NCBI GenBank assembly: GCA_030063045.1
Contig: JAQSEB010000019.1
Coordinates: 620,001-684,000, forward strand
Reading direction: 5' to 3'
DNA: 64,000 nucleotides
Origin: Pratylenchus scribneri
Taxonomy: Eukaryota; Nematoda; Chromadorea; Rhabditida; Pratylenchidae
The notes beneath the pieces were generated by a model. That model saw nothing but the letters and a program-made list of their open reading frames with translations. It made no database searches and was not told the origin of the DNA. The position numbers and the translations under genes are program-made. This document shows positions 1 to 64,000 of the stretch, one piece after another (the stretch's first letter is position 1; the number at the start of each line of letters is the position of its first letter).

Positions 1-67
1 CGCCAAATTGGGGCTTAGCTTACCTCAATTAATAAAACATGTGAAAATATGAATTATTCCATTAAGG

Positions 68-3000
68 GTCACCATAATTTGCTAATCCATAAATTTGACC
101 CTTCATTGAGTTTGCAAATCATTGGCGCATATTTGGATTTGATGAACATTGATGGATGGATTCCACGCGAAATTGCTCTAGGCTCGGAAGCGGAGGCTAG
201 AATTCCGGCAGATTTTATTACCCAAGAGGATTGGGTCGCAAATCCTCCAACCTTTTTCCTGGTTTTGCGTGAATTCATGGCCAATGATGAGGTAAAGGAA
301 ATAATATGCGTTTGAGGGATATTTTACGAATAATATTTAATGATGGAAAGAAATTGAAATATGTCGAAAAAAGTACATAGAATTATAATGGTTTAAAGGT
401 TTGTTCTACTCCCCCAAACTTTTAATACCTTGTAGCATTCAAATGTTTTTTCAATTTTGTTTTAAGACTAATTAAAATTGATTAAACTTATGAAAAATTA
501 TTATTAAATGTTGCATATTAAAGCGATCTATGGTGCTAGGTCATCTCCACAATTCTGCAAATATGGGCATGCCCACAAAATTCTGCAATTATAAGTTTTT
601 GACTTCCAATAAATCAGAAACCGGTTTTAGACCCTACAAATCTTATACCATTTTGTAGATCTCATCAAAACGCATCGAATGGTATATAAATGTTCTAAAA
701 TTAAAGAGTTAAACCTTTTAAACCATATTTTTATGTTTTTAGTTTAAAACTCTTTAATTTTGGACCAAACCATGACAAAACGTATACCAATCGATGCGTC
801 TCGATGAGATCTACAAAATGGTATAAGGTTTGTAGGGTCTAAAACCGGTTTCTGATTTATTAAAAGTCAAAAAACTTATAATTGCAGAATTTTGTGGACA
901 TGCCCATATTTGCAGAGCCCTTTGTCTATTGTGGAGATGACCACGGACGCGATCTATCAAATGATTTAAACTTGAGGCTCTAGATTTTAGGATAAATCAC
1001 CAAAACTTTATAATTTCTAGTGTCTTTTCGATAATTTCAATACTCTTTTCACTATTTTTAGTTTTTTCACAAATTTAAATTTTTCAATATTTAATTCAGA
1101 GGACACAACAATATTCTGTGGAATTGAAGCGATTATATCCAAGGATGAAACAATTGTATTTTTGGCTTCGTGAAAGTCAAAAAGGACCATTGTTGGGCAC
1201 TTTTCGATGGCACGGGCGAAATGGGACTACCAAATTCATGTTAAATCCGGGGGCGCTGGACAGTGGATTGGACGATTACCCTCGGGCCAGCCATCCAACC
1301 GAGGGGGAATATCACATTGATTTGTTGGCTTGGATGGCAATGGCATCATCCGTGTTGGAAAATTTGGCAGAATTCGCGGAGGATGTGGAATTTTTGCCAA
1401 AAATCAGGAAAGAGGCCGCCCATTTGAATTATATTGGCCAAATTGACAAATTGCATTGGTCGGAAAGGGCACAACAATATTGCGATTTTGGATTGCACAG
1501 GTTCAAATGGGAATTGGAATATTTATGAAAATTTGGATTGAAATGGATTAATATTAAATTAATATTATAAAATTGTTGCTATTTATTTAGAATTTTATTA
1601 GGCATAAAATTATCTACCAAATTGCATCAAAAAAGATTGATTAAAGTTTGTAAAAAAATTGCCAAAAAATTTATAAAATTAAATGAAATTGTATTTGAAA
1701 ATTAAATAATAATAATCAAATTAAATTACAATTAAATTGTAATATAATTGAATATAATAAAATTGTGATTAAATTGTATTTTAAATTTAAAAAAGATTGT
1801 AATAAATTATAAATTTACAATTAAATTGTAATTTAAATTGCAAATAAATTATAATTAAATAATAAGATTTTGATATCATTTTTTAGCTGGCTAATAAAAT
1901 TTTATATAAATTGATAACCCATTAGATCATTTTATTCTTAAATCTTAATTACTGATTATCTTATAATACAATAAAAATTGAGGAAGAAGTAGTTAAAATT
2001 GACATAAAATGAATTAATTGTGAATTCTAGTGATGCCGTGGATTTGGTCGAAATGAAAGTTGGAGATGAAAATGAATTGGTCAGACGCGTTTTGCTTGAG
2101 CCAGAATACAAATTGGTGGAAAATGTGAATGGATATGCAAATTTATTCCCTCTTCTGATGCGAATTTTGCCCGAAAATTCGCCAAGACTGGCTAAATTGT
2201 TGGAGCATATGGCCGATCCAGAACAACTTTGGACACCATTTGGCCTTAGATCAATTTCCACATGGTCCCCTTATTATGGAAGTTGGAATGACAAATTCGC
2301 TGCGCCATATTGGCGGGGACCAATTTGGATTAATCTGTGAGGAATTTAAAAAAATATTTTTCCTTCTGACCATACAATTGTCTTACGATTTAAAATCAAT
2401 TTTAAACCGGTTTAATTAATTAAATCAATTTTAAACCGATTGAATTTTAAAAATGAGTTAAGCAATTTGAATTTAAATAAATTTTAAACGGGTTTAATTA
2501 AAATCATTTAAACCGGTTTTCAGTAAAGAATTGTTTTGGGGATTTTTCGGGAATGGCTAGTTCCCAAGGACCTTCACCAGGCCCCCGAAGGGTCCCAGGG
2601 GCCCTCTCGTGTTCTATCTTCAGTGCCATTTTTACAGGGGTTTTTACTTTCATTTTATCCAGTTGTTATTCACAATATTAGACGAGGGAAGGTGGAAAGG
2701 ACGAGCGGGTCTCGACCCACCCAAAAGATGGAATGATGGGAGGGGAGACTCCGATTGGAGAGAATGATTTCCCTTATATTGAACAAATTGGGGGCGGGGA
2801 AAGGTGGTACTAACACTCCCCAGAACAAACAAAGTTCGACCCCGAACTTTCGGGATTAGAATGGAAAATTCGAAATAAAATGCAAATTGATCACAAAATT
2901 ATTTTAATCCAAATTTTCCTTTCTTCATTCTTTCTTTCATCCATTCCATTTTCTTCTTCCATCATCGCCTTATCCGGGTCTTCGCTCATCAATCATTTCG

Positions 3001-4434
3001 CCCGTCGGCCTCGTCGCCATGATCGGACGTTTCGATCGCATCCTGCTGTTACACTGCACAAGTCCTGTCCGTCCACTGCCACCACAACCAATTTGACTGC
3101 CTCAGGTTGATTTATTGCTGCCCATTTGCGCAGTTGTTTATTCCATCACCGTTTGTTTTTCTTCAATTATCGCCTGGTGATCATGAATGTGGAACGCCAT
3201 TTGTCCTTGAATTGAATTGGGCGGCTGACTGCAATAGCCGCGAAGAGACACAGCCGGCAGCACTTCGGCTTGCTCTTTGGACTCGAATGGTCCTGTTGAT
3301 TCATGGGCATAGGTTTAACTTTTCTCGCCAATCATCCTCATGAAGTGGTGAACCTTCACACTTCATCATGAGGGTGATTGGGGTGGGCAGCATTAATTGT
3401 GATTTGAATTCGGCAGTTCATTTTCGCCAAAACGTGTAGAGAAATTTCTGATCTGACCTCAGTTGGGAAAAGGGATAAACCAACTTTAGCGCCAATGTCC
3501 ATCCATTGCCAGCCTCAAGGATGCTGCGGGCGCAATCAGTCAGAAAGCCTGTCAATCCATCGCCGGTCGAAGTATGAAATTTGCAAAGTTCCTTCGACCC
3601 ATATCCAGTTGATCCCTTCAAGCGATGGACGACATGTGGCGAAAATATGAATGTGGTTGCGAATTTAGTGGTATGATGTTGTTTCAATGGCGTCCATAAC
3701 AGTATGAGGACTGCTATGGCTGAAGAATCCACGGTTGAGCCCCCATTTCAGTAAAGAATTGTTTTGGGGATTTTTCGGGAATGGCTAGTTCCCAAGGACC
3801 TTCACCAGGCCCCCGAAGGGTCCCAGGGGCCCTCTCGTGTTCTATCTTCAGTGCCATTTTTACAGGGGTTTTTACTTTCATTTTATCCAGTTGTTATTCA
3901 CAATATTAGACGAGGGAAGGTGGAAAGGACGAGCGGGTCTCGACCCACCCAAAAGATGGAATGATGGGAGGGGAGACTCCGATTGGAGAGAATGATTTCC
4001 CTTATATTGAACAAATTGGGGGCGGGGAAAGATGGTACTAACACCGGTTTAATTAAAATCGTTTAAACTGGTTGAATTTAAAACAATTAAAACCGTTAAT
4101 TTAAAACAGTTTAAAACCGGCTGAATTTTAAAAACAATTTTAAACCAATTTAATTATAATTACTAAATATATAATAATTTATGTGTTTTTCAGCAATTAT
4201 TATGCAATCACTGCCCTCAAACATTATTCATCATTGAAAGGACCATATCAGGAGGAAAGTGCCAGATTATATACGGAATTGCGCACAAATTTGCTGAAGA
4301 ATATGGCCGATCAATATGCAAAGACGGGATTCATTTGGGAACATTATAATGATTTGGATGGCCATGGAGGTGGCAATCATCCATTCACCGGGTGGAGTGC
4401 TTTGGTTTTGGCCATTTTAGCTGAGAATTATTGA
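68..4434 (+). CDS. mogs: Mannosyl-oligosaccharide glucosidase (GH63), 3' part
   Basis: ER processing alpha-glucosidase I, which trims the terminal glucose from N-glycans. Four exons join in frame: about 68-291, 1100-1500, 2031-2336 and 4194-4434 (stop TGA). Family motifs read in order: DGWIPRE and ANPPTFF in exon 1, LDDYPRASHP in exon 2, LWTPFGLRS and PYWRGPIW in exon 3, and GFIWEHY plus HPFTGWSALV in exon 4, all typical of the GH63 catalytic (alpha/alpha)6 domain. The N-terminal exons lie upstream of the window. The exon 2 donor (GTTCAA) is weak but the phase fits exon 3. The 1.86-kb third intron has been enlarged by an LTR element. Assignment is secure; the 5' edge of the first exon is approximate. 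Confidence 0.93.
532..948. mobile_element. Foldback/MITE element with 9-bp target duplication
   Basis: The two halves are near-perfect reverse complements over about 200 bp; both contain the core reading TCATCTCCACAA, CAGAAACCGGTTTTAGACC and GTAGATCTCATC. The direct repeat GCGATCTAT flanks it at 523-531 and 949-957. A 9-bp duplication fits Mutator-type transposition. It sits in an intron of the GH63 gene and encodes nothing. Related inner sequence occurs near 9945, 21250, 56830, 60885 and 61660. Confidence 0.8.
2518..2815 (-). repeat. LTR, copy 1
   Basis: Copy of the 298-bp LTR on the left side; in the element's own orientation this is the 3' LTR. Its 66-codon open frame is repeated in the other LTR and is not regarded as a gene. 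Confidence 0.87.
3746..4043 (-). repeat. LTR, copy 2
   Basis: Second copy, offset by 1228 bp from the first; the 5' LTR in the element's own orientation, next to the putative primer-binding site. Confidence 0.87.
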
Positions 4435-4948
4435 TGAGAAATGATTTAATAACCAATTTAGACATCATTTAAATTTTTGTATTTCAATATCAATAAATCA
4501 TTTTTAATTAACATTTTATGGAAACTGCTCGGTTATTAATCCAAATTATTTTAATTATTAATATTTTTGGAAAATTGAATATTAGAGAAGTAAATTGCCT
4601 TAGCATATATTCCAGAATTATATAATTAATTTAGATTGGAGTAGAATAAATTTACCTAAATAATTGGTTTATTGTTGAATTCGAAATTCGAAAAATCCAT
4701 ACCAATACTAATCATTTCCCCTTGTTTTTTCCTGCCCAAATCTATAATTTTTCCAAATCCTTTCTCCATTATATTCCCTCGGATAATATCCAATTACATA
4801 TTGGTACAATATTGAAGAGAAAGTATGAATGAAATTTGGAAAAGAATTTTTTAAAAATTGCAGAATTATTAATCAGCGAATAAATTATTCGAATTAATAA
4901 AAATATAATTCATTTAAAAATATTAATAATTTTTTGTAATTAATTGAA

Positions 4949-7576
4949 TTAATTTCGAGCCTCAACATGACATTTATAATCGGCCATTCGAACTGCAAAA
5001 CTTTCCACTTTTTCATATTTTGGCAGATTCAATGGATCAGCCGGATAAACCTTTAATAGTAAAAATTAAAATATTCACCCAAAAATGCACAAAATTACAT
5101 GAAATTTATAGAAGAAATTAGCGGCAAATAAAAATAATTCCATTTTGGCCAATGTTTCGCCAGGGCAAATTCTTGAAATAAAAATCATAAAATTGATTTC
5201 ATTTTTGTAACCTTTTTCCAATCCCAAAAGGAATAAATTCTTCCATTTTTTTGAATTCTCCATTTTCGTCCAAAAATTTTGTTGGCACAAATTTTTCTGA
5301 TTCCGGAAAAATTTTCTCATCAAAGAGTACTGTACTGATTTGGGGGACCAATGTTGTGCCCGAGGGCAAATTATGTCCCCCAATTCGGACATCCACGTTT
5401 GCAATTCGACTCAAATTCATTGGCGCCAAATTGCAAAGTCGTTGGGTCTCCTTTTTAATGAATTCATTTTAAAATTGAATTTATAATATTTCTGATGGAC
5501 TACGGCATTTGTGAATGGCAATTGACGGCGATGAATTTGTCGAAATGCCAAAAATGGAAATGATTCATCCACCGTTGCCTCATTGTCCATCAATTTTGCC
5601 AATCCATCCAATTCGGTGTGAACTCTTTCTTGGGCATTTTGATCCATCATCAAATAGTAGATGAGGAAATTTATTGTGTTTGCCGTTGTGTCCTAATTGG
5701 AAAGGAGGATGGATATGGATTATGGAATGGATAGGATATTTTTTAATAAATAAGGGCCTTTCCTATTTTTCTACTGTACTCCCACTTTTTGCCCAATCAG
5801 CAATCACCTTGCTATCAATCAAATATTATATTGTCTTAACCGCATTTATAATCCAGCTCTTTTTCATCCCAAATGATCCCCTTTTTCGCTATTAATTTCA
5901 GTATTCTTATTTTCACGCCCGATTGATAAATAAACAAAAATTTAAAGTCAAGTTCCACTTTAATCCCTATCCCCTTCTTATAGGGCCACTAGAGGCTTAG
6001 GCTCCCGACGAAAGTCCAGGCAGGGCAAGAACCTATAAGCCCAGTTCTCGCCCCAAACAACTTTAGCCCTAAATTGGGACTAATAATTAGCTTGATGAAT
6101 TTTTGAGAAGGGCTAAATATATTTTTAATCGATTTTAAAAATCGTCCCTAGAATTATTTTCAATTAAACCCGGGAAGATTTATATTAGATGGTGGTAATA
6201 AGATAATTAAATAACTAATTAATTTGAAATTTAAATTCAATTCTTCTTATTCTATCAAATTTGAAAAACATTCAAAATCCAAAATGTTCAAATACACAAA
6301 CATATCTCATTCTATTCCCTTTTTTAATAATATTAATATATAATTTTTTGCCAAAAAAAAATAAAATCAAACTTGTGCGGAAAAGAAGATATCGTAAATT
6401 AATGCTGGCAAATATTTAAGCCTAAAAATAAGCAACAAATGTTAATTATAAATTTAAATAAATTAACTTGAAATAATTTTCCACATCATTTTGATCCGAT
6501 TTTTCAATTTGGTCCAAAAATTGGTCTAAAATATCGCCGAATGTTTCGCCTCCATTATTTCTCCATTGAATTCTTTCGTCAATTTGTTTTTGGGCATATT
6601 CAAATAAAAATTCAACAGATTCTTTGCCCCATTTGAATTTGCCCGAAAAATATGGCAAATGGCGGAGCCTAAATAATTGAATAAATTTAATCTAAATTAA
6701 TTTGGTTTACCAAGGCGATGCTTCAATTAAAAGGGAAATTATTGACGCGAAATAGGCTTGTTCCGAATTCAAATGTGTCTTTATTTGAAGAAATATTTCC
6801 TTTTTATCCTGAAATTCACAAATTAATTAATTAATATTTTCATTTAATTTATTTAATTGCCTCAAATCCATCACTGTACAACATTTTGTTGGTCACTGTG
6901 CCGGCCATCAATTCTACTTTTCTGTCAATTTCATGTTCTCGAATGCCTCCGGCCATTTCATCTTCAACTTCTTTTATTAAAACAAAAATTGATTGAAGTA
7001 TCTACAAAAATGAATATTCAACAATTATTATTTCCCCAATTTTGTGGCCAACTTTATTCTCCATATTTTCCCCTTCAATTCCATAATCTTTCATTGATTT
7101 GAACATAAATTTGCGCATTTGTTTCCATTGTTCGCCACTGGATCGAATAATTCCATCCACGGAACCTTTTTTATATATTTAATTTAATTTAAATAATTTA
7201 TCTTGTGTACCAAAAAATAGTCGAAAATGATTGTGTAAAAAGTTTCGATCCACGAATGAATCCCCCTCCTTCAGAAATGCTCCCTTTATTAGCTCATAAT
7301 CGGTCACAATCACCACCGGATGTTCACTAATCCAAATTGTGAACACTGGGCCTAAACTATCAATTAAATTAAATTGTCCATTCTATTTTATTCATTACCA
7401 TATTCTTTGGTCCATTCCTGATAACATTTGTATCGATTTTCGCCGCCCATTTTTCCAACATTCCCAAAAATGGGAATTGGCACTGGCCCTGGCGGCAATG
7501 AACGCCGTTTCCAATGAAAATTGTAAAAAAGGAGAAGAAATATTGAAGAACAAAAGAAAATGTATAGAAAAAGCAT
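4949..7576 (-). CDS. Cytochrome P450 (CYP2-like clan)
   Basis: ER-anchored monooxygenase spread over about ten exons. Exon 1 (7576-7399) has a hydrophobic N-terminal anchor and the hinge LPPGPVPIPIFGN. Exon 2 (7356-7211) carries GPVFTIW and the exon after it RSSGEQWKQMRKF. An I-helix exon near 5690 begins DTTANT, the ETQR of the ExxR motif lies near 5440, and the haem loop FIPFGIGKR / ICPGETLAKMEL is split by an intron near 5210-5175, with the ligand Cys in ICPG. The last exon (about 5051-4949) ends in a natural stop. All landmarks are intact, so it is probably functional. One intron, near 6860-6810, appears to use a GC donor. The intron before the I-helix exon contains the dispersed repeat at 5748-6088. 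Confidence 0.9.
5748..6088 (+). repeat. Dispersed ~340-bp intronic repeat, copy A
   Basis: Shares blocks such as CTACTGTACTCCCAC, CTATCAATCAAATATT, CTCGCCCCAAACAACTTTAG and GGACTAATA with copies near 11666 (reverse), 28222, 29792 and 51480. It has no coding capacity or clear terminal inverted repeats, and lies antisense within a P450 intron. Confidence 0.8.
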
Positions 7577-7619
7577 TTTTGGAGAATTTTTTGTGTTCGA
7601 AATAAAATTAATAAATAAT

Positions 7620-9219
7620 CAAAGAATATTTTTTATATCAAAAAGTATTTATTTACCATTGAGATAGACCCTACTCAACCATTTTTGGGGACATTGAACA
7701 TCCTATGAATATATGGAGGGAATTTTAAGGTGTTGATACTGTGATAAATGATAATAATGATGATAACTGATAAATAATTTTTAATCAATTTTTTATCTTC
7801 ATAAATATAAATATACATTTGGAATTGAAAAACAAAATAAAAATTATTGGGAATTTAATTATTGAAAAAAAAGACATTTTATTATCGAAATATTTTGGAC
7901 TGATTAAAATTTGGATTATTTTAGTTTATTTTTTTTAATTCGATTTTCTCAAAGGATATCTTATCTTATATTCTATTAATTTACTTTACACAAAAAATAT
8001 CTAAATTTAGACAAAATCTCACTTGTCGAAAAATAATATTTTATATAATTTGTGATCATTGCTATGACTTTGTTCTAAATTCGTACCGATTCGTATCACC
8101 ATTCACCAATTTGAACTAAGAAATACGAGTACAGGGAAAATAGTCTATTGAACTAAGTAATACAAAAAATGGTTAAAATTTAAAAAGTATGAAATAAACG
8201 GTACGAAAAAGCAAATATGAAGATATTAGATAAGATACGAATATGAAAATTCCTAAGTCACAGTTCTAGTTGATGAGATAAATTCAAACTTCTTTAAGAT
8301 TCTTACCTACCCACCAATAAATTCATTCTGGACTCTAAATTTAACCCTATAAGCTCTAACACTTAGTTATGAGTTATGACTAAGTTATAAAGCATGCAAA
8401 AATATTTTATCTTTCGGTAAGAAAGATTTTGTAAAAATTCAGTTATTTTTCTATGTAAATTATTCCATTTTTATTATTTTTTATTTATTCTATTTTTATG
8501 CCCGATTAAATTATCGATCCACATTAGAGTTCGGGAAAAAAATAAATGAGAAATAAGGCTGCTGGGCTGGCTTTATGGGATTTTCGTTTGTCCTCAATCA
8601 GTTTAATTCCTCTTTCCAAACTTTTGAATAGACTTCAAAGTTCTCATTTTTGATGCTTTTTTTAAAGTTCACTTCATGCTTTTGAATCGAACCTCAAAGT
8701 TCGCATTTTTTGCACTTTTTTAAAATTTGTTTTTATTAAATTTTAAAATGTTAAATCCTTTCATTTTTCCATTATTTTTCAATTAAATTCAATCTAAAAT
8801 GTTTTCCCTTTTAATTAATTTAAGCATGTTTTCATTTATTCTTCTTTCCAAATATAATTTAATCTTTCTAGACAAGGCACTAGGCCATATTATTGGACAG
8901 AGACAGGGGAAATTGGCCGGTAATTTTTTCCTTTATTAGCTCAGCAGCCGAAAATTAATTCAATTTTTGTGATGTTTTAATTTAATTATTTTACAATATT
9001 ATTATTTATTTTATGACAAATAATAAAATGATGCCCAAATCTAAATGAGCAGCAGCTATAAAATAGAAAATCTAAATCCAAAATTGCCTCATTGTTTTGT
9101 TTTTATTATTGTTTTCATGGTGCCATCAAATCCATTCACCATTCTATCCCATCTATTTTATATTTTATGTCCTTTCCACTTTTCAGTCCAAACAATTTGT
9201 CAGACCAATTTTGACAAAT
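7620..9219. other. Intergenic, AT-rich
   Basis: No gene or RNA recognised. It lies between the divergent starts of the P450 (-) and the SLC17 transporter (+), so promoters of both should be here. Two related stretches near 8630-8720 contain TTTTGAAT-AGACTTCAAAGTTC-like sequence, a weak local duplication. Confidence 0.5.
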
Positions 9220-12200
9220 ATGCAAATCTCAAATGATGACAAAATTCCAATGTCCATCTCTATGGATGGACAAAAAATTGGGAAAAATACAAATTCCCGG
9301 AGAAAAGAAATACAAGAAAATGTGGTTAGAAATGAAGATGGAAGGCAGGAAAAAGGCCATTGTTCTCCAATTTACGTTGATTTTGATGATCAAAGTACTG
9401 ATAGAGACGGAGAAAATGGCCCACAAAAATGGACAAAAAATGACAAATTTGGAGGCGTCGACGACTTTATTAATCCTTTGCTCAATGATGAAGAGGTGAG
9501 GAGGAGGGGAGGAGGGGGGTGACCACAAATACAAAATAGAAAATATTCCAAAATATTCAAATACCTCCCCAAAAATTTCCCCATTCAAATAGTCCATCAC
9601 ATTAATCCAAAAAATTTATTTCATACAAAAAATGCCCAAAAATTTAACAAAAATATTTGCCATTTCCCACACAAAAAAGGATGACAATGCAATATTTCGG
9701 CCTGGGGCAAAATCAAAGAACCGTAGCCCATTCTTCAGCAAATTCCGTTTTTGTATTGCAATTTTGTTGGCGCTGGCTACATATTCGTACACATCAATGC
9801 GAATGAATTTGAGTATGGCAATGGTGAATATATTTTAATTTTTAAATTGAATAAAATAATTATGAATAAATTAAGGAAGGTATTTTTTTCTCAAAATTTT
9901 ATTTTTTAGCTCAAATTTTACATTTTTACCCAAAAAATATTTTCTAATAAATCAGAAATTGGTTTTAAACCCAACCTTAGCAAATTTGGAGATCTCATCG
10001 ATACGCGCCGATTTTTATAACAAAATTAAAGGGTATTACACCGTTTAAACTTTAAACCAAATTTTCAATTTTTAATTTTAAACACTATTTTTGATCACAT
10101 GACATTTTACAACTATTAGATGCGTTTAGATTTAGATGATATTTACAAATTGATATAAGGTTTGTAGGGTTTAAAACCGATTTATGATTTATTAGAAGTC
10201 AGAAATTATTTTTTTTGGTAAAAAAAGAAATATGAGGTAAAAATATTTTTCCATAAATTAATGAATTTAAGAAATGAATAAATTAATCATTGCCAGGTTT
10301 GTATGGTCAATTCAACTGCTGTCCATATCAAAGAAAATGGCCATATTGTGGCCAATAATCAATCACATTCAACATTTTCAATGCCAAAGACACTGCTAAA
10401 TGATGAAAAATGTTCAAAACGAGAATCCCAACAAAGTGATGACATCTCCAAACAAATGGGCTATAGGGTAAATTCTTTTCCATCACTCAATTTCGTTACT
10501 TTTTAGGGCACTCTGGAATGGTCCACGGCTGAACAAGCCCAACTTTTTGGTGCCACATTCTATGGAAGTTTTTTCACCGTTTGGTTTTCCGGCTATTTGG
10601 CCGATCGTTTCGGTGCAAAATTGCTAATTTCTTTAGCCATTGCCGACTATTCCCTTGTCTCATTGTTTTCCCCTCTGTTTGTCTCAATCAATTATAATGC
10701 TTTCTTCGCTGCCCGAATATTCATGGGATTTGGCGAAGTCCTCCAAAAATATTCAAATTAAATTATTTAATCAATTTTTCACAGGGTTTTGTGATGCCAA
10801 CCCTTGCCTCTGCCTCCGCTCGTTGGTTTCCGCCAGGCGAACGAAGTTTGATGGTTGCAATTTGCACTTTGGGCAATCAATTTGCCGCACTTTCGGCACT
10901 TTTGCTTTCCTCCCGACTTTGCGCATTGGAAATTTTCGATGGATGGCCAACAATATTTTACACTTTTGGTTGGCCCAATCTATAAAATATGAATAATTTA
11001 ATTATTCCAAAGGATTAATGGGAATGCTTTGCCTCGCACTTTGGTCCATTTTCGCTTCAAATAATCCGGAAGAGAGTCGATGGATTGGCGAAAAGGAACA
11101 AAAAATGATCACCGCAAGTTTGGGACATAAATGCAAAAAAGTATGGAAAAAAATAATCGATTTTTCACGTTAAATTCCCAAAAAGACAAATGGCCCAATT
11201 CCATGGCACCAAATGGCCAAAAGTTTGCCATTATATGCTGGCATTTTGGGCCAATCCAATTATACATTTTGCAATGTAATTTTACAATCCTATTTGCCCA
11301 CATTCTTCAAGGAAGTGGTCCAGTTAAATTTGAGAAATGTACGAAAAAATGAAATAAATTTAATAATTTTCCCATCTTTAGAATGGTTTTTTCTCCGTAA
11401 TTCCCTTTGTTGGAATGATTTGCTCAAAAATAATTTTCGGCAGTTTGGCTGATTCACTGATTAAAAGGAAAATACTTAGCCCGACTAATACGGCGAAATT
11501 ATTCCAAGGAATTGGTAAAATTAAAAATTTTAAAATTATTAACAAATTTAATATTTACTTTTAGCCAATTTTGGTGCCACCATTGCCGCATTTTGCATTG
11601 GAATTTTTGTGGGCTGTGGAACGAATGGATTAGCTGCCATTTTTATGGCTTTATGGGGTTGGTTCTTATTATAGTCCTAATCTAGGGCTAAAATTATGTA
11701 TATGGGGCGAGAGCTGGATCTAACAATTAAGCCCCCAATGGCCCAATGAATGGATAGGTATAAGGCGAAACATTTAATTATTTATCTGTGCGGGAAAATG
11801 GGAATAATAAATGAACAGCAAAAAGACGATAGGAGGGGAAAATGGATGGGTTTAAAAATATAGATTTGGGCAATATTTGATTGATAGGGTGACTGACAAT
11901 TTGATTAGGAAAAAAGTGTGGGTACAGTAGGATTAAAGGAAAGGCCATTGTCAGTTATTTTTAATTTGAAAAAAAAATATAAAAATCTAATATTTATTTT
12001 ACATTTTTTCCATCTAAAATTTAGTCAATTCAAGTAATTTTTTCTATTTTTTTAAATAATCAGCAAATTATTTAAAAATATTTATTTTTTTTAGGCATCA
12101 GTTATGGAGCCAATGCCAGTGGATTTCTCACGCAATTGATTTCAATTGGGCCTCGTTTCAGTGGCACAATTAGTTCAGTTTCCACAGCACTGGCAATAAT

Positions 12201-12532
12201 TACCAGTGGAATTTCGCCAATTGTTGTTTCCACAATTGTTCGACATGTAAAATAAAATATGAAAAATAATAAAAAAATTAATTAACCAAAAGGGAACATT
12301 GGAAGAATGGCAACAAATTTGGTTCGTTTTGGCCGTATGCAATTTATTTTGTGCCATATTTTTCATCATTTTTGCTTCCGGTAAATTTATTAATTTTTTG
12401 AATATTTATTTAATTATTTTAATCATTTTTCCAGCAAAAGTACAACAATGGGCAATGGAACAAAAGGGAAATGGGAATGAACCAATTCAAATTGAAATTC
12501 GAAGCCCAAAATTAGAAAAAATTGTGCATTAA
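9220..12532 (+). CDS. SLC17-family anion transporter (MFS)
   Basis: Membrane transporter of the phosphate/vesicular glutamate/sialin group, about twelve exons. Exon 1 (9220-9495) encodes a long hydrophilic cytosolic N-terminus. TM1 (FCIAILLALATYSY, followed by RMNLSMAMVN) is near 9745-9830; an extracellular loop with an NST glycosylation site is near 10303. The MFS loop GYLADRFGAK is at about 10590-10620, then GFVMPTLASASARWFPP, NNPEESRWI and GPRFSGTISSVSTALAI (about 12150-12200). The last exon ends at TAA 12530-12532 with a charged tail. RMNLSMAMV and SGYLADRFG are SLC17 hallmarks. Substrate cannot be told from sequence. Introns carry a foldback remnant (about 9945-10210) and an antisense dispersed repeat (11666-11958). 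Confidence 0.88.
9945..10210. repeat. Degenerate foldback element
   Basis: Left arm CAGAAATTGGTTTTAAACCC and right arm GGTTTAAAACCGATTTATGA are inverted and match the core of the 532-948 element. It is older and more diverged, inside an SLC17 intron. Confidence 0.65.
11666..11958 (-). repeat. Dispersed ~340-bp intronic repeat, copy B
   Basis: Reverse orientation relative to the other copies. It begins a few bases after the probable exon donor (11660) with TAGTCCTAATCTAGGGCTAA and ends near GGAAAGGCCATTGTCA. Because this gene is on the plus strand, the repeat is again antisense to its host gene. Confidence 0.8.
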
Positions 12533-12970
12533 TAAATGAAAAGCATAATAATTATTTAATTTTATTTAATATTTATGCAATAAATAATTTAATTTAAAAT
12601 AAAATAATTTACATAATTTTAAATAAAATTTGCCCTCAAAATGAGAAGAGGGAACATCTGGATCCAATTCCAAACAAAAATAAAATTAAATTCCAGTGGA
12701 TTTGAAGCCAAACTAATTTAATTCGGCCATAAATCAACCAGGCTAACCTTTTGATGCTCCATTCATTTTTTTTTCATTTTCTTGATCTCGAATTAATCTC
12801 CCGGGGGCATAACAAAACAAAGCCGAATATTTTGCCGGCAGCTGTTCCCAATTTTCTCAATTCAATTTTATTTTGTCCCAAAGCCACCATTTCCTCCTCA
12901 AGAAAACAAATTCATTCCCCAATTTTTCCTTCAAAAAATTTAGCTAATCCCTTCAAAAAATATTCTCACA

Positions 12971-13745
12971 ATGAAAACCATTATTCTCCTTTGCTTAATT
13001 TCCCTTTCTTTCATTGCCATTTTTGATCAGGTAAATTTGGGTACTTCTTTATTATCCGCCTGTAGATTCTTTTTGGTCAACGGTGGAAATAACCGTAACT
13101 ATATCACGGTAGAGTGTTAAGGTCTTAAGGGGATAGATTATCATCTCAGATATCCGCAAACCTAATCCTAATCACCCTATAAGGGTAATCTTTATTCAAA
13201 AAATCTGCAGGCCTATAATTAATAAGTACCGGTAAATGTTCCCTCCTTATTTTATTCAAAATTAATCCCAGGCAAATGGATATTGTTGCCATGTGAGTGG
13301 CCATCGAGGTTGGCCCCCGCATTGCAACATTTTTGGATGCAACTGTGATTGTGCCAAATGCGATGGCCGTCAGTTAAATATATTTTTGTTCAATAAATTA
13401 ATTGAATTTAGTCTATGACAAAAGTTGTTGCACCGCCGAAATTGCCGGCATCGCATGCCCAAAACAGCGAAAACGCCGTGGGCTCGAACCAATTCAAATT
13501 GCCAATAGAACATTCACAAATATTGATGCCAACAAGGATGGCATAATCAGTGTGGAGGAAGCCGTAAAAAATTAATTTAAAAATTAATATTTTATTTTTT
13601 ATTTGAGGTGAAATTCCTGGTGTTGGAGAAGGGAATGACAGTTGAACAATTATTGGCCAACAAGGAATGGTTCCATTCATTGGACAAAAATGGGGATGGA
13701 AAGCTGCAACCAACCGAAATGGATGGGGCACTCAAACAAATTTAA
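12971..13745 (+). CDS. Secreted Cys-rich protein with paired EF-hands
   Basis: Four exons, all in frame: 12971-13030, 13272-13368, 13412-13563 and 13608-13745. A 19-20 residue signal peptide (MKTIILLCLISLSFIAIF) precedes a compact Cys-rich block (YCCHVSGHRGWPPHC, FGCNCDCAKC, SCC). Two EF-hand loops follow, DANKDGIISVEE and DKNGDGKLQPTE, with all calcium ligands in place. The product is about 148 residues with no membrane segment, so probably a secreted calcium-binding protein. A short KQRKRRG stretch between Cys block and EF-hands could be a processing site. I do not recognise the family; an excretory or gland protein is one possibility. Confidence 0.85.
13054..13228. repeat. MITE-like element, family with copy at 17486
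   Basis: Inverted ends TTATTATCCGCCTGTAGATT and AAATCTGCAGGCCTATAAT, followed by AGTACCG as in the second copy. It fills most of intron 1 of the EF-hand gene. Confidence 0.65.
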
Positions 13746-13749
13746 AAGG

Positions 13750-14940
13750 GAATTTGAATGAATGAATGAAATAAATGCGCAAAAATTGTTCGCATATTAT
13801 TAAAATTTTGATTTAATAATTGAATAAATTTGGTCCAAGAAAATGAAAAATATCAGCAAAATATTAATAAAACATTATTAATTTTTAAAATTTTTTTTCT
13901 TAAAAACATCAAAGTTCTTTATCTTTAGTTCGATTTAAAAAAATGTGCAACATTCCCATCCCAATAAATTCATCCTAATTATTTGGCTTTATTCATCATT
14001 CGCCGATAAAATCTTCACACTAGAAGAGTGGAAATAAAAAACAAAATGGCCAAAAGAGCCTATTCCCAGCCAATTCCCTTCCGCGCTTCCGTCCATCCCA
14101 CAAAACAAACCATCGATTTATTTGATGGCTTCAATCAATTCACAAGTTGAATTTGCACCAGCTCATCAATATCACAAATTTGCGCAAAAATAATTTCTAA
14201 TATACTTTTAAACAATTATTTATAAAAAAGAAAACATGCAAATTGTTGCTAATTTTCCAATCATTGTACTTTTTCAATTTTCGGCCCTCTTGAACTATTT
14301 AATATTGCCCAATTTTAATTTAGACCATCCAAAACTATAAAAATATTTTTTTGGCTCCTATTTTTTAAACAAATATTTGAACTTCATGCCCCAGTTGTTA
14401 TAAGTTACGACAATTGGGGCTAATAAGACATTTGGGATGAAACGGTCTGCTGGCGTCGATGGAGGTAAAGTTTCTGGGGCAATTTATTAGATAGGAGATA
14501 GTAAAGGACTTAAAATTGATTACAAAACGATATCAAAAGCATTGGCCAATGTTGGAAATTTCCCAAGCTATAACCAAAAAAATGTTGGTTTAATTGAAAT
14601 ATGATTTTGGTAATTTTTTGGTTATGACTATGTAAATATCCAACAATGTCCAATACTTTTGGTATCATTTTGTAGCCAATTTTATGCCCTATAAAATCCT
14701 GACCCAGAAAATTTATCACTATCGACGCTGCTAGACTGTTCCATCCCAAATTATCGTGTCTTCATCTTCAAATGTTTTAGAGCAACTGAAATATCTTTCC
14801 TGCAAAATTCATGATACATAAAAATCGGCAAATTCATTAGCAGATGTTAAAATACAAAATAAAAAAAATAAAAATATTTAATCGTGTGCGGTAATAAAAA
14901 ATATAGTCCATTTTAAAAGCAATCCACAAATTCCATCATA
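13750..14940. other. Intergenic, no gene recognised
   Basis: AT-rich. Around 14500-14710 there is an imperfect inverted pair (CCAATGTTGGA with TCCAACAATGTCC, and CAAAACGATATCAAAAGCATTGG with CCAATACTTTTGGTATCATTTTG), probably a degenerate foldback element. Confidence 0.5.
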
Positions 14941-14949
14941 TACATATCC

Positions 14950-15323
14950 GTGCCGCGACATTTGCGCACCCGACATTTGCGCACTCTATTAAAAACTCGA
15001 CATTTGCGCACCCGACATTTGCGCACTCTATTAAAAACTCGACATTTGCGCACCCGACATTTGCGCACTCTATTAAAAACTCGACATTTGCGCACCCGAC
15101 ATTTGCGCACTCTATTAAAAACTCGACATTTGCGCACTCTATTAAAAACTCGACATTTGCGCACTCTATTAAAAACTCGACATTTGCGCACTCTATTAAA
15201 AACTCGACATTTGCGCACTCTATTAAAAACTCGACATTTGCGCACTCTATTAAAAACTCGACATTTGCGCACTCTATTAAAAACTCGACATTTGCGCACT
15301 CGACATTTGCGCACTATTTTTTT
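14950..15323. repeat. Minisatellite of 15- and 27-bp units
   Basis: Every unit begins CGACATTTGCGCAC. Long units add TCTATTAAAAACT (27 bp) and short ones end at CGCACC (15 bp). The left half alternates short and long units and the right half is a run of long units only. Since 15 and 27 are multiples of three, both strands stay open, giving spurious repeat proteins. Confidence 0.9.
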
Positions 15324-15460
15324 AACTGGGGGTTAGGAGCTAGGGTTAGGTTTAGGGGCAGGCATGGGTTTAGGGGTTATGGTTTTAAGGGCTAAGGGCT
15401 AGGGGTTTGGGGATTCTATATAAGTTTGACTTGACTAAAAAAATAGTGCGCAAATGTCGG
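15300..15460. mobile_element. Small inverted-repeat element whose end seeds the minisatellite
   Basis: CGACATTTGCGCACTATTTT starts at 15300 and its reverse complement lies at about 15436-15459. The roughly 110-bp interior holds GGGTTAGG/GGGTTTAGG-like sequence. The left end is the same word as the tandem unit beside it. Confidence 0.6.
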
Positions 15461-15902
15461 CGAACCTACATATCATCTTCGCAATAAATTCTTCGCATTG
15501 CCTTACGGCGGTTTTTTCGCTCTTTTTGGAATTAAAGATTAAAGTCAATTATTATTACTTATCAAAAATACCCCCATTTAAAATGTAATGGTTGAGGTTG
15601 TATTAGATCCATAATGAATTATCCACTTTATTTTATTTGCAAATGAAGCGTCCATTTGCCCTTATTCTTTGCTATAAATATATAAATTTATTTTAATTGG
15701 AATTAGATTTTTAAATTTCAGAAACCCTTAGCGCATTTCCGCCTGAACATAATTACCCCAAATTATTTTTTATTTTTTTTATTTTCCATTTTTTTCAAAT
15801 GGCTATTCCTTTTGCTTCCTCATTGATATTAAAAATGTTCATTGATTTCAAAAATTAAGATAAAAATATTTAACAGAAAATTGCAAAATAACAAGGATAT
15901 AA

Positions 15903-17407
15903 ATGGGTCAAAAAATCTGCAAATGTGCGAAGAAAAATGACAAAATGGAGGATCAACAAATTATTGGTATGCTTCAAGAACAAATGGCGAAATTGGAAGA
16001 AGAACGAGGATTGATGGAACAAATGGTGGCAAAAAAGGAAGAAGAAAATCGAGAATTGAAGGAACAAATGGCAAAATTAAAGGAAGAAAAGTGCGAATTG
16101 GAGGAACACATTGGAAAGGTAGAGTGGGCTAATTATAATTCAATTAAAATTTATTTTGAACTGAAAAAATTTGGTACTTTTCGATTTTGGATCCTTTTTT
16201 CGTGAGAAGGATAAAAGTGAAGGGGTTTCCCCTTACTTAAGGTGTTAGGATTAGGGGTAACGTGAGATGATTTTACCCCATTATATCCGTAACCTCTCCT
16301 CGAATAACTCTAACCCCAAACCTGCTGATGACCCATAGGGGGGACCCTTCAATTTTCAAAAAAGAGGACCCAATTTAAGTGCTAGAAATTAATATACTAA
16401 AATCGAACATTATAATAAATTCATTTTTCAATTATTTTTCAAAATTTTATTACAATATTTGAATTCAACTTTGAATCGAATAAATAAAAAATAAAATAAA
16501 ATTGCCCCATTGAATATGTACACAGATTGCTGAATGCCCATGCCCAATTGTTGCTCCCGAATCTCAACGAATCAACGCTAAGACGAATCCAAACAACAAC
16601 AACAACAACAATTCTGCAACTCCGGGAAATGATAATGCCGGCAGCGGGCCTTCAAATTCAAATCTATTGGCGGGTGCAGCAGAAATGGACGACAATTGGA
16701 GGAGTGGCGGCAATTTTTCGATTGGCCTCAGGCAATATTCATCAAAAGTGGAGCAACGTGGAGTTCGCAGCAACCAATATCAACGTTATGCTTTCAACAA
16801 CGATGGCAGGAGCGATCGAGATGATTGTTGGCGTTCATTGCCAGCTGAAGAATGGGATGAAGTCAGTGAAATTGTGGGGCAATTTATTTCCCAAATTTCA
16901 GCATTTCGTTGATCTGCATGGTATGGATTCAAAAAGTGCAATGGAACTGATCAAAGACAAAATTGATTTGTACCGTGAGTTATGAATTATTTTTATAGTA
17001 AAAAATTAATCAAAAATAAATTTATTTTTCGATTAAAATTTTTTCCAATTTTGCAGAAAGGCATTCCAATTATCGGGCAATTAATGCTATAACCGGCTAT
17101 GGCAAAACCAGAAATGAGCCTTCGATCATCCGAGCTCAGCTCATTCAATTTCTGGAGAAGAATAACATCACGTACGTTTTTAAATTATATTTGAAATTTT
17201 ATAAAATTAAACATAAAAAAAAAATTTTAAAAATGAGAAAATGATTTATATAATTTTTAATAAAATCCAAACTGGAATTAAAAACAATTTTTAATGTTTT
17301 AAAAATTCAAAATTCAACAAAAAAAATTAAATTTTTATTCCAGTTATGCAATTCCGCCGACAAATCCTGGTGTTTTGGAAATTGCTTTGAGAGAAATTCG
17401 CAAATGA
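15903..17407 (+). CDS. Smr-domain protein with N-terminal coiled coil
   Basis: Five exons give 267 codons: 15903-16118, 16526-16861, 16902-16974, 17057-17171 and 17344-17407. Exon 1 begins MGQKIC, a possible N-myristoylation/palmitoylation start, then a heptad-rich coiled coil (EEQMAKLEEE-type repeats). Exon 2 is Asn-rich and disordered. Exons 3-5 form a Smr domain: HFVDLHGMDSKSAMEL, then ITGYGKTRNEPSIIRAQL and IPPTNPGVLEIAL. Smr domains bind or cleave nucleic acid; the usual GxGxHS is here GYGKTR, so nuclease activity is doubtful. Intron 2 is only 40 bp and hides the true frame, because exon 2 read straight through ends in a stop. Confidence 0.85.
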
Positions 17408-17485
17408 AAAGAGGAAAAAGGTGGGCAGAAGTTGAATCAAAACAATTTTATCTTTTAATCATTTTTCAAAAATTTTTTATATTTA

Positions 17486-17670
17486 ATATCCACCCGCAGA
17501 TTTTCTTTCATTAAATTACCTGTGTTATTTTACCCCAAAAATTTTTCATAAAATTCTAACCCTAAAATAATGTTTTTTACAAGTCTTGCAACCAAAATAT
17601 GACTAATAAAATAAGAATCTCGAAAAAAAAATTTTCAAATCTGCGGGCGGATAATTCTTAAGTACCGTTT
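17486..17670. repeat. MITE-like element, second copy
   Basis: Ends ATATCCACCCGCAGATTTT and AAATCTGCGGGCGGATAATT are inverted, and AGTACCG follows as in the 13054 copy. It lies just downstream of the Smr gene. Confidence 0.65.
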
Positions 17671-18008
17671 TTCCATGTAAAGACTTAATATGGTATTTAT
17701 ATTATTTCTTATTTGTCTTTTTTGTTACATTTATTTTCCAATTTCTATTATTTCCTTTTTTCAAAAATCTATCATTTTGCTTTAATTTATATTTCTTTCT
17801 TCGTATATCCTTTTCTTTACATACAGATACGGTTCAATTGTTCAATTTACAATGCAACTTCTAAGAAATCTATTTTCCCGCTGTAAAATCTTTATATTGG
17901 ATAAAAAATTTATAATTCTGTTAAATTTTGCTTAAATATTTTTTTAATAAAATGTTAAAAATTTTTGCAAAATGAATATTGGAAAAAAATGAAAGAATTG
18001 ATTTAAAA

Positions 18009-18300
18009 CATTTTCCGGAAAAAAACACTACATATTTTAGCGAACATTTTCCGGAATGGGTAAACACATTTTGGCGAACATTTTCTGGAAAAGAAAACAC
18101 ATTTTGGCGAACATTTTTCGGAAAGGGAAACACATTTTGGGGAATTTTCCGGAAAGGGAAAAGGGAAAACACATTTTGGCGAACATTTTTCGGGAAGGGA
18201 AACACATTTTGGCGAACATTTTCCGGAAAGGGAAAACACATTTTGGCGAACATTTTTCGGAAAGGGAAAACACATTTTGGCGAACATTTTCCGGAAGAAA
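18009..18300. repeat. Minisatellite, ~30-37 bp units
   Basis: Imperfect units built from ACATTTTGGCGAACATTTT and CCGGAAAGGGAAAAC, about eight copies with small indels. All six frames stay largely open because of the repeat, so predicted proteins here are not believed. Confidence 0.85.
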
Positions 18301-18566
18301 CTGCCATCAATCAAAAATGATTAATTTAATTTTTTTTAAATAAATTTCAAATTTAAAAAGAATTTTATATTTGCACTGTCCTTTCCTTAATCTATTGTGC
18401 AATTTACTTTTGAAAACAATGGGAATTTAAATTTACATATATAGGAAGAACAATCTCAAATAGAATTTCGGTAAATATTTTAATTTCATCTTAATTTAAA
18501 TTTACAAATTTATCAATCCATTTTTAATTTTGATTTTATTTTTTTTTTGTATTTTTTCTGCAATTT

Positions 18567-20418
18567 TCATTCAATTTTCTTCTGTTCCATTTCGGCAGAA
18601 AGTGCAGCTGGATTGAATACTCGTAGGACGAACATTAAATAGGAAAAAACCAGAGAGAAAATCTAAAGTAAAAATTAATAAATGGAATAAAATTGCAAAA
18701 ATTTACGGTTAAAATTGTAGATTTGCTAATGGTAAATATTTCCAGTAAAGTGATGCCAAATGATGACTGGTGGCACATAAACTGGAAATTGAATAATTAA
18801 TTTAGAATAAAATAAATTTGTGATCGACCTTCACAAATCGGCAAATTCGCCGATGCATTTTATTGGATGGTTCATTCGGAATTTCCACTCCAAATGAAAT
18901 TGGCGTTATATGAATCTAAATTAAATTTAATTTAAATGTTGATGGCATTCTTCACAATTTCGTGCAATTTTGCTGGCAGCAAAATGAGTCCGATCAATTC
19001 GAATATACAAAACATCAAATCGGGCAATTGGAATCCGAGTTCAACCCATTTGTCAGGAATTGTTGATTTGGATGTGACAATGAATCGAAGAATGACCAAA
19101 ATTGTTGTTGGCACATTCGAAGCGACCATTATGAACAAATAACCCTAAAAAATAAATAATAAATTGGTCGAAATTTGGTGTCAATGCCAACATTGAAAAT
19201 ATGATCAATTTGGGCCACACGTTTGATTAGACCGGGCAATTTTGTGCATAATTTTGCCAATTCCCCATAAATTTGTTCCCTTTTCTTCCCTTCCTTCGTT
19301 TTTGCCATTAATTTTTTCGTTTCCACATTGAATTCCTTCAAATCGGCATAAACCACAAAGGAGGAAACATTCAGTAAAATGATGACGGAAATCATTGAAA
19401 AAAGGCCGACAAACCAAACGAGAAAGCAAACAAAAATCAAATATTCAGTGCCATAAAGCTAAAAATAAAATTTAATTTGTAATTAATTATTAATTGATTT
19501 ACCATGAATATTTTCTTGTCAATAATTTTGCCAATATGTAGGGCATCGGTCAATTTTAAAATTGTGGAAATTGTGCTGGCAATTGTGAACAAAAAGTAGA
19601 AGAAAATGCAAATGCAAATTATTCGCTTTGTTCGGCTTAAAGTGGAATTTGCCGGTGCCAATTGGATATTTGTGATTTTGTATAAAATAATTTGAATATT
19701 TCCGTTCATTTGCCAACGAATTAGCAATATTTGGGCCAAAATTGCTTTAGAAAGCCAAACAAGGACATATGCAGTGATCAAATTATTAGCACCGGAGGAA
19801 ATGAAATGAATCCAGCGCCAAAGAGTTTGATAAAGGGCTAAATTAATTTATTTAATTAACATTAAATTAATGAATGAATTGTAGGATGAAATTTGTGGAC
19901 CTGAATTCTGTGCACCAGATTAACTATTTAGGTGAATGTTTTAGCCTTATAGGTTTATCAAATTTGATAAATTTTTATACTTATTATTACCGATTGAGAT
20001 GAATTAATTATAGAGAAAGAATGAGTGAATTTTATATTATTTCCAAAAATTTATAACCGAAAAAGAATTTATCAAAATTTAGCTGTTTTTTTCTTTTGGT
20101 TATAATTTTCTAGCAAATTAATGATAAATTAATGTTATGAAATTTTTATTAATAACTTGAAAAGTTGTCGAAATATTTATCTATGTGAAAACAGAAAAAT
20201 TTAGGCAAAGACTCACTAATGCCAAATATGAAAATGGCCAAGCAAATCGATGCCTTCCTTTGTTTTGTTGAATCATCAAAATATAGTCCGGTGAAGTGCA
20301 GCAAAAAACGCAAATATTTTCGAATTGTTTGATGCGCATTGTCTTCCATTTTATTATTGTTTTCATCAATGGGAAAAACACAATTGTCGCCATTTGGCAA
20401 TGGAATCCATTTTGTCAA
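18567..20418 (-). CDS. Gustatory-type (GUR/Gr-like) 7TM receptor
   Basis: About seven exons on the minus strand. The start is MTKWIPLPNGDN with a hydrophilic N-terminus; TM segments include ICLAIFIFGIS, ITAYVLVWLSKAILAQILL, ICIFFYFLFTIAST, FVCFLVWFVGLFSMISVII and LMFCIFELIGLILLPAK. A long charged loop lies between TM4 and TM5. The last two exons encode GITLLEIFTISKSTILT then IFSLVFSYLMFVLRVF, resembling the TM7 signature of insect gustatory receptors and nematode GUR/EGL-47/LITE-1 proteins. Stop at 18567-18569. Family call rests on topology and the TM7 signature; an unrelated nematode chemoreceptor class remains possible. Confidence 0.6.
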
Positions 20419-20419
20419 T

Positions 20420-21775
20420 TTAATTTGATTTTAATTATTGGTGGATTATTTTTTAAGTCCAATTAAATTGATGCCACCAATCAGTAAATTGGACCATTTC
20501 GAGGGAATTAATTGAAAATCGGTTGCTGGAGGAATGAAGGCAAACAAAAATGATTTCAATTTTATTTACCTTCATTCCTTTCATTTTATTTTTTAATTCT
20601 CATTTTCCCATCATCCGTTTCTTGTGATCGTCTCCAGAATTTCTTTTATTTGCATTTTTCTTTTTTTGAAGGAGCTAAAATTAAAATAGAAATTTGGCGT
20701 GGAATGCGCGGTGAAGTGTAATGTTTCAAATTGGCTTATTCTTCAAAATGAAATAAAAAATGGTGGAATAGAATTCTTTGATGAGAGAAATTAATAGAAA
20801 ATAAAATCGAATTCAATGAAAGGATTAATTTATAGTTTATTTAAATTTTAAACTATTTAACATTACATTATTGATTAGAGAAAATAAATATTTAATAATA
20901 TGCCATGAAATAAAATTGAATTATTCGGAAATAATTAAGATTTTTTTGTTTCATTCCGGAAAGTTTTAATTCTGATTTTTGTATTTAATTCTGGAAAGTT
21001 TGAATTCTGATTTTTTTGTTTTCATTAAGGAAATAATACTCATTTTTTGTGTTACATTCCGGAAACAATTCTGATTAGAAACATACTATTTCCAGAATAC
21101 CGTACTCATTCACTCTTTAATCAAATTAATTCCTCTTTTTTAATCCTTCTTTTTTCACATTTTTGATTAATGCTGCCACCCTAATTTATTGCCAAAAATT
21201 TCTCAATCTTTGTGGCTATTTTTGAATGGATGGTATTTAATTTATTGAATAAATTATTGAAAATGCCGAATAAAGTAATAATAGATTTTGATGGTTTAGT
21301 GGTTTGTCCTAGACCTTTAAATCCTATACCCATTCGATAGATCTCGTCAAGACGCGTCAATTGGTATATATTTTGTCATGCTTTGATCAATTTTAACTTG
21401 ATTTTGAACCAAAATCGACAAAGGGTTTAAACGATTTAATACCCTTAATTTTTGATAAAGCATGACAAAATATATAACAATCGACGCGTCTTGATGAGAT
21501 CTATCGAATGGGTATAGGGTTAAGGGTTTAGAATAAACCACTAAACTGATAAAACCTTTTAAAACTTTATTCGGCGCATTTTCAATAATTTATTCGGCAT
21601 TTTAAATATATTTCCGATGAATTATCATATCTCAATTAACCATCCACAATTTTGTCCATTTAACAATTTCAATTACAAATATAAAATTATTTCTATAATT
21701 AATGGAAAACAAAACATCATAGATCAAACTTCGTACCCAAAAGCAAAACTAATCACAATTGTGGAATACAAATAT
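20420..21775. other. Intergenic with degenerate foldback copy (about 21250-21600)
   Basis: Arms AATGCCGAATAAAG and CTTTATTCGGCGCATTTTC are inverted, as are the inner blocks around GATCTCGTCAAGACGCGTC and GACGCGTCTTGATGAGATC. It belongs to the family at 532-948 and holds no gene. Confidence 0.65.
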
Positions 21776-23276
21776 TAGAGCCCGGCGCGAAGGAAAATCC
21801 GGACCCGCGGACCGGATTTTCGAACCGAAAAAATCCCGGGCCGGACCGGACCGGATAATCCGTACAAAATCCGGTCCGGAAATAATCCGTACCTTAAAAT
21901 TGTACGGATCCGGATACGGATTTCCGGATTTTCAAAAAATTTTTTTTTTCACAGATATAAGTAAAAAAAAAATTTATAGCGATTAAAATAAAAAATGAAA
22001 TCAAATTTATCGAGATAAAATAAAAAACGAAATCAAATTTATTCAAATTAATATGAGCCAACTTCGAATACTTTTGTTAAGGAAAATCAACATTTCCGCT
22101 GTTTCTGGGAACTAAAATCAGAATCAGAATTACAATTCAGAAATTACAAATCGCAATCAGAATTTCCAATTCTGAATTTATTTTTGAAAATAACCCAAAA
22201 ATTTGTGCTCATTTTCAAAATATTCCCGAAATGTGAACCTTATTTTTTAGTCCGGGGAAGACATGCAATGGCATGTGCTTTAAATTTTGTGGCAACCCTA
22301 ATTTAGTAAAATGGGTACTTTCCTGTTATCTGGGGGGCAAAGCGATTATATGGGGGGCCGGGTGATTATATGGGGGGCAAGGAGATTATATGGAGGGCAA
22401 GATCTATAATATATAATAGGATGATTAGGAAGATGATGAAGATGAATATGATGACGAAGATGACTAAGATGATGATGATGATGATGATGAAGATGAAGAA
22501 GATGATGATGATGAAGATGATGATTAAGAAGATGAAGAAGGTCATAATCATCTTCCTAATCATCCTATTATATATTATAGATCTTGCCCCCCATATAATC
22601 TCCTTGCCCCCCATATAATCGCTTTGCCCCCCCCCCCCCCAGATAACAGGAAAGAACCGTAAAATGGCATCCTATAAATCCAACACTGGCACTGGCACCC
22701 AGAGCCACATGTATTATTCACTTAGTTAATAAAATCAATTTCATTTGACAATTAATTAGGTTGGATGGATAGGTATGAAAAATTGAATATCATATTCGTG
22801 TTCAGCATCAAAAATTACATATGAAACACTTATTAAACTTTTTTTAATTAAATTTTTAAAGAAAATTGAGGAAATAGGCGAATTGTGTTTTTGCCCCCAA
22901 TAGGCGAATCGTGGATAGGCGCACTGTGGGGCTCCGTTGTATAAAACAAAAAATAAAAATATATTAAAGAAAGAATTAAAAAAAGAAATTATTAAATAAA
23001 GATTTTAAAGGAATTTGGATCGTTTCAAAAAAAATTATTCACAGAAATAGGATGAATGATCCTTTTTACTAGCATTTGAAAAATCCGGAAATCCGGTTGC
23101 AAAAAATCCGGACCCGCGGGCCGGATTTTCGTTTGGCTAAAATCCCGGGCCGGACCGGACCGGATAATCCGTACAAAAATCCGGCCCGGAAAAAATCCGG
23201 AAAATCAAAAAATGTACGGATTTCGGACTCCGGGTCCGGATAATCCGTACGGACCCGGAATCCGCGCCGGGCTCTA
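21776..23276. mobile_element. Non-autonomous hAT-like DNA transposon
   Basis: Terminal inverted repeats TAGAGCCCGGCGCG / CGCGCCGGGCTCTA and an 8-bp duplication ACAAATAT (21768-21775 and 23277-23284). TAGAG-type ends plus 8-bp duplications are hAT signatures. Subterminal regions are unusually GC-rich, with CCGGACCGGACCGG and many ATCCGGA words. No transposase is visible. Another foldback element is nested inside at 22315-22658. Confidence 0.82.
22315..22658. mobile_element. Foldback element nested in the hAT-like element
   Basis: Nearly all of it is one long palindrome: the left arm CTTTCCTGTTATCTGGGG...GATCTATAATATATAAT is mirrored on the right. GTAAAATGG is duplicated at 22306-22314 and 22659-22667. 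The centre is a purine GATGAn run. A poly-C tract of about 14 lies in the right arm where the left has only six G. Confidence 0.82.
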
Positions 23277-23754
23277 ACAAATATAATATGGGACCTGCTA
23301 AATTGGCTAAACACAAAAAAGGTCCACTTTTTGATGTTTATATTCCCTCCACCAATTTCCATAGTCAACCATCAAAATGTGAAATTCCTTTCTCTTTTGG
23401 CCCATTTTCCTCTCTTGGCCAGTTTTTCCATCTCTGCCTCCTTTCTCCATTTTTTTGCAATCTTTTTGTTAATTTTCTCTACTTGCTGCCAGCTGCCAAT
23501 ATTTGTGACAACCTTCCTTCTCCCTCTCACTCTCATCTCTCGACTAATATTTGTCGAGATAACAAAAGCGAAGGTTTATTTTCTCTTGCCTACATTTTTC
23601 GTATAATGAATTTTGTAGGTTATGAATGATGCCCTACCCTTTTTTCATTGATTTTTCCCAAATAATTTGCTTCATTCCATTTTAAACTACCTAAATTAAT
23701 GGCCAATTCGACTCTCAAATTTAAATAATTTATTTTACTCATATTTTCAATAGA

Positions 23755-26153
23755 ATGTTGTCAATGAATCAGAAAAAAGTTTACAAATGCAAAATTTGCA
23801 CCCAAAGTTGTGCTTACCATTTTTATGGGGTCAAAGCATGCGAAGGTCAATTTTAATTAAATGAATAAATAAATAAATGGGTGTCGTCTATTAATTTGCC
23901 CAAAAAAAAGAATTAATTTACCCTAAAAATAATTTTTTTATGCCATATAATTTGGCCAATTCACTTCTTTAGAATTCCCTAATTCCAAGCCCCTATCCTA
24001 ATGCTAATCCCATCCTGAGCACTGCCCTGAACCTAAGCCTGAGCCCTAATACCTAGTTTTGGCCAAGTTATATAGCCTCAAAAATATAATATTTTTCGCC
24101 GCGAAAAATATTTTGATTAATAATTTATTGTTTTTTGGGTAAATTAATATTTTACCTAAATAAATTTCTAAAATTAAAATTAAATTTCAAGGATGCAAAC
24201 AATTCTTCCGCAGAGTTGTAATCAAACAGCAGAAATATTTTTGCTCGAAGGAACAAAAATGCAAAATTACTGCAGGTTTTTTGATGAATTCATCAATTTT
24301 TGTGGAATAATATTTTTAGGCGATAATTGTCGAGGATGCCGCCTCACAAAATGTTTATTGATGGGAATGAACCCGTTTATGGTTCAACTGAAAATCAAAC
24401 CCGAAGAGAGGGCCAAAAAGTTGCAATTCATTGAGGAATTGAAGCAAATGCAAAATGCACTTTGGCTTCGAAGGGAACACGAAATGCGCGTTCGTTTTTT
24501 GAGGGCATTTTCCCCCAATTATCTTATTTATTCTATTAGAAGACCATGGGTTTATAAGTTTCAGAGGCTCTCTAGGGTTTGCTTCTATTAGAGATTAGGC
24601 TCCTATAGAATAAATACGGTAATTTGATTGAACAGTTTGGTGATCCGATGGTCCAAATATGGCAAATGATAAATTCGTTGACGCCGGTGGAAAGAATGCA
24701 TAAACAAATTTGGGAATCGACCAAATTATTTCCAACGGCTTATACGGAAAGACATGACAGTGTGGAGGAATTATTGCAGGATGACAATGGCCTGACGGGA
24801 ATGGTGGAATATTTCAAAGTAAATTATTTTAATTGGAAAATTAATTAATTGGATTTTAATTAAAGTCGGACAATTGTTGGGATAAAGCACATTTTATGGA
24901 GGAATTGGAGACGAAATCATTTCTTCACAGTGATTACGTAAAATTGATCACCAAAGATTGGTTCCTTTGTGTGGAAACAGCCAAGGGAATGCCATTCTTC
25001 AAGAAACTTGACATTTCTGATCAGGTGGCTCAAAATTAATTTTGTTAATTTACCAAAATTTCTGTTATCTTTTAAACTATTAATCAAGCTTTAATACATA
25101 TACCTAATTTCTTTTTTAGAATACTTGAATATCAAAATGACTATTTAATCAGAATTAATTGGCAAAAAATTAATGGCAATAGGCTGCCCGATAATAGCTA
25201 TTTAGTAAGTCTTAGTACTAAATTTATCATACTGATTGAGTTGGATATTTTAACCAACTTCATAATTAGTATTTTTGCGCACAATTCCTTAATTATTATT
25301 TTTTATCATAATTTATTGACCATGCCATAATTTAATTTTTTCTACTTTTATTAGATTTCTCTTCTAAAGGGTTCAATCAATGAAGTTTGCATACTTTCCG
25401 CCTCATTTTACTCAAATGCCCGAGGAGCAGATACAATAACCAGGGCCAATGGATTTGCGCCAATTTGCCAATTGGAGGGCAAAAACTTTCCAAAGAATCA
25501 ACAGTCAGTGGAGAAATATTTAATTATAATTTAAAAATGTTAATAATTTTACGCAAAAACAATCAATTCATTCATTCAAGTCAAAAATTCACTCAATCTT
25601 ATATGACTTGGCTTTGATTTCAAATCATCATTTTAGTGTTTTCATTGTATTTTATTGGCAAATGAATAATTATTAAATTAAAAGCTTTAATTGTTTTTCA
25701 TTTTATTCCAGTATTCACTCAATTTATTTACGTGCAAATTGTGAAGGAATTGAACGAATTAAGCAGGCGGGCATTTGCAATGAGGAATTTGTTCTCCTTT
25801 TGGCCATTCTTTACGCCAATTCAAGTAATTAATTTAATAATTAATGTACAAAATTTTCATTAATTTTTACATTTTCAGATGTGGACAATTTATCGACAAA
25901 AGGCAGGGAATTGCTTTATGCCGAATCGGTTCGATATTCAAAAGCATTGCATCAATTATTACAAGCCAAATATGGCACTTTTCCTGGGACACAAAAATTT
26001 ATGGAGGCAATGAGTCTGTTGGAGGTAGCCAGCAAAATGAAAACTTTGTTGGCTGCTTTTGTCATCAATTTGGAAATGTTTTACGAAAGACCGAAAAAAT
26101 CAGAAACTTTCCCAAAAGCAATCGAATTTTATCCAAAAACTTTGGTGAGATGA
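23755..26153 (+). CDS. Nuclear hormone receptor (C4 zinc finger)
   Basis: Ligand-regulated transcription factor in eight exons: 23755-23845, 24192-24275, 24320 to about 24490, 24636-24818, 24866-25024, 25355-25503, 25712-25824 and 25879-26153. The DNA-binding domain starts CKICTQSCAYHFYGVKACEG and continues through the P-box CKQFFRRVV to the second finger with CRGCRLTKCLLMGM. The ligand-binding region includes VEYFK, the exon ending DISDQ, CNEEFVLLLAILYANS and ELLYAESVRYSKAL. All eight zinc Cys are present. The start Met lies directly before the first finger, as in many nematode supnr-type receptors. The exon 3 donor (GTTCGT) is the least certain point. Confidence 0.9.
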
Positions 26154-26162
26154 GACAGTAAC

Positions 26163-26945
26163 AAAAATATATTTATCCAATTAAAAACACTTTTAAATAT
26201 ATTTTATATGTAAATGCAAATGTATTGTTTATTCTTTTGTTTATAAATTTAATATTATTCAATGCAATGCATCATCGAGAACTATAAAAAAATTAAATTA
26301 ATTTTAATTATTTGTATTGGTAAATTCTAGGATTTATTAAGATGCTAGGCTGGTAAATTTTCGGAATTTCCGTTTCTAGGCATCGGACAGACTCGGGAGT
26401 AGGTTCAATTATCTCTGCATTGTTGTTTTTATTTATAGGATTTCACTTTCAGACCGGTTTAGAGCCAGGATTAGGGTTCGGAGCAGAGGAATCTCGCGAA
26501 GCCAGAAGTAAAACAGCTTAAACCAGTTTGAAAGTGAAAAACTTATAAATAAAATTAACTATGTCGAATCGAATGAGCCTACTCTCGAGTCTATACGACG
26601 GCTAGATGCCAAGATTTCCAAAATTGCCCAGCCAAATAGCCTGGGCAATTCCTGAAATGCCTAATTTCCAATAATACCCACAACATATCGATTGAATTTA
26701 AGATTAGAGCTTTGGGGTCTAGGACAATGGACAACCATTGAACCATTATAACTTTTTCGACATTTTCAGTAATTTTTCTGACAATTTAAATAGTACCTTT
26801 TTGTAACAAACATATTTATCAAAAAAATATTTTTAAAGATATTTTATATGTAATGCAATGTATGTAATTTTTATATTCTTCTTTTTATAAAAAAAAATCA
26901 ATGCAATGAATCGTCGAGAACTATAAAAAAAATTAAATTAATTTT
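26163..26945. repeat. Duplicated 3' flank split by a foldback element
   Basis: About 150 bp at 26170-26325 reappears, diverged, at 26810-26955 (shared CAATGCAATG, CGTCGAGAACTATAAAAAAAATT). Between them, 26330-26655 is an inverted-repeat element with arms such as GACTCGGGAGTAGG / CCTACTCTCGAGTC and TTTCACTTTCAGACCGGTTT / AAACCAGTTTGAAAGTGAAA. Confidence 0.65.
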
Positions 26946-26947
26946 AA

Positions 26948-28826
26948 TTAAATAAATATTTTTGACCAACCTTCTCTCGCCTCTTCCGCATATTTCCTAT
27001 CGAATGCCAAAACATTGGCCACTTTTTGCGGCTCAAAAATGTCCAATGCCGGTTTCACTTTGTCCACATGCACAAAAAGAAGCAATTTCCTTGCCTCCCC
27101 TTTTGTGTATTTTGCCGTGCCACTCATTTTTGCCAAAATCACTTTCTCAACCGCATCTATTAAAAATGGCACTCTAACTTTGATCAATTTATCCTTTCAA
27201 TTTAGTAATTTAATTGAACAATATTATTTGAATTATCCAAAAAATTAAGGCAATAAAAATGCCCAAAGAACATTTTTGGCCATCATTTTCATTATTATTA
27301 CCCAACATTTTGTAGAGTCTTTCTTTTGCCGCCTTTTCATTTTTCCCATCCGCATTCAATGCATCCAAATCCGCCTTTGCTTTTTTGACACTTTTGTTTA
27401 ATTCAGCCACCGGATTGCCGCCATTTTCATTCAATTCTTCAGAGGAAGTTGCTCCCAATGATTTGTCTTCAGCCGAAAAGAATTCATTGGCCTGAATATT
27501 TAAAAGAATCCATTTCACCATTTTTTGGCCTCAACAAACATTTGTATTCTCGCCGGATTGTCCAACAAATTGATATGATGCCCCATTCTTTCCTTTGCCC
27601 TTATATCGAATATAACAAAGTGTTTTTGAGTCCTCCAAATTGGCATTGTCCTCAATTTTAGTGAGGCAAAATTTGATCCCATCCTTGGAAATTTGTTGGA
27701 ATAGTCCCTCATCATTAGTTAATAAAATGCGTGCCACTTGATATTTTTTGTAATGTTGAACCAATCCGGCAAAAAGATCATATTTGTCTTGGCATTCTTG
27801 CGATCTATTGAAAGTAAAATTAATGAAAAAATTCGATACTTAAATATTATATGTTTGTCAGTTTTGAAAAAATTTTTTAAAAATGATTATAAAGCGAAAA
27901 AAGATGGTAAAATACTATTTTAGGTTTCAAATCTTATGCATATTTTTGGGAAAAAATAGGGTAATTTTTGGGGGTAAAATTCTAGACATAGTTATAGATA
28001 ATACGTAAATGCCAAAAATACATTATCTATGGGAAAAAACTCAATGTAATCAGAAAATTAATAATATCTTATTTCTATAGAAGATATAAATTTTTGAATT
28101 TAATCAAATTGAGGAGAAAATGATGAAATGATGAATTTATTTAGCAATTTTGACAATAAATTGACCAATTTTCGAGTTAAAAAATTGGAGCATAATTTTA
28201 AATACCCGTTTCCGATGCCAATAATAATACTGTATCAGTGTATCGTATCCCCACTTCTTCTTTTCCTAATCACCTCGTCAGTCGCCATTCGACACCCTAT
28301 CAATCAAATATTGCCCCAAGCTGCCTTTTTTAAACTGACATTTTTCCCTCTCCTCCTTATGCGTTTCCCTTCACATTTTCATCACATTTTCATCACATTT
28401 TCTACACAATTAAAAAGAATAATTTTAAAGTTGATTCGCCTCTAATCCCTATCCCATTCATTGGACCATTGGAGGCTTATTAGGCTCATCAGGCCCGAGA
28501 CAGGGACAAAAGTCTAGACCCAACTCTCGCCCCAAACAACTTTAGCCCTAGATTAGGACTAATATCCGTAACCAATTTTTTTCAATTAAATTATTTTAAT
28601 AATTTCGAGAATAATTTTAAAAATACCCGCAAAGATATCCCTTGTAATCTGCCTCCTCCCCAATGTCCACATTTGCGTATACTTCATTGTATTCGTGAAC
28701 ATAATCGAGGAAAACAACTTCAAAAAATTTTTGGTCATCCTCAATGCATTCAATGCCAATGAAGAAGAAAATGAATCCGAGAAGAAGAATGAGGAAATTA
28801 AAATTCATTTTTCGGTCAAATTTCAA
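26948..28826 (-). CDS. Secreted protein of unknown function
   Basis: I do not recognise the family. The first exon (28826 to about 28624) encodes a signal peptide (MNFNFLILLLGFIFFFIGIEC) from either M1 or M7. Later exons near 27800-27530 read NRSQECQDKYDLFAGL and an alpha/beta-looking stretch (IKFCLTKIEDNANLEDS). An Ala/Lys-rich helical exon at about 27536-27285 contains NKSVKKAKADLDALNADGK, and the last exon (about 27176-26948) contains GEARKLLLFVHVDKVKPALDIF. Exon joins are approximate. Its first intron contains the antisense dispersed repeat at 28222-28566. Confidence 0.6.
28222..28566 (+). repeat. Dispersed ~340-bp intronic repeat, copy C
   Basis: Matches copies A, D and E in CCCTATCAATCAAATATTGC, CTCTAATCCCTATCC, CTCGCCCCAAACAACTTTAG and ATTAGGACTAATA. 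Antisense to the surrounding gene. Confidence 0.8.
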
Positions 28827-29399
28827 ATGCTATAATTGCTTTTTGAATTAATTTTAATTCGCCTTAAATATGCAAAAATTAATTCCCTAAACCCAAAATT
28901 TTTTATAAATTCCAAAATTTTCCAAAATGGAAAATTTATCAGCTGAATAAATACAAAAATGGTTTCATTTTAATTTCTAATTTAGAATTTAATTCATTTT
29001 TTAAAAATTTCAATTTTCCCAAAACAGCTAGGCAAATTTAGTAAATAAAATTTTAAAAATTTTCCATGGTTCAAATAATCAAAAATCATTCGTTTGAATG
29101 CAGACTAAAGTTTAATTCTTTTTTTTGCTTCTAGATGATGTGATTTTTTCTATTTTTCGAATCCAAAATTAAATCAATCCAATTGAGTTTTAATATTAAA
29201 ATTAGCATTTTAATTTTAAATATATTTAATAATTTTATATTGAACAATAAATAATTCATAAAATATAAAAAATATTATATTCACCAAAATTAATTAAAAA
29301 TTGATAGATTTAATTCCGAAAAAAACGTTGAATTTACAGAAAAGGGAATTGAAAATGTACAAAAGATCGAATTCTATCAAATTTGGAATTTCATTCGTC

Positions 29400-30720
29400 T
29401 CATATAATTGCGCATCGATGGTGTTTCTTTGATCGATCCTTCTTGTGTTTTTCCTGCAGGAATTGGGATGAAGCATTATTTTTGGAATTTATTTATTCAT
29501 CTTAAACCTTATGTTTCCTGATTTCCCGAACAAGAGTCTGTTGAAGAGGAATCGGGTAAATTATTTATTTTTATTGCTAAAAACTATTTACATGGAATGC
29601 TTCATGCACGTTTTGTCCGGTTTTTACATTAGTCAAAATGAATGGAATGCCAAGGGAATTGGCCAATTCCTCAATCTCATTGTCAATAGAACTTTGCTCT
29701 GAATCGCATTTATTATCAATACCAACCAACATCATTGGGACCTGGACATGGAAAGAATAAATTTTGTTCATTGAATTGTTGCATTTTTAAGTGATTGTCA
29801 ATGCCAATAATGCCTATGGGTATGGGCCTTTTCTTTTTATCCTACTGTACCCCCAATTTTTGTCTAATCGCCCCGTCACCCTATCAATCAAATATTGCAC
29901 CCAATCTGCCTTTTTAAACCCACTCATTTCCCCCACTATAAATGTTCACTTTTTTCAGATATCACATTTTTTCGCACTGCAGATGAATATTTAAAAAAAA
30001 AAGTTTAGCCCATAAAAAACCGAATCTCCTTTCTTGGGCCACTGGCGGGCTTATTAGACTCCCGGTGAAGGCCCGGGGCAAGAGCTTATTAGGCCCACTC
30101 TCGCCCGAACAAACTTTCCCAATAAGGACTATAAGGGTTAAAATCAAATATTCATCCTAATTCAGTTAATCTCATTTTTCAGTTTTTGAATAAAAATTTT
30201 AACTTTCGTCCTTAATTTTTTCCATTTATTTATTTTTCAACAACCTCATCGCTCTCCTTGATCCGTCCGATTTGTTCGAGATAGGCGTGGATGTTTTCGA
30301 TTGAATTGCACTCATTGAGGGCAAAAACGAGCATGAATCCTTCTCCATTCCGAATATATTGATCAAGCATTGACGAATATTCCGGTTGGCCAGCTGTGTC
30401 CAAAATATCCAACAAACAAGTTTCTCCGTCAATGACCACCTTAAAAAATGAATTTCATTGAATTTTTGTCGATTTCAAATTTCGATTTTCTAAATTCATT
30501 TGATTTTTCTTTAGAAATTATCCAAATTAAGTAATAATTTGTTTACGTTCGACCTGTTTTCTATAGGTCGCTTCAATGGTTGGAACATATACTCCGCTGA
30601 ATTTTCCTCCAATAAATTGACGGGCCAATTTCTATAATAAAATAAAAATTTAGGAAAAAGTTTCCAATTTAAAAAAGAATTAATTTACTGTTTTTCCAAT
30701 ATCCCCTTTGCCGTACAAAA
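29400..30720 (-). CDS. Divergent Ras-family GTPase with CAAX tail
   Basis: Membrane-anchored small GTPase. Exons: about 30720-30690 (P-loop [12 protein letters not shown]), about 30632-30556 ([20 protein letters not shown]), 30439-30245 (switch [13 protein letters not shown]), 29741-29592 (NKCD), 29537-29508 (LVREIRKHK) and a short final exon 29453-29400 ending in Lys/His-rich sequence and CAII, a CAAX prenylation box. It keeps the Ras core but has Asp in place of Gly at the position equal to Ras residue 13, Pro after the catalytic Gln, altered effector-loop residues, a two-residue insertion before NKCD, and NVK instead of SAK. The N-terminal Met exon was not found. Probably a fast-evolving paralogue of the canonical Ras. 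Confidence 0.82.
29792..30136 (+). repeat. Dispersed ~340-bp intronic repeat, copy D
   Basis: Begins with AATGCCTATGGGTATGGGCC and ends with TAAGGACTATAAGG; contains CTACTGTACCCCCA and CCCTATCAATCAAATATTGC. Lies antisense within a Ras-like gene intron. Confidence 0.8.
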
Positions 30721-30869
30721 CAATCTGAAATTAAATATTTTATTATAGATTGAATTCTTTCCAACATTATGTTGTTCGAGCATAGATGCACAATAATAAA
30801 TTTGTGGGATGTCTCAAAAAACTGATTAAAAAATGAAGAATGGTCAAAAGAAAGAATTATTTGAGCCAC

Positions 30870-31915
30870 TGGTGAAATGCTAAAATTATCAAAGATTAAA
30901 ACAGAATAAAAAAATTCATTTTTAATAGATTTTTTTTTGTAAAAATGAAAGGAACTCCTTTTTCAATTTATTTTCATTCCATTTTAGATTGGGATGGAAT
31001 ATGTGAATGTGAGAAATTAATTTCAGGCCAGCATTCATAGCAAATATTTGGGAATGATGGAATATGGAGAAAGAATAAGAAAAAAATCAATACAAAAAAC
31101 ATAAATAGTGTATTTTATATTTTTTTATTATATATAATATAAAAAGAAATGTCAGGCGGTTTTTTGGGTATAATAAAAGGTTCGGTATGGGGGTTACGGG
31201 GTGGGACCAGGAAAAAGGAAAACTGCATCATGCACGCTTATAGATGATTATGGACATGATTTGGTTTGAGGTTGATTTTGGTCGCATGGTTAGCAGAGGG
31301 GTAAAATCGGTCTTTGGACTTAGAATTTTGACGAATTTTTTATATTTTGGTTCATAACTTTTTTGTGCATGAATATTTTGGCATTATCTGAAAGAATGGA
31401 GTTTTTGGAAAATTTTGGAAAATAAATTCTTTAAAACTTTTTTATAGCCGGTCAGATCGGTGATTGGATCTATATAAATGCGAAATTTTCTCAGTCAGTC
31501 TTAGATTTTGATCTAACCAATGAGCGGCGAGAAAGAGCAGCACTCGATGGAAAAAGACATGAATATTGGTATGGAATTTACCGGTATAACCGGAAACATT
31601 AACCGGTATAACCGGCTATATATAGAGAGAATTTTAATAACAGTACCGGTAAGACCGGTCGGACCGGTGGCGAAATTAATATATATTATAAAGGCTGCAT
31701 TTCCTCAGTCTCTTTTCAGTCATGTCATGATGAACGATTTGGCCTCAAAAAAGAGAAGAGCAGCGCTCATATTTTATATAGAAATATAATTTTTGGCAAA
31801 ATGAACGTTCAAAAATAAGGTTAGGGCTATGGGTTAGGGTTCGGAGGATGGGATTGAACGGAGTGAATATTGCGGAGCGAAGCGACCAATTCAAAAACTC
31901 CATTTTTGCGGATAG
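30870..31915. other. Left flank of the Maverick; no gene recognised
   Basis: Two diverged parallel segments (about 31465-31555 and 31675-31775) each read TATA-like sequence, CTCAGTC, then an ATG and AGAGCAGC(A/G)CTC, suggesting a duplicated promoter or repeat. ACCGGTATAACCGG words repeat between them (31575-31670). Confidence 0.45.
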
Positions 31916-32145
31916 CACTACAATATGGCCATATCTTTGGTTTTTATACAGGGAAGTTCCTGTTAAAAAAAAGAGATAAAGATCTAGAAAATAGCACAAA
32001 ACTGTGCATTATTGCGCTAAAAACGAAGCCAATAGGTAATCGGTGAATTTAGCAGATTCGCAGAGGGGAGAAACCAATCAAAGAAAATTGGCGCTCTAAT
32101 TGTATGCCCCTTTTGTTCGCGCAACGGCAATAGAAGAGAACAAAA
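31916..32145 (+). repeat. Maverick terminal inverted repeat, left
   Basis: Begins CACTACAATATGGCCATATC and stays alignable to the reverse complement of the right end for about 230 bp, through GATCTAGAAAATAGCACAAA, AAGCCAATAGGTAATCGG and TCAAAGAAAATTG. A weaker match (GTGACCTTCACTTCCGC) extends to about 32210. Confidence 0.83.
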
Positions 32146-32622
32146 AGTGGCTGCTGCTGGCTAGGAAGCAGCAGTCATATTTTAACACTAGTGACCTTCA
32201 CTTCCGCAAAAAGGGAAGCCAATAGCGAATAGCCACTTTTTCATTTGTACACATTTCACTTTCCACAGCCAAAGACAGCTTCCTTAAAAAAGCGGGCATT
32301 GAAAAGTAAAGTGGGCGTGGCCTAATATATTTCCTCTCTCTAATAAATCAAAGTAATTTAACTTATCCTAAAAAAATGAATATACATTTTAAATAACATG
32401 TAGAAAAAAAGGGGCGTGACATAATTCAAAGCTTGAATTTACCAAAAAAAACCGAATTGGTTATTTAACTTACCTATTGATAATTATGATGCTAATTTTA
32501 GTATCCTAAATAATTAATTAATAGTTATATAATGGAATCGAAATAGGCTGACGATAATTGGCTGAAACCAAAAGCTTTATCAAATTGGTCAAAGATGTCA
32601 CAAAAAAATCTTCATCGATAAA

Positions 32623-33138
32623 CTAAACATTTACATCAGGATGTTCTTCCCTTTTCCCTTTCAACATTCCAAATTTTGATATCAACACATCCATTTGTCG
32701 CCATTGCCGTTCATCGCGCTTCAGGAAACGTCCTCCCTTTTTCTTCGCAGCTTTTGTCCCCTCATTCATCATTGACAATTTGATTGCTTCATCGCCATCA
32801 TCAACTTCGCCATTAACCGTCCATCCTATAGCGCCGTTCATAGTCTGCTCACTATTCAATTTCTTCATACACCCACTCTGTTGCATCCATCGTAATGTGA
32901 GCAGACAACAAAGGATGGAAAGACCCAGTAATGCCTCGGCCAGATAAAGCAATTTTCTGGCAATCGTCCGGTATTCCTCCAGCTCAACCATCAAATCGCC
33001 ATTGTAGTCATTGATGACCGATTCGGCAAATTGTGTTAAAGACGAGGAGGAATTTTCGTCGATGGACATATTATTATTATTATTGAGGAAGGGAAAAGGA
33101 AAGAAGTGAATGGTGCTAGAATTAAGTCCTTTATGCAT
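32623..33138 (-). CDS. Maverick single-pass membrane protein
   Basis: About 171 residues if read from the Met at 33138; a Met at 33070 (MSIDENSSSS) is an alternative. The open frame extends to 33228, but that would overlap the capsid gene and start upstream of a TATA box (33178-33193), so the shorter forms are preferred. An acidic, Ser/Asn-rich N-terminus is followed by one membrane span (LLYLAEALLGLSILCCLLTL) and a Lys/Arg-rich C-terminus. Position at the end of the structural block fits a virion membrane protein. No similarity to known fusogens is evident. Confidence 0.6.
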   Translation of the reverse strand: MHKGLNSSTIHFFPFPFLNNNNNMSIDENSSSSLTQFAESVINDYNGDLMVELEEYRTIARKLLYLAEALLGLSILCCLLTLRWMQQSGCMKKLNSEQTMNGAIGWTVNGEVDDGDEAIKLSMMNEGTKAAKKKGGRFLKRDERQWRQMDVLISKFGMLKGKREEHPDVNV

Positions 33139-33177
33139 TACGGGGAATTTGAAAAAACAACTGTTTACATTTTTTTT

Positions 33178-33193
33178 GTTATTTATATATCCC
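33178..33193 (-). promoter_or_regulatory. TATA box before the membrane protein gene
   Basis: Minus strand reads GGGATATATAAATAAC, about 40 bp before the Met at 33138 and inside the tail of the upstream capsid gene. Confidence 0.55.
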
Positions 33194-33202
33194 ACACACA
33201 TC

Positions 33203-34534
33203 CTATCCAATCTTCGAATCCGAAACAATGTGACGATTATAATCTATCATGACGAGTTGATCGAATTCGCCCAACACAATCATCTCTACTCCGGGAGCGG
33301 GAATTGGCGAATTGAATTGCATCCGAATCGAGGTGGTCCCACTGCGCAATAGCTCAAAGCCGCAACTATCGTCCAACGTACTGGTCAGGGGAATTACGAA
33401 TAGGGTCCATCCATCCTTGAATTGCTCAAAGCTGATATCGAACGAACGATCCGAGTTGGCCACACCCAATGCCTCATACATGTCCACAAAGGGGCGAACG
33501 CAGAAGCTGCGTGCAAAATTCATTCGATGTGGAACGGCAGGGTAGATTTGTCCGCCGGCATGAACGCTGATCTCGCGAATATCAAAGGGTTGGAAATTGA
33601 ACGGACTGTTCGTTATAAGCCCATTGAAAGCCCCGTTGTTCACCAGTCCAATGGTGATGCGACGAGGAATTGCTGCCGAGAACACGTTGTGCTCAATTTC
33701 CGTGCGACCCGTCGTCAGGAAACAACTTTTGATTTCGGTTTTTCGCACGGCATAGGTGGCCGGTTTCTGCTCCAGCATTTTGTAGATGTTCAAATTCAAC
33801 GACGGCTGTACCTCCACCATTTTCACATAGAGTTTGATGTCGTGAAGATAGAGGCGATATTGTGTAGCGCCAACACCGGCGGCCCGTAAACATTCCAACA
33901 TGAATGGGTCCTTTCCACGATACAGTGTGAACAGTAGATCCAAATTATTGAGCAAATATAACTTCTGATTGCCCAAGTCGAAATCCAGCCGAGAGAGGAA
34001 TTGTGCATTCGCGCCAGCGGCGAATGGCGCACATCGGGCCACGAAACCGGGATCCGCACGATCGTTATGTTTTTTGGTGCGATGATAGCCGCCGGCTGCC
34101 ATGAAATGTTCCTTCACGGATGCCGAAAAGCTCAACTCCTGGGTCAAATACGCTTTGTATGGGTACAGGGGCCCGCTGTCGTACAGCTCGGTGTTTCCTG
34201 CCTCCACCTTCAACTGTTGGATGAACGTTTGTCCGATGGACTGGATTACGCCAATTTCGGTGTCATCAGCTGCGGTGATCGCGATCCAATTTGCTTGATG
34301 CAACTTCTGAATAGATAACTCCAAATGTAGGTACACTCGCGAGAGATCGGTCCACAAATTGTCACTGAACATTCGGAACAGATAGGGCGACTCCTGTATG
34401 ATTGTGGCCAATGGGAGTACCTCACGATAATAGGAACGGCATACGGACACATTGGTAGGGGGAACGGCAAAAATGTTCAGGGCACTGTTGAATGCCAACC
34501 CACTCTGATCACTAATTTTTTTGGGACAGCTCAT
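33203..34534 (-). CDS. Maverick capsid protein (F54H12.2-like, probable major capsid)
   Basis: 443 residues in a single uninterrupted frame, start MSCPKK. The N-terminal pattern (LNIFAVPPTNVSV, DLSRVYLHLEL) matches the family named after C. elegans F54H12.2, found in many animal Mavericks. Length and all-beta character fit a double jelly-roll capsid protein building the icosahedral shell. It lies between the membrane protein and the Gly-rich basic protein, forming the usual structural cluster. The exact role (major capsid versus other jelly-roll protein) is inferred, not proven. Confidence 0.75.
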   Translation of the reverse strand: MSCPKKISDQSGLAFNSALNIFAVPPTNVSVCRSYYREVLPLATIIQESPYLFRMFSDNLWTDLSRVYLHLELSIQKLHQANWIAITAADDTEIGVIQSIGQTFIQQLKVEAGNTELYDSGPLYPYKAYLTQELSFSASVKEHFMAAGGYHRTKKHNDRADPGFVARCAPFAAGANAQFLSRLDFDLGNQKLYLLNNLDLLFTLYRGKDPFMLECLRAAGVGATQYRLYLHDIKLYVKMVEVQPSLNLNIYKMLEQKPATYAVRKTEIKSCFLTTGRTEIEHNVFSAAIPRRITIGLVNNGAFNGLITNSPFNFQPFDIREISVHAGGQIYPAVPHRMNFARSFCVRPFVDMYEALGVANSDRSFDISFEQFKDGWTLFVIPLTSTLDDSCGFELLRSGTTSIRMQFNSPIPAPGVEMIVLGEFDQLVMIDYNRHIVSDSKIG

Positions 34535-34553
34535 TTTTTGCTGCGTAGCTGCT

Positions 34554-35183
34554 CTAATATGGGCCTAGGGCATCTACTTTAAGCGGTGGAAATTTTACTG
34601 CTGCTGCTTTTTTCCTCGTCGTTGTTTTCCGTTTCGTTCCGACAGATTTCCTTTTCTTCTGCGGTATTGTTGAAGGACCCAATGTGGAGAGGAGACGTCT
34701 TTTTATATGTTCGTCCACCACATCGCTCTCTTTACCTGCAGCAGCAGCAGCAGCCACCCTTTTGTACCGTTTGAAGTCAAAGTTGTTGTTGTTTCCGGAA
34801 CCCTTTTGTTTGTTCAAATTGTTGGCCGCTTTGTCCAGCAAATTTTTCAAACCACTTTTGCCCTCGCTAACCAGCGTTTCCTTCACATCTTGGCCATCGA
34901 GTAGTCCCGACAGTACCCGTGTACCCGTTTCCAGATCTTGGCGACCGATGGCGCCACCAATCTCTTTGCCAACCGGGAGGAGGACACGCCACAAACTCCG
35001 CAGCACCGCCCCAATACCAGCTCCGCGCTGAAAAGGCATTCCGCTGAAGACGGGATAGCTGGCACCAACACCACCGCCCCCCATCAATGCTTGGCCACCA
35101 CCACCACTCATTTGCCCATCGCCCCCATCGCTAATGGTGAAATAGCTCCAATCCACGATGTGCGGATCGAAATCGACATGCAT
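34554..35183 (-). CDS. Maverick Gly-rich basic virion protein
   Basis: About 209 residues from the Met at 35183 (MHVDFDPHIVDW); an in-frame Met at 35225 also exists but lies only 16 bp from the TATA box at 35241-35250. A Gly-rich start leads to FSGMPFQRGAG and an amphipathic stretch (AVLRSLWRVLLPVGKEIGGA), then a strongly basic tail (KKRKSVGTKRKTTTRKK). This layout recurs in Mavericks and adintoviruses and recalls adenoviral internal proteins, either DNA-condensing or membrane-active. Likely a substrate of the neighbouring protease; GG-containing segments could be cleavage sites. Confidence 0.65.
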   Translation of the reverse strand: MHVDFDPHIVDWSYFTISDGGDGQMSGGGGQALMGGGGVGASYPVFSGMPFQRGAGIGAVLRSLWRVLLPVGKEIGGAIGRQDLETGTRVLSGLLDGQDVKETLVSEGKSGLKNLLDKAANNLNKQKGSGNNNNFDFKRYKRVAAAAAAGKESDVVDEHIKRRLLSTLGPSTIPQKKRKSVGTKRKTTTRKKAAAVKFPPLKVDALGPY

Positions 35184-35239
35184 AGTTTCTTTTTTTTTTA
35201 AATTCTTTATTAAGTGGATAGACAAAACAAAACACAGTG

Positions 35240-35253
35240 TATTTATATACTAT
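35240..35253 (-). promoter_or_regulatory. TATA box before the Gly-rich virion protein gene
   Basis: Minus strand reads ATAGTATATAAATA, ending about 58 bp before the preferred start at 35183 and overlapping the end of the protease gene. Confidence 0.55.
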
Positions 35254-35728
35254 CGCCAAACACAAATTTGCGAACAAATGCGCTGACCAGCCGATCTGCT
35301 CCACTTTGACAACCCCGTAAATGATGTTCCACTCGGCGTAGAGGCCAACCCTGACAACGGCGATGCAGGAAATAGATGACATGCTTGCCACAGGAAAGGG
35401 ACTGCTCCGATTGGATGGGTCTGTGCACCCGATTGACATGTTTGAATTTGCGAAGATAGGCGGAAATATCGGCCGACTTTGGCGGCCATACGCCGAATGA
35501 GTCAAAATAGTCGCATTGTTGTTGATCACCGCTTTCCACATATATGGCCACCCAATGGGAGCCAGGCTGGGAAGAGTCATCTGTGTTCACCACCATACAA
35601 TGCGGATGCGCCAGCCCTCTTCCACAGGGAATCCGATCGGCTGGAAAGCAGCCAATATATGTGGAGGATGTTTGCCGATTTCGCTGGAGTATTTTATTAA
35701 TCTCAGATGTGAACATAATTGAACGCAA
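35243..35728 (-). CDS. Maverick adenain-like cysteine protease
   Basis: 161 residues, start MRSIMF. It processes virion proteins during assembly. The catalytic layout of adenovirus protease is visible: His in GSHWVAIY (about residue 58), Asp in DYFDSFG (about 75), Gln in PIQSEQ and Cys in SLSCGKH (about 113). The N-terminal IGCFPADRIP also matches the family. Intact and of normal length. Confidence 0.85.
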   Translation of the reverse strand: MRSIMFTSEINKILQRNRQTSSTYIGCFPADRIPCGRGLAHPHCMVVNTDDSSQPGSHWVAIYVESGDQQQCDYFDSFGVWPPKSADISAYLRKFKHVNRVHRPIQSEQSLSCGKHVIYFLHRRCQGWPLRRVEHHLRGCQSGADRLVSAFVRKFVFGDSI

Positions 35729-35762
35729 AAAAAGGGGACAAAAAATTGCTTATTTATCATTC

Positions 35763-36896
35763 TCAGAAATAGGGTATTTTTTTGAAATGTAAAGTCAATG
35801 TACATGTTCCATATTGGAAAGGCATCAGCTTTGTATTGGCCGCGCGGATCTCGAAGAACATCTCCTGGAATTCTCGTTTTATCAGTCGATGATACTGAAT
35901 GATGGGATAGCACTCTTCCACAATCTCATCCGCTTGGCCCCGAATGTTGACCATTCGCAGCACCGGGGCGGCCACATCCCCGATGAACACCGGTTCAATC
36001 AGATCCGGTGCATACACATAGAAGCTGGAGACACCGCCACGCATGTCGGGCATGTAACGTGCCACATTCATGGCCGAGTCCAAACGGGTGTCGGCAAAAC
36101 CGAGCATATAGGCCAACTGGGCGGACAGCTCCATACATTGAACATTGTCCTTCTCCAACCGAAGACGAAACCTCTGCCGATCCACGTCGAATCCGAATTT
36201 GCAATAGTGTTCCGGCGTTCGGTAGGCGTCCACCCATTTTTGTGCACCACCATGTAGTCGAGCCGATTTCACCAACTCCACATCCATCTCATTCAATTGG
36301 GCAGCAGAGAGCCGCTCAGCAAGAATCCGTTCAGTCTCTTCGGCCAACATTTGCTGCACTTCCGCACGTCCTAATATTTCCCGCTCCGAAATTTCAGCTG
36401 CTGCTGCTGCTGGGCTCGCTTCCGGCTGGCCGGATTTACGCGAACGCTGCTGCTGTGATGATGATGATGATGGAACGAATCGTGGCCAAACCAATTTGCG
36501 GGCCAGCAGTTTGGATTCGGTATCCGCCTCCTCCCAAATTTTATTGGCCGCCTCCAACCGCTGTGCCAAATGGTCTGCATCTGTCACAATGGCTTTGTTC
36601 AATGCAGTGACCAACTCCGTCGGATTCTTCATTGATGCGGATGGGATGGGAATTTGTAGCTGGGCGCCGGTTTGCCATATCACACGAATAAATTGCTCAT
36701 CTGTGGTGCCCAACGAGGGCCATGTGTTCGGATAGACCAACACGGCCAATCCCACACTCCATTGGGAATGAAAATGTAGTTTGCGAGGCAGACGTACACG
36801 AAAGGAATTTGTGCGGTTACCATCCACTTGTGTATTGGATGGACAAACCACATAGAAAGAGGTGGATTTGGAAACAGATGATATAGCAGATGACAT
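35763..36896 (-). CDS. Maverick penton-like minor capsid protein
   Basis: 377 residues, start MSSAIS. The N-terminus (FYVVCPSNTQ, NSFRVRLPRKL, WSVGLAVLVYPNTW) and C-terminus (DLIEPVFIGDVAAPVLRMVN, FQYGTCTLTLHFKK) match the single-jelly-roll minor capsid protein conserved in Mavericks, thought to occupy the five-fold vertices. The middle (about residues 105-215) is an Ala/Glu/Ser-rich helical insertion. A strong TATA box lies about 35 bp upstream. Confidence 0.78.
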   Translation of the reverse strand: MSSAISSVSKSTSFYVVCPSNTQVDGNRTNSFRVRLPRKLHFHSQWSVGLAVLVYPNTWPSLGTTDEQFIRVIWQTGAQLQIPIPSASMKNPTELVTALNKAIVTDADHLAQRLEAANKIWEEADTESKLLARKLVWPRFVPSSSSSQQQRSRKSGQPEASPAAAAAEISEREILGRAEVQQMLAEETERILAERLSAAQLNEMDVELVKSARLHGGAQKWVDAYRTPEHYCKFGFDVDRQRFRLRLEKDNVQCMELSAQLAYMLGFADTRLDSAMNVARYMPDMRGGVSSFYVYAPDLIEPVFIGDVAAPVLRMVNIRGQADEIVEECYPIIQYHRLIKREFQEMFFEIRAANTKLMPFQYGTCTLTLHFKKIPYF

Positions 36897-36930
36897 TTTT
36901 AAAAAAAAACAAATTTCACGAAACGTTTTT

Positions 36931-36942
36931 TTTTATATAATT
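36931..36942 (-). promoter_or_regulatory. TATA box before the penton-like gene
   Basis: Minus strand reads ATTATATAAAAAAAAACG, centred about 38 bp before the ATG at 36896. Confidence 0.6.
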
Positions 36943-38138
36943 GAAGTTGCGGGTATCCAGCTGTTATGGCGCGCGGAATAGCCTTTCCACTTGACCAGAC
37001 AATAGTCCACATTCCGCCGTCGTCGTCGTTCCAAAACACGTTCAATCTCATAGACACGATCTCCGTTTGCTGTCGTCTCCATGCCCTCGTCGTAGTCATC
37101 ATCGCGATCTTCTGGCGGCACAGGAACACGATCGGTGTCCTCCACCGGACACATCTCTTGGGCATAGAACCAGCCGGGGAGGAGCAATCCATTGCTGTCT
37201 GCAAGACGATATGTGCATGGCTGATTCGGTTGTCGTCTCACTCGCGTGACATGGAACAACGCATCCGTGAATGTGGGCAAATAGCCTTTGCGGAACACAT
37301 TCCTCCTCTTCTCCACTCGGACCTCATCGCCTAGTCGAAATCTGGGGCGACCGCCAAGCCTTTTGTGCTGTCTCTGCTCGCGCCAGTCCCTCTTCATTTT
37401 GCTCTCCAGCCGACGCCGCAGCTGCTCAGCATTGGCAAATGTAATATCCCGAGGCCGAAGCCCAAAAATTGCACTGTTCGGCGATGCATTCAACGCTGCC
37501 ACTATGCGCTGTATCACACCCACCCATGCGTTTGTGCCCCGATGCGTAAAATAGCGATACAGGCGCTCTTTGATGCTCCGATTGGCCCGCTCAGCCATAC
37601 CCGCATGCCATAGGGGCGAAGTTTGCATGCAATGATGTTGTACTTGCCTTTTCCGGAAATAGGATTGCATTTGAGCGGCGGTGAATTCCACGCCCGAATC
37701 CGTCATCAGTCGCCATGGAATGTAGCCACACCGGGTGAACACCCGTTCGAATGCGTCGATCATATTCCCACTGTGCTTGCTTCGGACCGGCTCCACATAA
37801 AGCTGACGACTGAGCACATCTATGCATACCAACATGTATCCATACCCGCCATTCCAGCGTTTCAGACGTTGCATATCGGCCAAATCCGCTTGCCAATCCG
37901 TATGCAGCCCACTGGCCCGAGTGCTGAGCCTTCGGAATTTTCGTACCACACGTCGATGCAGAGTGTGTACCCGTTGACGGGCCAAATATGCGCGCACATC
38001 ACTACGCCGAATGGCTCCATTCAATGCGGTGGCAGCCCGGAACAACGGTTCCACACTGGTGAAACAGGCCGACGACGATGGATCCTTGTACAGCGGATCC
38101 AAAAGCGCATCCACATTACGCGCATTGAGCTCAGCCAT
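36933..38138 (-). CDS. Maverick DDE integrase with C-terminal chromodomain
   Basis: 401 residues, start MAELNA. Retrovirus-type integrase that inserts the element into host DNA. Order: HHCC-like N-terminal region, the rve catalytic core with Asp in DWQADLADM, Asp in LMTDSGVEF and Glu in GMAERANRSIKERL, a basic SH3-like region, and a C-terminal chromodomain (YEIERVL, DYCLVKWKGY, HNSWIPA) whose aromatic cage residues are present. All three catalytic acidic residues are intact. The chromodomain probably directs insertion to methylated histone tails. Confidence 0.92.
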   Translation of the reverse strand: MAELNARNVDALLDPLYKDPSSSACFTSVEPLFRAATALNGAIRRSDVRAYLARQRVHTLHRRVVRKFRRLSTRASGLHTDWQADLADMQRLKRWNGGYGYMLVCIDVLSRQLYVEPVRSKHSGNMIDAFERVFTRCGYIPWRLMTDSGVEFTAAQMQSYFRKRQVQHHCMQTSPLWHAGMAERANRSIKERLYRYFTHRGTNAWVGVIQRIVAALNASPNSAIFGLRPRDITFANAEQLRRRLESKMKRDWREQRQHKRLGGRPRFRLGDEVRVEKRRNVFRKGYLPTFTDALFHVTRVRRQPNQPCTYRLADSNGLLLPGWFYAQEMCPVEDTDRVPVPPEDRDDDYDEGMETTANGDRVYEIERVLERRRRRNVDYCLVKWKGYSARHNSWIPATSII

Positions 38139-38194
38139 CCCACCCCAGAATATTTTTTATTTTTTATGATCAGAAAATTACATCTTTTTTTTAT

Positions 38195-39190
38195 TTACCA
38201 AATTTGAGGTTTAAAATAAAATTTAAAAGGCAGATTAGATGATGATGATGATCTTTTGATAATCAGAGATCGTAATGGCTTCTTCTTCTTCACCACCACC
38301 GCCGCCATTCCTCCACCCCTCTTTCCTTTCGTCGCACTCGATGCTGCTGCTGCTCCTGTGACATTCGCTGCGGGGAATAGTCGCGCTGCCAGATATGGAT
38401 CCTTTTTGGCGGCATTTACGAATGTTGCATAGCCGGCTGGTTGTTGTTGTGCACCACCCTTGTTTGCGGAAAAATGGTATTGGAGGAGTTGTTGGAGGTT
38501 GCTGTTTGCAATTGCTCGATATTCCCCATGCATCTGTCGATACACACGTCCATCCACATCAATAGGAAGGCGTGCAACATTTTTTTGTGCATAGTTCAAA
38601 GCCTCTTGACATCTTCGCTCATTTTGTTCGCCCCTGTCAGCCTCAAAATTTGGTATCTCCGAATCTGCTGCGGATGATGAAGAAGACAATTCCGCCGACG
38701 ATGATGATGGAAAACTAGATTGCTGCTTAGTGGAATGTTGATGATGATCATCATCATCATCATCGACCGTGTCATATTCCGTAGAATTTTGTGGTCCGCT
38801 CACAGATTGCGCCTCCCCTTCTCTGGATCTAATCCTTCTTTTCCGAGGACTTTTTCTTTTTGGCGATGGGGCCGCCGCTTTCTTGCCATCTTCGATGGCT
38901 TTGAGCACTTTGTCCGTTGCCGATGACAAATTTTCCACTCGAACATTCATTGGTCTCTCTTCCACGTCCTGCTGTAATTTTCGCATTCGTTTGAACTCTT
39001 GCTGATACCCAATCGCGCGTTCATCATCATTGAGTGCGTGATGGTCACCTTTGGCGATTGCCTGCACCCGGTCGCTGACATATCCCAATGCGCTTTTTCC
39101 CGGTTGCACATTCGATTGTGATGGATGAATGGCCATGAGTGTTCGGTACACATCCTCGGGGATGAGCAGCATACGTTTTCCGAATCGCAT
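38195..39190 (-). CDS. Maverick protein of unknown function, acidic/Ser-rich
   Basis: 331 residues, start MRFGKRMLLIPEDVYRTL. The first 20 residues resemble the start of a protein found in many Mavericks. A basic patch (KRKSPRKRRIRSR), a poly-Asp/His run and a Ser-rich region make up the disordered middle. The C-terminal half has a short conserved-looking segment (LPIDVDGRVYRQM) and a Lys-rich tail. Probably DNA-binding or virion-associated, but the function is not known to me. Confidence 0.6.
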   Translation of the reverse strand: MRFGKRMLLIPEDVYRTLMAIHPSQSNVQPGKSALGYVSDRVQAIAKGDHHALNDDERAIGYQQEFKRMRKLQQDVEERPMNVRVENLSSATDKVLKAIEDGKKAAAPSPKRKSPRKRRIRSREGEAQSVSGPQNSTEYDTVDDDDDDHHQHSTKQQSSFPSSSSAELSSSSSAADSEIPNFEADRGEQNERRCQEALNYAQKNVARLPIDVDGRVYRQMHGEYRAIANSNLQQLLQYHFSANKGGAQQQPAGYATFVNAAKKDPYLAARLFPAANVTGAAAASSATKGKRGGGMAAVVVKKKKPLRSLIIKRSSSSSNLPFKFYFKPQIW

Positions 39191-39198
39191 TCTCCTCC

Positions 39199-39651
39199 CT
39201 ATTGGCTGCTGCTGTTTGAGATTTTCTCAATGACCTTTTCCACAATGACTGGTAGGATTGCAGAAATTGCAAGGGGTATAAGAGCAGCGAATGCTCCGCC
39301 CTCTTGTTGTAGATGTTCTCGCGCGCTACGTGCACTTCGCGTCTTGCAGAATGCTCTCAACTGGGATGCCTGGGTGCGAAGACGGTTCAGCAAACGTTGC
39401 TTTGGTTTTGGGACACGTCCCCGGAGCAAATTCGCACAACACTCGACCAGACAAAGTAGCTGCTCAGGACCGGCTGCTCGCAAAAGTTGTTGCAAACGAT
39501 TCTGTTGACGATGGCCTCGACAGGCGGCCACACGTTGAAGAAAGTGAATATTCCTGCGAATATGACCGCTAATTGCAAGTTTATTGTTTGGTGATGATGA
39601 TGATGAAGATTTGGATGTTCGCTTTTTGTCCTCCGTTCGATGCTTTCCCAT
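39199..39651 (-). CDS. Maverick small conserved protein with hydrophobic C-terminus
   Basis: 150 residues, start MGKHRTEDKK. The helical middle (LQQLLRAAGPEQLLCLVECC, NLLRGRVP) followed by GGAFAALIPLAISAILPVIV is a pattern repeatedly seen next to the ATPase in Mavericks. The C-terminal segment could insert in a membrane. Ends 8 bp before the next gene's start. Function unknown. Confidence 0.6.
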   Translation of the reverse strand: MGKHRTEDKKRTSKSSSSSSPNNKLAISGHIRRNIHFLQRVAACRGHRQQNRLQQLLRAAGPEQLLCLVECCANLLRGRVPKPKQRLLNRLRTQASQLRAFCKTRSARSAREHLQQEGGAFAALIPLAISAILPVIVEKVIEKISNSSSQ

Positions 39652-39675
39652 ATATTTTTTCGCTCCTGCCGCTTC

Positions 39676-40461
39676 CTATGCTCCTTTATTTCCACTGTTG
39701 CTGCTGCTCTCGCTGATGTTGTTGTTGGCTATGTATACAATGCATTGCTCGCCCGGGTATATATGTGTTCTCAGGCGGAATTGGATTGCAGTTTTTGGAT
39801 GCATATCCACCAGCAGATAGCCAAATTGATCCACGGTGGCATCCGCATATGCCTCAACAAAGAATTGATGTGCCTGTCTTCCAGGGAACAATTGGGTGGC
39901 CAGATTCCGAATTTGCAGTGCTCCTACGGGATTACGCATCAGCACCAGGTAATGGGAATTGTTACGTGCCACACGAAGATTTGGAGAGGCGAACAGATGC
40001 TGGGTGACCAGCACCACGCTACAGCCCCAGTTATGTGAGCCCCGAGTGAAGAGGATATCCAAGAAGGTGGATTTCAATCCCACAATCAAATCATCCAAAA
40101 CCAGGAGCAAGCGCCCACCGCATTCGCTCGCCATACGCTGAACGTGCGTCTCATCGGGTACGCCGTAGTGAACTTGTAATTTCCATTCCTTAGCGCTGCC
40201 GCCGCCGTCATCATCGTTATTTTTATTTTCAAATTTTTGTTTGGCCTCATGTTGTTGGAGACGAAAAATGTTCACATTCATCTCCCCGTAACAATAGAGC
40301 ACACAACGAGGCGGTGGGGAAATCATGGCGTCCGCATGTCGGAGCAGTCGTAACACCCATTCCGATTTCCCACTCCCTGTGCAGCCGGACACGCACATTG
40401 TGAATGGGTGCTGGAATTGATTGGTGCTATTCTCATTTAGGTTCATTCTCTCCACTCTCAT
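39676..40461 (-). CDS. Maverick FtsK/HerA-type packaging ATPase
   Basis: 261 residues, start MRVERM (Met 6 at 40446 is an alternative). Pumps element DNA into capsids. Walker A is GCTGSGKS (about residues 29-36), Walker B is LLLVLDDL, and a sensor-like VVLVTQHL follows. The poly-Asp/Asn insert between the two is low complexity. It is divergent from the PAZ-like gene, with about 100 bp between starts. Confidence 0.88.
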   Translation of the reverse strand: MRVERMNLNENSTNQFQHPFTMCVSGCTGSGKSEWVLRLLRHADAMISPPPRCVLYCYGEMNVNIFRLQQHEAKQKFENKNNDDDGGGSAKEWKLQVHYGVPDETHVQRMASECGGRLLLVLDDLIVGLKSTFLDILFTRGSHNWGCSVVLVTQHLFASPNLRVARNNSHYLVLMRNPVGALQIRNLATQLFPGRQAHQFFVEAYADATVDQFGYLLVDMHPKTAIQFRLRTHIYPGEQCIVYIANNNISESSSNSGNKGA

Positions 40462-40489
40462 TTCATCATCATCATCATCATTTTACATC

Positions 40490-40503
40490 CACTATATATA
40501 GCC
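40490..40503. promoter_or_regulatory. Palindromic TATA box in a divergent promoter
   Basis: CTATATATAG reads the same on both strands. It lies about 30 bp before the ATPase start (-) and 63 bp before the PAZ-like gene start (+), so one site could serve both. Confidence 0.6.
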
Positions 40504-40563
40504 GATAAAAATTATCCACATTATTTTTAGATAAAAAATTAAAAATCTTTCCCACAAATAATA

Positions 40564-41721
40564 ATGTCGTCCACCAATTATTCTTCTGACCCCCAAATCG
40601 ACTGGCCCATCCAACACGAAGTAGGTGAAGGGGAGGAGGAGGAAAAACCGCAACTCATTGATGGCCCCATGAATCACCCAAATGGGGAGGAGGAGGAGGT
40701 AATTTCCAATTAAAAGTCTCGCTTAATTTTTTTTGTCTACTAAAGCAAATTGGCGCAAATGATGACGATGATGATGGAGACAAACGAATCCCAACACCAT
40801 GGTCAATCCCTTGGATTTTGATGGACAGTTTGGTGGCCCCCTCAACCAGTTCGAATGCCCAAAATGGTAAAAATTTTCATTGTGAAAAAATAAATTGAAA
40901 TTTAATTAGATGTTGATGGCGATTCCTCCGCCTCTTCACAGGGTTCTCCAGTCAAACTCATCATTGCGGATGATGATGATGTGGAGGGGGTGGAAGAAAT
41001 GAAAGCAGAGTTATTGGTCAAAGCGGCGGCGGTGGCCGAGGATGGTGAGAATGAAGATGGGGTGGAAATGAAGACGGCATCATCATCATCAACAACAACA
41101 ACAACAACAACAACACCCGAGATGGACGGGGCGCCATTGTGGGAGGAGCAACAGGAGGAGGAGGAGAAGAAACAGACAGTGATCACTATTCCACTATTGG
41201 ACTATTTGTGCGCATACATGGAATGTTCGCTGAAAGAGCTGCAAATTTTGCTGCAATCGCTGGAGCCCCGTCGCCGTCTACTCAACCATTTGCAAACATG
41301 CCATCTCCGCACCTCCCATCTGCGCCCGGCCGAGCGAAACATGACCCTGCATGCGCATGACCTCTCATCGCAAAATGCGAATTTGGCCTATGCCTGCGGT
41401 GGGTATTTGGACATCACCGTGCGCCAGTGGTATTACATTCGACATGCCCGCAAACTCAAACACCCATATTTGCCATGTCTGATCGAGTTTGGTGGGGGCC
41501 TGCACGCCTCCTACTATCCACTCGAGGTGGTCTCCGTCCATCTGACCAAAACAACAACATCAACGGGAGCCCCAGCGACCCAATCGTGCTCAAACAACAA
41601 CAACAACAGCAATTTGGTGCTCACCACTCCCATCAACCACTACAATCACAACACCAATAAACACCACATCATGTGTGGATGCCACCACTGCTGTTGCATG
41701 GCGCATAAACATCGCAATTGA
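40564..41721 (+). CDS. Maverick-borne PAZ-like protein (no PIWI domain)
   Basis: Three exons (40564-40698, 40746-40866, 40910-41721) join in frame to 355 residues, start MSSTNYSS. The first half is acidic and disordered. From about residue 180 it resembles the Argonaute PAZ domain: IPLLDYLCAY at the entry, LNHLQTCHLRTSH where Argonautes have the strand before the OB-like barrel, then ITVRQWYYIRHARKL, HPYLPCLIEF and YYPLEVVSV, matching the diagnostic order V-x-x-YF / YPxLPCL / YLPLEV. The tail is Asn/His/Cys-rich (CGCHHCCC). No N, MID or PIWI domain follows. PAZ domains grip 3' ends of small RNAs; the Tyr pair doing this in Argonautes is not clearly kept. Possible roles are interference with host RNA silencing or a protein-protein scaffold. 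Confidence 0.72.
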
Positions 41722-41833
41722 AAACACACAAACACACACACATACACACACATACATTTTCATTTAATTATTTCGCATTATTATTTAGTTGTGGAATAAA
41801 TAATTTTTTTTGAAGAAAATTTCATTGAAAAAT

Positions 41834-42640
41834 ATGTCATCGAGCCAATCATCATCATTACGTAACAGTACGATTACAGTCCAACTCCAACGGCAATTTA
41901 GCCGGAATGAGTATTTGGCATTGGCACGGCATGGGATGAACACCGAGTATTGTCCCCGACGATTTCATGCCATCATCATGCGTCTACGTCCAACAACAAC
42001 AACAATGGACGGTTCCACCGTTACGGTGCTGGTCTTTTCAAGTGGGCGACTGGTGATGACCGGCATCCGCCGTCATATTTCACAACAACAAACAAATGAT
42101 GAAATCACCCCCCAATTACATGCGGTGATTGGTCGGATTTGCAGGCGGCTGGATCGCTCATTGGCTGCTGGCTATAGGGCGGGCGAATGTGGCGAACCGG
42201 ACGGAACTACACCAGCCCCGCCCCCATTACGACCGCAATCCATTTGTGTACGTAATTTGGTTGGCTCTCGCCGATTGGCTACCCCACTGGTGCTTGGCCC
42301 AATGAGAGAATGGATGATGGCTGCCTATCGTTCCCAGCTGCCACTACAACAACTACAACAACCAATCCAAAATGGCCATGTTGTTGTTGTTCACGTTAAG
42401 CGATGTGTGCTCGATCAGACCACATTCCCCGGCCTCAGATGCACATTGCGTGTGGCGGCCACTGATGATGAAGAAGGAAACCACCCCGAACACTCCTCCT
42501 ATGAGCTAACCTCATTGGTTTTTGGCACTGGCCGTTTTATTGTGACCGGAGTGCGTACCCTATGGCAATTGGAACATGGATTGGATGTGATGGAACGGCT
42601 CTGCTCACTTTTCCCTTCCCCCAGACATACAAATGATTGA
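41834..42640 (+). CDS. Maverick-borne TATA-binding protein homologue
   Basis: 268 residues in one exon, start MSSSQSS. Both TBP repeats are recognisable. Repeat 1: EYCPRRFHAIIMRLRP then VLVFSSGRLVMTG. Repeat 2: ICVRNLVGS, TTFPGLRCTL, then SLVFGTGRFIVTG. The four phenylalanines that kink TATA DNA are present (RRF, LVF, TTF, LVF), as is an Asn in the RNLVGS segment. Repeat 2 has a long insertion (about residues 175-215) not found in cellular TBP, and the linker between repeats is extended. It follows the PAZ-like gene on the same strand with about 110 bp between. Likely a diverged but DNA-binding TBP serving the element's own promoters. Confidence 0.85.
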   Translation: MSSSQSSSLRNSTITVQLQRQFSRNEYLALARHGMNTEYCPRRFHAIIMRLRPTTTTMDGSTVTVLVFSSGRLVMTGIRRHISQQQTNDEITPQLHAVIGRICRRLDRSLAAGYRAGECGEPDGTTPAPPPLRPQSICVRNLVGSRRLATPLVLGPMREWMMAAYRSQLPLQQLQQPIQNGHVVVVHVKRCVLDQTTFPGLRCTLRVAATDDEEGNHPEHSSYELTSLVFGTGRFIVTGVRTLWQLEHGLDVMERLCSLFPSPRHTND

Positions 42641-42693
42641 TTGAAATCATCACAAAATTTATTCATTTTGAAAAAAACAGAATAAAAAAAATA

Positions 42694-45600
42694 TCACAGT
42701 TGTTCCTCTTCCTCATCCCATTCAGTGCTTTCCTCCTCATCGCCGCTGGCATCATCATCAGTGGATTCCATATTCACATCGGAATCGTCGACCACCTCCT
42801 CCTCCTCCTCCCCAAAGAACCAGCCAAATGGACGAGTGTGCAAATTTTCCAAAACAATGCCCTTGGTGTAGACGGGCTTGTATATTTTGTGTGTTGTTTT
42901 GGTGAAAATTTGTGCTCGCCTGTTGCGCACAAATCGTCGTTGGGGCACCCGAATGCGGCCCGGTGCAGCGGCAGCAGCAGCACCTCCAAATTGTCGTTCC
43001 ACCAGGCGGCACATTCGCCGATAGGTGAGCATTTGGCGGGCCTCGTGGGTCAATTCAATGCTGCGTACCTTCATGTCGGCCCGCTCATCCCCACCGGTCC
43101 GGGCACAACGATGCAGCAGGGCATAGTTCTTGGGGCCACCGCAAACCCATTCGCGAATGTCCCGCTGGGGCAGTTCACGCTTCATGTCGCCCAGGTAGTC
43201 GCCCTCTGGTAGACATGGTGGGTCCTCAAGCCTCCGCACATGAATGGCCGAATCCGTGTCACAATACAGCAGCCCACCGCCAGCCTCCTGAATGCGCTCC
43301 ATGTAGTCGTAGAGAACAAGGCGGGCATGTGCTGTCACAAAACATGCAATTTGGAGTGCATTTGTTGGTGCTGCCTTCGCAAATGGTGGACGCAACCGGG
43401 TCTGCACCCTGTCCAAGTGATCATTCAAATGCAGAAAGTCCATGATGTGAAGGCGTTGATCGTCCAACAGCTCATGGAATTCCCTCGCCGTCCGTGTGTA
43501 CTCCACATTTTCGCCCTCCGGCCGCTGCGCCAGCTTGCCCCAAAGCGCATTCAAAAATGCCTTCTGAAATGTGTGACATATTCAGTAAGGAAGTGGCCAA
43601 TGAAAAAATTACCGCGATGGCCCGAAGCCCAGGGTTGTGCTCAATGTGGTCGGGACGAAGGCTGATGCCCTCCCGCCGTTCAAATTCATCCACATGGGCA
43701 CGGCGCTGCTGTGGGCTGTCACAGCCGGGCGGCCCACCACTGGCCTCCGCCTTTATGCGCAACCACTCGTCCACATAGGCGCTGAACAGGCCCCGGTCAC
43801 CGGCCAGCTGATGCGGTCCAGGCATGGACCATTCCGCATAGTTCCACACCTTTTAAATATTCGTAGGTTTTTTTTTGATGATGATGATGATGGTCATACC
43901 TCAAAGATCTCTAGCACTGAATAACCGAGATCCAGGGCTCTGTTCAACTCGGCATGTGTGTACGCAGCTATCCAGCTGCGCTCCATCTCTGAATGGGTGC
44001 ATGGCCGATGTTGTTGTTGTTGTTGTTCAGCACATTCCCTGCACAGTGGGAACACCAAACGGCCCTTCACTGTTCGCATTGGAAGCAGTAGGCGTGGCCA
44101 TTTCCAATTGGTTGTTGTCGGACCGGCGGCGGCTGCTGCTGCTGCGGGTTGGCCCCGGGGTGGAAGCACCCGACAAAGGAGGAAGCCTTTGAATGGATTC
44201 TGGTGGGCATGGCGCCATGGCATTGGGGGCACTGCTGCATTGGTGAATTGATCGGGTGTTAGCACTTCGGGATGGCCGAGCGGGAATGTCCTATACTTCA
44301 TCACAAATGGATACAGCGAAACCTGTTTTTTGTGTGGGGGTGAGTTTGGCTACACAAAAATAAGGAATACAATGTCCAGGACTCGAATCTCCTCGGCCGC
44401 CGAGCACAAGTATTTGAGCACAAACGGCTCCACACGGCCACCGAACAGCGCATGTTTGCGCAAATCCAGCGGCCCGGGCAGATGATGATGCTGGGCCTGG
44501 GCATGCAATGTGCGGAGCCGCTTGTTGCCGGCCAACATTTTTGCCCATTCACAGCCCCACATTTCGCGCACCTCGAAACCGTAGCGGTGCTCCAGCTCCC
44601 ATGTTCGAAGCTGGGTCCTTGCATACAACTGTTCCGCACTCTGTCCCCCGGCCAGCTGCATTTGGCGATCGGGGAAACAGGTGGGACAGCCTATAGACAC
44701 ATAGAAATATTCTCTTTAATTTCAAAAAAAAAATGAACGGACCATGGTAGTAACAGCCGTGGAACTCAATGGCAAGTGGCCGAAGTGGGGGCGGCCGAGG
44801 CAGGAACCCATCCAGTCGAATGCCGCTGTCCTCCACCTGGTGTTCGCCAATGCTCCATGCCGCCGTCTGGATTTGCACACCACCACCACCACCACCACCC
44901 AACTCATGCTGGAGCACCCAAAAGAATCGCTGGGATTCGGCACTGGCCCGGCGGCCACGGAGGAAACCGCCTTCCGGCGTATGATGCACACGATTGGCCA
45001 CCAAGTTGTTCTGCCGGAAACTGGCCAGTGTAAGGCCCGCAATCGTGCTTGCGGCATCAAATGGTTCAATGCCGCCCGCCCGTTCACCAACCAACTGGCG
45101 GAATTTGAGGCAAGCCTCGCGCAGAATGGTCACATCCTATGTGTATAAAAATCCAAATCAACAACTCTGATTTCAAAAAAACAAACTCACATTGGTGCAA
45201 TAGACCAATAGCTGCTCACTCAGCACCCATCGCTGGTTGGGTGCTCGCCGCTGCTCATCCCCATACCAGCGGATGAGTTGTTGGCGTTTGGGAGGTTTCA
45301 TCCCCTCAGGCTCATACATGGCCAATGGGGGCAATCCCCGCAGCACCAGATGCAAGTTGGCCCGGCGAATGAATGCATAGGGGAAGTAGGGTTTGTCCTC
45401 CACCCCATCCAATCCCCATGTGGCCGGCAAAGCGCCCAATGCGCAGCCCAGAAAGTTGAGGCTGTCCTTCAGCACAATATCGCGTTTGTTGTTGCCGCCC
45501 AGCCGAAGCTGGTAAATCCTCAGCCCGGTGGTGATCAACTTTTGCGGTTGAATGGCCCTTTTCTGCAATTCTTCCAGCAACAATATAACATCATAGCGGC

Positions 45601-47279
45601 CCTACATATACAAAAAGAGAGAGAGAAAATCACAATCATCATCATCATCATCATCATCATCAATGGCTTACCCCGTTGTGTGCAAGACAAATGGTGCGGG
45701 TGCCACGGGGGCCATGGCCCAGCAAGAAATCCACGAATTGGGCCATCGGCTCACTCCACTCCACCGGTTGACCATCCGTAGGGCGTAGGCGGAATTGATG
45801 GAAGGCCAGCCGTCGGGCATTCAATCCATCTGCGGGCCATGGAGTGCCGGCATGCCGGCGTGTGGGATCCGCCGGCTGACACCATCGTCTCCGCGCTGCA
45901 CTGTCCAATCGCCATGGGACCCCACAAAAGCAGCCGGCTGCCTGGCGCATTGGCTCCTCCTCCAGCCGCACTCCTGCCGCAATGCACAGCTCACAGATCA
46001 CATCGGCACACACCAGCAGAGTGTGATGGCGTCGTTCAATCCGCAAATCCACATCATCATCATCATCATCATCATTGGCTACTGCTGCTGCTGCTGGTTG
46101 TGGCTCATCAATCAACTCGGTTTCCACATCCCAAAAGATGAATCTGACGGGCTTTCGACGTGGTTTTCGCCGACCACCACCACCTTCCATTTCTGCGCCT
46201 TCATCCGAGAGATAGTCATCATCATCATCATCATCATCATCCATCGCATTGGCCCATTGCACTTGCTTGGTGAACATTTTGGGCTGGACAAAACAGGGCT
46301 GTTCGCGCGTATGTGGGCCACCACATCTTTCACACAAATCCGCAGCAGCAGCCGCATCAACCAATTGGATGGCTGCAGAGAGAGAGAGAGAGAAATGTGT
46401 CTTTATAGAACATCATCATCAAAAATCAAACCATTTGGTTGAGGGCATTGGTGAGCAGCTGCTGCTGCTGCTCCTCTCCCATAGCGCCAATACACCTGGT
46501 GGCATTGAGCACATTGATGGCGCAGTTCACAAAGTGGCGCATGGGGCCGGCCCCTACGGCGGTCATGTTCCCAACCCGGTGGAGCGGGGTCAATGCGCTG
46601 GCGATGGGCAGCAAAACAGCCGGCATTTGGGAACACAAATCCACACAAGGGGCAGCGAATGGTGGGTTGGCCCGCCTCCCTTCTGCACGGGAAACCGGCT
46701 CCCCAACGGTAGCACAACAGACAAACCACACGACAGCCCTGGGGATGGCGATGCCGACTGACCGGGCCCTCACAATCGGGACACCATTCTTTGGCCTGAA
46801 AAATATATACGCATGAACATGTATGTGTGTGTGTGTGTATACACTACTGACATTGAACAGCTGTTGTGGCTGCTGAATGTATGACCAATGGCCAGCACAA
46901 CAGGCAATGGTCAGTGTGAATTGTGCCGGTGTGGGGCTCTTCCATGAAACGCGCCAGCCCCGCTCCCTCTCCAACAACACCAGGCGAACATGCTGGGGGC
47001 CGCCCAACTGGGTATTCAGCCATCGCTGCAGCCGTCGGGCATCGGCCACACCATAGCTGGGCTGCCCCAGGGGAATGCCGGCCTCGAGCATCAGTTTACA
47101 ATAGATAGAATAGACTAATTCCCTCTTTCCATCCACGTCGAATTTAATTATTAAACTGTCTTTCAAATGGCCGAAAATTATTTTAATTTGAAATTGGTGA
47201 TATCCAAAATACGGTATAAATCACTCACCTAATAATAAATCTGCAACATTGAAATATTTGGCCAATGCGGGAATCATGT
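42694..47279 (-). CDS. Maverick protein-primed DNA polymerase B, multi-exon
   Basis: Replicates the element. Exons chosen by splice signals and phase: 47279-47230 (tentative), about 47121-46852, 46795-46432, 46372-45672, 45601-45191, 45136-44743, 44690-44371, 44322-43900, 43849-43613 and 43563-42694, roughly 1,350 residues. An N-terminal C2H2/CxxC zinc-finger region is at 46795-46432. Exonuclease motifs: FWDVET, then NG split to GRYDVI across an intron, and a Tyr/Asp motif spanning the 45191/45136 junction. Polymerase motif A (SLYPF) begins exon 44322, motif B (NALWGKL) and motif C (YCDTDS) lie in the last exon. All exons stay in frame without stops. The C-terminus is a run of Asp/Glu. The first exon and its junction are uncertain. 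Confidence 0.88.
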
Positions 47280-48290
47280 CTTCAAAGGGTTATTCGGGCG
47301 CAAAATAGCCAAATCGATGCCAAGTATAATTGTAAATAAATATGACAGAATTTTTGTCTTTTTGCCTAATTAAATTCAATGCAAAATTTGAGTAAAATTA
47401 TGGAAAATGTAGATTGGAAAAGTTGATTTTGGGTCAAATTGAGAGAGAGAATCCATAATTTGCCTTCAGCAATAAGAGAAGAGAATATATTTGTTCCATT
47501 AATTTTCCATATTCGATAAAAAAAAGGAGTTTTTGGTCAAATTGTGAGAGAAAATCCATAATTTGCCTTCAGCAAATAGAGACGAATTTTTCCCCATTAT
47601 TATTATTTATTTTCCAATTGCACCGAATATGAGAGAAAGGGCAAAAATTGTTTTTCATTTTCCATCAATGTCTTTTTTTGAAAGGGAATTGGAGAGAAAC
47701 CTATTGCTGTCTTTTTTCTCCACATTTTGTGATGCCAGAATATGCAAATTAATGCGTCCACTCAGAATTTGAAAGAACTTTGGGGAAAAATTTTGCGAGA
47801 AGGTAGAAATCAAAGATTAGTGGACAAATATAATTTGAGAAAATTCCTTATTTTTTTGTGTTAAACTATGAATTGGATTGATGGGTTTTTGTTTGGGTAA
47901 TTCTATTAATTGTAATATAAGGAATTGGATTTTCTGTTCAAGAAATTTACTAAATTATTCTTACCGACAGCTTACAAAAGAATCTGTGAATTATTGTTTT
48001 CCCTTATTGGAAATGAATGGTACAGAAATCAATTTGCCCTTAAGGCATCTTCATTTGCGAGCAAAAAATTTGAGGATGAATAGAATAGAAGTAAACATGC
48101 CTTTAGAATCTATTAGTAAATAAAATTTTGGGGGAATAAATGGAACATAAATATGTGGGACAATTTCTAATGAATAGGCCACTTTATTTGCCTTAGATAA
48201 GGACTATGTCATATTAACATTTGGGACGATTTTTAGTATCTGATGGAATAAGAGGAGAGCAATATTAAAAATGTGTCCTATAGGTTTTGG
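47280..48290. other. AT-rich space between polymerase 5' end and right terminal repeat
   Basis: No convincing gene. A segment reading GAGAGAATCCATAATTTGCC with the following TTCAGCA is duplicated (about 47450 and 47550). An 81-codon frame at 47878-48123 (+) has protein-like content (EINLPLRHLHLRAKNL) but no supporting signal. Confidence 0.5.
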
Positions 48291-48329
48291 CTGCTGCGAA
48301 GCGAAGGTCATTAGCGCTAAAATGTCGTT

Positions 48330-48561
48330 TTGTTCCAAGCCAAGAAGCACTTTTGTAAACAAAAAGGGCATACAGTAAAAGAGACAATTTTCTTTGACGG
48401 GTTTTTCCCCTGCGCCCCGCGAAGCTGGAATTAACCGATTACCTATTGGCTTCATTTTAGCGCAATAATGTACAGTTTTGTGCTATTTTCTAGATCTTTA
48501 TCTGTTTTTTTTAACAGGGACTTCCCTGTATAAAAACCAAAGATATGGCCATATTGTAGTG
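48330..48561 (-). repeat. Maverick terminal inverted repeat, right
   Basis: Reverse complement of the left repeat with scattered substitutions and small indels. The weaker inner match reaches about 48290. Divergence between the arms shows the copy is not brand new or that the ends evolve freely. Confidence 0.83.
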
Positions 48562-48589
48562 ATAGCGTCAATATTTTGATTTCCTTCAT

Positions 48590-48910
48590 CCAAACATTTT
48601 GTATTTTTGTTCATCCAAACATTTTGTGTTTTTGCTCATCCAAACATTTTGTGTTTTTGTTCATCCAAACATTTTGTGTTTTTGTTCATCCAAACATTTT
48701 GTATTTTTGTTCATCCAAACATTTTGTATTTTTGTTCATCCAAACATTTTGTGTTTTTGTTCATCCAAACATTTTGTGTTTTTGCTCATCCAAACATTTT
48801 GTGTTTTTGTTCATCCAAACATTTTGTGTTTTTGTTCATCCAAACATTATGTGTTTTTGTTTCCGTAAACATTTTTTTCAACAAACATTTTGTGTTTTTG
48901 TTCATCCATT
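48590..48910. repeat. 25-bp minisatellite beside the Maverick right end
   Basis: About twelve units of TTCATCCAAACATTTTGTG plus TTTTTG, with G/A and T/C variants, starting about 30 bp outside the terminal repeat. Open frames here are repeat artefacts. Confidence 0.9.
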
Positions 48911-49009
48911 GTTTTTAGTTCATCAAAACATTTTGCATTTTCTCAATCATTTATTTTAACAAATATTTTATGGTTTTGTTTCCACAAACATTTTGTTTTT
49001 GTTCCAATT

Positions 49010-49211
49010 ACCGTATTTTACTATTAGTAAACCCCATATCGACTGTGAAGTACTGTATCTCTTGATATTATGAACTTTTTGAGACAAAAATTTTATTGCA
49101 TTTCTTATTAGTGCCATAAAAAGTCTAAAGATAACAAAGTTAGATCATTTCTGCTCATTTTTGTGGCTTCTAAAATTTGTAACCCCAGGGTTACTAATAG
49201 GAAAAATACAG
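49010..49211. mobile_element. Small MITE-like element
   Basis: Inverted ends CCGTATTTTACTATTAGTAA and TTACTAATAGGAAAAATACAG; CAATT duplicated at 49005-49009 and 49212-49216. No coding capacity. Confidence 0.65.
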
Positions 49212-49477
49212 CAATTTTATACCTTACAAATGTGTTATACTGCTCCTATTTTCCAAATTTTTTGGAGATTTTCCGTCGATGTATTTTTAAGTCTATAGAA
49301 ATATCTATCTAAATTGTACGGTGACCACTGCGACACTGTCGTCGCTAGTCGATTCACTGTTTTCAAAACAAATGTATCACCGCGAAGTGGTGATCTATTT
49401 TGTATAAATAATTCGTGCATTGTAAATAAAAATAATTCTTTTTATTCATCAAAATTAAATTAAAAAAATAATATCAA

Positions 49478-52400
49478 TTATATTTGCGAATATATTGTTT
49501 CCATACTTTCACTTGGCTCATCTTCATTCTCATTTTGTGTTGGCTCTATTATTTCATCTTTCGACCGGACAACTTCCTTAAAATTTTGATAAATTATCAA
49601 TTTTCAAATTAATTTGCCTCCGGTTTTTTGTTAAATTTGAACAGAAGAATTGAGCCAATGGCCACCACAATTAGCAAAATGCCGGCAATGACCAATCCAA
49701 GGCCAATATTGAATGAATAGCCAAAAACGGAATACAAAGATTGCAATTGCTTTTTTGTGCCCTCATCCATTGTTGCAGTTTCCTCAATTAAAATAATTGG
49801 CACAATCAAATTTTGCATTTCTTTGGTCATTCTAAAAATAGTCCCAATTATTGATTTTTGAAGAATATTTTGGGGGCTACCTTAAATTGCCTTGAAGCAT
49901 TCCCACATTCAATTGTGATTTTTGACGCACGCCAATGACGGATCCCGTCAATGGTTCAATGTCAAAATAGCTTAAATCATCATCGGATGGGTCGGCCATT
50001 CCTTGAAGTCGAATTTGTTCGGGTGCATTCCGAAAATGGGAATTAGACCAGAAAATGCGAGGATTGTGGGGAAGGCAGGTGGACAGGTCCAAAAGGCCAG
50101 ATGGGGCACAACCAACTTAAATTTGATTATTATAAATTAAATTTATTAGGTTGATTAGCCAAATTGATTGATGTAAAATTTAAATATAAATAGTAGATCA
50201 ATTTGAAAATAATTTTATAAATAATTCCGCCTATTTGCCCCAATTTAATTCCGCCTATTTGCCCCAATTTAATTCCGCCTATTTGCCCCAATTTAATTCC
50301 GCCTATTTGCCCCAATTTAATTCCGCCTATTTGCCCCAATTTAATTCCGCTTATTTGCCCCAATTTAATTCCGCTTATTTGCCCCAATTTAATTCCGCCT
50401 ATTTTATATATTAATTGCACATTTGCACCAAAATTTATATAAATTAATTTAAAATATTAAATTTATTTTTTTATTTTATTTTGTTTATCCACCTTCTTGA
50501 ATGCTGCTATTTTGGAAATAATCCGGTGAATTTGGATTGCAAAATCCTTGTTTCCCCTGAACATCAACATTCAATATGGAATCGGAAAATGCATAACGGA
50601 ATGCGTGAATGCCTGAATCCTCTGCCAATCCTCTCTTTTCCAATTCAAATGAGCTTAAAAATTATTTTAAATTATTTTTGAGCAATTTCCAACCGGCATA
50701 ATTGTCCAAGGAATCTGAAGGAAATATTTTTTTAAAAAATAAAATTCCCAAAATCAAATTTACATTTTTAAATTTCTTCCATCCGAAATATTCGGTCCAA
50801 ATAATTCCGCATCTAAATTATTTCATTATTAAATTAATTTCTTAAACGGTTCCAAAACCAGTTCCATTGATCATTCTGGCCGATTGGCTGTACCAAAAAT
50901 TGTCATTCAATTTCCCATTCATTCCATTGAATGAATATATTTGGCCTAACATTTCCACATTTTCAATGCCCGTGTCAATCTGTTCAAAATTCCCTCAAAT
51001 CAACAATAAAATGTACCCTAAAATTTACCTCATAAAGGCCATCATCCGTTCCATTTTGCTAATAAAATTAAATATTAAAAAAAATAATAAAATTTAAATA
51101 AATCACTCCATAAAATAGTCCAATTCGTTCAGGAATATCCTTTAATTCGGGGCAAATTGATGGAATTTGATGGCATAATTTTGTCATCAATTTAATCATT
51201 TTATCCTCATATCCAGCAAAAAGTAATTCATCCACACTCAATTCAATAAATGGACCCTCATTGAATAATGACAATGCCCCGTTGATGATTTCTCTTTCAA
51301 ACCAATTCTTTTCCTTTGCAATGTCCACAACTTTCTGAAATTGCAAATTAAGAAATTGTTAATATTTAAAATGACAAAAAAAACACTGTCTCAAAAAAGG
51401 ATGAAATTGTCGAAAAAGTACCTAATAAGGCCAAAATAATTATAATTATTTAAGGAAAGTTCCAGCATAAACCATATTGTCAATGACAATAATGCCTAAA
51501 GGCTTTTCCTATTCGTCCTATTGTACTCCCACTTTTTGACTAATCACCCATCGTCCTATCCTATCAATCAGATACATATTGCCCCAATCTATCTTTTAAA
51601 TCCCCCTCCTTTCTTTCCTCTCCTGAATCCTGATATCTACTTCATAATATTTTATTATCACATTTTCTGAACAATTAATAAAGAATAATTTAAAGTTTCG
51701 CCTATAATCTTTATACATTCATTGGGCTACTGGGGGCTTATATAGGTCTCCGGTGAAGGTACGGGGACTGAAGCATAGGCCCACCAGATTCTAGCTCCAA
51801 ATTCTTTAGCCCTAGATTAAACTAATACATATATAGAACAAATGTCAAAATGGAACAATTAGTATATAATTTGCTTATTTGGTCAATAATATAGAACAAA
51901 TGTCAAAATGGAACAATTAGTATATAATTTGCTTATTTGGTCAATAAAGAGCATTAAACCATTCAAACCAATTTAGTTCAAAACTAAATAAGAATTGGTT
52001 AAACTTTCGCCAAATGAATTATCAAATGTTTTGTCTTGACGAGATTTTATCGATTAAGTATAATGTTTACACTTGGGATAAACCAATTATAATATCCTAA
52101 TATACTAAACGAATTCTCTGTGTCCGAAATATTGTTCTTCAAATTTATTTTTTTTTGGCGTTATGCCTTTAAATATTTTTCGTTCTAAAATATACAAAAA
52201 TAAATTATATATAGTTAAGGAATAAAGAAAAATAGTTTTTTATACATATAGAATAAAGAAATAAAGAAAAAGAAATATTTTTAAAAATAGAAATAAACAT
52301 TTTAGAAAATATTTCACAAAAATAAATGATGAAAAAATGTCGAAAGCTTTTTCTATAATAAAAAAATTATTAAAAGATAAAAGCATACAAATTAATTTTA

Positions 52401-55400
52401 ATTCATTCATTTGTTTGTAAGTTAGAAAAGCTGGGAAATAGTATATAAAAATGGTTATTACATTCTTATTTTACTCTTTTCCATTTACATTATTTTATCC
52501 AATACTTTACATCAAGTCTGAAGCCATTAAAAACCAATATGAATGGAAAATTTGATTAAAACATTTTAAAAATAGAAAAGGTCTTTCTTCTCAAGCTTAT
52601 TGTTTGTCATTTGCGTCGAAGACAAAGATGAATCACATTTAATAAAGAAAAAGGGAGATATGCAATTTTTCCTATGTGTTTTATTTTGATTCCATTATAA
52701 AGAGTAAATGGAATTTTTAGGCCACTTTTATAAAGGACAATAGAATGTTTTGCTTTAGGAGAACTTGACAGATGGTTGCCTCTTTTGAAATCGCAAATGA
52801 ATAATATTTCGCATTCATTCAACAAATTCTACAATCGGCCCAGCAATGTAAATCTTAGTTGCCCACCGGAGTAATTTGAAATTTATATTCACAAAAACAT
52901 TTTTTGAAATACGATTATAAATAAACAATTATTCTTCGCAATTATCCATACTTCTACGAGTTTTGCTTTTTAGTTGATCACAAATTCATTCAATCTTTTA
53001 AAAATTTTACATTTTTTCAATTTCATTTATAGATAATCATAATAATTTTATGGATTCGATCAAAAAAACCGAAGAAGCTAATGCCAATTTGAAAAAGGAG
53101 GAATCAGGAACAGGTTAATATATAATTAATTCAAAACAATCACGATTTGTCAAAACTGATTTGGTTTTCGAAATGCGATAAAATCTGAAACTTTTACTCA
53201 AATATCAGAAAATAGGAAAAAATCGATACAGAAAACCTTTTTTTTTAAAAATCCCTGTTTAGTAACGCCTTTGATCAAATCTAATAATAAAATCAATCAT
53301 CAAAAATATAAATATTGATTTGTAAAAAAATTTCAAAATTATTTAGATTAAAAATTAAGCCCTACAGGAATATAGTATTAATTTTTGGATTCACGAAAAT
53401 ATGTTTTGCGAATCGATAACCGATTTTAAAATTTTTTACGAATAAAATTTGGATAAATGGTTAGAATAATTTATGGAAATTTGTATAAATGAATGAAAAT
53501 CACTAAAAATTAAATTCCTTTTATTTTTTCAGTTACTTCATCTAAAAATGCGGAAAGGATTAAAAAGCACAGAGCACGGCTTACGGAAGATGAAAAAATT
53601 ATCCGAAAAACAGAAGATGCCGAAAGAAAGCAATGTGAACGAAAAGGGGAAACGCTTGATGAAAGGAACAAACGGCTCAAAAAAAGTAAAAAAAATTAAA
53701 ATTTAAACATTTTTTAATTTATTAAAAATTTTAAGAAGCGGAATGGGAGAAATTGAAATGGAATCAATTGAAAGAATTGCCGTCACCATGGTACTTAGGT
53801 GCGATGAACGATCAGCAATTCAGATTTGAGGAGATTGTTCTGCGACATCCAGAATGGAAAGATTTCGTGCAATTCGGCTTTTTTTGTGAACCAATTGATA
53901 ATTTGTGGAATATGGATTTGGAGAACTATAAGAAAATATGGCAGTTCGCAATAAAGGATGATGCGTATTACGATGCTTTTTTGCATCTTAAAAGGGCAAT
54001 TGAGATTCATGAAATTGGGATTGTGAAGGAAATGAAGAACAAATTTACGGATTGGAATCTCAATGATTTCAAAATTTGGGCAAACAAATTTATTGAAGCG
54101 CAAGGAATGAAGTCTTTGCCCATTATTTCTCTGAAAGATATATGGGGATTAGACGGCTTTTATGAAGGTTAATTTTTACAGCAAAAAATACATTAAAATC
54201 TAAATATTTTAGTAAATATTCAAATAAAGGCCCTCAAAAAAACCAATTTTCTTCGGGTGGATCTCATTGAATTTTTGGTTTCAGATGGTGAATGCAAAGT
54301 AAATATAATTTTTTATTTTACTCATTTTATTATTTTAAGGCGGTTTTGATCATACCACCGGAAATGGGAATCGAAATTGGTCAGGAATACATCATTAAGA
54401 AATGCGACTTTTTTTGGAATTATGGTGCAGTGATCTAATATATTATTTTTTAATTATTCATTCACAATAGATGATGGTTGCCCGTTTTTGCATTTATATG
54501 CTCCAATATATATCGAAAAAGCAGCCGCTAGCAAGATAGAAATTGTGGAAATTGATGATCTACATTACCCAAAATGGGAAATTGAACCGGAAGAAATGTA
54601 CAACAAAACCAATTTGGAGATGGCTGAAATGGATTCTAATATCATGGATGATTAATGAATAACATGAGATTAATAATTTGATTAATTCATTATGAATTTT
54701 TATATATGAATAATCAACAAATAAATGGAATTTTCATAAAGAGATAAATTTATCTAATTCTTTTTTTTATAATTATAATTAATCAGCAAGAAAGTCTGAT
54801 ATTGAAAAAGACATAAATAAATAAAAGCCTGGAAGAACCAACCAGGAATTATTGATGAGAATCATAAAACAATGAGAATTAAAGGGAAAAGGTGAGTTAT
54901 AGAAAAATGCAATAGATTGCCAGAGGATTGTTTAAGAAATTGTAGTGGAAAAAGGAAATAATTGGGAATCGCGAGAAAAGCATTTTAATCGTTCTAATAT
55001 TTTTCCTTATTAAATTTTTACATAGAATTGTAAAAACTAAATTTACATTTTAAAAAAAATTTAACAAGCGCTCGGGAGCCGCGAAGCGGCGACCGAGCGC
55101 TTGTTTCAAATATTTTTAATGTTTTTTCTGCCATTTTATGAATAAAATTGAGTGGAATTCTCACCTGAAAAAGAATATTTGGCACAATGACTCGATCGGT
55201 CAATGAACAATTTGGACAGGATAATTCATTCGAGAAAAAATATTGCCGTTGATTTCGATAAAAAAGACGACTTCCATTTGCCACAAATTCAACATCCGTT
55301 TTGTGAATTTTAACACTATTTACAATACAATTAATTAATTAATTTAAATATTTTCACCTAAATCTGTACGGTCCTTTTTCGACCACCGTTGGCAGTTTTC

Positions 55401-56338
55401 CCTCTTTTAGGACGGCATCAGCATTTTGGACGGACACAGTCCAAATTTTCATATTAATTTCGTAGGGTGGGTCACGGAACATTTTCAGCACCAAATTGTC
55501 TTCTCCATTTTCCTCCAAGCCCAAATGGGTTTTCTGCAAAATTATTTATTAAATTTGCTTATTCCCAAATGATGACAAGATATTTTAGGGACTAATAAGA
55601 AGATTAATGATCAAAGTTGTAAAGCTGATGGATAAATTTAGATACCATTTATTTAAGTTTGAAATTAATTAACTACATAAAATGATAATTGATTTTTGCC
55701 AAAATTAAATAAAAATCTGTTGAATTAAACAAAATTATGTTTTTGGCCATAATTAAATAAATATCCATCTTTGACTAATTTTGTTATATTTTATGGATAC
55801 AATATATATTTTTTAAAATTCCCCTGGGGAATTATTTTTCAACCCTTCTAAAATTGGGAAAATTTAGGGTTTAACTCTTTAATTTGTGTACATTTTTGAA
55901 CAAATTATAGCGGATTTTATAGAGCTTTAGGGAATTAAGAAAAGGGAATAAAAAATTTATAAAAGTTCACCTTTCCCGGAGCTTATGAATTCTCAAAGTT
56001 GAGGGTTGGGAAATTATTAGAGAGTGGGGAATTAAAAGAATATATATGATAATTATTTGATTTCTAATATGCTACTAATTCATCCAGCAGCTGCTTTATC
56101 ACTATCGAATATTGATAATACTATATCTTTTGTCCCTAATATTGTTTTCTTAATTCCATTCCCATTTATTTATAATTTTGACCTGTTTGACTCCTTCATT
56201 GACCAGATCAGGCACAAAGAAAAGGCCAAAAATGCCGACAAGAAGGAGGAAAATGCCGAGGAGAAGAAGGGAACACATCAAAAGTATAAGGCAACAATCC
56301 CTGGAGGGTGGACGGCGACAAAAGCACATTTTCAACAA
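49478..56338 (-). CDS. CD36/scavenger receptor class B protein
   Basis: Two-pass membrane receptor for lipids. The first exon (from 56338, Met 4 possible) holds the N-terminal TM (CCLILLMCSLLLLGIFLLL). The exon at about 55536-55361 has the family segment TVVEKGPYRFR, the next (about 55310-55166) NGSRLFYRNQRQYFF, and the exon ending near 51112 LFAGYEDKM and IPERIGLFYG. Further exons carry IDTGIENVEMLGQ, an AFRYAFSD segment, LLDLSTCLPHNPRIFWSNSH and FDIEPLTGSVIG. The second TM is at about 49740-49650. A final exon (about 49576-49478) adds an acidic cytoplasmic tail, probably joined by a GC-AG intron. A 3.8-kb intron contains a nested gene on the other strand. Glycosylation sites are plentiful. 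Confidence 0.88.
50224..50405. repeat. 24-bp minisatellite in a CD36-type gene intron
   Basis: About 7.5 nearly identical copies of CCGCCTATTTGCCCCAATTT plus AATT, with a C/T variant in two adjacent copies. The intron's minus-strand open frame is an artefact. Confidence 0.9.
51480..51826 (+). repeat. Dispersed ~340-bp intronic repeat, copy E
   Basis: Begins ATTGTCAATGACAATAATGC and contains GTACTCCCACTTTTTGACTA and CTTTAGCCCTAGATTA. Antisense within the long CD36-type intron. Just after it, a 57-bp stretch (ATAGAACAAATGTCAAAATGG...) is tandemly duplicated at about 51833-51946. Confidence 0.8.
53050..54655 (+). CDS. Nested gene, unknown protein with basic helical N-terminus
   Basis: Six exons join in frame: 53050-53113, 53533-53685, 53736-54167, 54213-54298, 54340-54424 and 54471-54655. 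I do not recognise the family. The N-terminus is highly charged (KKHRARLTEDEKIIRK), resembling a long helix. The middle has Trp-rich segments (PSPWYLGAMNDQ, HPEWKDFVQFGFF). The C-terminal third looks all-beta (LRVDLIEFLVSDGECK, AVLIIPPEMGIEIGQEY, LHLYAPIYI), perhaps an OB-like barrel, with an acidic tail. No signal peptide or TM. It lies wholly inside an intron of the CD36-type gene, on the other strand. Confidence 0.75.
55063..55105. repeat. GC-rich hairpin in an AT-rich intron
   Basis: AACAAGCGCTCGG pairs perfectly with CCGAGCGCTTGTT, and an inner GCCGC-GAA-GCGGC forms a second stem. It is strikingly GC-rich for its surroundings and belongs to no exon I can define. Confidence 0.75.
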
Positions 56339-56399
56339 TAATGGAATATTCCTGTAAAAATGGGCAAATATGAAATATTTTGAACATAAAATTCAATGA

Positions 56400-57786
56400 A
56401 AAAAATGGGAAATAAATAAATTTTAAGGTGAAAGAATTCTTTTGGAAATTAATCCTCTATTTTCAAAAAGGAATATTCTTCAAGAAGCTGAAAATGAGTG
56501 AAAGAATTTTGGAATGATTGATAATGAAAAGAATAAAATAAATGGAATTATTGAATTTGGAATGAATGAATAAATTGTTGAGTGAGATAAGAAAGGTGTG
56601 AATTATTTTGGCCATTTCACATTTTTTTTTTTGATAATTTGTGCAGATTCCGGAATTCCTTTTGCTGATTTGAGAATGATTTAAAATTTGTAGTCAACAG
56701 AAAATGTGTTTAAATATACCAAATAAATATGTGTTCTTTTTGACATAAATTTTTCGATGGGTGGGCTTCTAATAGAGCGGGGGCTTCTAATAGAAGTTTT
56801 ACGGTAATTTTAATAAATTAGAATTTTGTTTTGAACAAAAATAGAAAATCGGTTTAAAATATTTAAAAACTTAATTTTTTTTCCTAAACCATGACAATTT
56901 TTATACCATTCGATGCTTTTTGCATAGTTTTTTGTCCAATGAATAATTAGTGTATTTAGGAAAAATCTTCAAACCCTTAAAGCATTGTAAAACTGTATAT
57001 TCTTTTTTCAAAAAAACCGTTTCTGGATGCCAGAGTATACCAAAATTCGGAAGTAAAATCAGGTCCGTCCACTGATGTCCGATAACCGTAGAAAGGCATT
57101 ACCGGTCAAAAATCGAGATGAGGCTGCGGTGATAGCAAAAAGAAGTTATTCAAAATAGGGCACGACATAGCCTGAGAAAAACTCAATTTTTATGATTTAT
57201 TTAAATTGAGTATAAAATTTGCCTATAAAATTAATATAAACTTATGATCATCCTAATAGTATTCTTGAGGATATAAATTTATATATGATTATTTTCAAAT
57301 TTAAATATTTCATAAATTCCAATTTTATTTCCACCATCAATTTTTTCGAGGCCATATTGCCCTTTTCCAACTTCCTCCATCAATCGATCGGATGGCCAAA
57401 TGGCAAAACAAAAAGCCTAATCGATGCCACCATTGGGGGAAGATGCGAACGGCCCCATAAAGGCAAGTTTTCACTACCAAAATTGAAGGAAATATTGGTT
57501 TGGATTTGGATCCGAATTCCGAACGAGCCCCCAACCAGTCACCACTACCACAAGGGCCAGGGCAAATGCAATATTTTATTGGATGGAAAAGGAATATTTA
57601 TTGCTGGCATTTGGGTTGTAATTGTAATTGTAAACAAAATTGGAAGAAATCATCGAGATTGAATGCGAACGCAGAGGCAAGCCGGCAGAGCAGGGGATAT
57701 TATTGAGTGGAATGGAATATTTAATTGCTGGCAATTTGGGTTGTAAATCATTCATCAAGCAATTTTTAGTTATTCCCTTCACCGAA
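56400..57786. other. Intergenic with foldback remnant and unplaced exon-like sequence
   Basis: Around 56830-56960 a fragment of the 532-948 foldback family is present (AAACCATGACAATTTTTATACC). At 57330-57700 sequence is less AT-rich and protein-like on the plus strand, and GGAATATTTATTGCTGGC is near-duplicated about 130 bp on as GGAATATTTAATTGCTGGC. It may be exons of an upstream gene or a decayed paralogue of the next one; I could not settle a frame. Confidence 0.4.
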
Positions 57787-59257
57787 ATGAATTGCCTTTT
57801 CTTAATTCTATTTTTTGCTGGTAATTTTTACTATCAAAAATTCATTTTTCATTATTTAGGTTTAATCTTCGTTTCCAAAGCCAATGGTAATTCAAAATTG
57901 GAATTGGCCAAATTTGAAGCATTAAAATTCGTGGAAAAGGCAATCAAATTAAGTTTAATTCCTCAAAGGGTAATAAACAATGTGGAGGAGGCCTTCAAAA
58001 AAGGAGGGAAAAACATGGCCGAAAGTTCGAATCAAAATACGTTGAATGGAGAAATTAAATATTTGATTGATTTTGAAAATTTCAAAAAGAAACCTTCAAG
58101 CGATGAATTTTCCAAAATCAAAGAATTGAAAGAAATAAAAGAATTCATCGAACTCAAAAATATATTTGAAGACCAACTTTTTGAAAATTTGGAAATTAAA
58201 AAAGAGGAAAAGGAAGAATTAAAGAAAATGATTGAATGGATTTCGGACAAAATCCATGAAAATATGATAGGGAATGAATCGAATATGGAAAATCCAAATC
58301 AAAAAAAGATAAAGCCGAGAGATTCACAAGACCTTGACCAGCTTCAAATTCTAATATTCTATGCCGCTTATTATAAAAATTTAATCGTAATTTTTTATTT
58401 AAAATTAATTAATTATGGGCTAGAAAATTAAAAAGGGTACGCCTAACTTGTCGCAATTTTAATAGCTCGTCATGGACTAAAACATTTATTATAATTTTGA
58501 TATCAAATTAAAGATTAGTTGGCTATTGAAGATATTAATTTTATTTGTACTGGTTCATGCTAAAAAAATTTAAAATGACTTTACTTAAGGATTATTGGAA
58601 ATTTAAATGGTTTTTCGTGCTTAATTTAAAGTAATATCATTTGATAGTCAACAATCTGCTTTTTATTTTACAAAAATTATCAAAATTGGCTCCATCCTTG
58701 ATGAGCTATTACAAACGACGACATGTTGGCCCGACAATTCAGCCGGCAAAAAATTGAGCTTCTCCCAAATTAAAAACTATTTAAAATAAGAATTTATAAA
58801 TATTTTAAAGGATTTCCTTGCAAGAAATGAAATTCGAAGTAAAAACAGCATAAAGAAGTGGTTTAAAAAGATTAAACCGTTGACAAAGAGAATAAAAGTT
58901 TTGACCTCCAAATTGGAATCTGAACCTAAAAATGAAAATAAATGCAATGATTGTCAAACAGAATATGATAATATCCAAAAAGAATTCGAGGAAAAACAAA
59001 AATTATTGGCGGCAATAAATTATACAAAAGAAAATTCGCTAGAATTTATGATAAAATGGATGGAATTGGCATTGAAAGGATTGAAAGAGGAAATTGGTAA
59101 AATTGCTCATGTGGAAAACAAATGGGACAAATTTATGAAATTATTTGACTTTATCATTTGGAAGAATATTGTTCCGCATGGAGGGAAAACAATTTCGGCC
59201 GGACAAAAATTGGGTAAATTCGAATTGAAATTACCTAATGCCGATAGCCAGCAATAA
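57787..59257 (+). CDS. Secreted Lys/Glu-rich coiled-coil protein
   Basis: Three exons (57787-57820, 57860-58386, 58811-59257) join in frame to 335 residues. Splicing a 39-bp intron creates a good signal peptide (MNCLFLILFFAG then LIFVSKANG); since 39 is divisible by three the unspliced form is also open. The mature part is helical and charged (KIKELKEIKEFIELKN, KEEKEELKKMIEW), with one CNDC pair and no TM. Exon 3 ends at TAA near 59257. I do not recognise the family; secretion plus lack of domains fits a parasitism-type effector, but that is speculation. Confidence 0.7.
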
Positions 59258-59259
59258 AT

Positions 59260-60213
59260 TGGCAAATTGCTGATGCCGAAAATTGAATGAGAAGGGGGAA
59301 TGTTTATGAAAATGATATATATTTTCTATTTTTTCTATTGATATTATCATATTAATATTTATTTATTGGTACTTTTCCGTTATGAGTCAACATCCATATT
59401 ACCCCAATCAAAAATGTTGAAAAATCTGCCTTAGTTAGGTTTAATTTTTTGGTACTAATTATACGAATCTGACATCTTTTTCGTCAGATCTGGTCATTTT
59501 GACGAGAATTCCAATTTTATCATGCGATTTTCAGAGGGAACGAAGACCAATTTGATAGAAGGGCTCATAACGGAAAAGTACCTATTTATATTTATGGATT
59601 ATGGGTTATTTATCTGGGATCCAAATTTTGAATTCTTCAAAACAGTAATCCTATATCAACAGTAGGATGGTTTTAACCTATTCTTGGGGGTCTTTAGATA
59701 TATTATTTTAGGAATTCCATAATATTGATGAGTGGCAAAGTGACTCATTTTGGCAACTATGGGGCGATCTGCTGTTTTAATTCTGCCTGTTTAAGAGTAA
59801 TTCCACCTCGACTAATCAGTCAAATACCCGAAAAGTACTATTTATTATAACACCAAAATCATCTAATATCAAATTCATTTATTCAAATATTGAAAAATAA
59901 ATTGGAGTAATATTGTAAAATGTTGATTTTTGGATGGCAATAATGCAGGCAAAAAAGGCATAATAATAATAATAATGAAAATAATAAATGTCCATAGGAA
60001 AGAATTGAATCGATCAATAATAATAATGGGAGGGGGACAATTGAAATATTGAAATTGGCCCAATAAATAAAAATTGAAAAAATAATAAAAATAAATAGAA
60101 TATTGCGAATGGAAATGGAGTCATAACTCATAAGCGAAAATATCAAAATATTAAATAAAAATAACAAAAAATATCAAATCATTTTTGATTTCCTCCCAAA
60201 TCCCGGCATTCAT
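59260..60213. other. Intergenic, AT-rich
   Basis: A weak inverted pair, GGTACTTTTCCGTTATGAG (59370) and CTCATAACGGAAAAGTACC (59565), marks a MITE-like element of about 215 bp. Nothing else recognised. Confidence 0.6.
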
Positions 60214-63200
60214 TCATTCATTTCGCCGTTTAATATTCTTCCTGTCCCGGCTCCTGCTTCGGCTCCGACGGGGAAATTCTTCTGGCTGAAATCGTTCGGG
60301 CATTCGTCGATTTTCGCCCCGGGTCAATCTTTTCGTTGGCCCAAGTTCACATTCTCCTTGTTGATTGTTGCCATTATTGTTTCCATTTGTGCCAATTCCA
60401 ATTTGTTGATTTCCATTTTCTTGTTGTTGCATTCCTCCTCCAATTCCCCATCTTCCATTCCAATTCCACAAAAAATTGTGATCATCCTCATCACTTGATG
60501 AAATTGTGTGCACTTCTTCCGTTCCCTTTTCCTTCTCCACTTCATGTTCTTTCTTCATTTGCGGAAGCCATTTGAATCGATCGATCGAATCCTCAAAAAT
60601 CACATCATCATCCTCCCCATTTCCTTGATCTCGTTGATGTTGTTGATGCTGAGCAGTGTTGTTGCTGGTTGAGGGAATCGGTGAAGTTGGACGGTGGATC
60701 GGCGGTGGAAGAGGAAGATTTTGATTGACGGGCAACATTTGTTCATTCTGTAAAATTAATTTATAATATTTTTAATTTAATGGAATGGAATAAAAATTGG
60801 ATAAATTGATGAAAGGATACAATTTTTACGTAAAAATAATATTTTTAAATAAAATAATTCTTTTTTAACTAAAATTTAGTCTAATAAATTAGAAACTATT
60901 TTAAACTCTAGAAACCATATACCAATTTGTAGATCCCAGCGAGATGCATTGAATACTATATAAATTGTCAGGTTTTGGCCCAAAATTAAAGATGATTTAA
61001 ACCAAAAACCGGAAAATATGGTTTAAACGGTTTAACTCGTTCAGTTTCGATTTAAACTAATAAATGCGTATGTCAAAAGACGTGTCTCGATGAAATCTAC
61101 AAAATGGTATGTATAAGGAAGGTATGTAGAGTCTTAAACCGGTTCTTGATTTAATAGAAATCAAAAACCAAGCTTTAGGTAAAGAAAAAAAACTTAATTA
61201 TTAGTGAAATGATTTTTAAAATACTAAATTAAATGAGACATTTTGAAAAAATTTTAAAATAAAATGGGAACTTACGGATTTATTGTTTCTGGCACTGATT
61301 CCCATTTTTGGTGCTCCAAGTGATGAAGTAGATGGTTGCAATGGGTTTTGCATTGCATCGCCTTCATCTGCTTCAATCCGTTGATTCCTCCGTTTGGATA
61401 ATTTCTTTTTCTTCGGATTCTTCAACAAACGCAAAGCAGCTCGAATTTCCTCATCTGATGAATCCGATTCAGGGGTTTTTCGTTTATTGCCCTGGAATTT
61501 TTGCAATTATTTTGATTAATAAAAATATATATTTTGGTTTTTATCGACTAACTATGCGAAGATTTTTAATAGACCCAAAAAAGTGAACCTTTTGCAGAAA
61601 AAACATTAAATTCTCAGAAAAAATATTAACAATGTAGAAAAGATTATACCGATTTTATAAATAGTTATAATTTATCCTAGACCACCAAACCATATATACA
61701 ATTGATAGGATCTCGTCTAAAAGAATCGAATGATAACTGATAATGATTTGGTTTAAGCTTAACTAATTATAATTTTGTTATGAATCGAAAACCAAAATGG
61801 GTTTAAACCGTTTAATATTCTTATTTTTGATCAAAACATGTGAACTTATATACCAATACCAATCAATGCGCTTTGAGAGCTCTATCGAATCGATTGAATA
61901 TATGGTTTTGGGGTTTATGATAATTGATAAACCACTAAACTTTATAAAACCTTTTCTGCATTCTCAATTTTTTCGGCAAATAAATATTAGTATATATTAA
62001 AATTTAATTATGGACTCAAAAACATCATTTTTAATAGAGAAAATATAACATTTTTTCACCAAAATTAATTTCCTTTCTATCAATCCAAAAATAAAATTGC
62101 CAAAAATAGACTCAAAATTCAAAAATGAATTTTTAAATATTTTAAAGTTTAAACATCAAATTAATCTTCGAATTAGCCCACCTGCTGGAATTCATTATGA
62201 ATTGGAGGGACGGCTCTTGCTGGCAGTGGCCGAATCGTGGCAATCTGTGGCGTTTAATATCGGCAAATGAGGAAGAAATGGTGGAAGATGATGTTGTTGG
62301 AAGAGATGATGATGATGAAGTGTTCAAAAAATTTCCTCCATTTCCATCAGTCTCCTTTGAAGTTGTTCCTTTCTCGCCGCCTTGTCCCTTCTGTTGATCC
62401 TTTTCTGAGGCTGATTTTGCAGCCGAATCCACTTCCAATGCTTTTTCCACAATCTCCTAAAAAATAAATAATTGAATATTTTTTTTAAATCGAATAATAA
62501 TATTTTTCAACCATAAATATTTTCCTTTATGATTTTATCCAAAATCCTATTTCTTTAAAATTTTTTCTAATAACAAAATTGATTCGCTTTTTGCGATTTT
62601 AATATTTATTTATTGTTTCTAATTTTCGCCTATCTATTTTATATAGTATCTTTATTTTTTCATCGTTTTTCCAATTTCCATTGATTTATTTATCAGAATT
62701 TTCAGTTAATAAATATTTTTTAGTGTTGGAATTTTTTCCATCAATCGCTATAGAAAAGAAAATGGACAATAAACATTGGATTTATATTTTACATAGAATT
62801 TCATTCATATTTAAAAATCATTCTAAAATATAATTCTACCCACCTTAATTTGCCTGTCAATTTCCTCCTGCCTCCTTGAATCCTCCATCGTCGGCGGTTG
62901 TTGCTGCTGTTTTTGGACACGTTCCGCCCGAGAAGGCCTTGGCTTGAATGGTTTCATTGTGGCTGGAAGGCCGGCTATTTTGGCAATTGCCTTTAAAAAG
63001 AAATGCTTAAATTTCACCAAAATGGATTAAACACACCTCTGCCAGTGTGGATTGACGAGAAATTTGTGGTGAAGGAGTTTCAGCGGATGAGGTAGAGGAG
63101 GAATGAATTGGATGAAGGTAAGTGGAATTCTGGCTGATTTGATGCAAATTTTGACTATGCATTGCCAATGGTTGTTGGGTTTGGGCATTAATTGCCGAAT

Positions 63201-63688
63201 TTGCATAATTCAACTGAAAATTGACACAAAAATTAATTATTAAATATTTTAATTAATTTTTGAAAAATATTTTAATTAATGCGATTTTTGAAAATCTAAA
63301 AAAATATTTCGTTAATTGTTCTATTTTTTGATATCATAATGGTTGTTGGTCAAAATAAGAAAAATGCAAATTTTTAGCGTTTTTTTTAGAAAAAAAATGT
63401 TCACTAAATGTTCTATTTTGCCAAAATTAAAACATTTCCAAGTTAAAATTAATAAAATGATATTTTAAAAAATTTCCAAAAATTAAGGAGAAACTTGCCG
63501 TCGATTTGTTTGTGGTGACATTTGGAGCGGCGGTATTTTTGCGCGCAATTTCCTCCGGAGCCATTTGAATTTGATTGCCAGCAATTCGGTCAGCAATGTG
63601 GGCCTTCAAATCAGCGCAAACTTCATCCATTTTTCCTTTCAATTCTTCCTTCATCTCAGCCAATTCCCTCTTTCGCGCGTTTTCATGT
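60214..63688 (-). CDS. Low-complexity, probably nuclear protein (5' end outside window)
   Basis: Exons 63688-63499, 63213-63037, 62990-62844, 62456-62182, 61491-61276 and 60747-60214 have clean acceptors. The first visible exon starts at an acceptor, so more lies upstream. It encodes a coiled coil (KRELAEMKEELKGKMDEV). The rest is Gln/Ser/Asn-rich with basic motifs (KNPKKKKLSKRR), acidic serine clusters (ESDSSDEE, SSSDEDD) and a C-terminal RS segment (RRSRSRSRDRK). This suggests a splicing or transcription factor, but no domain is recognised. The intron after 63499 seems to use a GC donor. Two foldback remnants (about 60885-61165 and 61660-61970) sit in its introns. Confidence 0.65.
60885..61165. 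repeat. Degenerate foldback element
   Basis: Left CTAGAAACCATATACCAATTT and right AAATGGTATGTATAAGGAAGG arms are inverted, with GATCCCAGCGAGATGCATTG opposite GACGTGTCTCGATGAAATC; same family as 532-948. Confidence 0.6.
61660..61970. repeat. Degenerate foldback element
   Basis: Contains GATAGGATCTCGTCTAAAAG and CGCTTTGAGAGCTCTATCG in inverted arrangement around a GGTTTAAACCG-like core; matches the 21250 copy at its right end. Confidence 0.6.
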
Positions 63689-64000
63689 CTAAAAAAAAGA
63701 AAATCAGAATTTTTTAAAAATATTTTTAATAATTATTATTTAAATATTTTTAGATGTAATTTTTTAAAATTATTGAAAATGGCGAAAAAATTTTTTAATT
63801 TTTTGGCCAAATCAAACTTCTTTATCAATAAGATCCATTCTTCTAGTTTTATGCCTTTAACACTTTCCAAGCCCTAAATATAATTCTAAATTCCAACACA
63901 TTTTTATATAAGGGAGGGCTCGGATTTTAGGTTTTAATTATTTTTTTTGCATCAGTTTCGATGAGAAATATACAAAAATACTGTTTTTGAGCATTTATTT

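What the first reader, a model, noticed from the sequence alone, without database searches (positions are those of the whole stretch)
41834..42640. A Maverick encodes its own TATA-binding protein
Both TBP repeats are visible, all four DNA-kinking phenylalanines are retained, and the gene is intact. TBP homologues are known in some giant viruses; I know of none described in Mavericks/Polintons. A private TBP would let the element start transcription independent of host TBP levels, or divert host polymerase II to element promoters.
Basis: partly seen in the sequence, partly recalled or inferred. Interest (0 to 1): 0.95.

Follow-up and report, generated by a model that had tools for sequence, protein, structure and literature searches.

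The report
Virus-like transposon with its own TBP
A virus-like transposon family (Maverick), repeated many times in what is likely a plant-parasitic nematode's genome, carries its own gene for a relative of TBP, the protein that marks where gene reading starts, directly after a gene with a predicted Argonaute-type PAZ domain, while sister families carry a TFIIB relative in the same place; the element likely uses these proteins to switch on its own genes.

Summary

It is no stray copy. Of 73 TBP-like loci in this genome, 55 lie within 20 kb of Maverick MCP/ATPase hits (about 2 expected). Main-type Maverick TBPs, with relatives from Heterodera, Globodera and Meloidogyne, form one clade (100/100) apart from host TBP; two smaller Maverick-associated groups fall outside it.

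Likely role: driving the element's own promoters. Function is untested; TFIIB-docking residues are altered, and 43 of 95 MCP places have neither factor nearby.

The parts
41834..42640 (+). TBP homologue, 268 aa, two repeats, all four kinking Phe
40999..41721 (+). Stand-alone Argonaute-type PAZ domain protein, 240 aa, directly upstream of TBP on the same strand
31916..32037 (.). Left terminal inverted repeat, starts CACTACAATATGGCC
   Evidence: one search places the ungapped arms at 31906-32022 and 48455-48571
48441..48561 (.). Right terminal inverted repeat; ATAG lies directly outside both arms (possible 4-bp target duplication, could be chance)
36933..38138 (-). Integrase (rve) with C-terminal chromodomain
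   Evidence: Pfam 3.4e-8 and 6.4e-8, both above cut-off
35243..35716 (-). Adenovirus-type (C5/C48) cysteine protease, likely
   Evidence: Pfam C5 0.00029, just under cut-off
39676..40461 (-). Likely DNA-packaging ATPase, divergent from PAZ-TBP
   Evidence: Pfam Adeno_IVa2 0.00038, Pox_A32 0.00085, just under cut-off; no packaging ATPase by sequence in PDB
33203..34534 (-). Putative major capsid protein (by size and place only)
   Evidence: no database match; conserved in copies
35763..36896 (-). Putative minor capsid protein (by size and place only), TATA box upstream
34554..35183 (-). ORF209, function unknown, TATA box upstream
42694..47220 (-). Family-B DNA polymerase in several open pieces (introns or breaks not resolved)
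   Evidence: PHROG DNA polymerase 2.3e-14 for 42697-43581, Pfam PF03175 0.0013 (under cut-off) for 45176-45601, DTDS motif
40493..40500 (-). TATATATA 39 nt before the ATPase ATG, kept in diverged families
36931..36939 (-). TATATAAAA 43 nt before the putative mCP ATG
35240..35249 (-). TATATAAATA 66 nt before ORF209 ATG

Best explanation
The gene at 41834-42640 encodes a TATA-binding-protein homologue belonging to a Maverick element, and it likely binds TATA boxes in front of the element's own genes and starts their transcription with the host's RNA polymerase II. Shown: the TBP sequence with its DNA-facing residues kept; recurrence beside Maverick genes at 55 loci; the PAZ gene directly upstream; a TFIIB homologue in the same slot in sister Mavericks; TATA boxes before ATPase, mCP and ORF209; purifying selection. 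Predicted: the saddle and PAZ folds. Inferred: the PAZ-TBP pair is made first (no TATA box was seen in the 200 nt before PAZ or TBP in the window), TBP then marks the TATA-bearing packaging and capsid genes, and its changed TFIIB-facing stirrup gives it a separate way of docking TFIIB. The PAZ protein would hold 3' ends of host small RNAs and so blunt silencing of the element, so that the cassette would both start transcription and protect its products.
For: TBP identity and fold. DNA face kept (counterparts of yeast N69, N159 and the four Phe; numbering recalled). Recurrence: 55 of 73 loci near Maverick MCP/ATPase against 2.05 expected. PAZ upstream of TBP on the same strand, hits 87-481 nt apart, in 51 of 51 loci with a PAZ hit within 5 kb, plus 6 of 6 group-6 loci by local tblastn; that makes 55 of the 55 Maverick-linked loci. 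TFIIB homologues next to PAZ in 7 of 7 places, no TBP locus within 20 kb of any; four of the seven scanned: TFIIB repeats above cut-off in 4 of 4, zinc ribbon above cut-off in 1 of 4 and at E 1e-4 to 4e-6 in the others. TATAWA at -100..-20 in 9 of 23 start regions; shuffles mean 3.6, 4 of 1000 reach 9; for ATPase, mCP and ORF209 8 of 8, shuffles mean 2.1, max 6 in 500. omega 0.13-0.40 for TBP in six pairs, 0.13-0.18 for PAZ in three pairs.
Against: The TFIIB-contact residue counterpart of yeast E188 (recalled) is kept in 18 of 18 canonical TBPs but in none of 35 main-clade Maverick TBPs, so host TFIIB may not dock; this could mean a blocker rather than an activator. The three-gene TATA set was chosen after seeing the data; 14 of 23 starts have no TATA in the range, and the G5 copy L042 showed none in the stretch read. 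No expression data. 43 of 95 MCP places have neither a TBP nor a TFIIB hit within 20 kb, so the factor is not needed by all Mavericks of this genome (split genes may be missed by the search).
Confidence: 0.62

Rival explanations
1. Decoy or blocker: the Maverick TBP occupies TATA boxes but cannot dock TFIIB, and so represses host or competing element promoters.
For: DNA face kept while the TFIIB-facing stirrup is changed in 35 of 35 main-clade rows; insertions of varying length after the first MRLR stretch.
Against: Group 7 keeps the canonical stirrup in 3 of 3 and group 6 keeps E188 in 4 of 6; a TFIIB homologue, an activator component, fills the same slot in sister Mavericks; element genes themselves carry TATA boxes.
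Confidence: 0.2
2. DNA-bending role in replication, integration or packaging: the TBP fold kinks the element ends rather than promoters.
For: The inverted repeats hold ATAT and TTTTATAC stretches near their outer ends.
Against: TFIIB, not known to kink DNA by itself (recalled), replaces TBP in the same slot; MCP-bearing places without TBP exist.
Confidence: 0.08
3. Passenger host gene captured recently and without function for the element.
For: An old origin from a nematode TBP is not excluded (AU p=0.285).
Against: 28% identity to host TBP, separate 100/100 clade, fixed place next to PAZ in 57 of 73 loci, relatives in Heterodera, Globodera and Meloidogyne, omega well under 1.
Confidence: 0.05
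4. PAZ and TBP act as one silencing-related complex: TBP brings the PAZ protein to nascent element transcripts.
For: Pair adjacent in 57 of 73 loci; gene models of G. pallida and M. enterolobii join both parts (P0010, P0027, P0035).
Against: PAZ also occurs in 44 clusters near MCP/ATPase without TBP; joined models may be prediction errors; separate ORFs in the window.
Confidence: 0.05

Closest known systems
Eukaryotic TATA-binding protein (TBP core)
   Same: Two repeats, predicted saddle fold, groove Asn and kinking Phe
   Different: Encoded by a Maverick; 28% identity to host TBP; loop insertions; TFIIB stirrup residues changed
TBP of large DNA viruses: mirusviruses (59% of genomes, against 0% given for Nucleocytoviricota in that comparison; PMC10132985, passages seen) and Megavirus chilensis, which has TBP and TFIIB (PMC11464507, passages seen)
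   Same: DNA viruses that encode TBP, or TBP and TFIIB, of their own
   Different: Large viruses of protists/plankton, Megavirus with its own RNA polymerase; TBPs from IMG/VR contigs of 34-150 kb (virus type not determined) fall outside the Maverick clade; no PAZ relative found in viral contigs
Maverick/Polinton (nematode Mavericks with a fusogen and wosp/krma cargo: meeting report PMC10680173, passages seen)
   Same: TIRs, rve-chromo integrase, PolB, and likely C5-like protease and packaging ATPase
   Different: Adds a PAZ plus TBP (or TFIIB) cassette, not mentioned in the passages that I could search
Argonaute PAZ domain
   Different: Stand-alone: no PIWI or MID domain found in the ORF
TFIIB
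   Same: Zinc ribbon plus two cyclin repeats
   Different: Maverick-encoded, in the slot of TBP; found in sister elements, not in the window

Membership tests
TBP | Two TBP repeats along one chain | tested here: met
   A1 profile aligns with 1tbp over both repeats, E=5.1e-31; Pfam alone finds repeat 1 only
TBP | Saddle fold | tested here: met
TBP | Four kinking Phe and two groove Asn | tested here: met
   window F44, F68, F198, F230; Asn N11, N141
TBP | TFIIB-contact stirrup (E186, E188, L189 of yeast; numbering recalled); a contact surface, not part of the fold definition | tested here: not met
   E188 changed in 35 of 35 main-clade rows, window included
TBP | Binds TATA DNA | not testable with these tools
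   needs a binding assay
Maverick/Polinton | Terminal inverted repeats around 15-20 kb (size recalled) | tested here: met
   121/122-nt arms, 16.6 kb
Maverick/Polinton | Retroviral-type integrase | tested here: met
   rve and chromo above cut-off
Maverick/Polinton | Family-B DNA polymerase (protein priming not tested) | tested here: met
   PHROG DNA polymerase 2.3e-14; PF03175 0.0013, under cut-off; gene in pieces
Maverick/Polinton | Packaging ATPase and adenoviral protease | tested here: inconclusive
   best matches of the right kind but just under Pfam cut-offs; no PDB support for the ATPase by sequence
Maverick/Polinton | Double jelly-roll MCP | tested here: inconclusive
   no match in Pfam, PHROG or PDB; not folded
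PAZ domain (Argonaute type) | PAZ fold | tested here: met
   predicted fold; Pfam sub-threshold for the window copy, above cut-off in sister Mavericks L068, L071, L072 but not L066 or L070
PAZ domain (Argonaute type) | Binds small-RNA 3' ends | not testable with these tools
   two pocket positions compared only

The most novel reading that the evidence does not exclude
Nematode Mavericks are self-starting elements: many lineages carry a two-gene licensing cassette, an Argonaute-derived PAZ protein that defeats small-RNA silencing plus one private general transcription factor, TBP or TFIIB, interchangeable in one slot. They thus build an element-specific version of the pre-initiation complex, the first transposable element known to bring its own core Pol II initiation factor.
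Probability: 0.45. Interest if true: 0.97.

Novelty: new variant of a known kind. Interest (0 to 1): 0.93.

Why it matters
Transposons are thought to borrow the host's core transcription machinery. A Maverick that carries TBP or TFIIB would show an animal mobile element breaking that rule, and its pairing with a PAZ protein suggests that expression and escape from silencing are handled by one cassette. It makes testable how capsid-bearing transposons time their genes, and bears on their reported role in gene transfer between nematode species. It also gives a natural set of highly diverged TBPs with a changed TFIIB face.

Tried and rejected
Recent host retrocopy: rejected by identity, tree and recurrence. 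I first took C10:1388811 and C41:1379489 for TLF and C33/C115 for host TBP; the tree places L030 (C10) with nematode TBPs, so it is the host TBP, and C33/C115 is a diverged host paralogue near M. enterolobii P0036 (support 31/66 only). Joint origin tests (AU): main clade with nematode TBPs not rejected (p=0.285); main plus group 6 allowed (0.506); all three Maverick-associated groups as one clade marginally rejected (0.045); group 6 with nematode TBPs marginally rejected (0.042); the SH test rejects none of the four. Group 7 (C131 twice, C181, C142:369k) joins the viral TBPs in the tree but on long branches; I draw no conclusion.

Searches without result: TBP and MCP in phage records, PAZ and MCP in viral contigs, MCP in PDB, packaging ATPase in PDB (best row an unrelated protein at 0.0027). 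The tree holds 32 of the 73 loci of this genome: most exon-split group 4 and 5 copies were not fetched. Rows dropped before it: L063, L038, L043, P0027 and L031 (duplicates or too short); second loci of the same place (such as L019, L027-L029, L032, L034-L036, L039-L041) and the cut copy L012 were not given. In one search the L008 and L011 stretches have no ATPase hit and were not counted. The L069 stretch of C13 turned out to lie on the side of the MCP away from the PAZ slot.

Papers: searches for Maverick, Polinton or polinton-like virus with TATA-binding protein, TBP, TATA-box, PAZ or TFIIB, and more general ones. Passages searched in ten papers: PMC10675990, PMC10132985, PMC11071296, PMC11071308, PMC10120064, PMC10680173, PMC6361761, PMC12638062, PMC7786948, PMC11464507; the other listed papers I saw as titles and abstract starts only. 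None of the passages describes TBP, PAZ or TFIIB in a Maverick or Polinton. PMC10675990 names TBP genes in elements of putative mirusvirus origin. The two most relevant papers (nematode polintons, PMC10748475; Mavericks and gene transfer, 10.1126/science.ade0705, DOI recalled) are not held, so a mention there cannot be excluded.

Full report

Recurrence. Clustering 128 Pfam hits and 57 protein hits gives 73 TBP-like loci; 46 have an MCP hit and 54 an ATPase hit within 20 kb, 55 either. The 20-kb neighbourhoods of those hits cover 2.8% of the genome, so about 2 of 73 are expected by chance. MCP and ATPase lists were capped by the tool (95 of 344 and 146 of 310 candidates scored), so linkage is a lower bound. 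Of the 18 loci not linked this way, four are host-like (C10:1388811, C41:1379489, C33, C115); C112 and C95 have the PAZ gene; L018 (C131) has a PolB piece beside it (PF03175 2.6e-6), and the second C131 copy lies in an inverted repeat of the first; four (C235, C25 twice, C96) I did not resolve, the one at C25:575632 lying near a contig end; the rest are fragments or unresolved. Group 6 (six loci) has the integrase at 43-44% identity nearby in 6 of 6 and a protease match next to it. Public relatives include, by their source names, Heterodera trifolii P0008, Globodera pallida P0010 and P0027, and Meloidogyne enterolobii P0035.

Tree. An LG+G4 tree of 67 TBPs over 177 columns separates the Maverick main clade (33 rows, of which 12 public) from canonical, viral, group-6 and group-7 TBPs with 100/100 support. 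Identity of the window protein to host TBP is 28% over 163 columns. AU tests do not reject an old nematode origin (p=0.285) and allow group 6 to join the main clade (p=0.506), but marginally reject one clade of all three (p=0.045); the SH test rejects none. The source of the gene is therefore open; a recent host copy is not.

Residues. In 35 main-clade rows the first three kinking Phe are F in 35 of 35 and the fourth is F in 20, Y in 15; the groove asparagines are N wherever the column is read. The counterpart of yeast T124 differs in two main-clade rows and in groups 6 and 7. The counterpart of yeast E188 (TFIIB contact; recalled) is E in 18 of 18 canonical TBPs and in none of the 35. So the DNA face is largely kept and the TFIIB face is not. 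Group 7 keeps the canonical TFIIB face in 3 of 3.

TFIIB swap. A search for TFIIB domains found hits inside Mavericks. Four ORFs scanned have two TFIIB repeats above cut-off and a TFIIB zinc ribbon (above cut-off in one of four), and two match human TFIIB at 1e-19 and 4.9e-18. Seven copies exist, one with an internal stop; each overlaps or directly follows PAZ on the same strand, with no TBP locus within 20 kb. They occur in both layouts seen for TBP: divergent from the ATPase (C48, C157) or co-oriented about 8 kb away (five copies). The five are all five elements of the MCP group at 50-51% identity; in the group at 45-46% two of three have a hit, and C13 has none. Of 95 MCP places, 45 have TBP, 7 TFIIB and 43 neither within 20 kb. 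That TBP and TFIIB share a slot is the strongest argument for a role in transcription initiation.

Promoters and selection. TATAWA lies at -100..-20 in 9 of 23 start regions of three diverged elements; dinucleotide shuffles give 3.6 on average and reach 9 in 4 of 1000. For ATPase, mCP and ORF209 it is 8 of 8 (shuffle mean 2.1, max 6 in 500); the other genes 1 of 15. The gene set was picked after looking, and the three elements are related. The box before the ATPase is also seen in six G2 copies, two more G1 copies, L013, L053 and L054, but not in the L042 stretch. TBP omega (NG86) is 0.13-0.40 in six pairs and PAZ 0.13-0.18 in three.

Reading. I take the PAZ-TBP pair to be an expression cassette: TBP likely starts transcription of TATA-bearing element genes, and PAZ is predicted to bind small RNAs and blunt silencing. 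Both functions are inferred. The altered TFIIB face keeps the blocker rival alive.

Novelty. Large DNA viruses are known to carry TBP (mirusviruses, 59% of genomes, PMC10132985, passages; Megavirus chilensis with TBP and TFIIB, PMC11464507, passages). I found no paper on TBP, PAZ or TFIIB in Mavericks in the searches, but two key papers are not held.

Noticed in passing
L014:2084-2698 (C42 Maverick, group 3): A thymidine kinase (Pfam TK 2.9e-37) lies directly after TBP in a Maverick.
   Followed up: partly
L020:433-819 (C142 Maverick, group 6): A NADAR-domain ORF (Pfam 4.2e-12) lies near the PAZ-TBP pair.
   Followed up: no
L066:847-1719, L067:788-1660, L068:2036-2773, L073:2601-3293: TFIIB homologues in Mavericks, in the place of TBP.
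   Followed up: yes
L072:626-1540 (C63): A PAZ ORF of 305 aa with a Cys-rich C-terminal extension (CxxC pairs) after the PAZ domain.
   Followed up: no
C131:360859-373648 (L018, L019): Two TBP copies in a 99.9% identical inverted repeat of 2840 nt, about 12 kb apart, one beside a PolB piece.
   Followed up: partly
window 48546-48920: A 25-nt tandem array begins at the outer edge of the right inverted repeat.
   Followed up: no
C33:1589809-1590440 and C115:697496-698119: A diverged second host TBP gene (C33 68% to the main host TBP), nearest to a Meloidogyne enterolobii protein with weak support.
   Followed up: partly
C87:310763-325281: Neighbouring pieces of window-type element with duplicated PAZ and ATPase, a cut TBP and a cut integrase: a rearranged copy.
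   Followed up: no
window 50198-50428 and 51831-51946: Tandem repeats of 24 and 58 nt to the right of the element.
   Followed up: no
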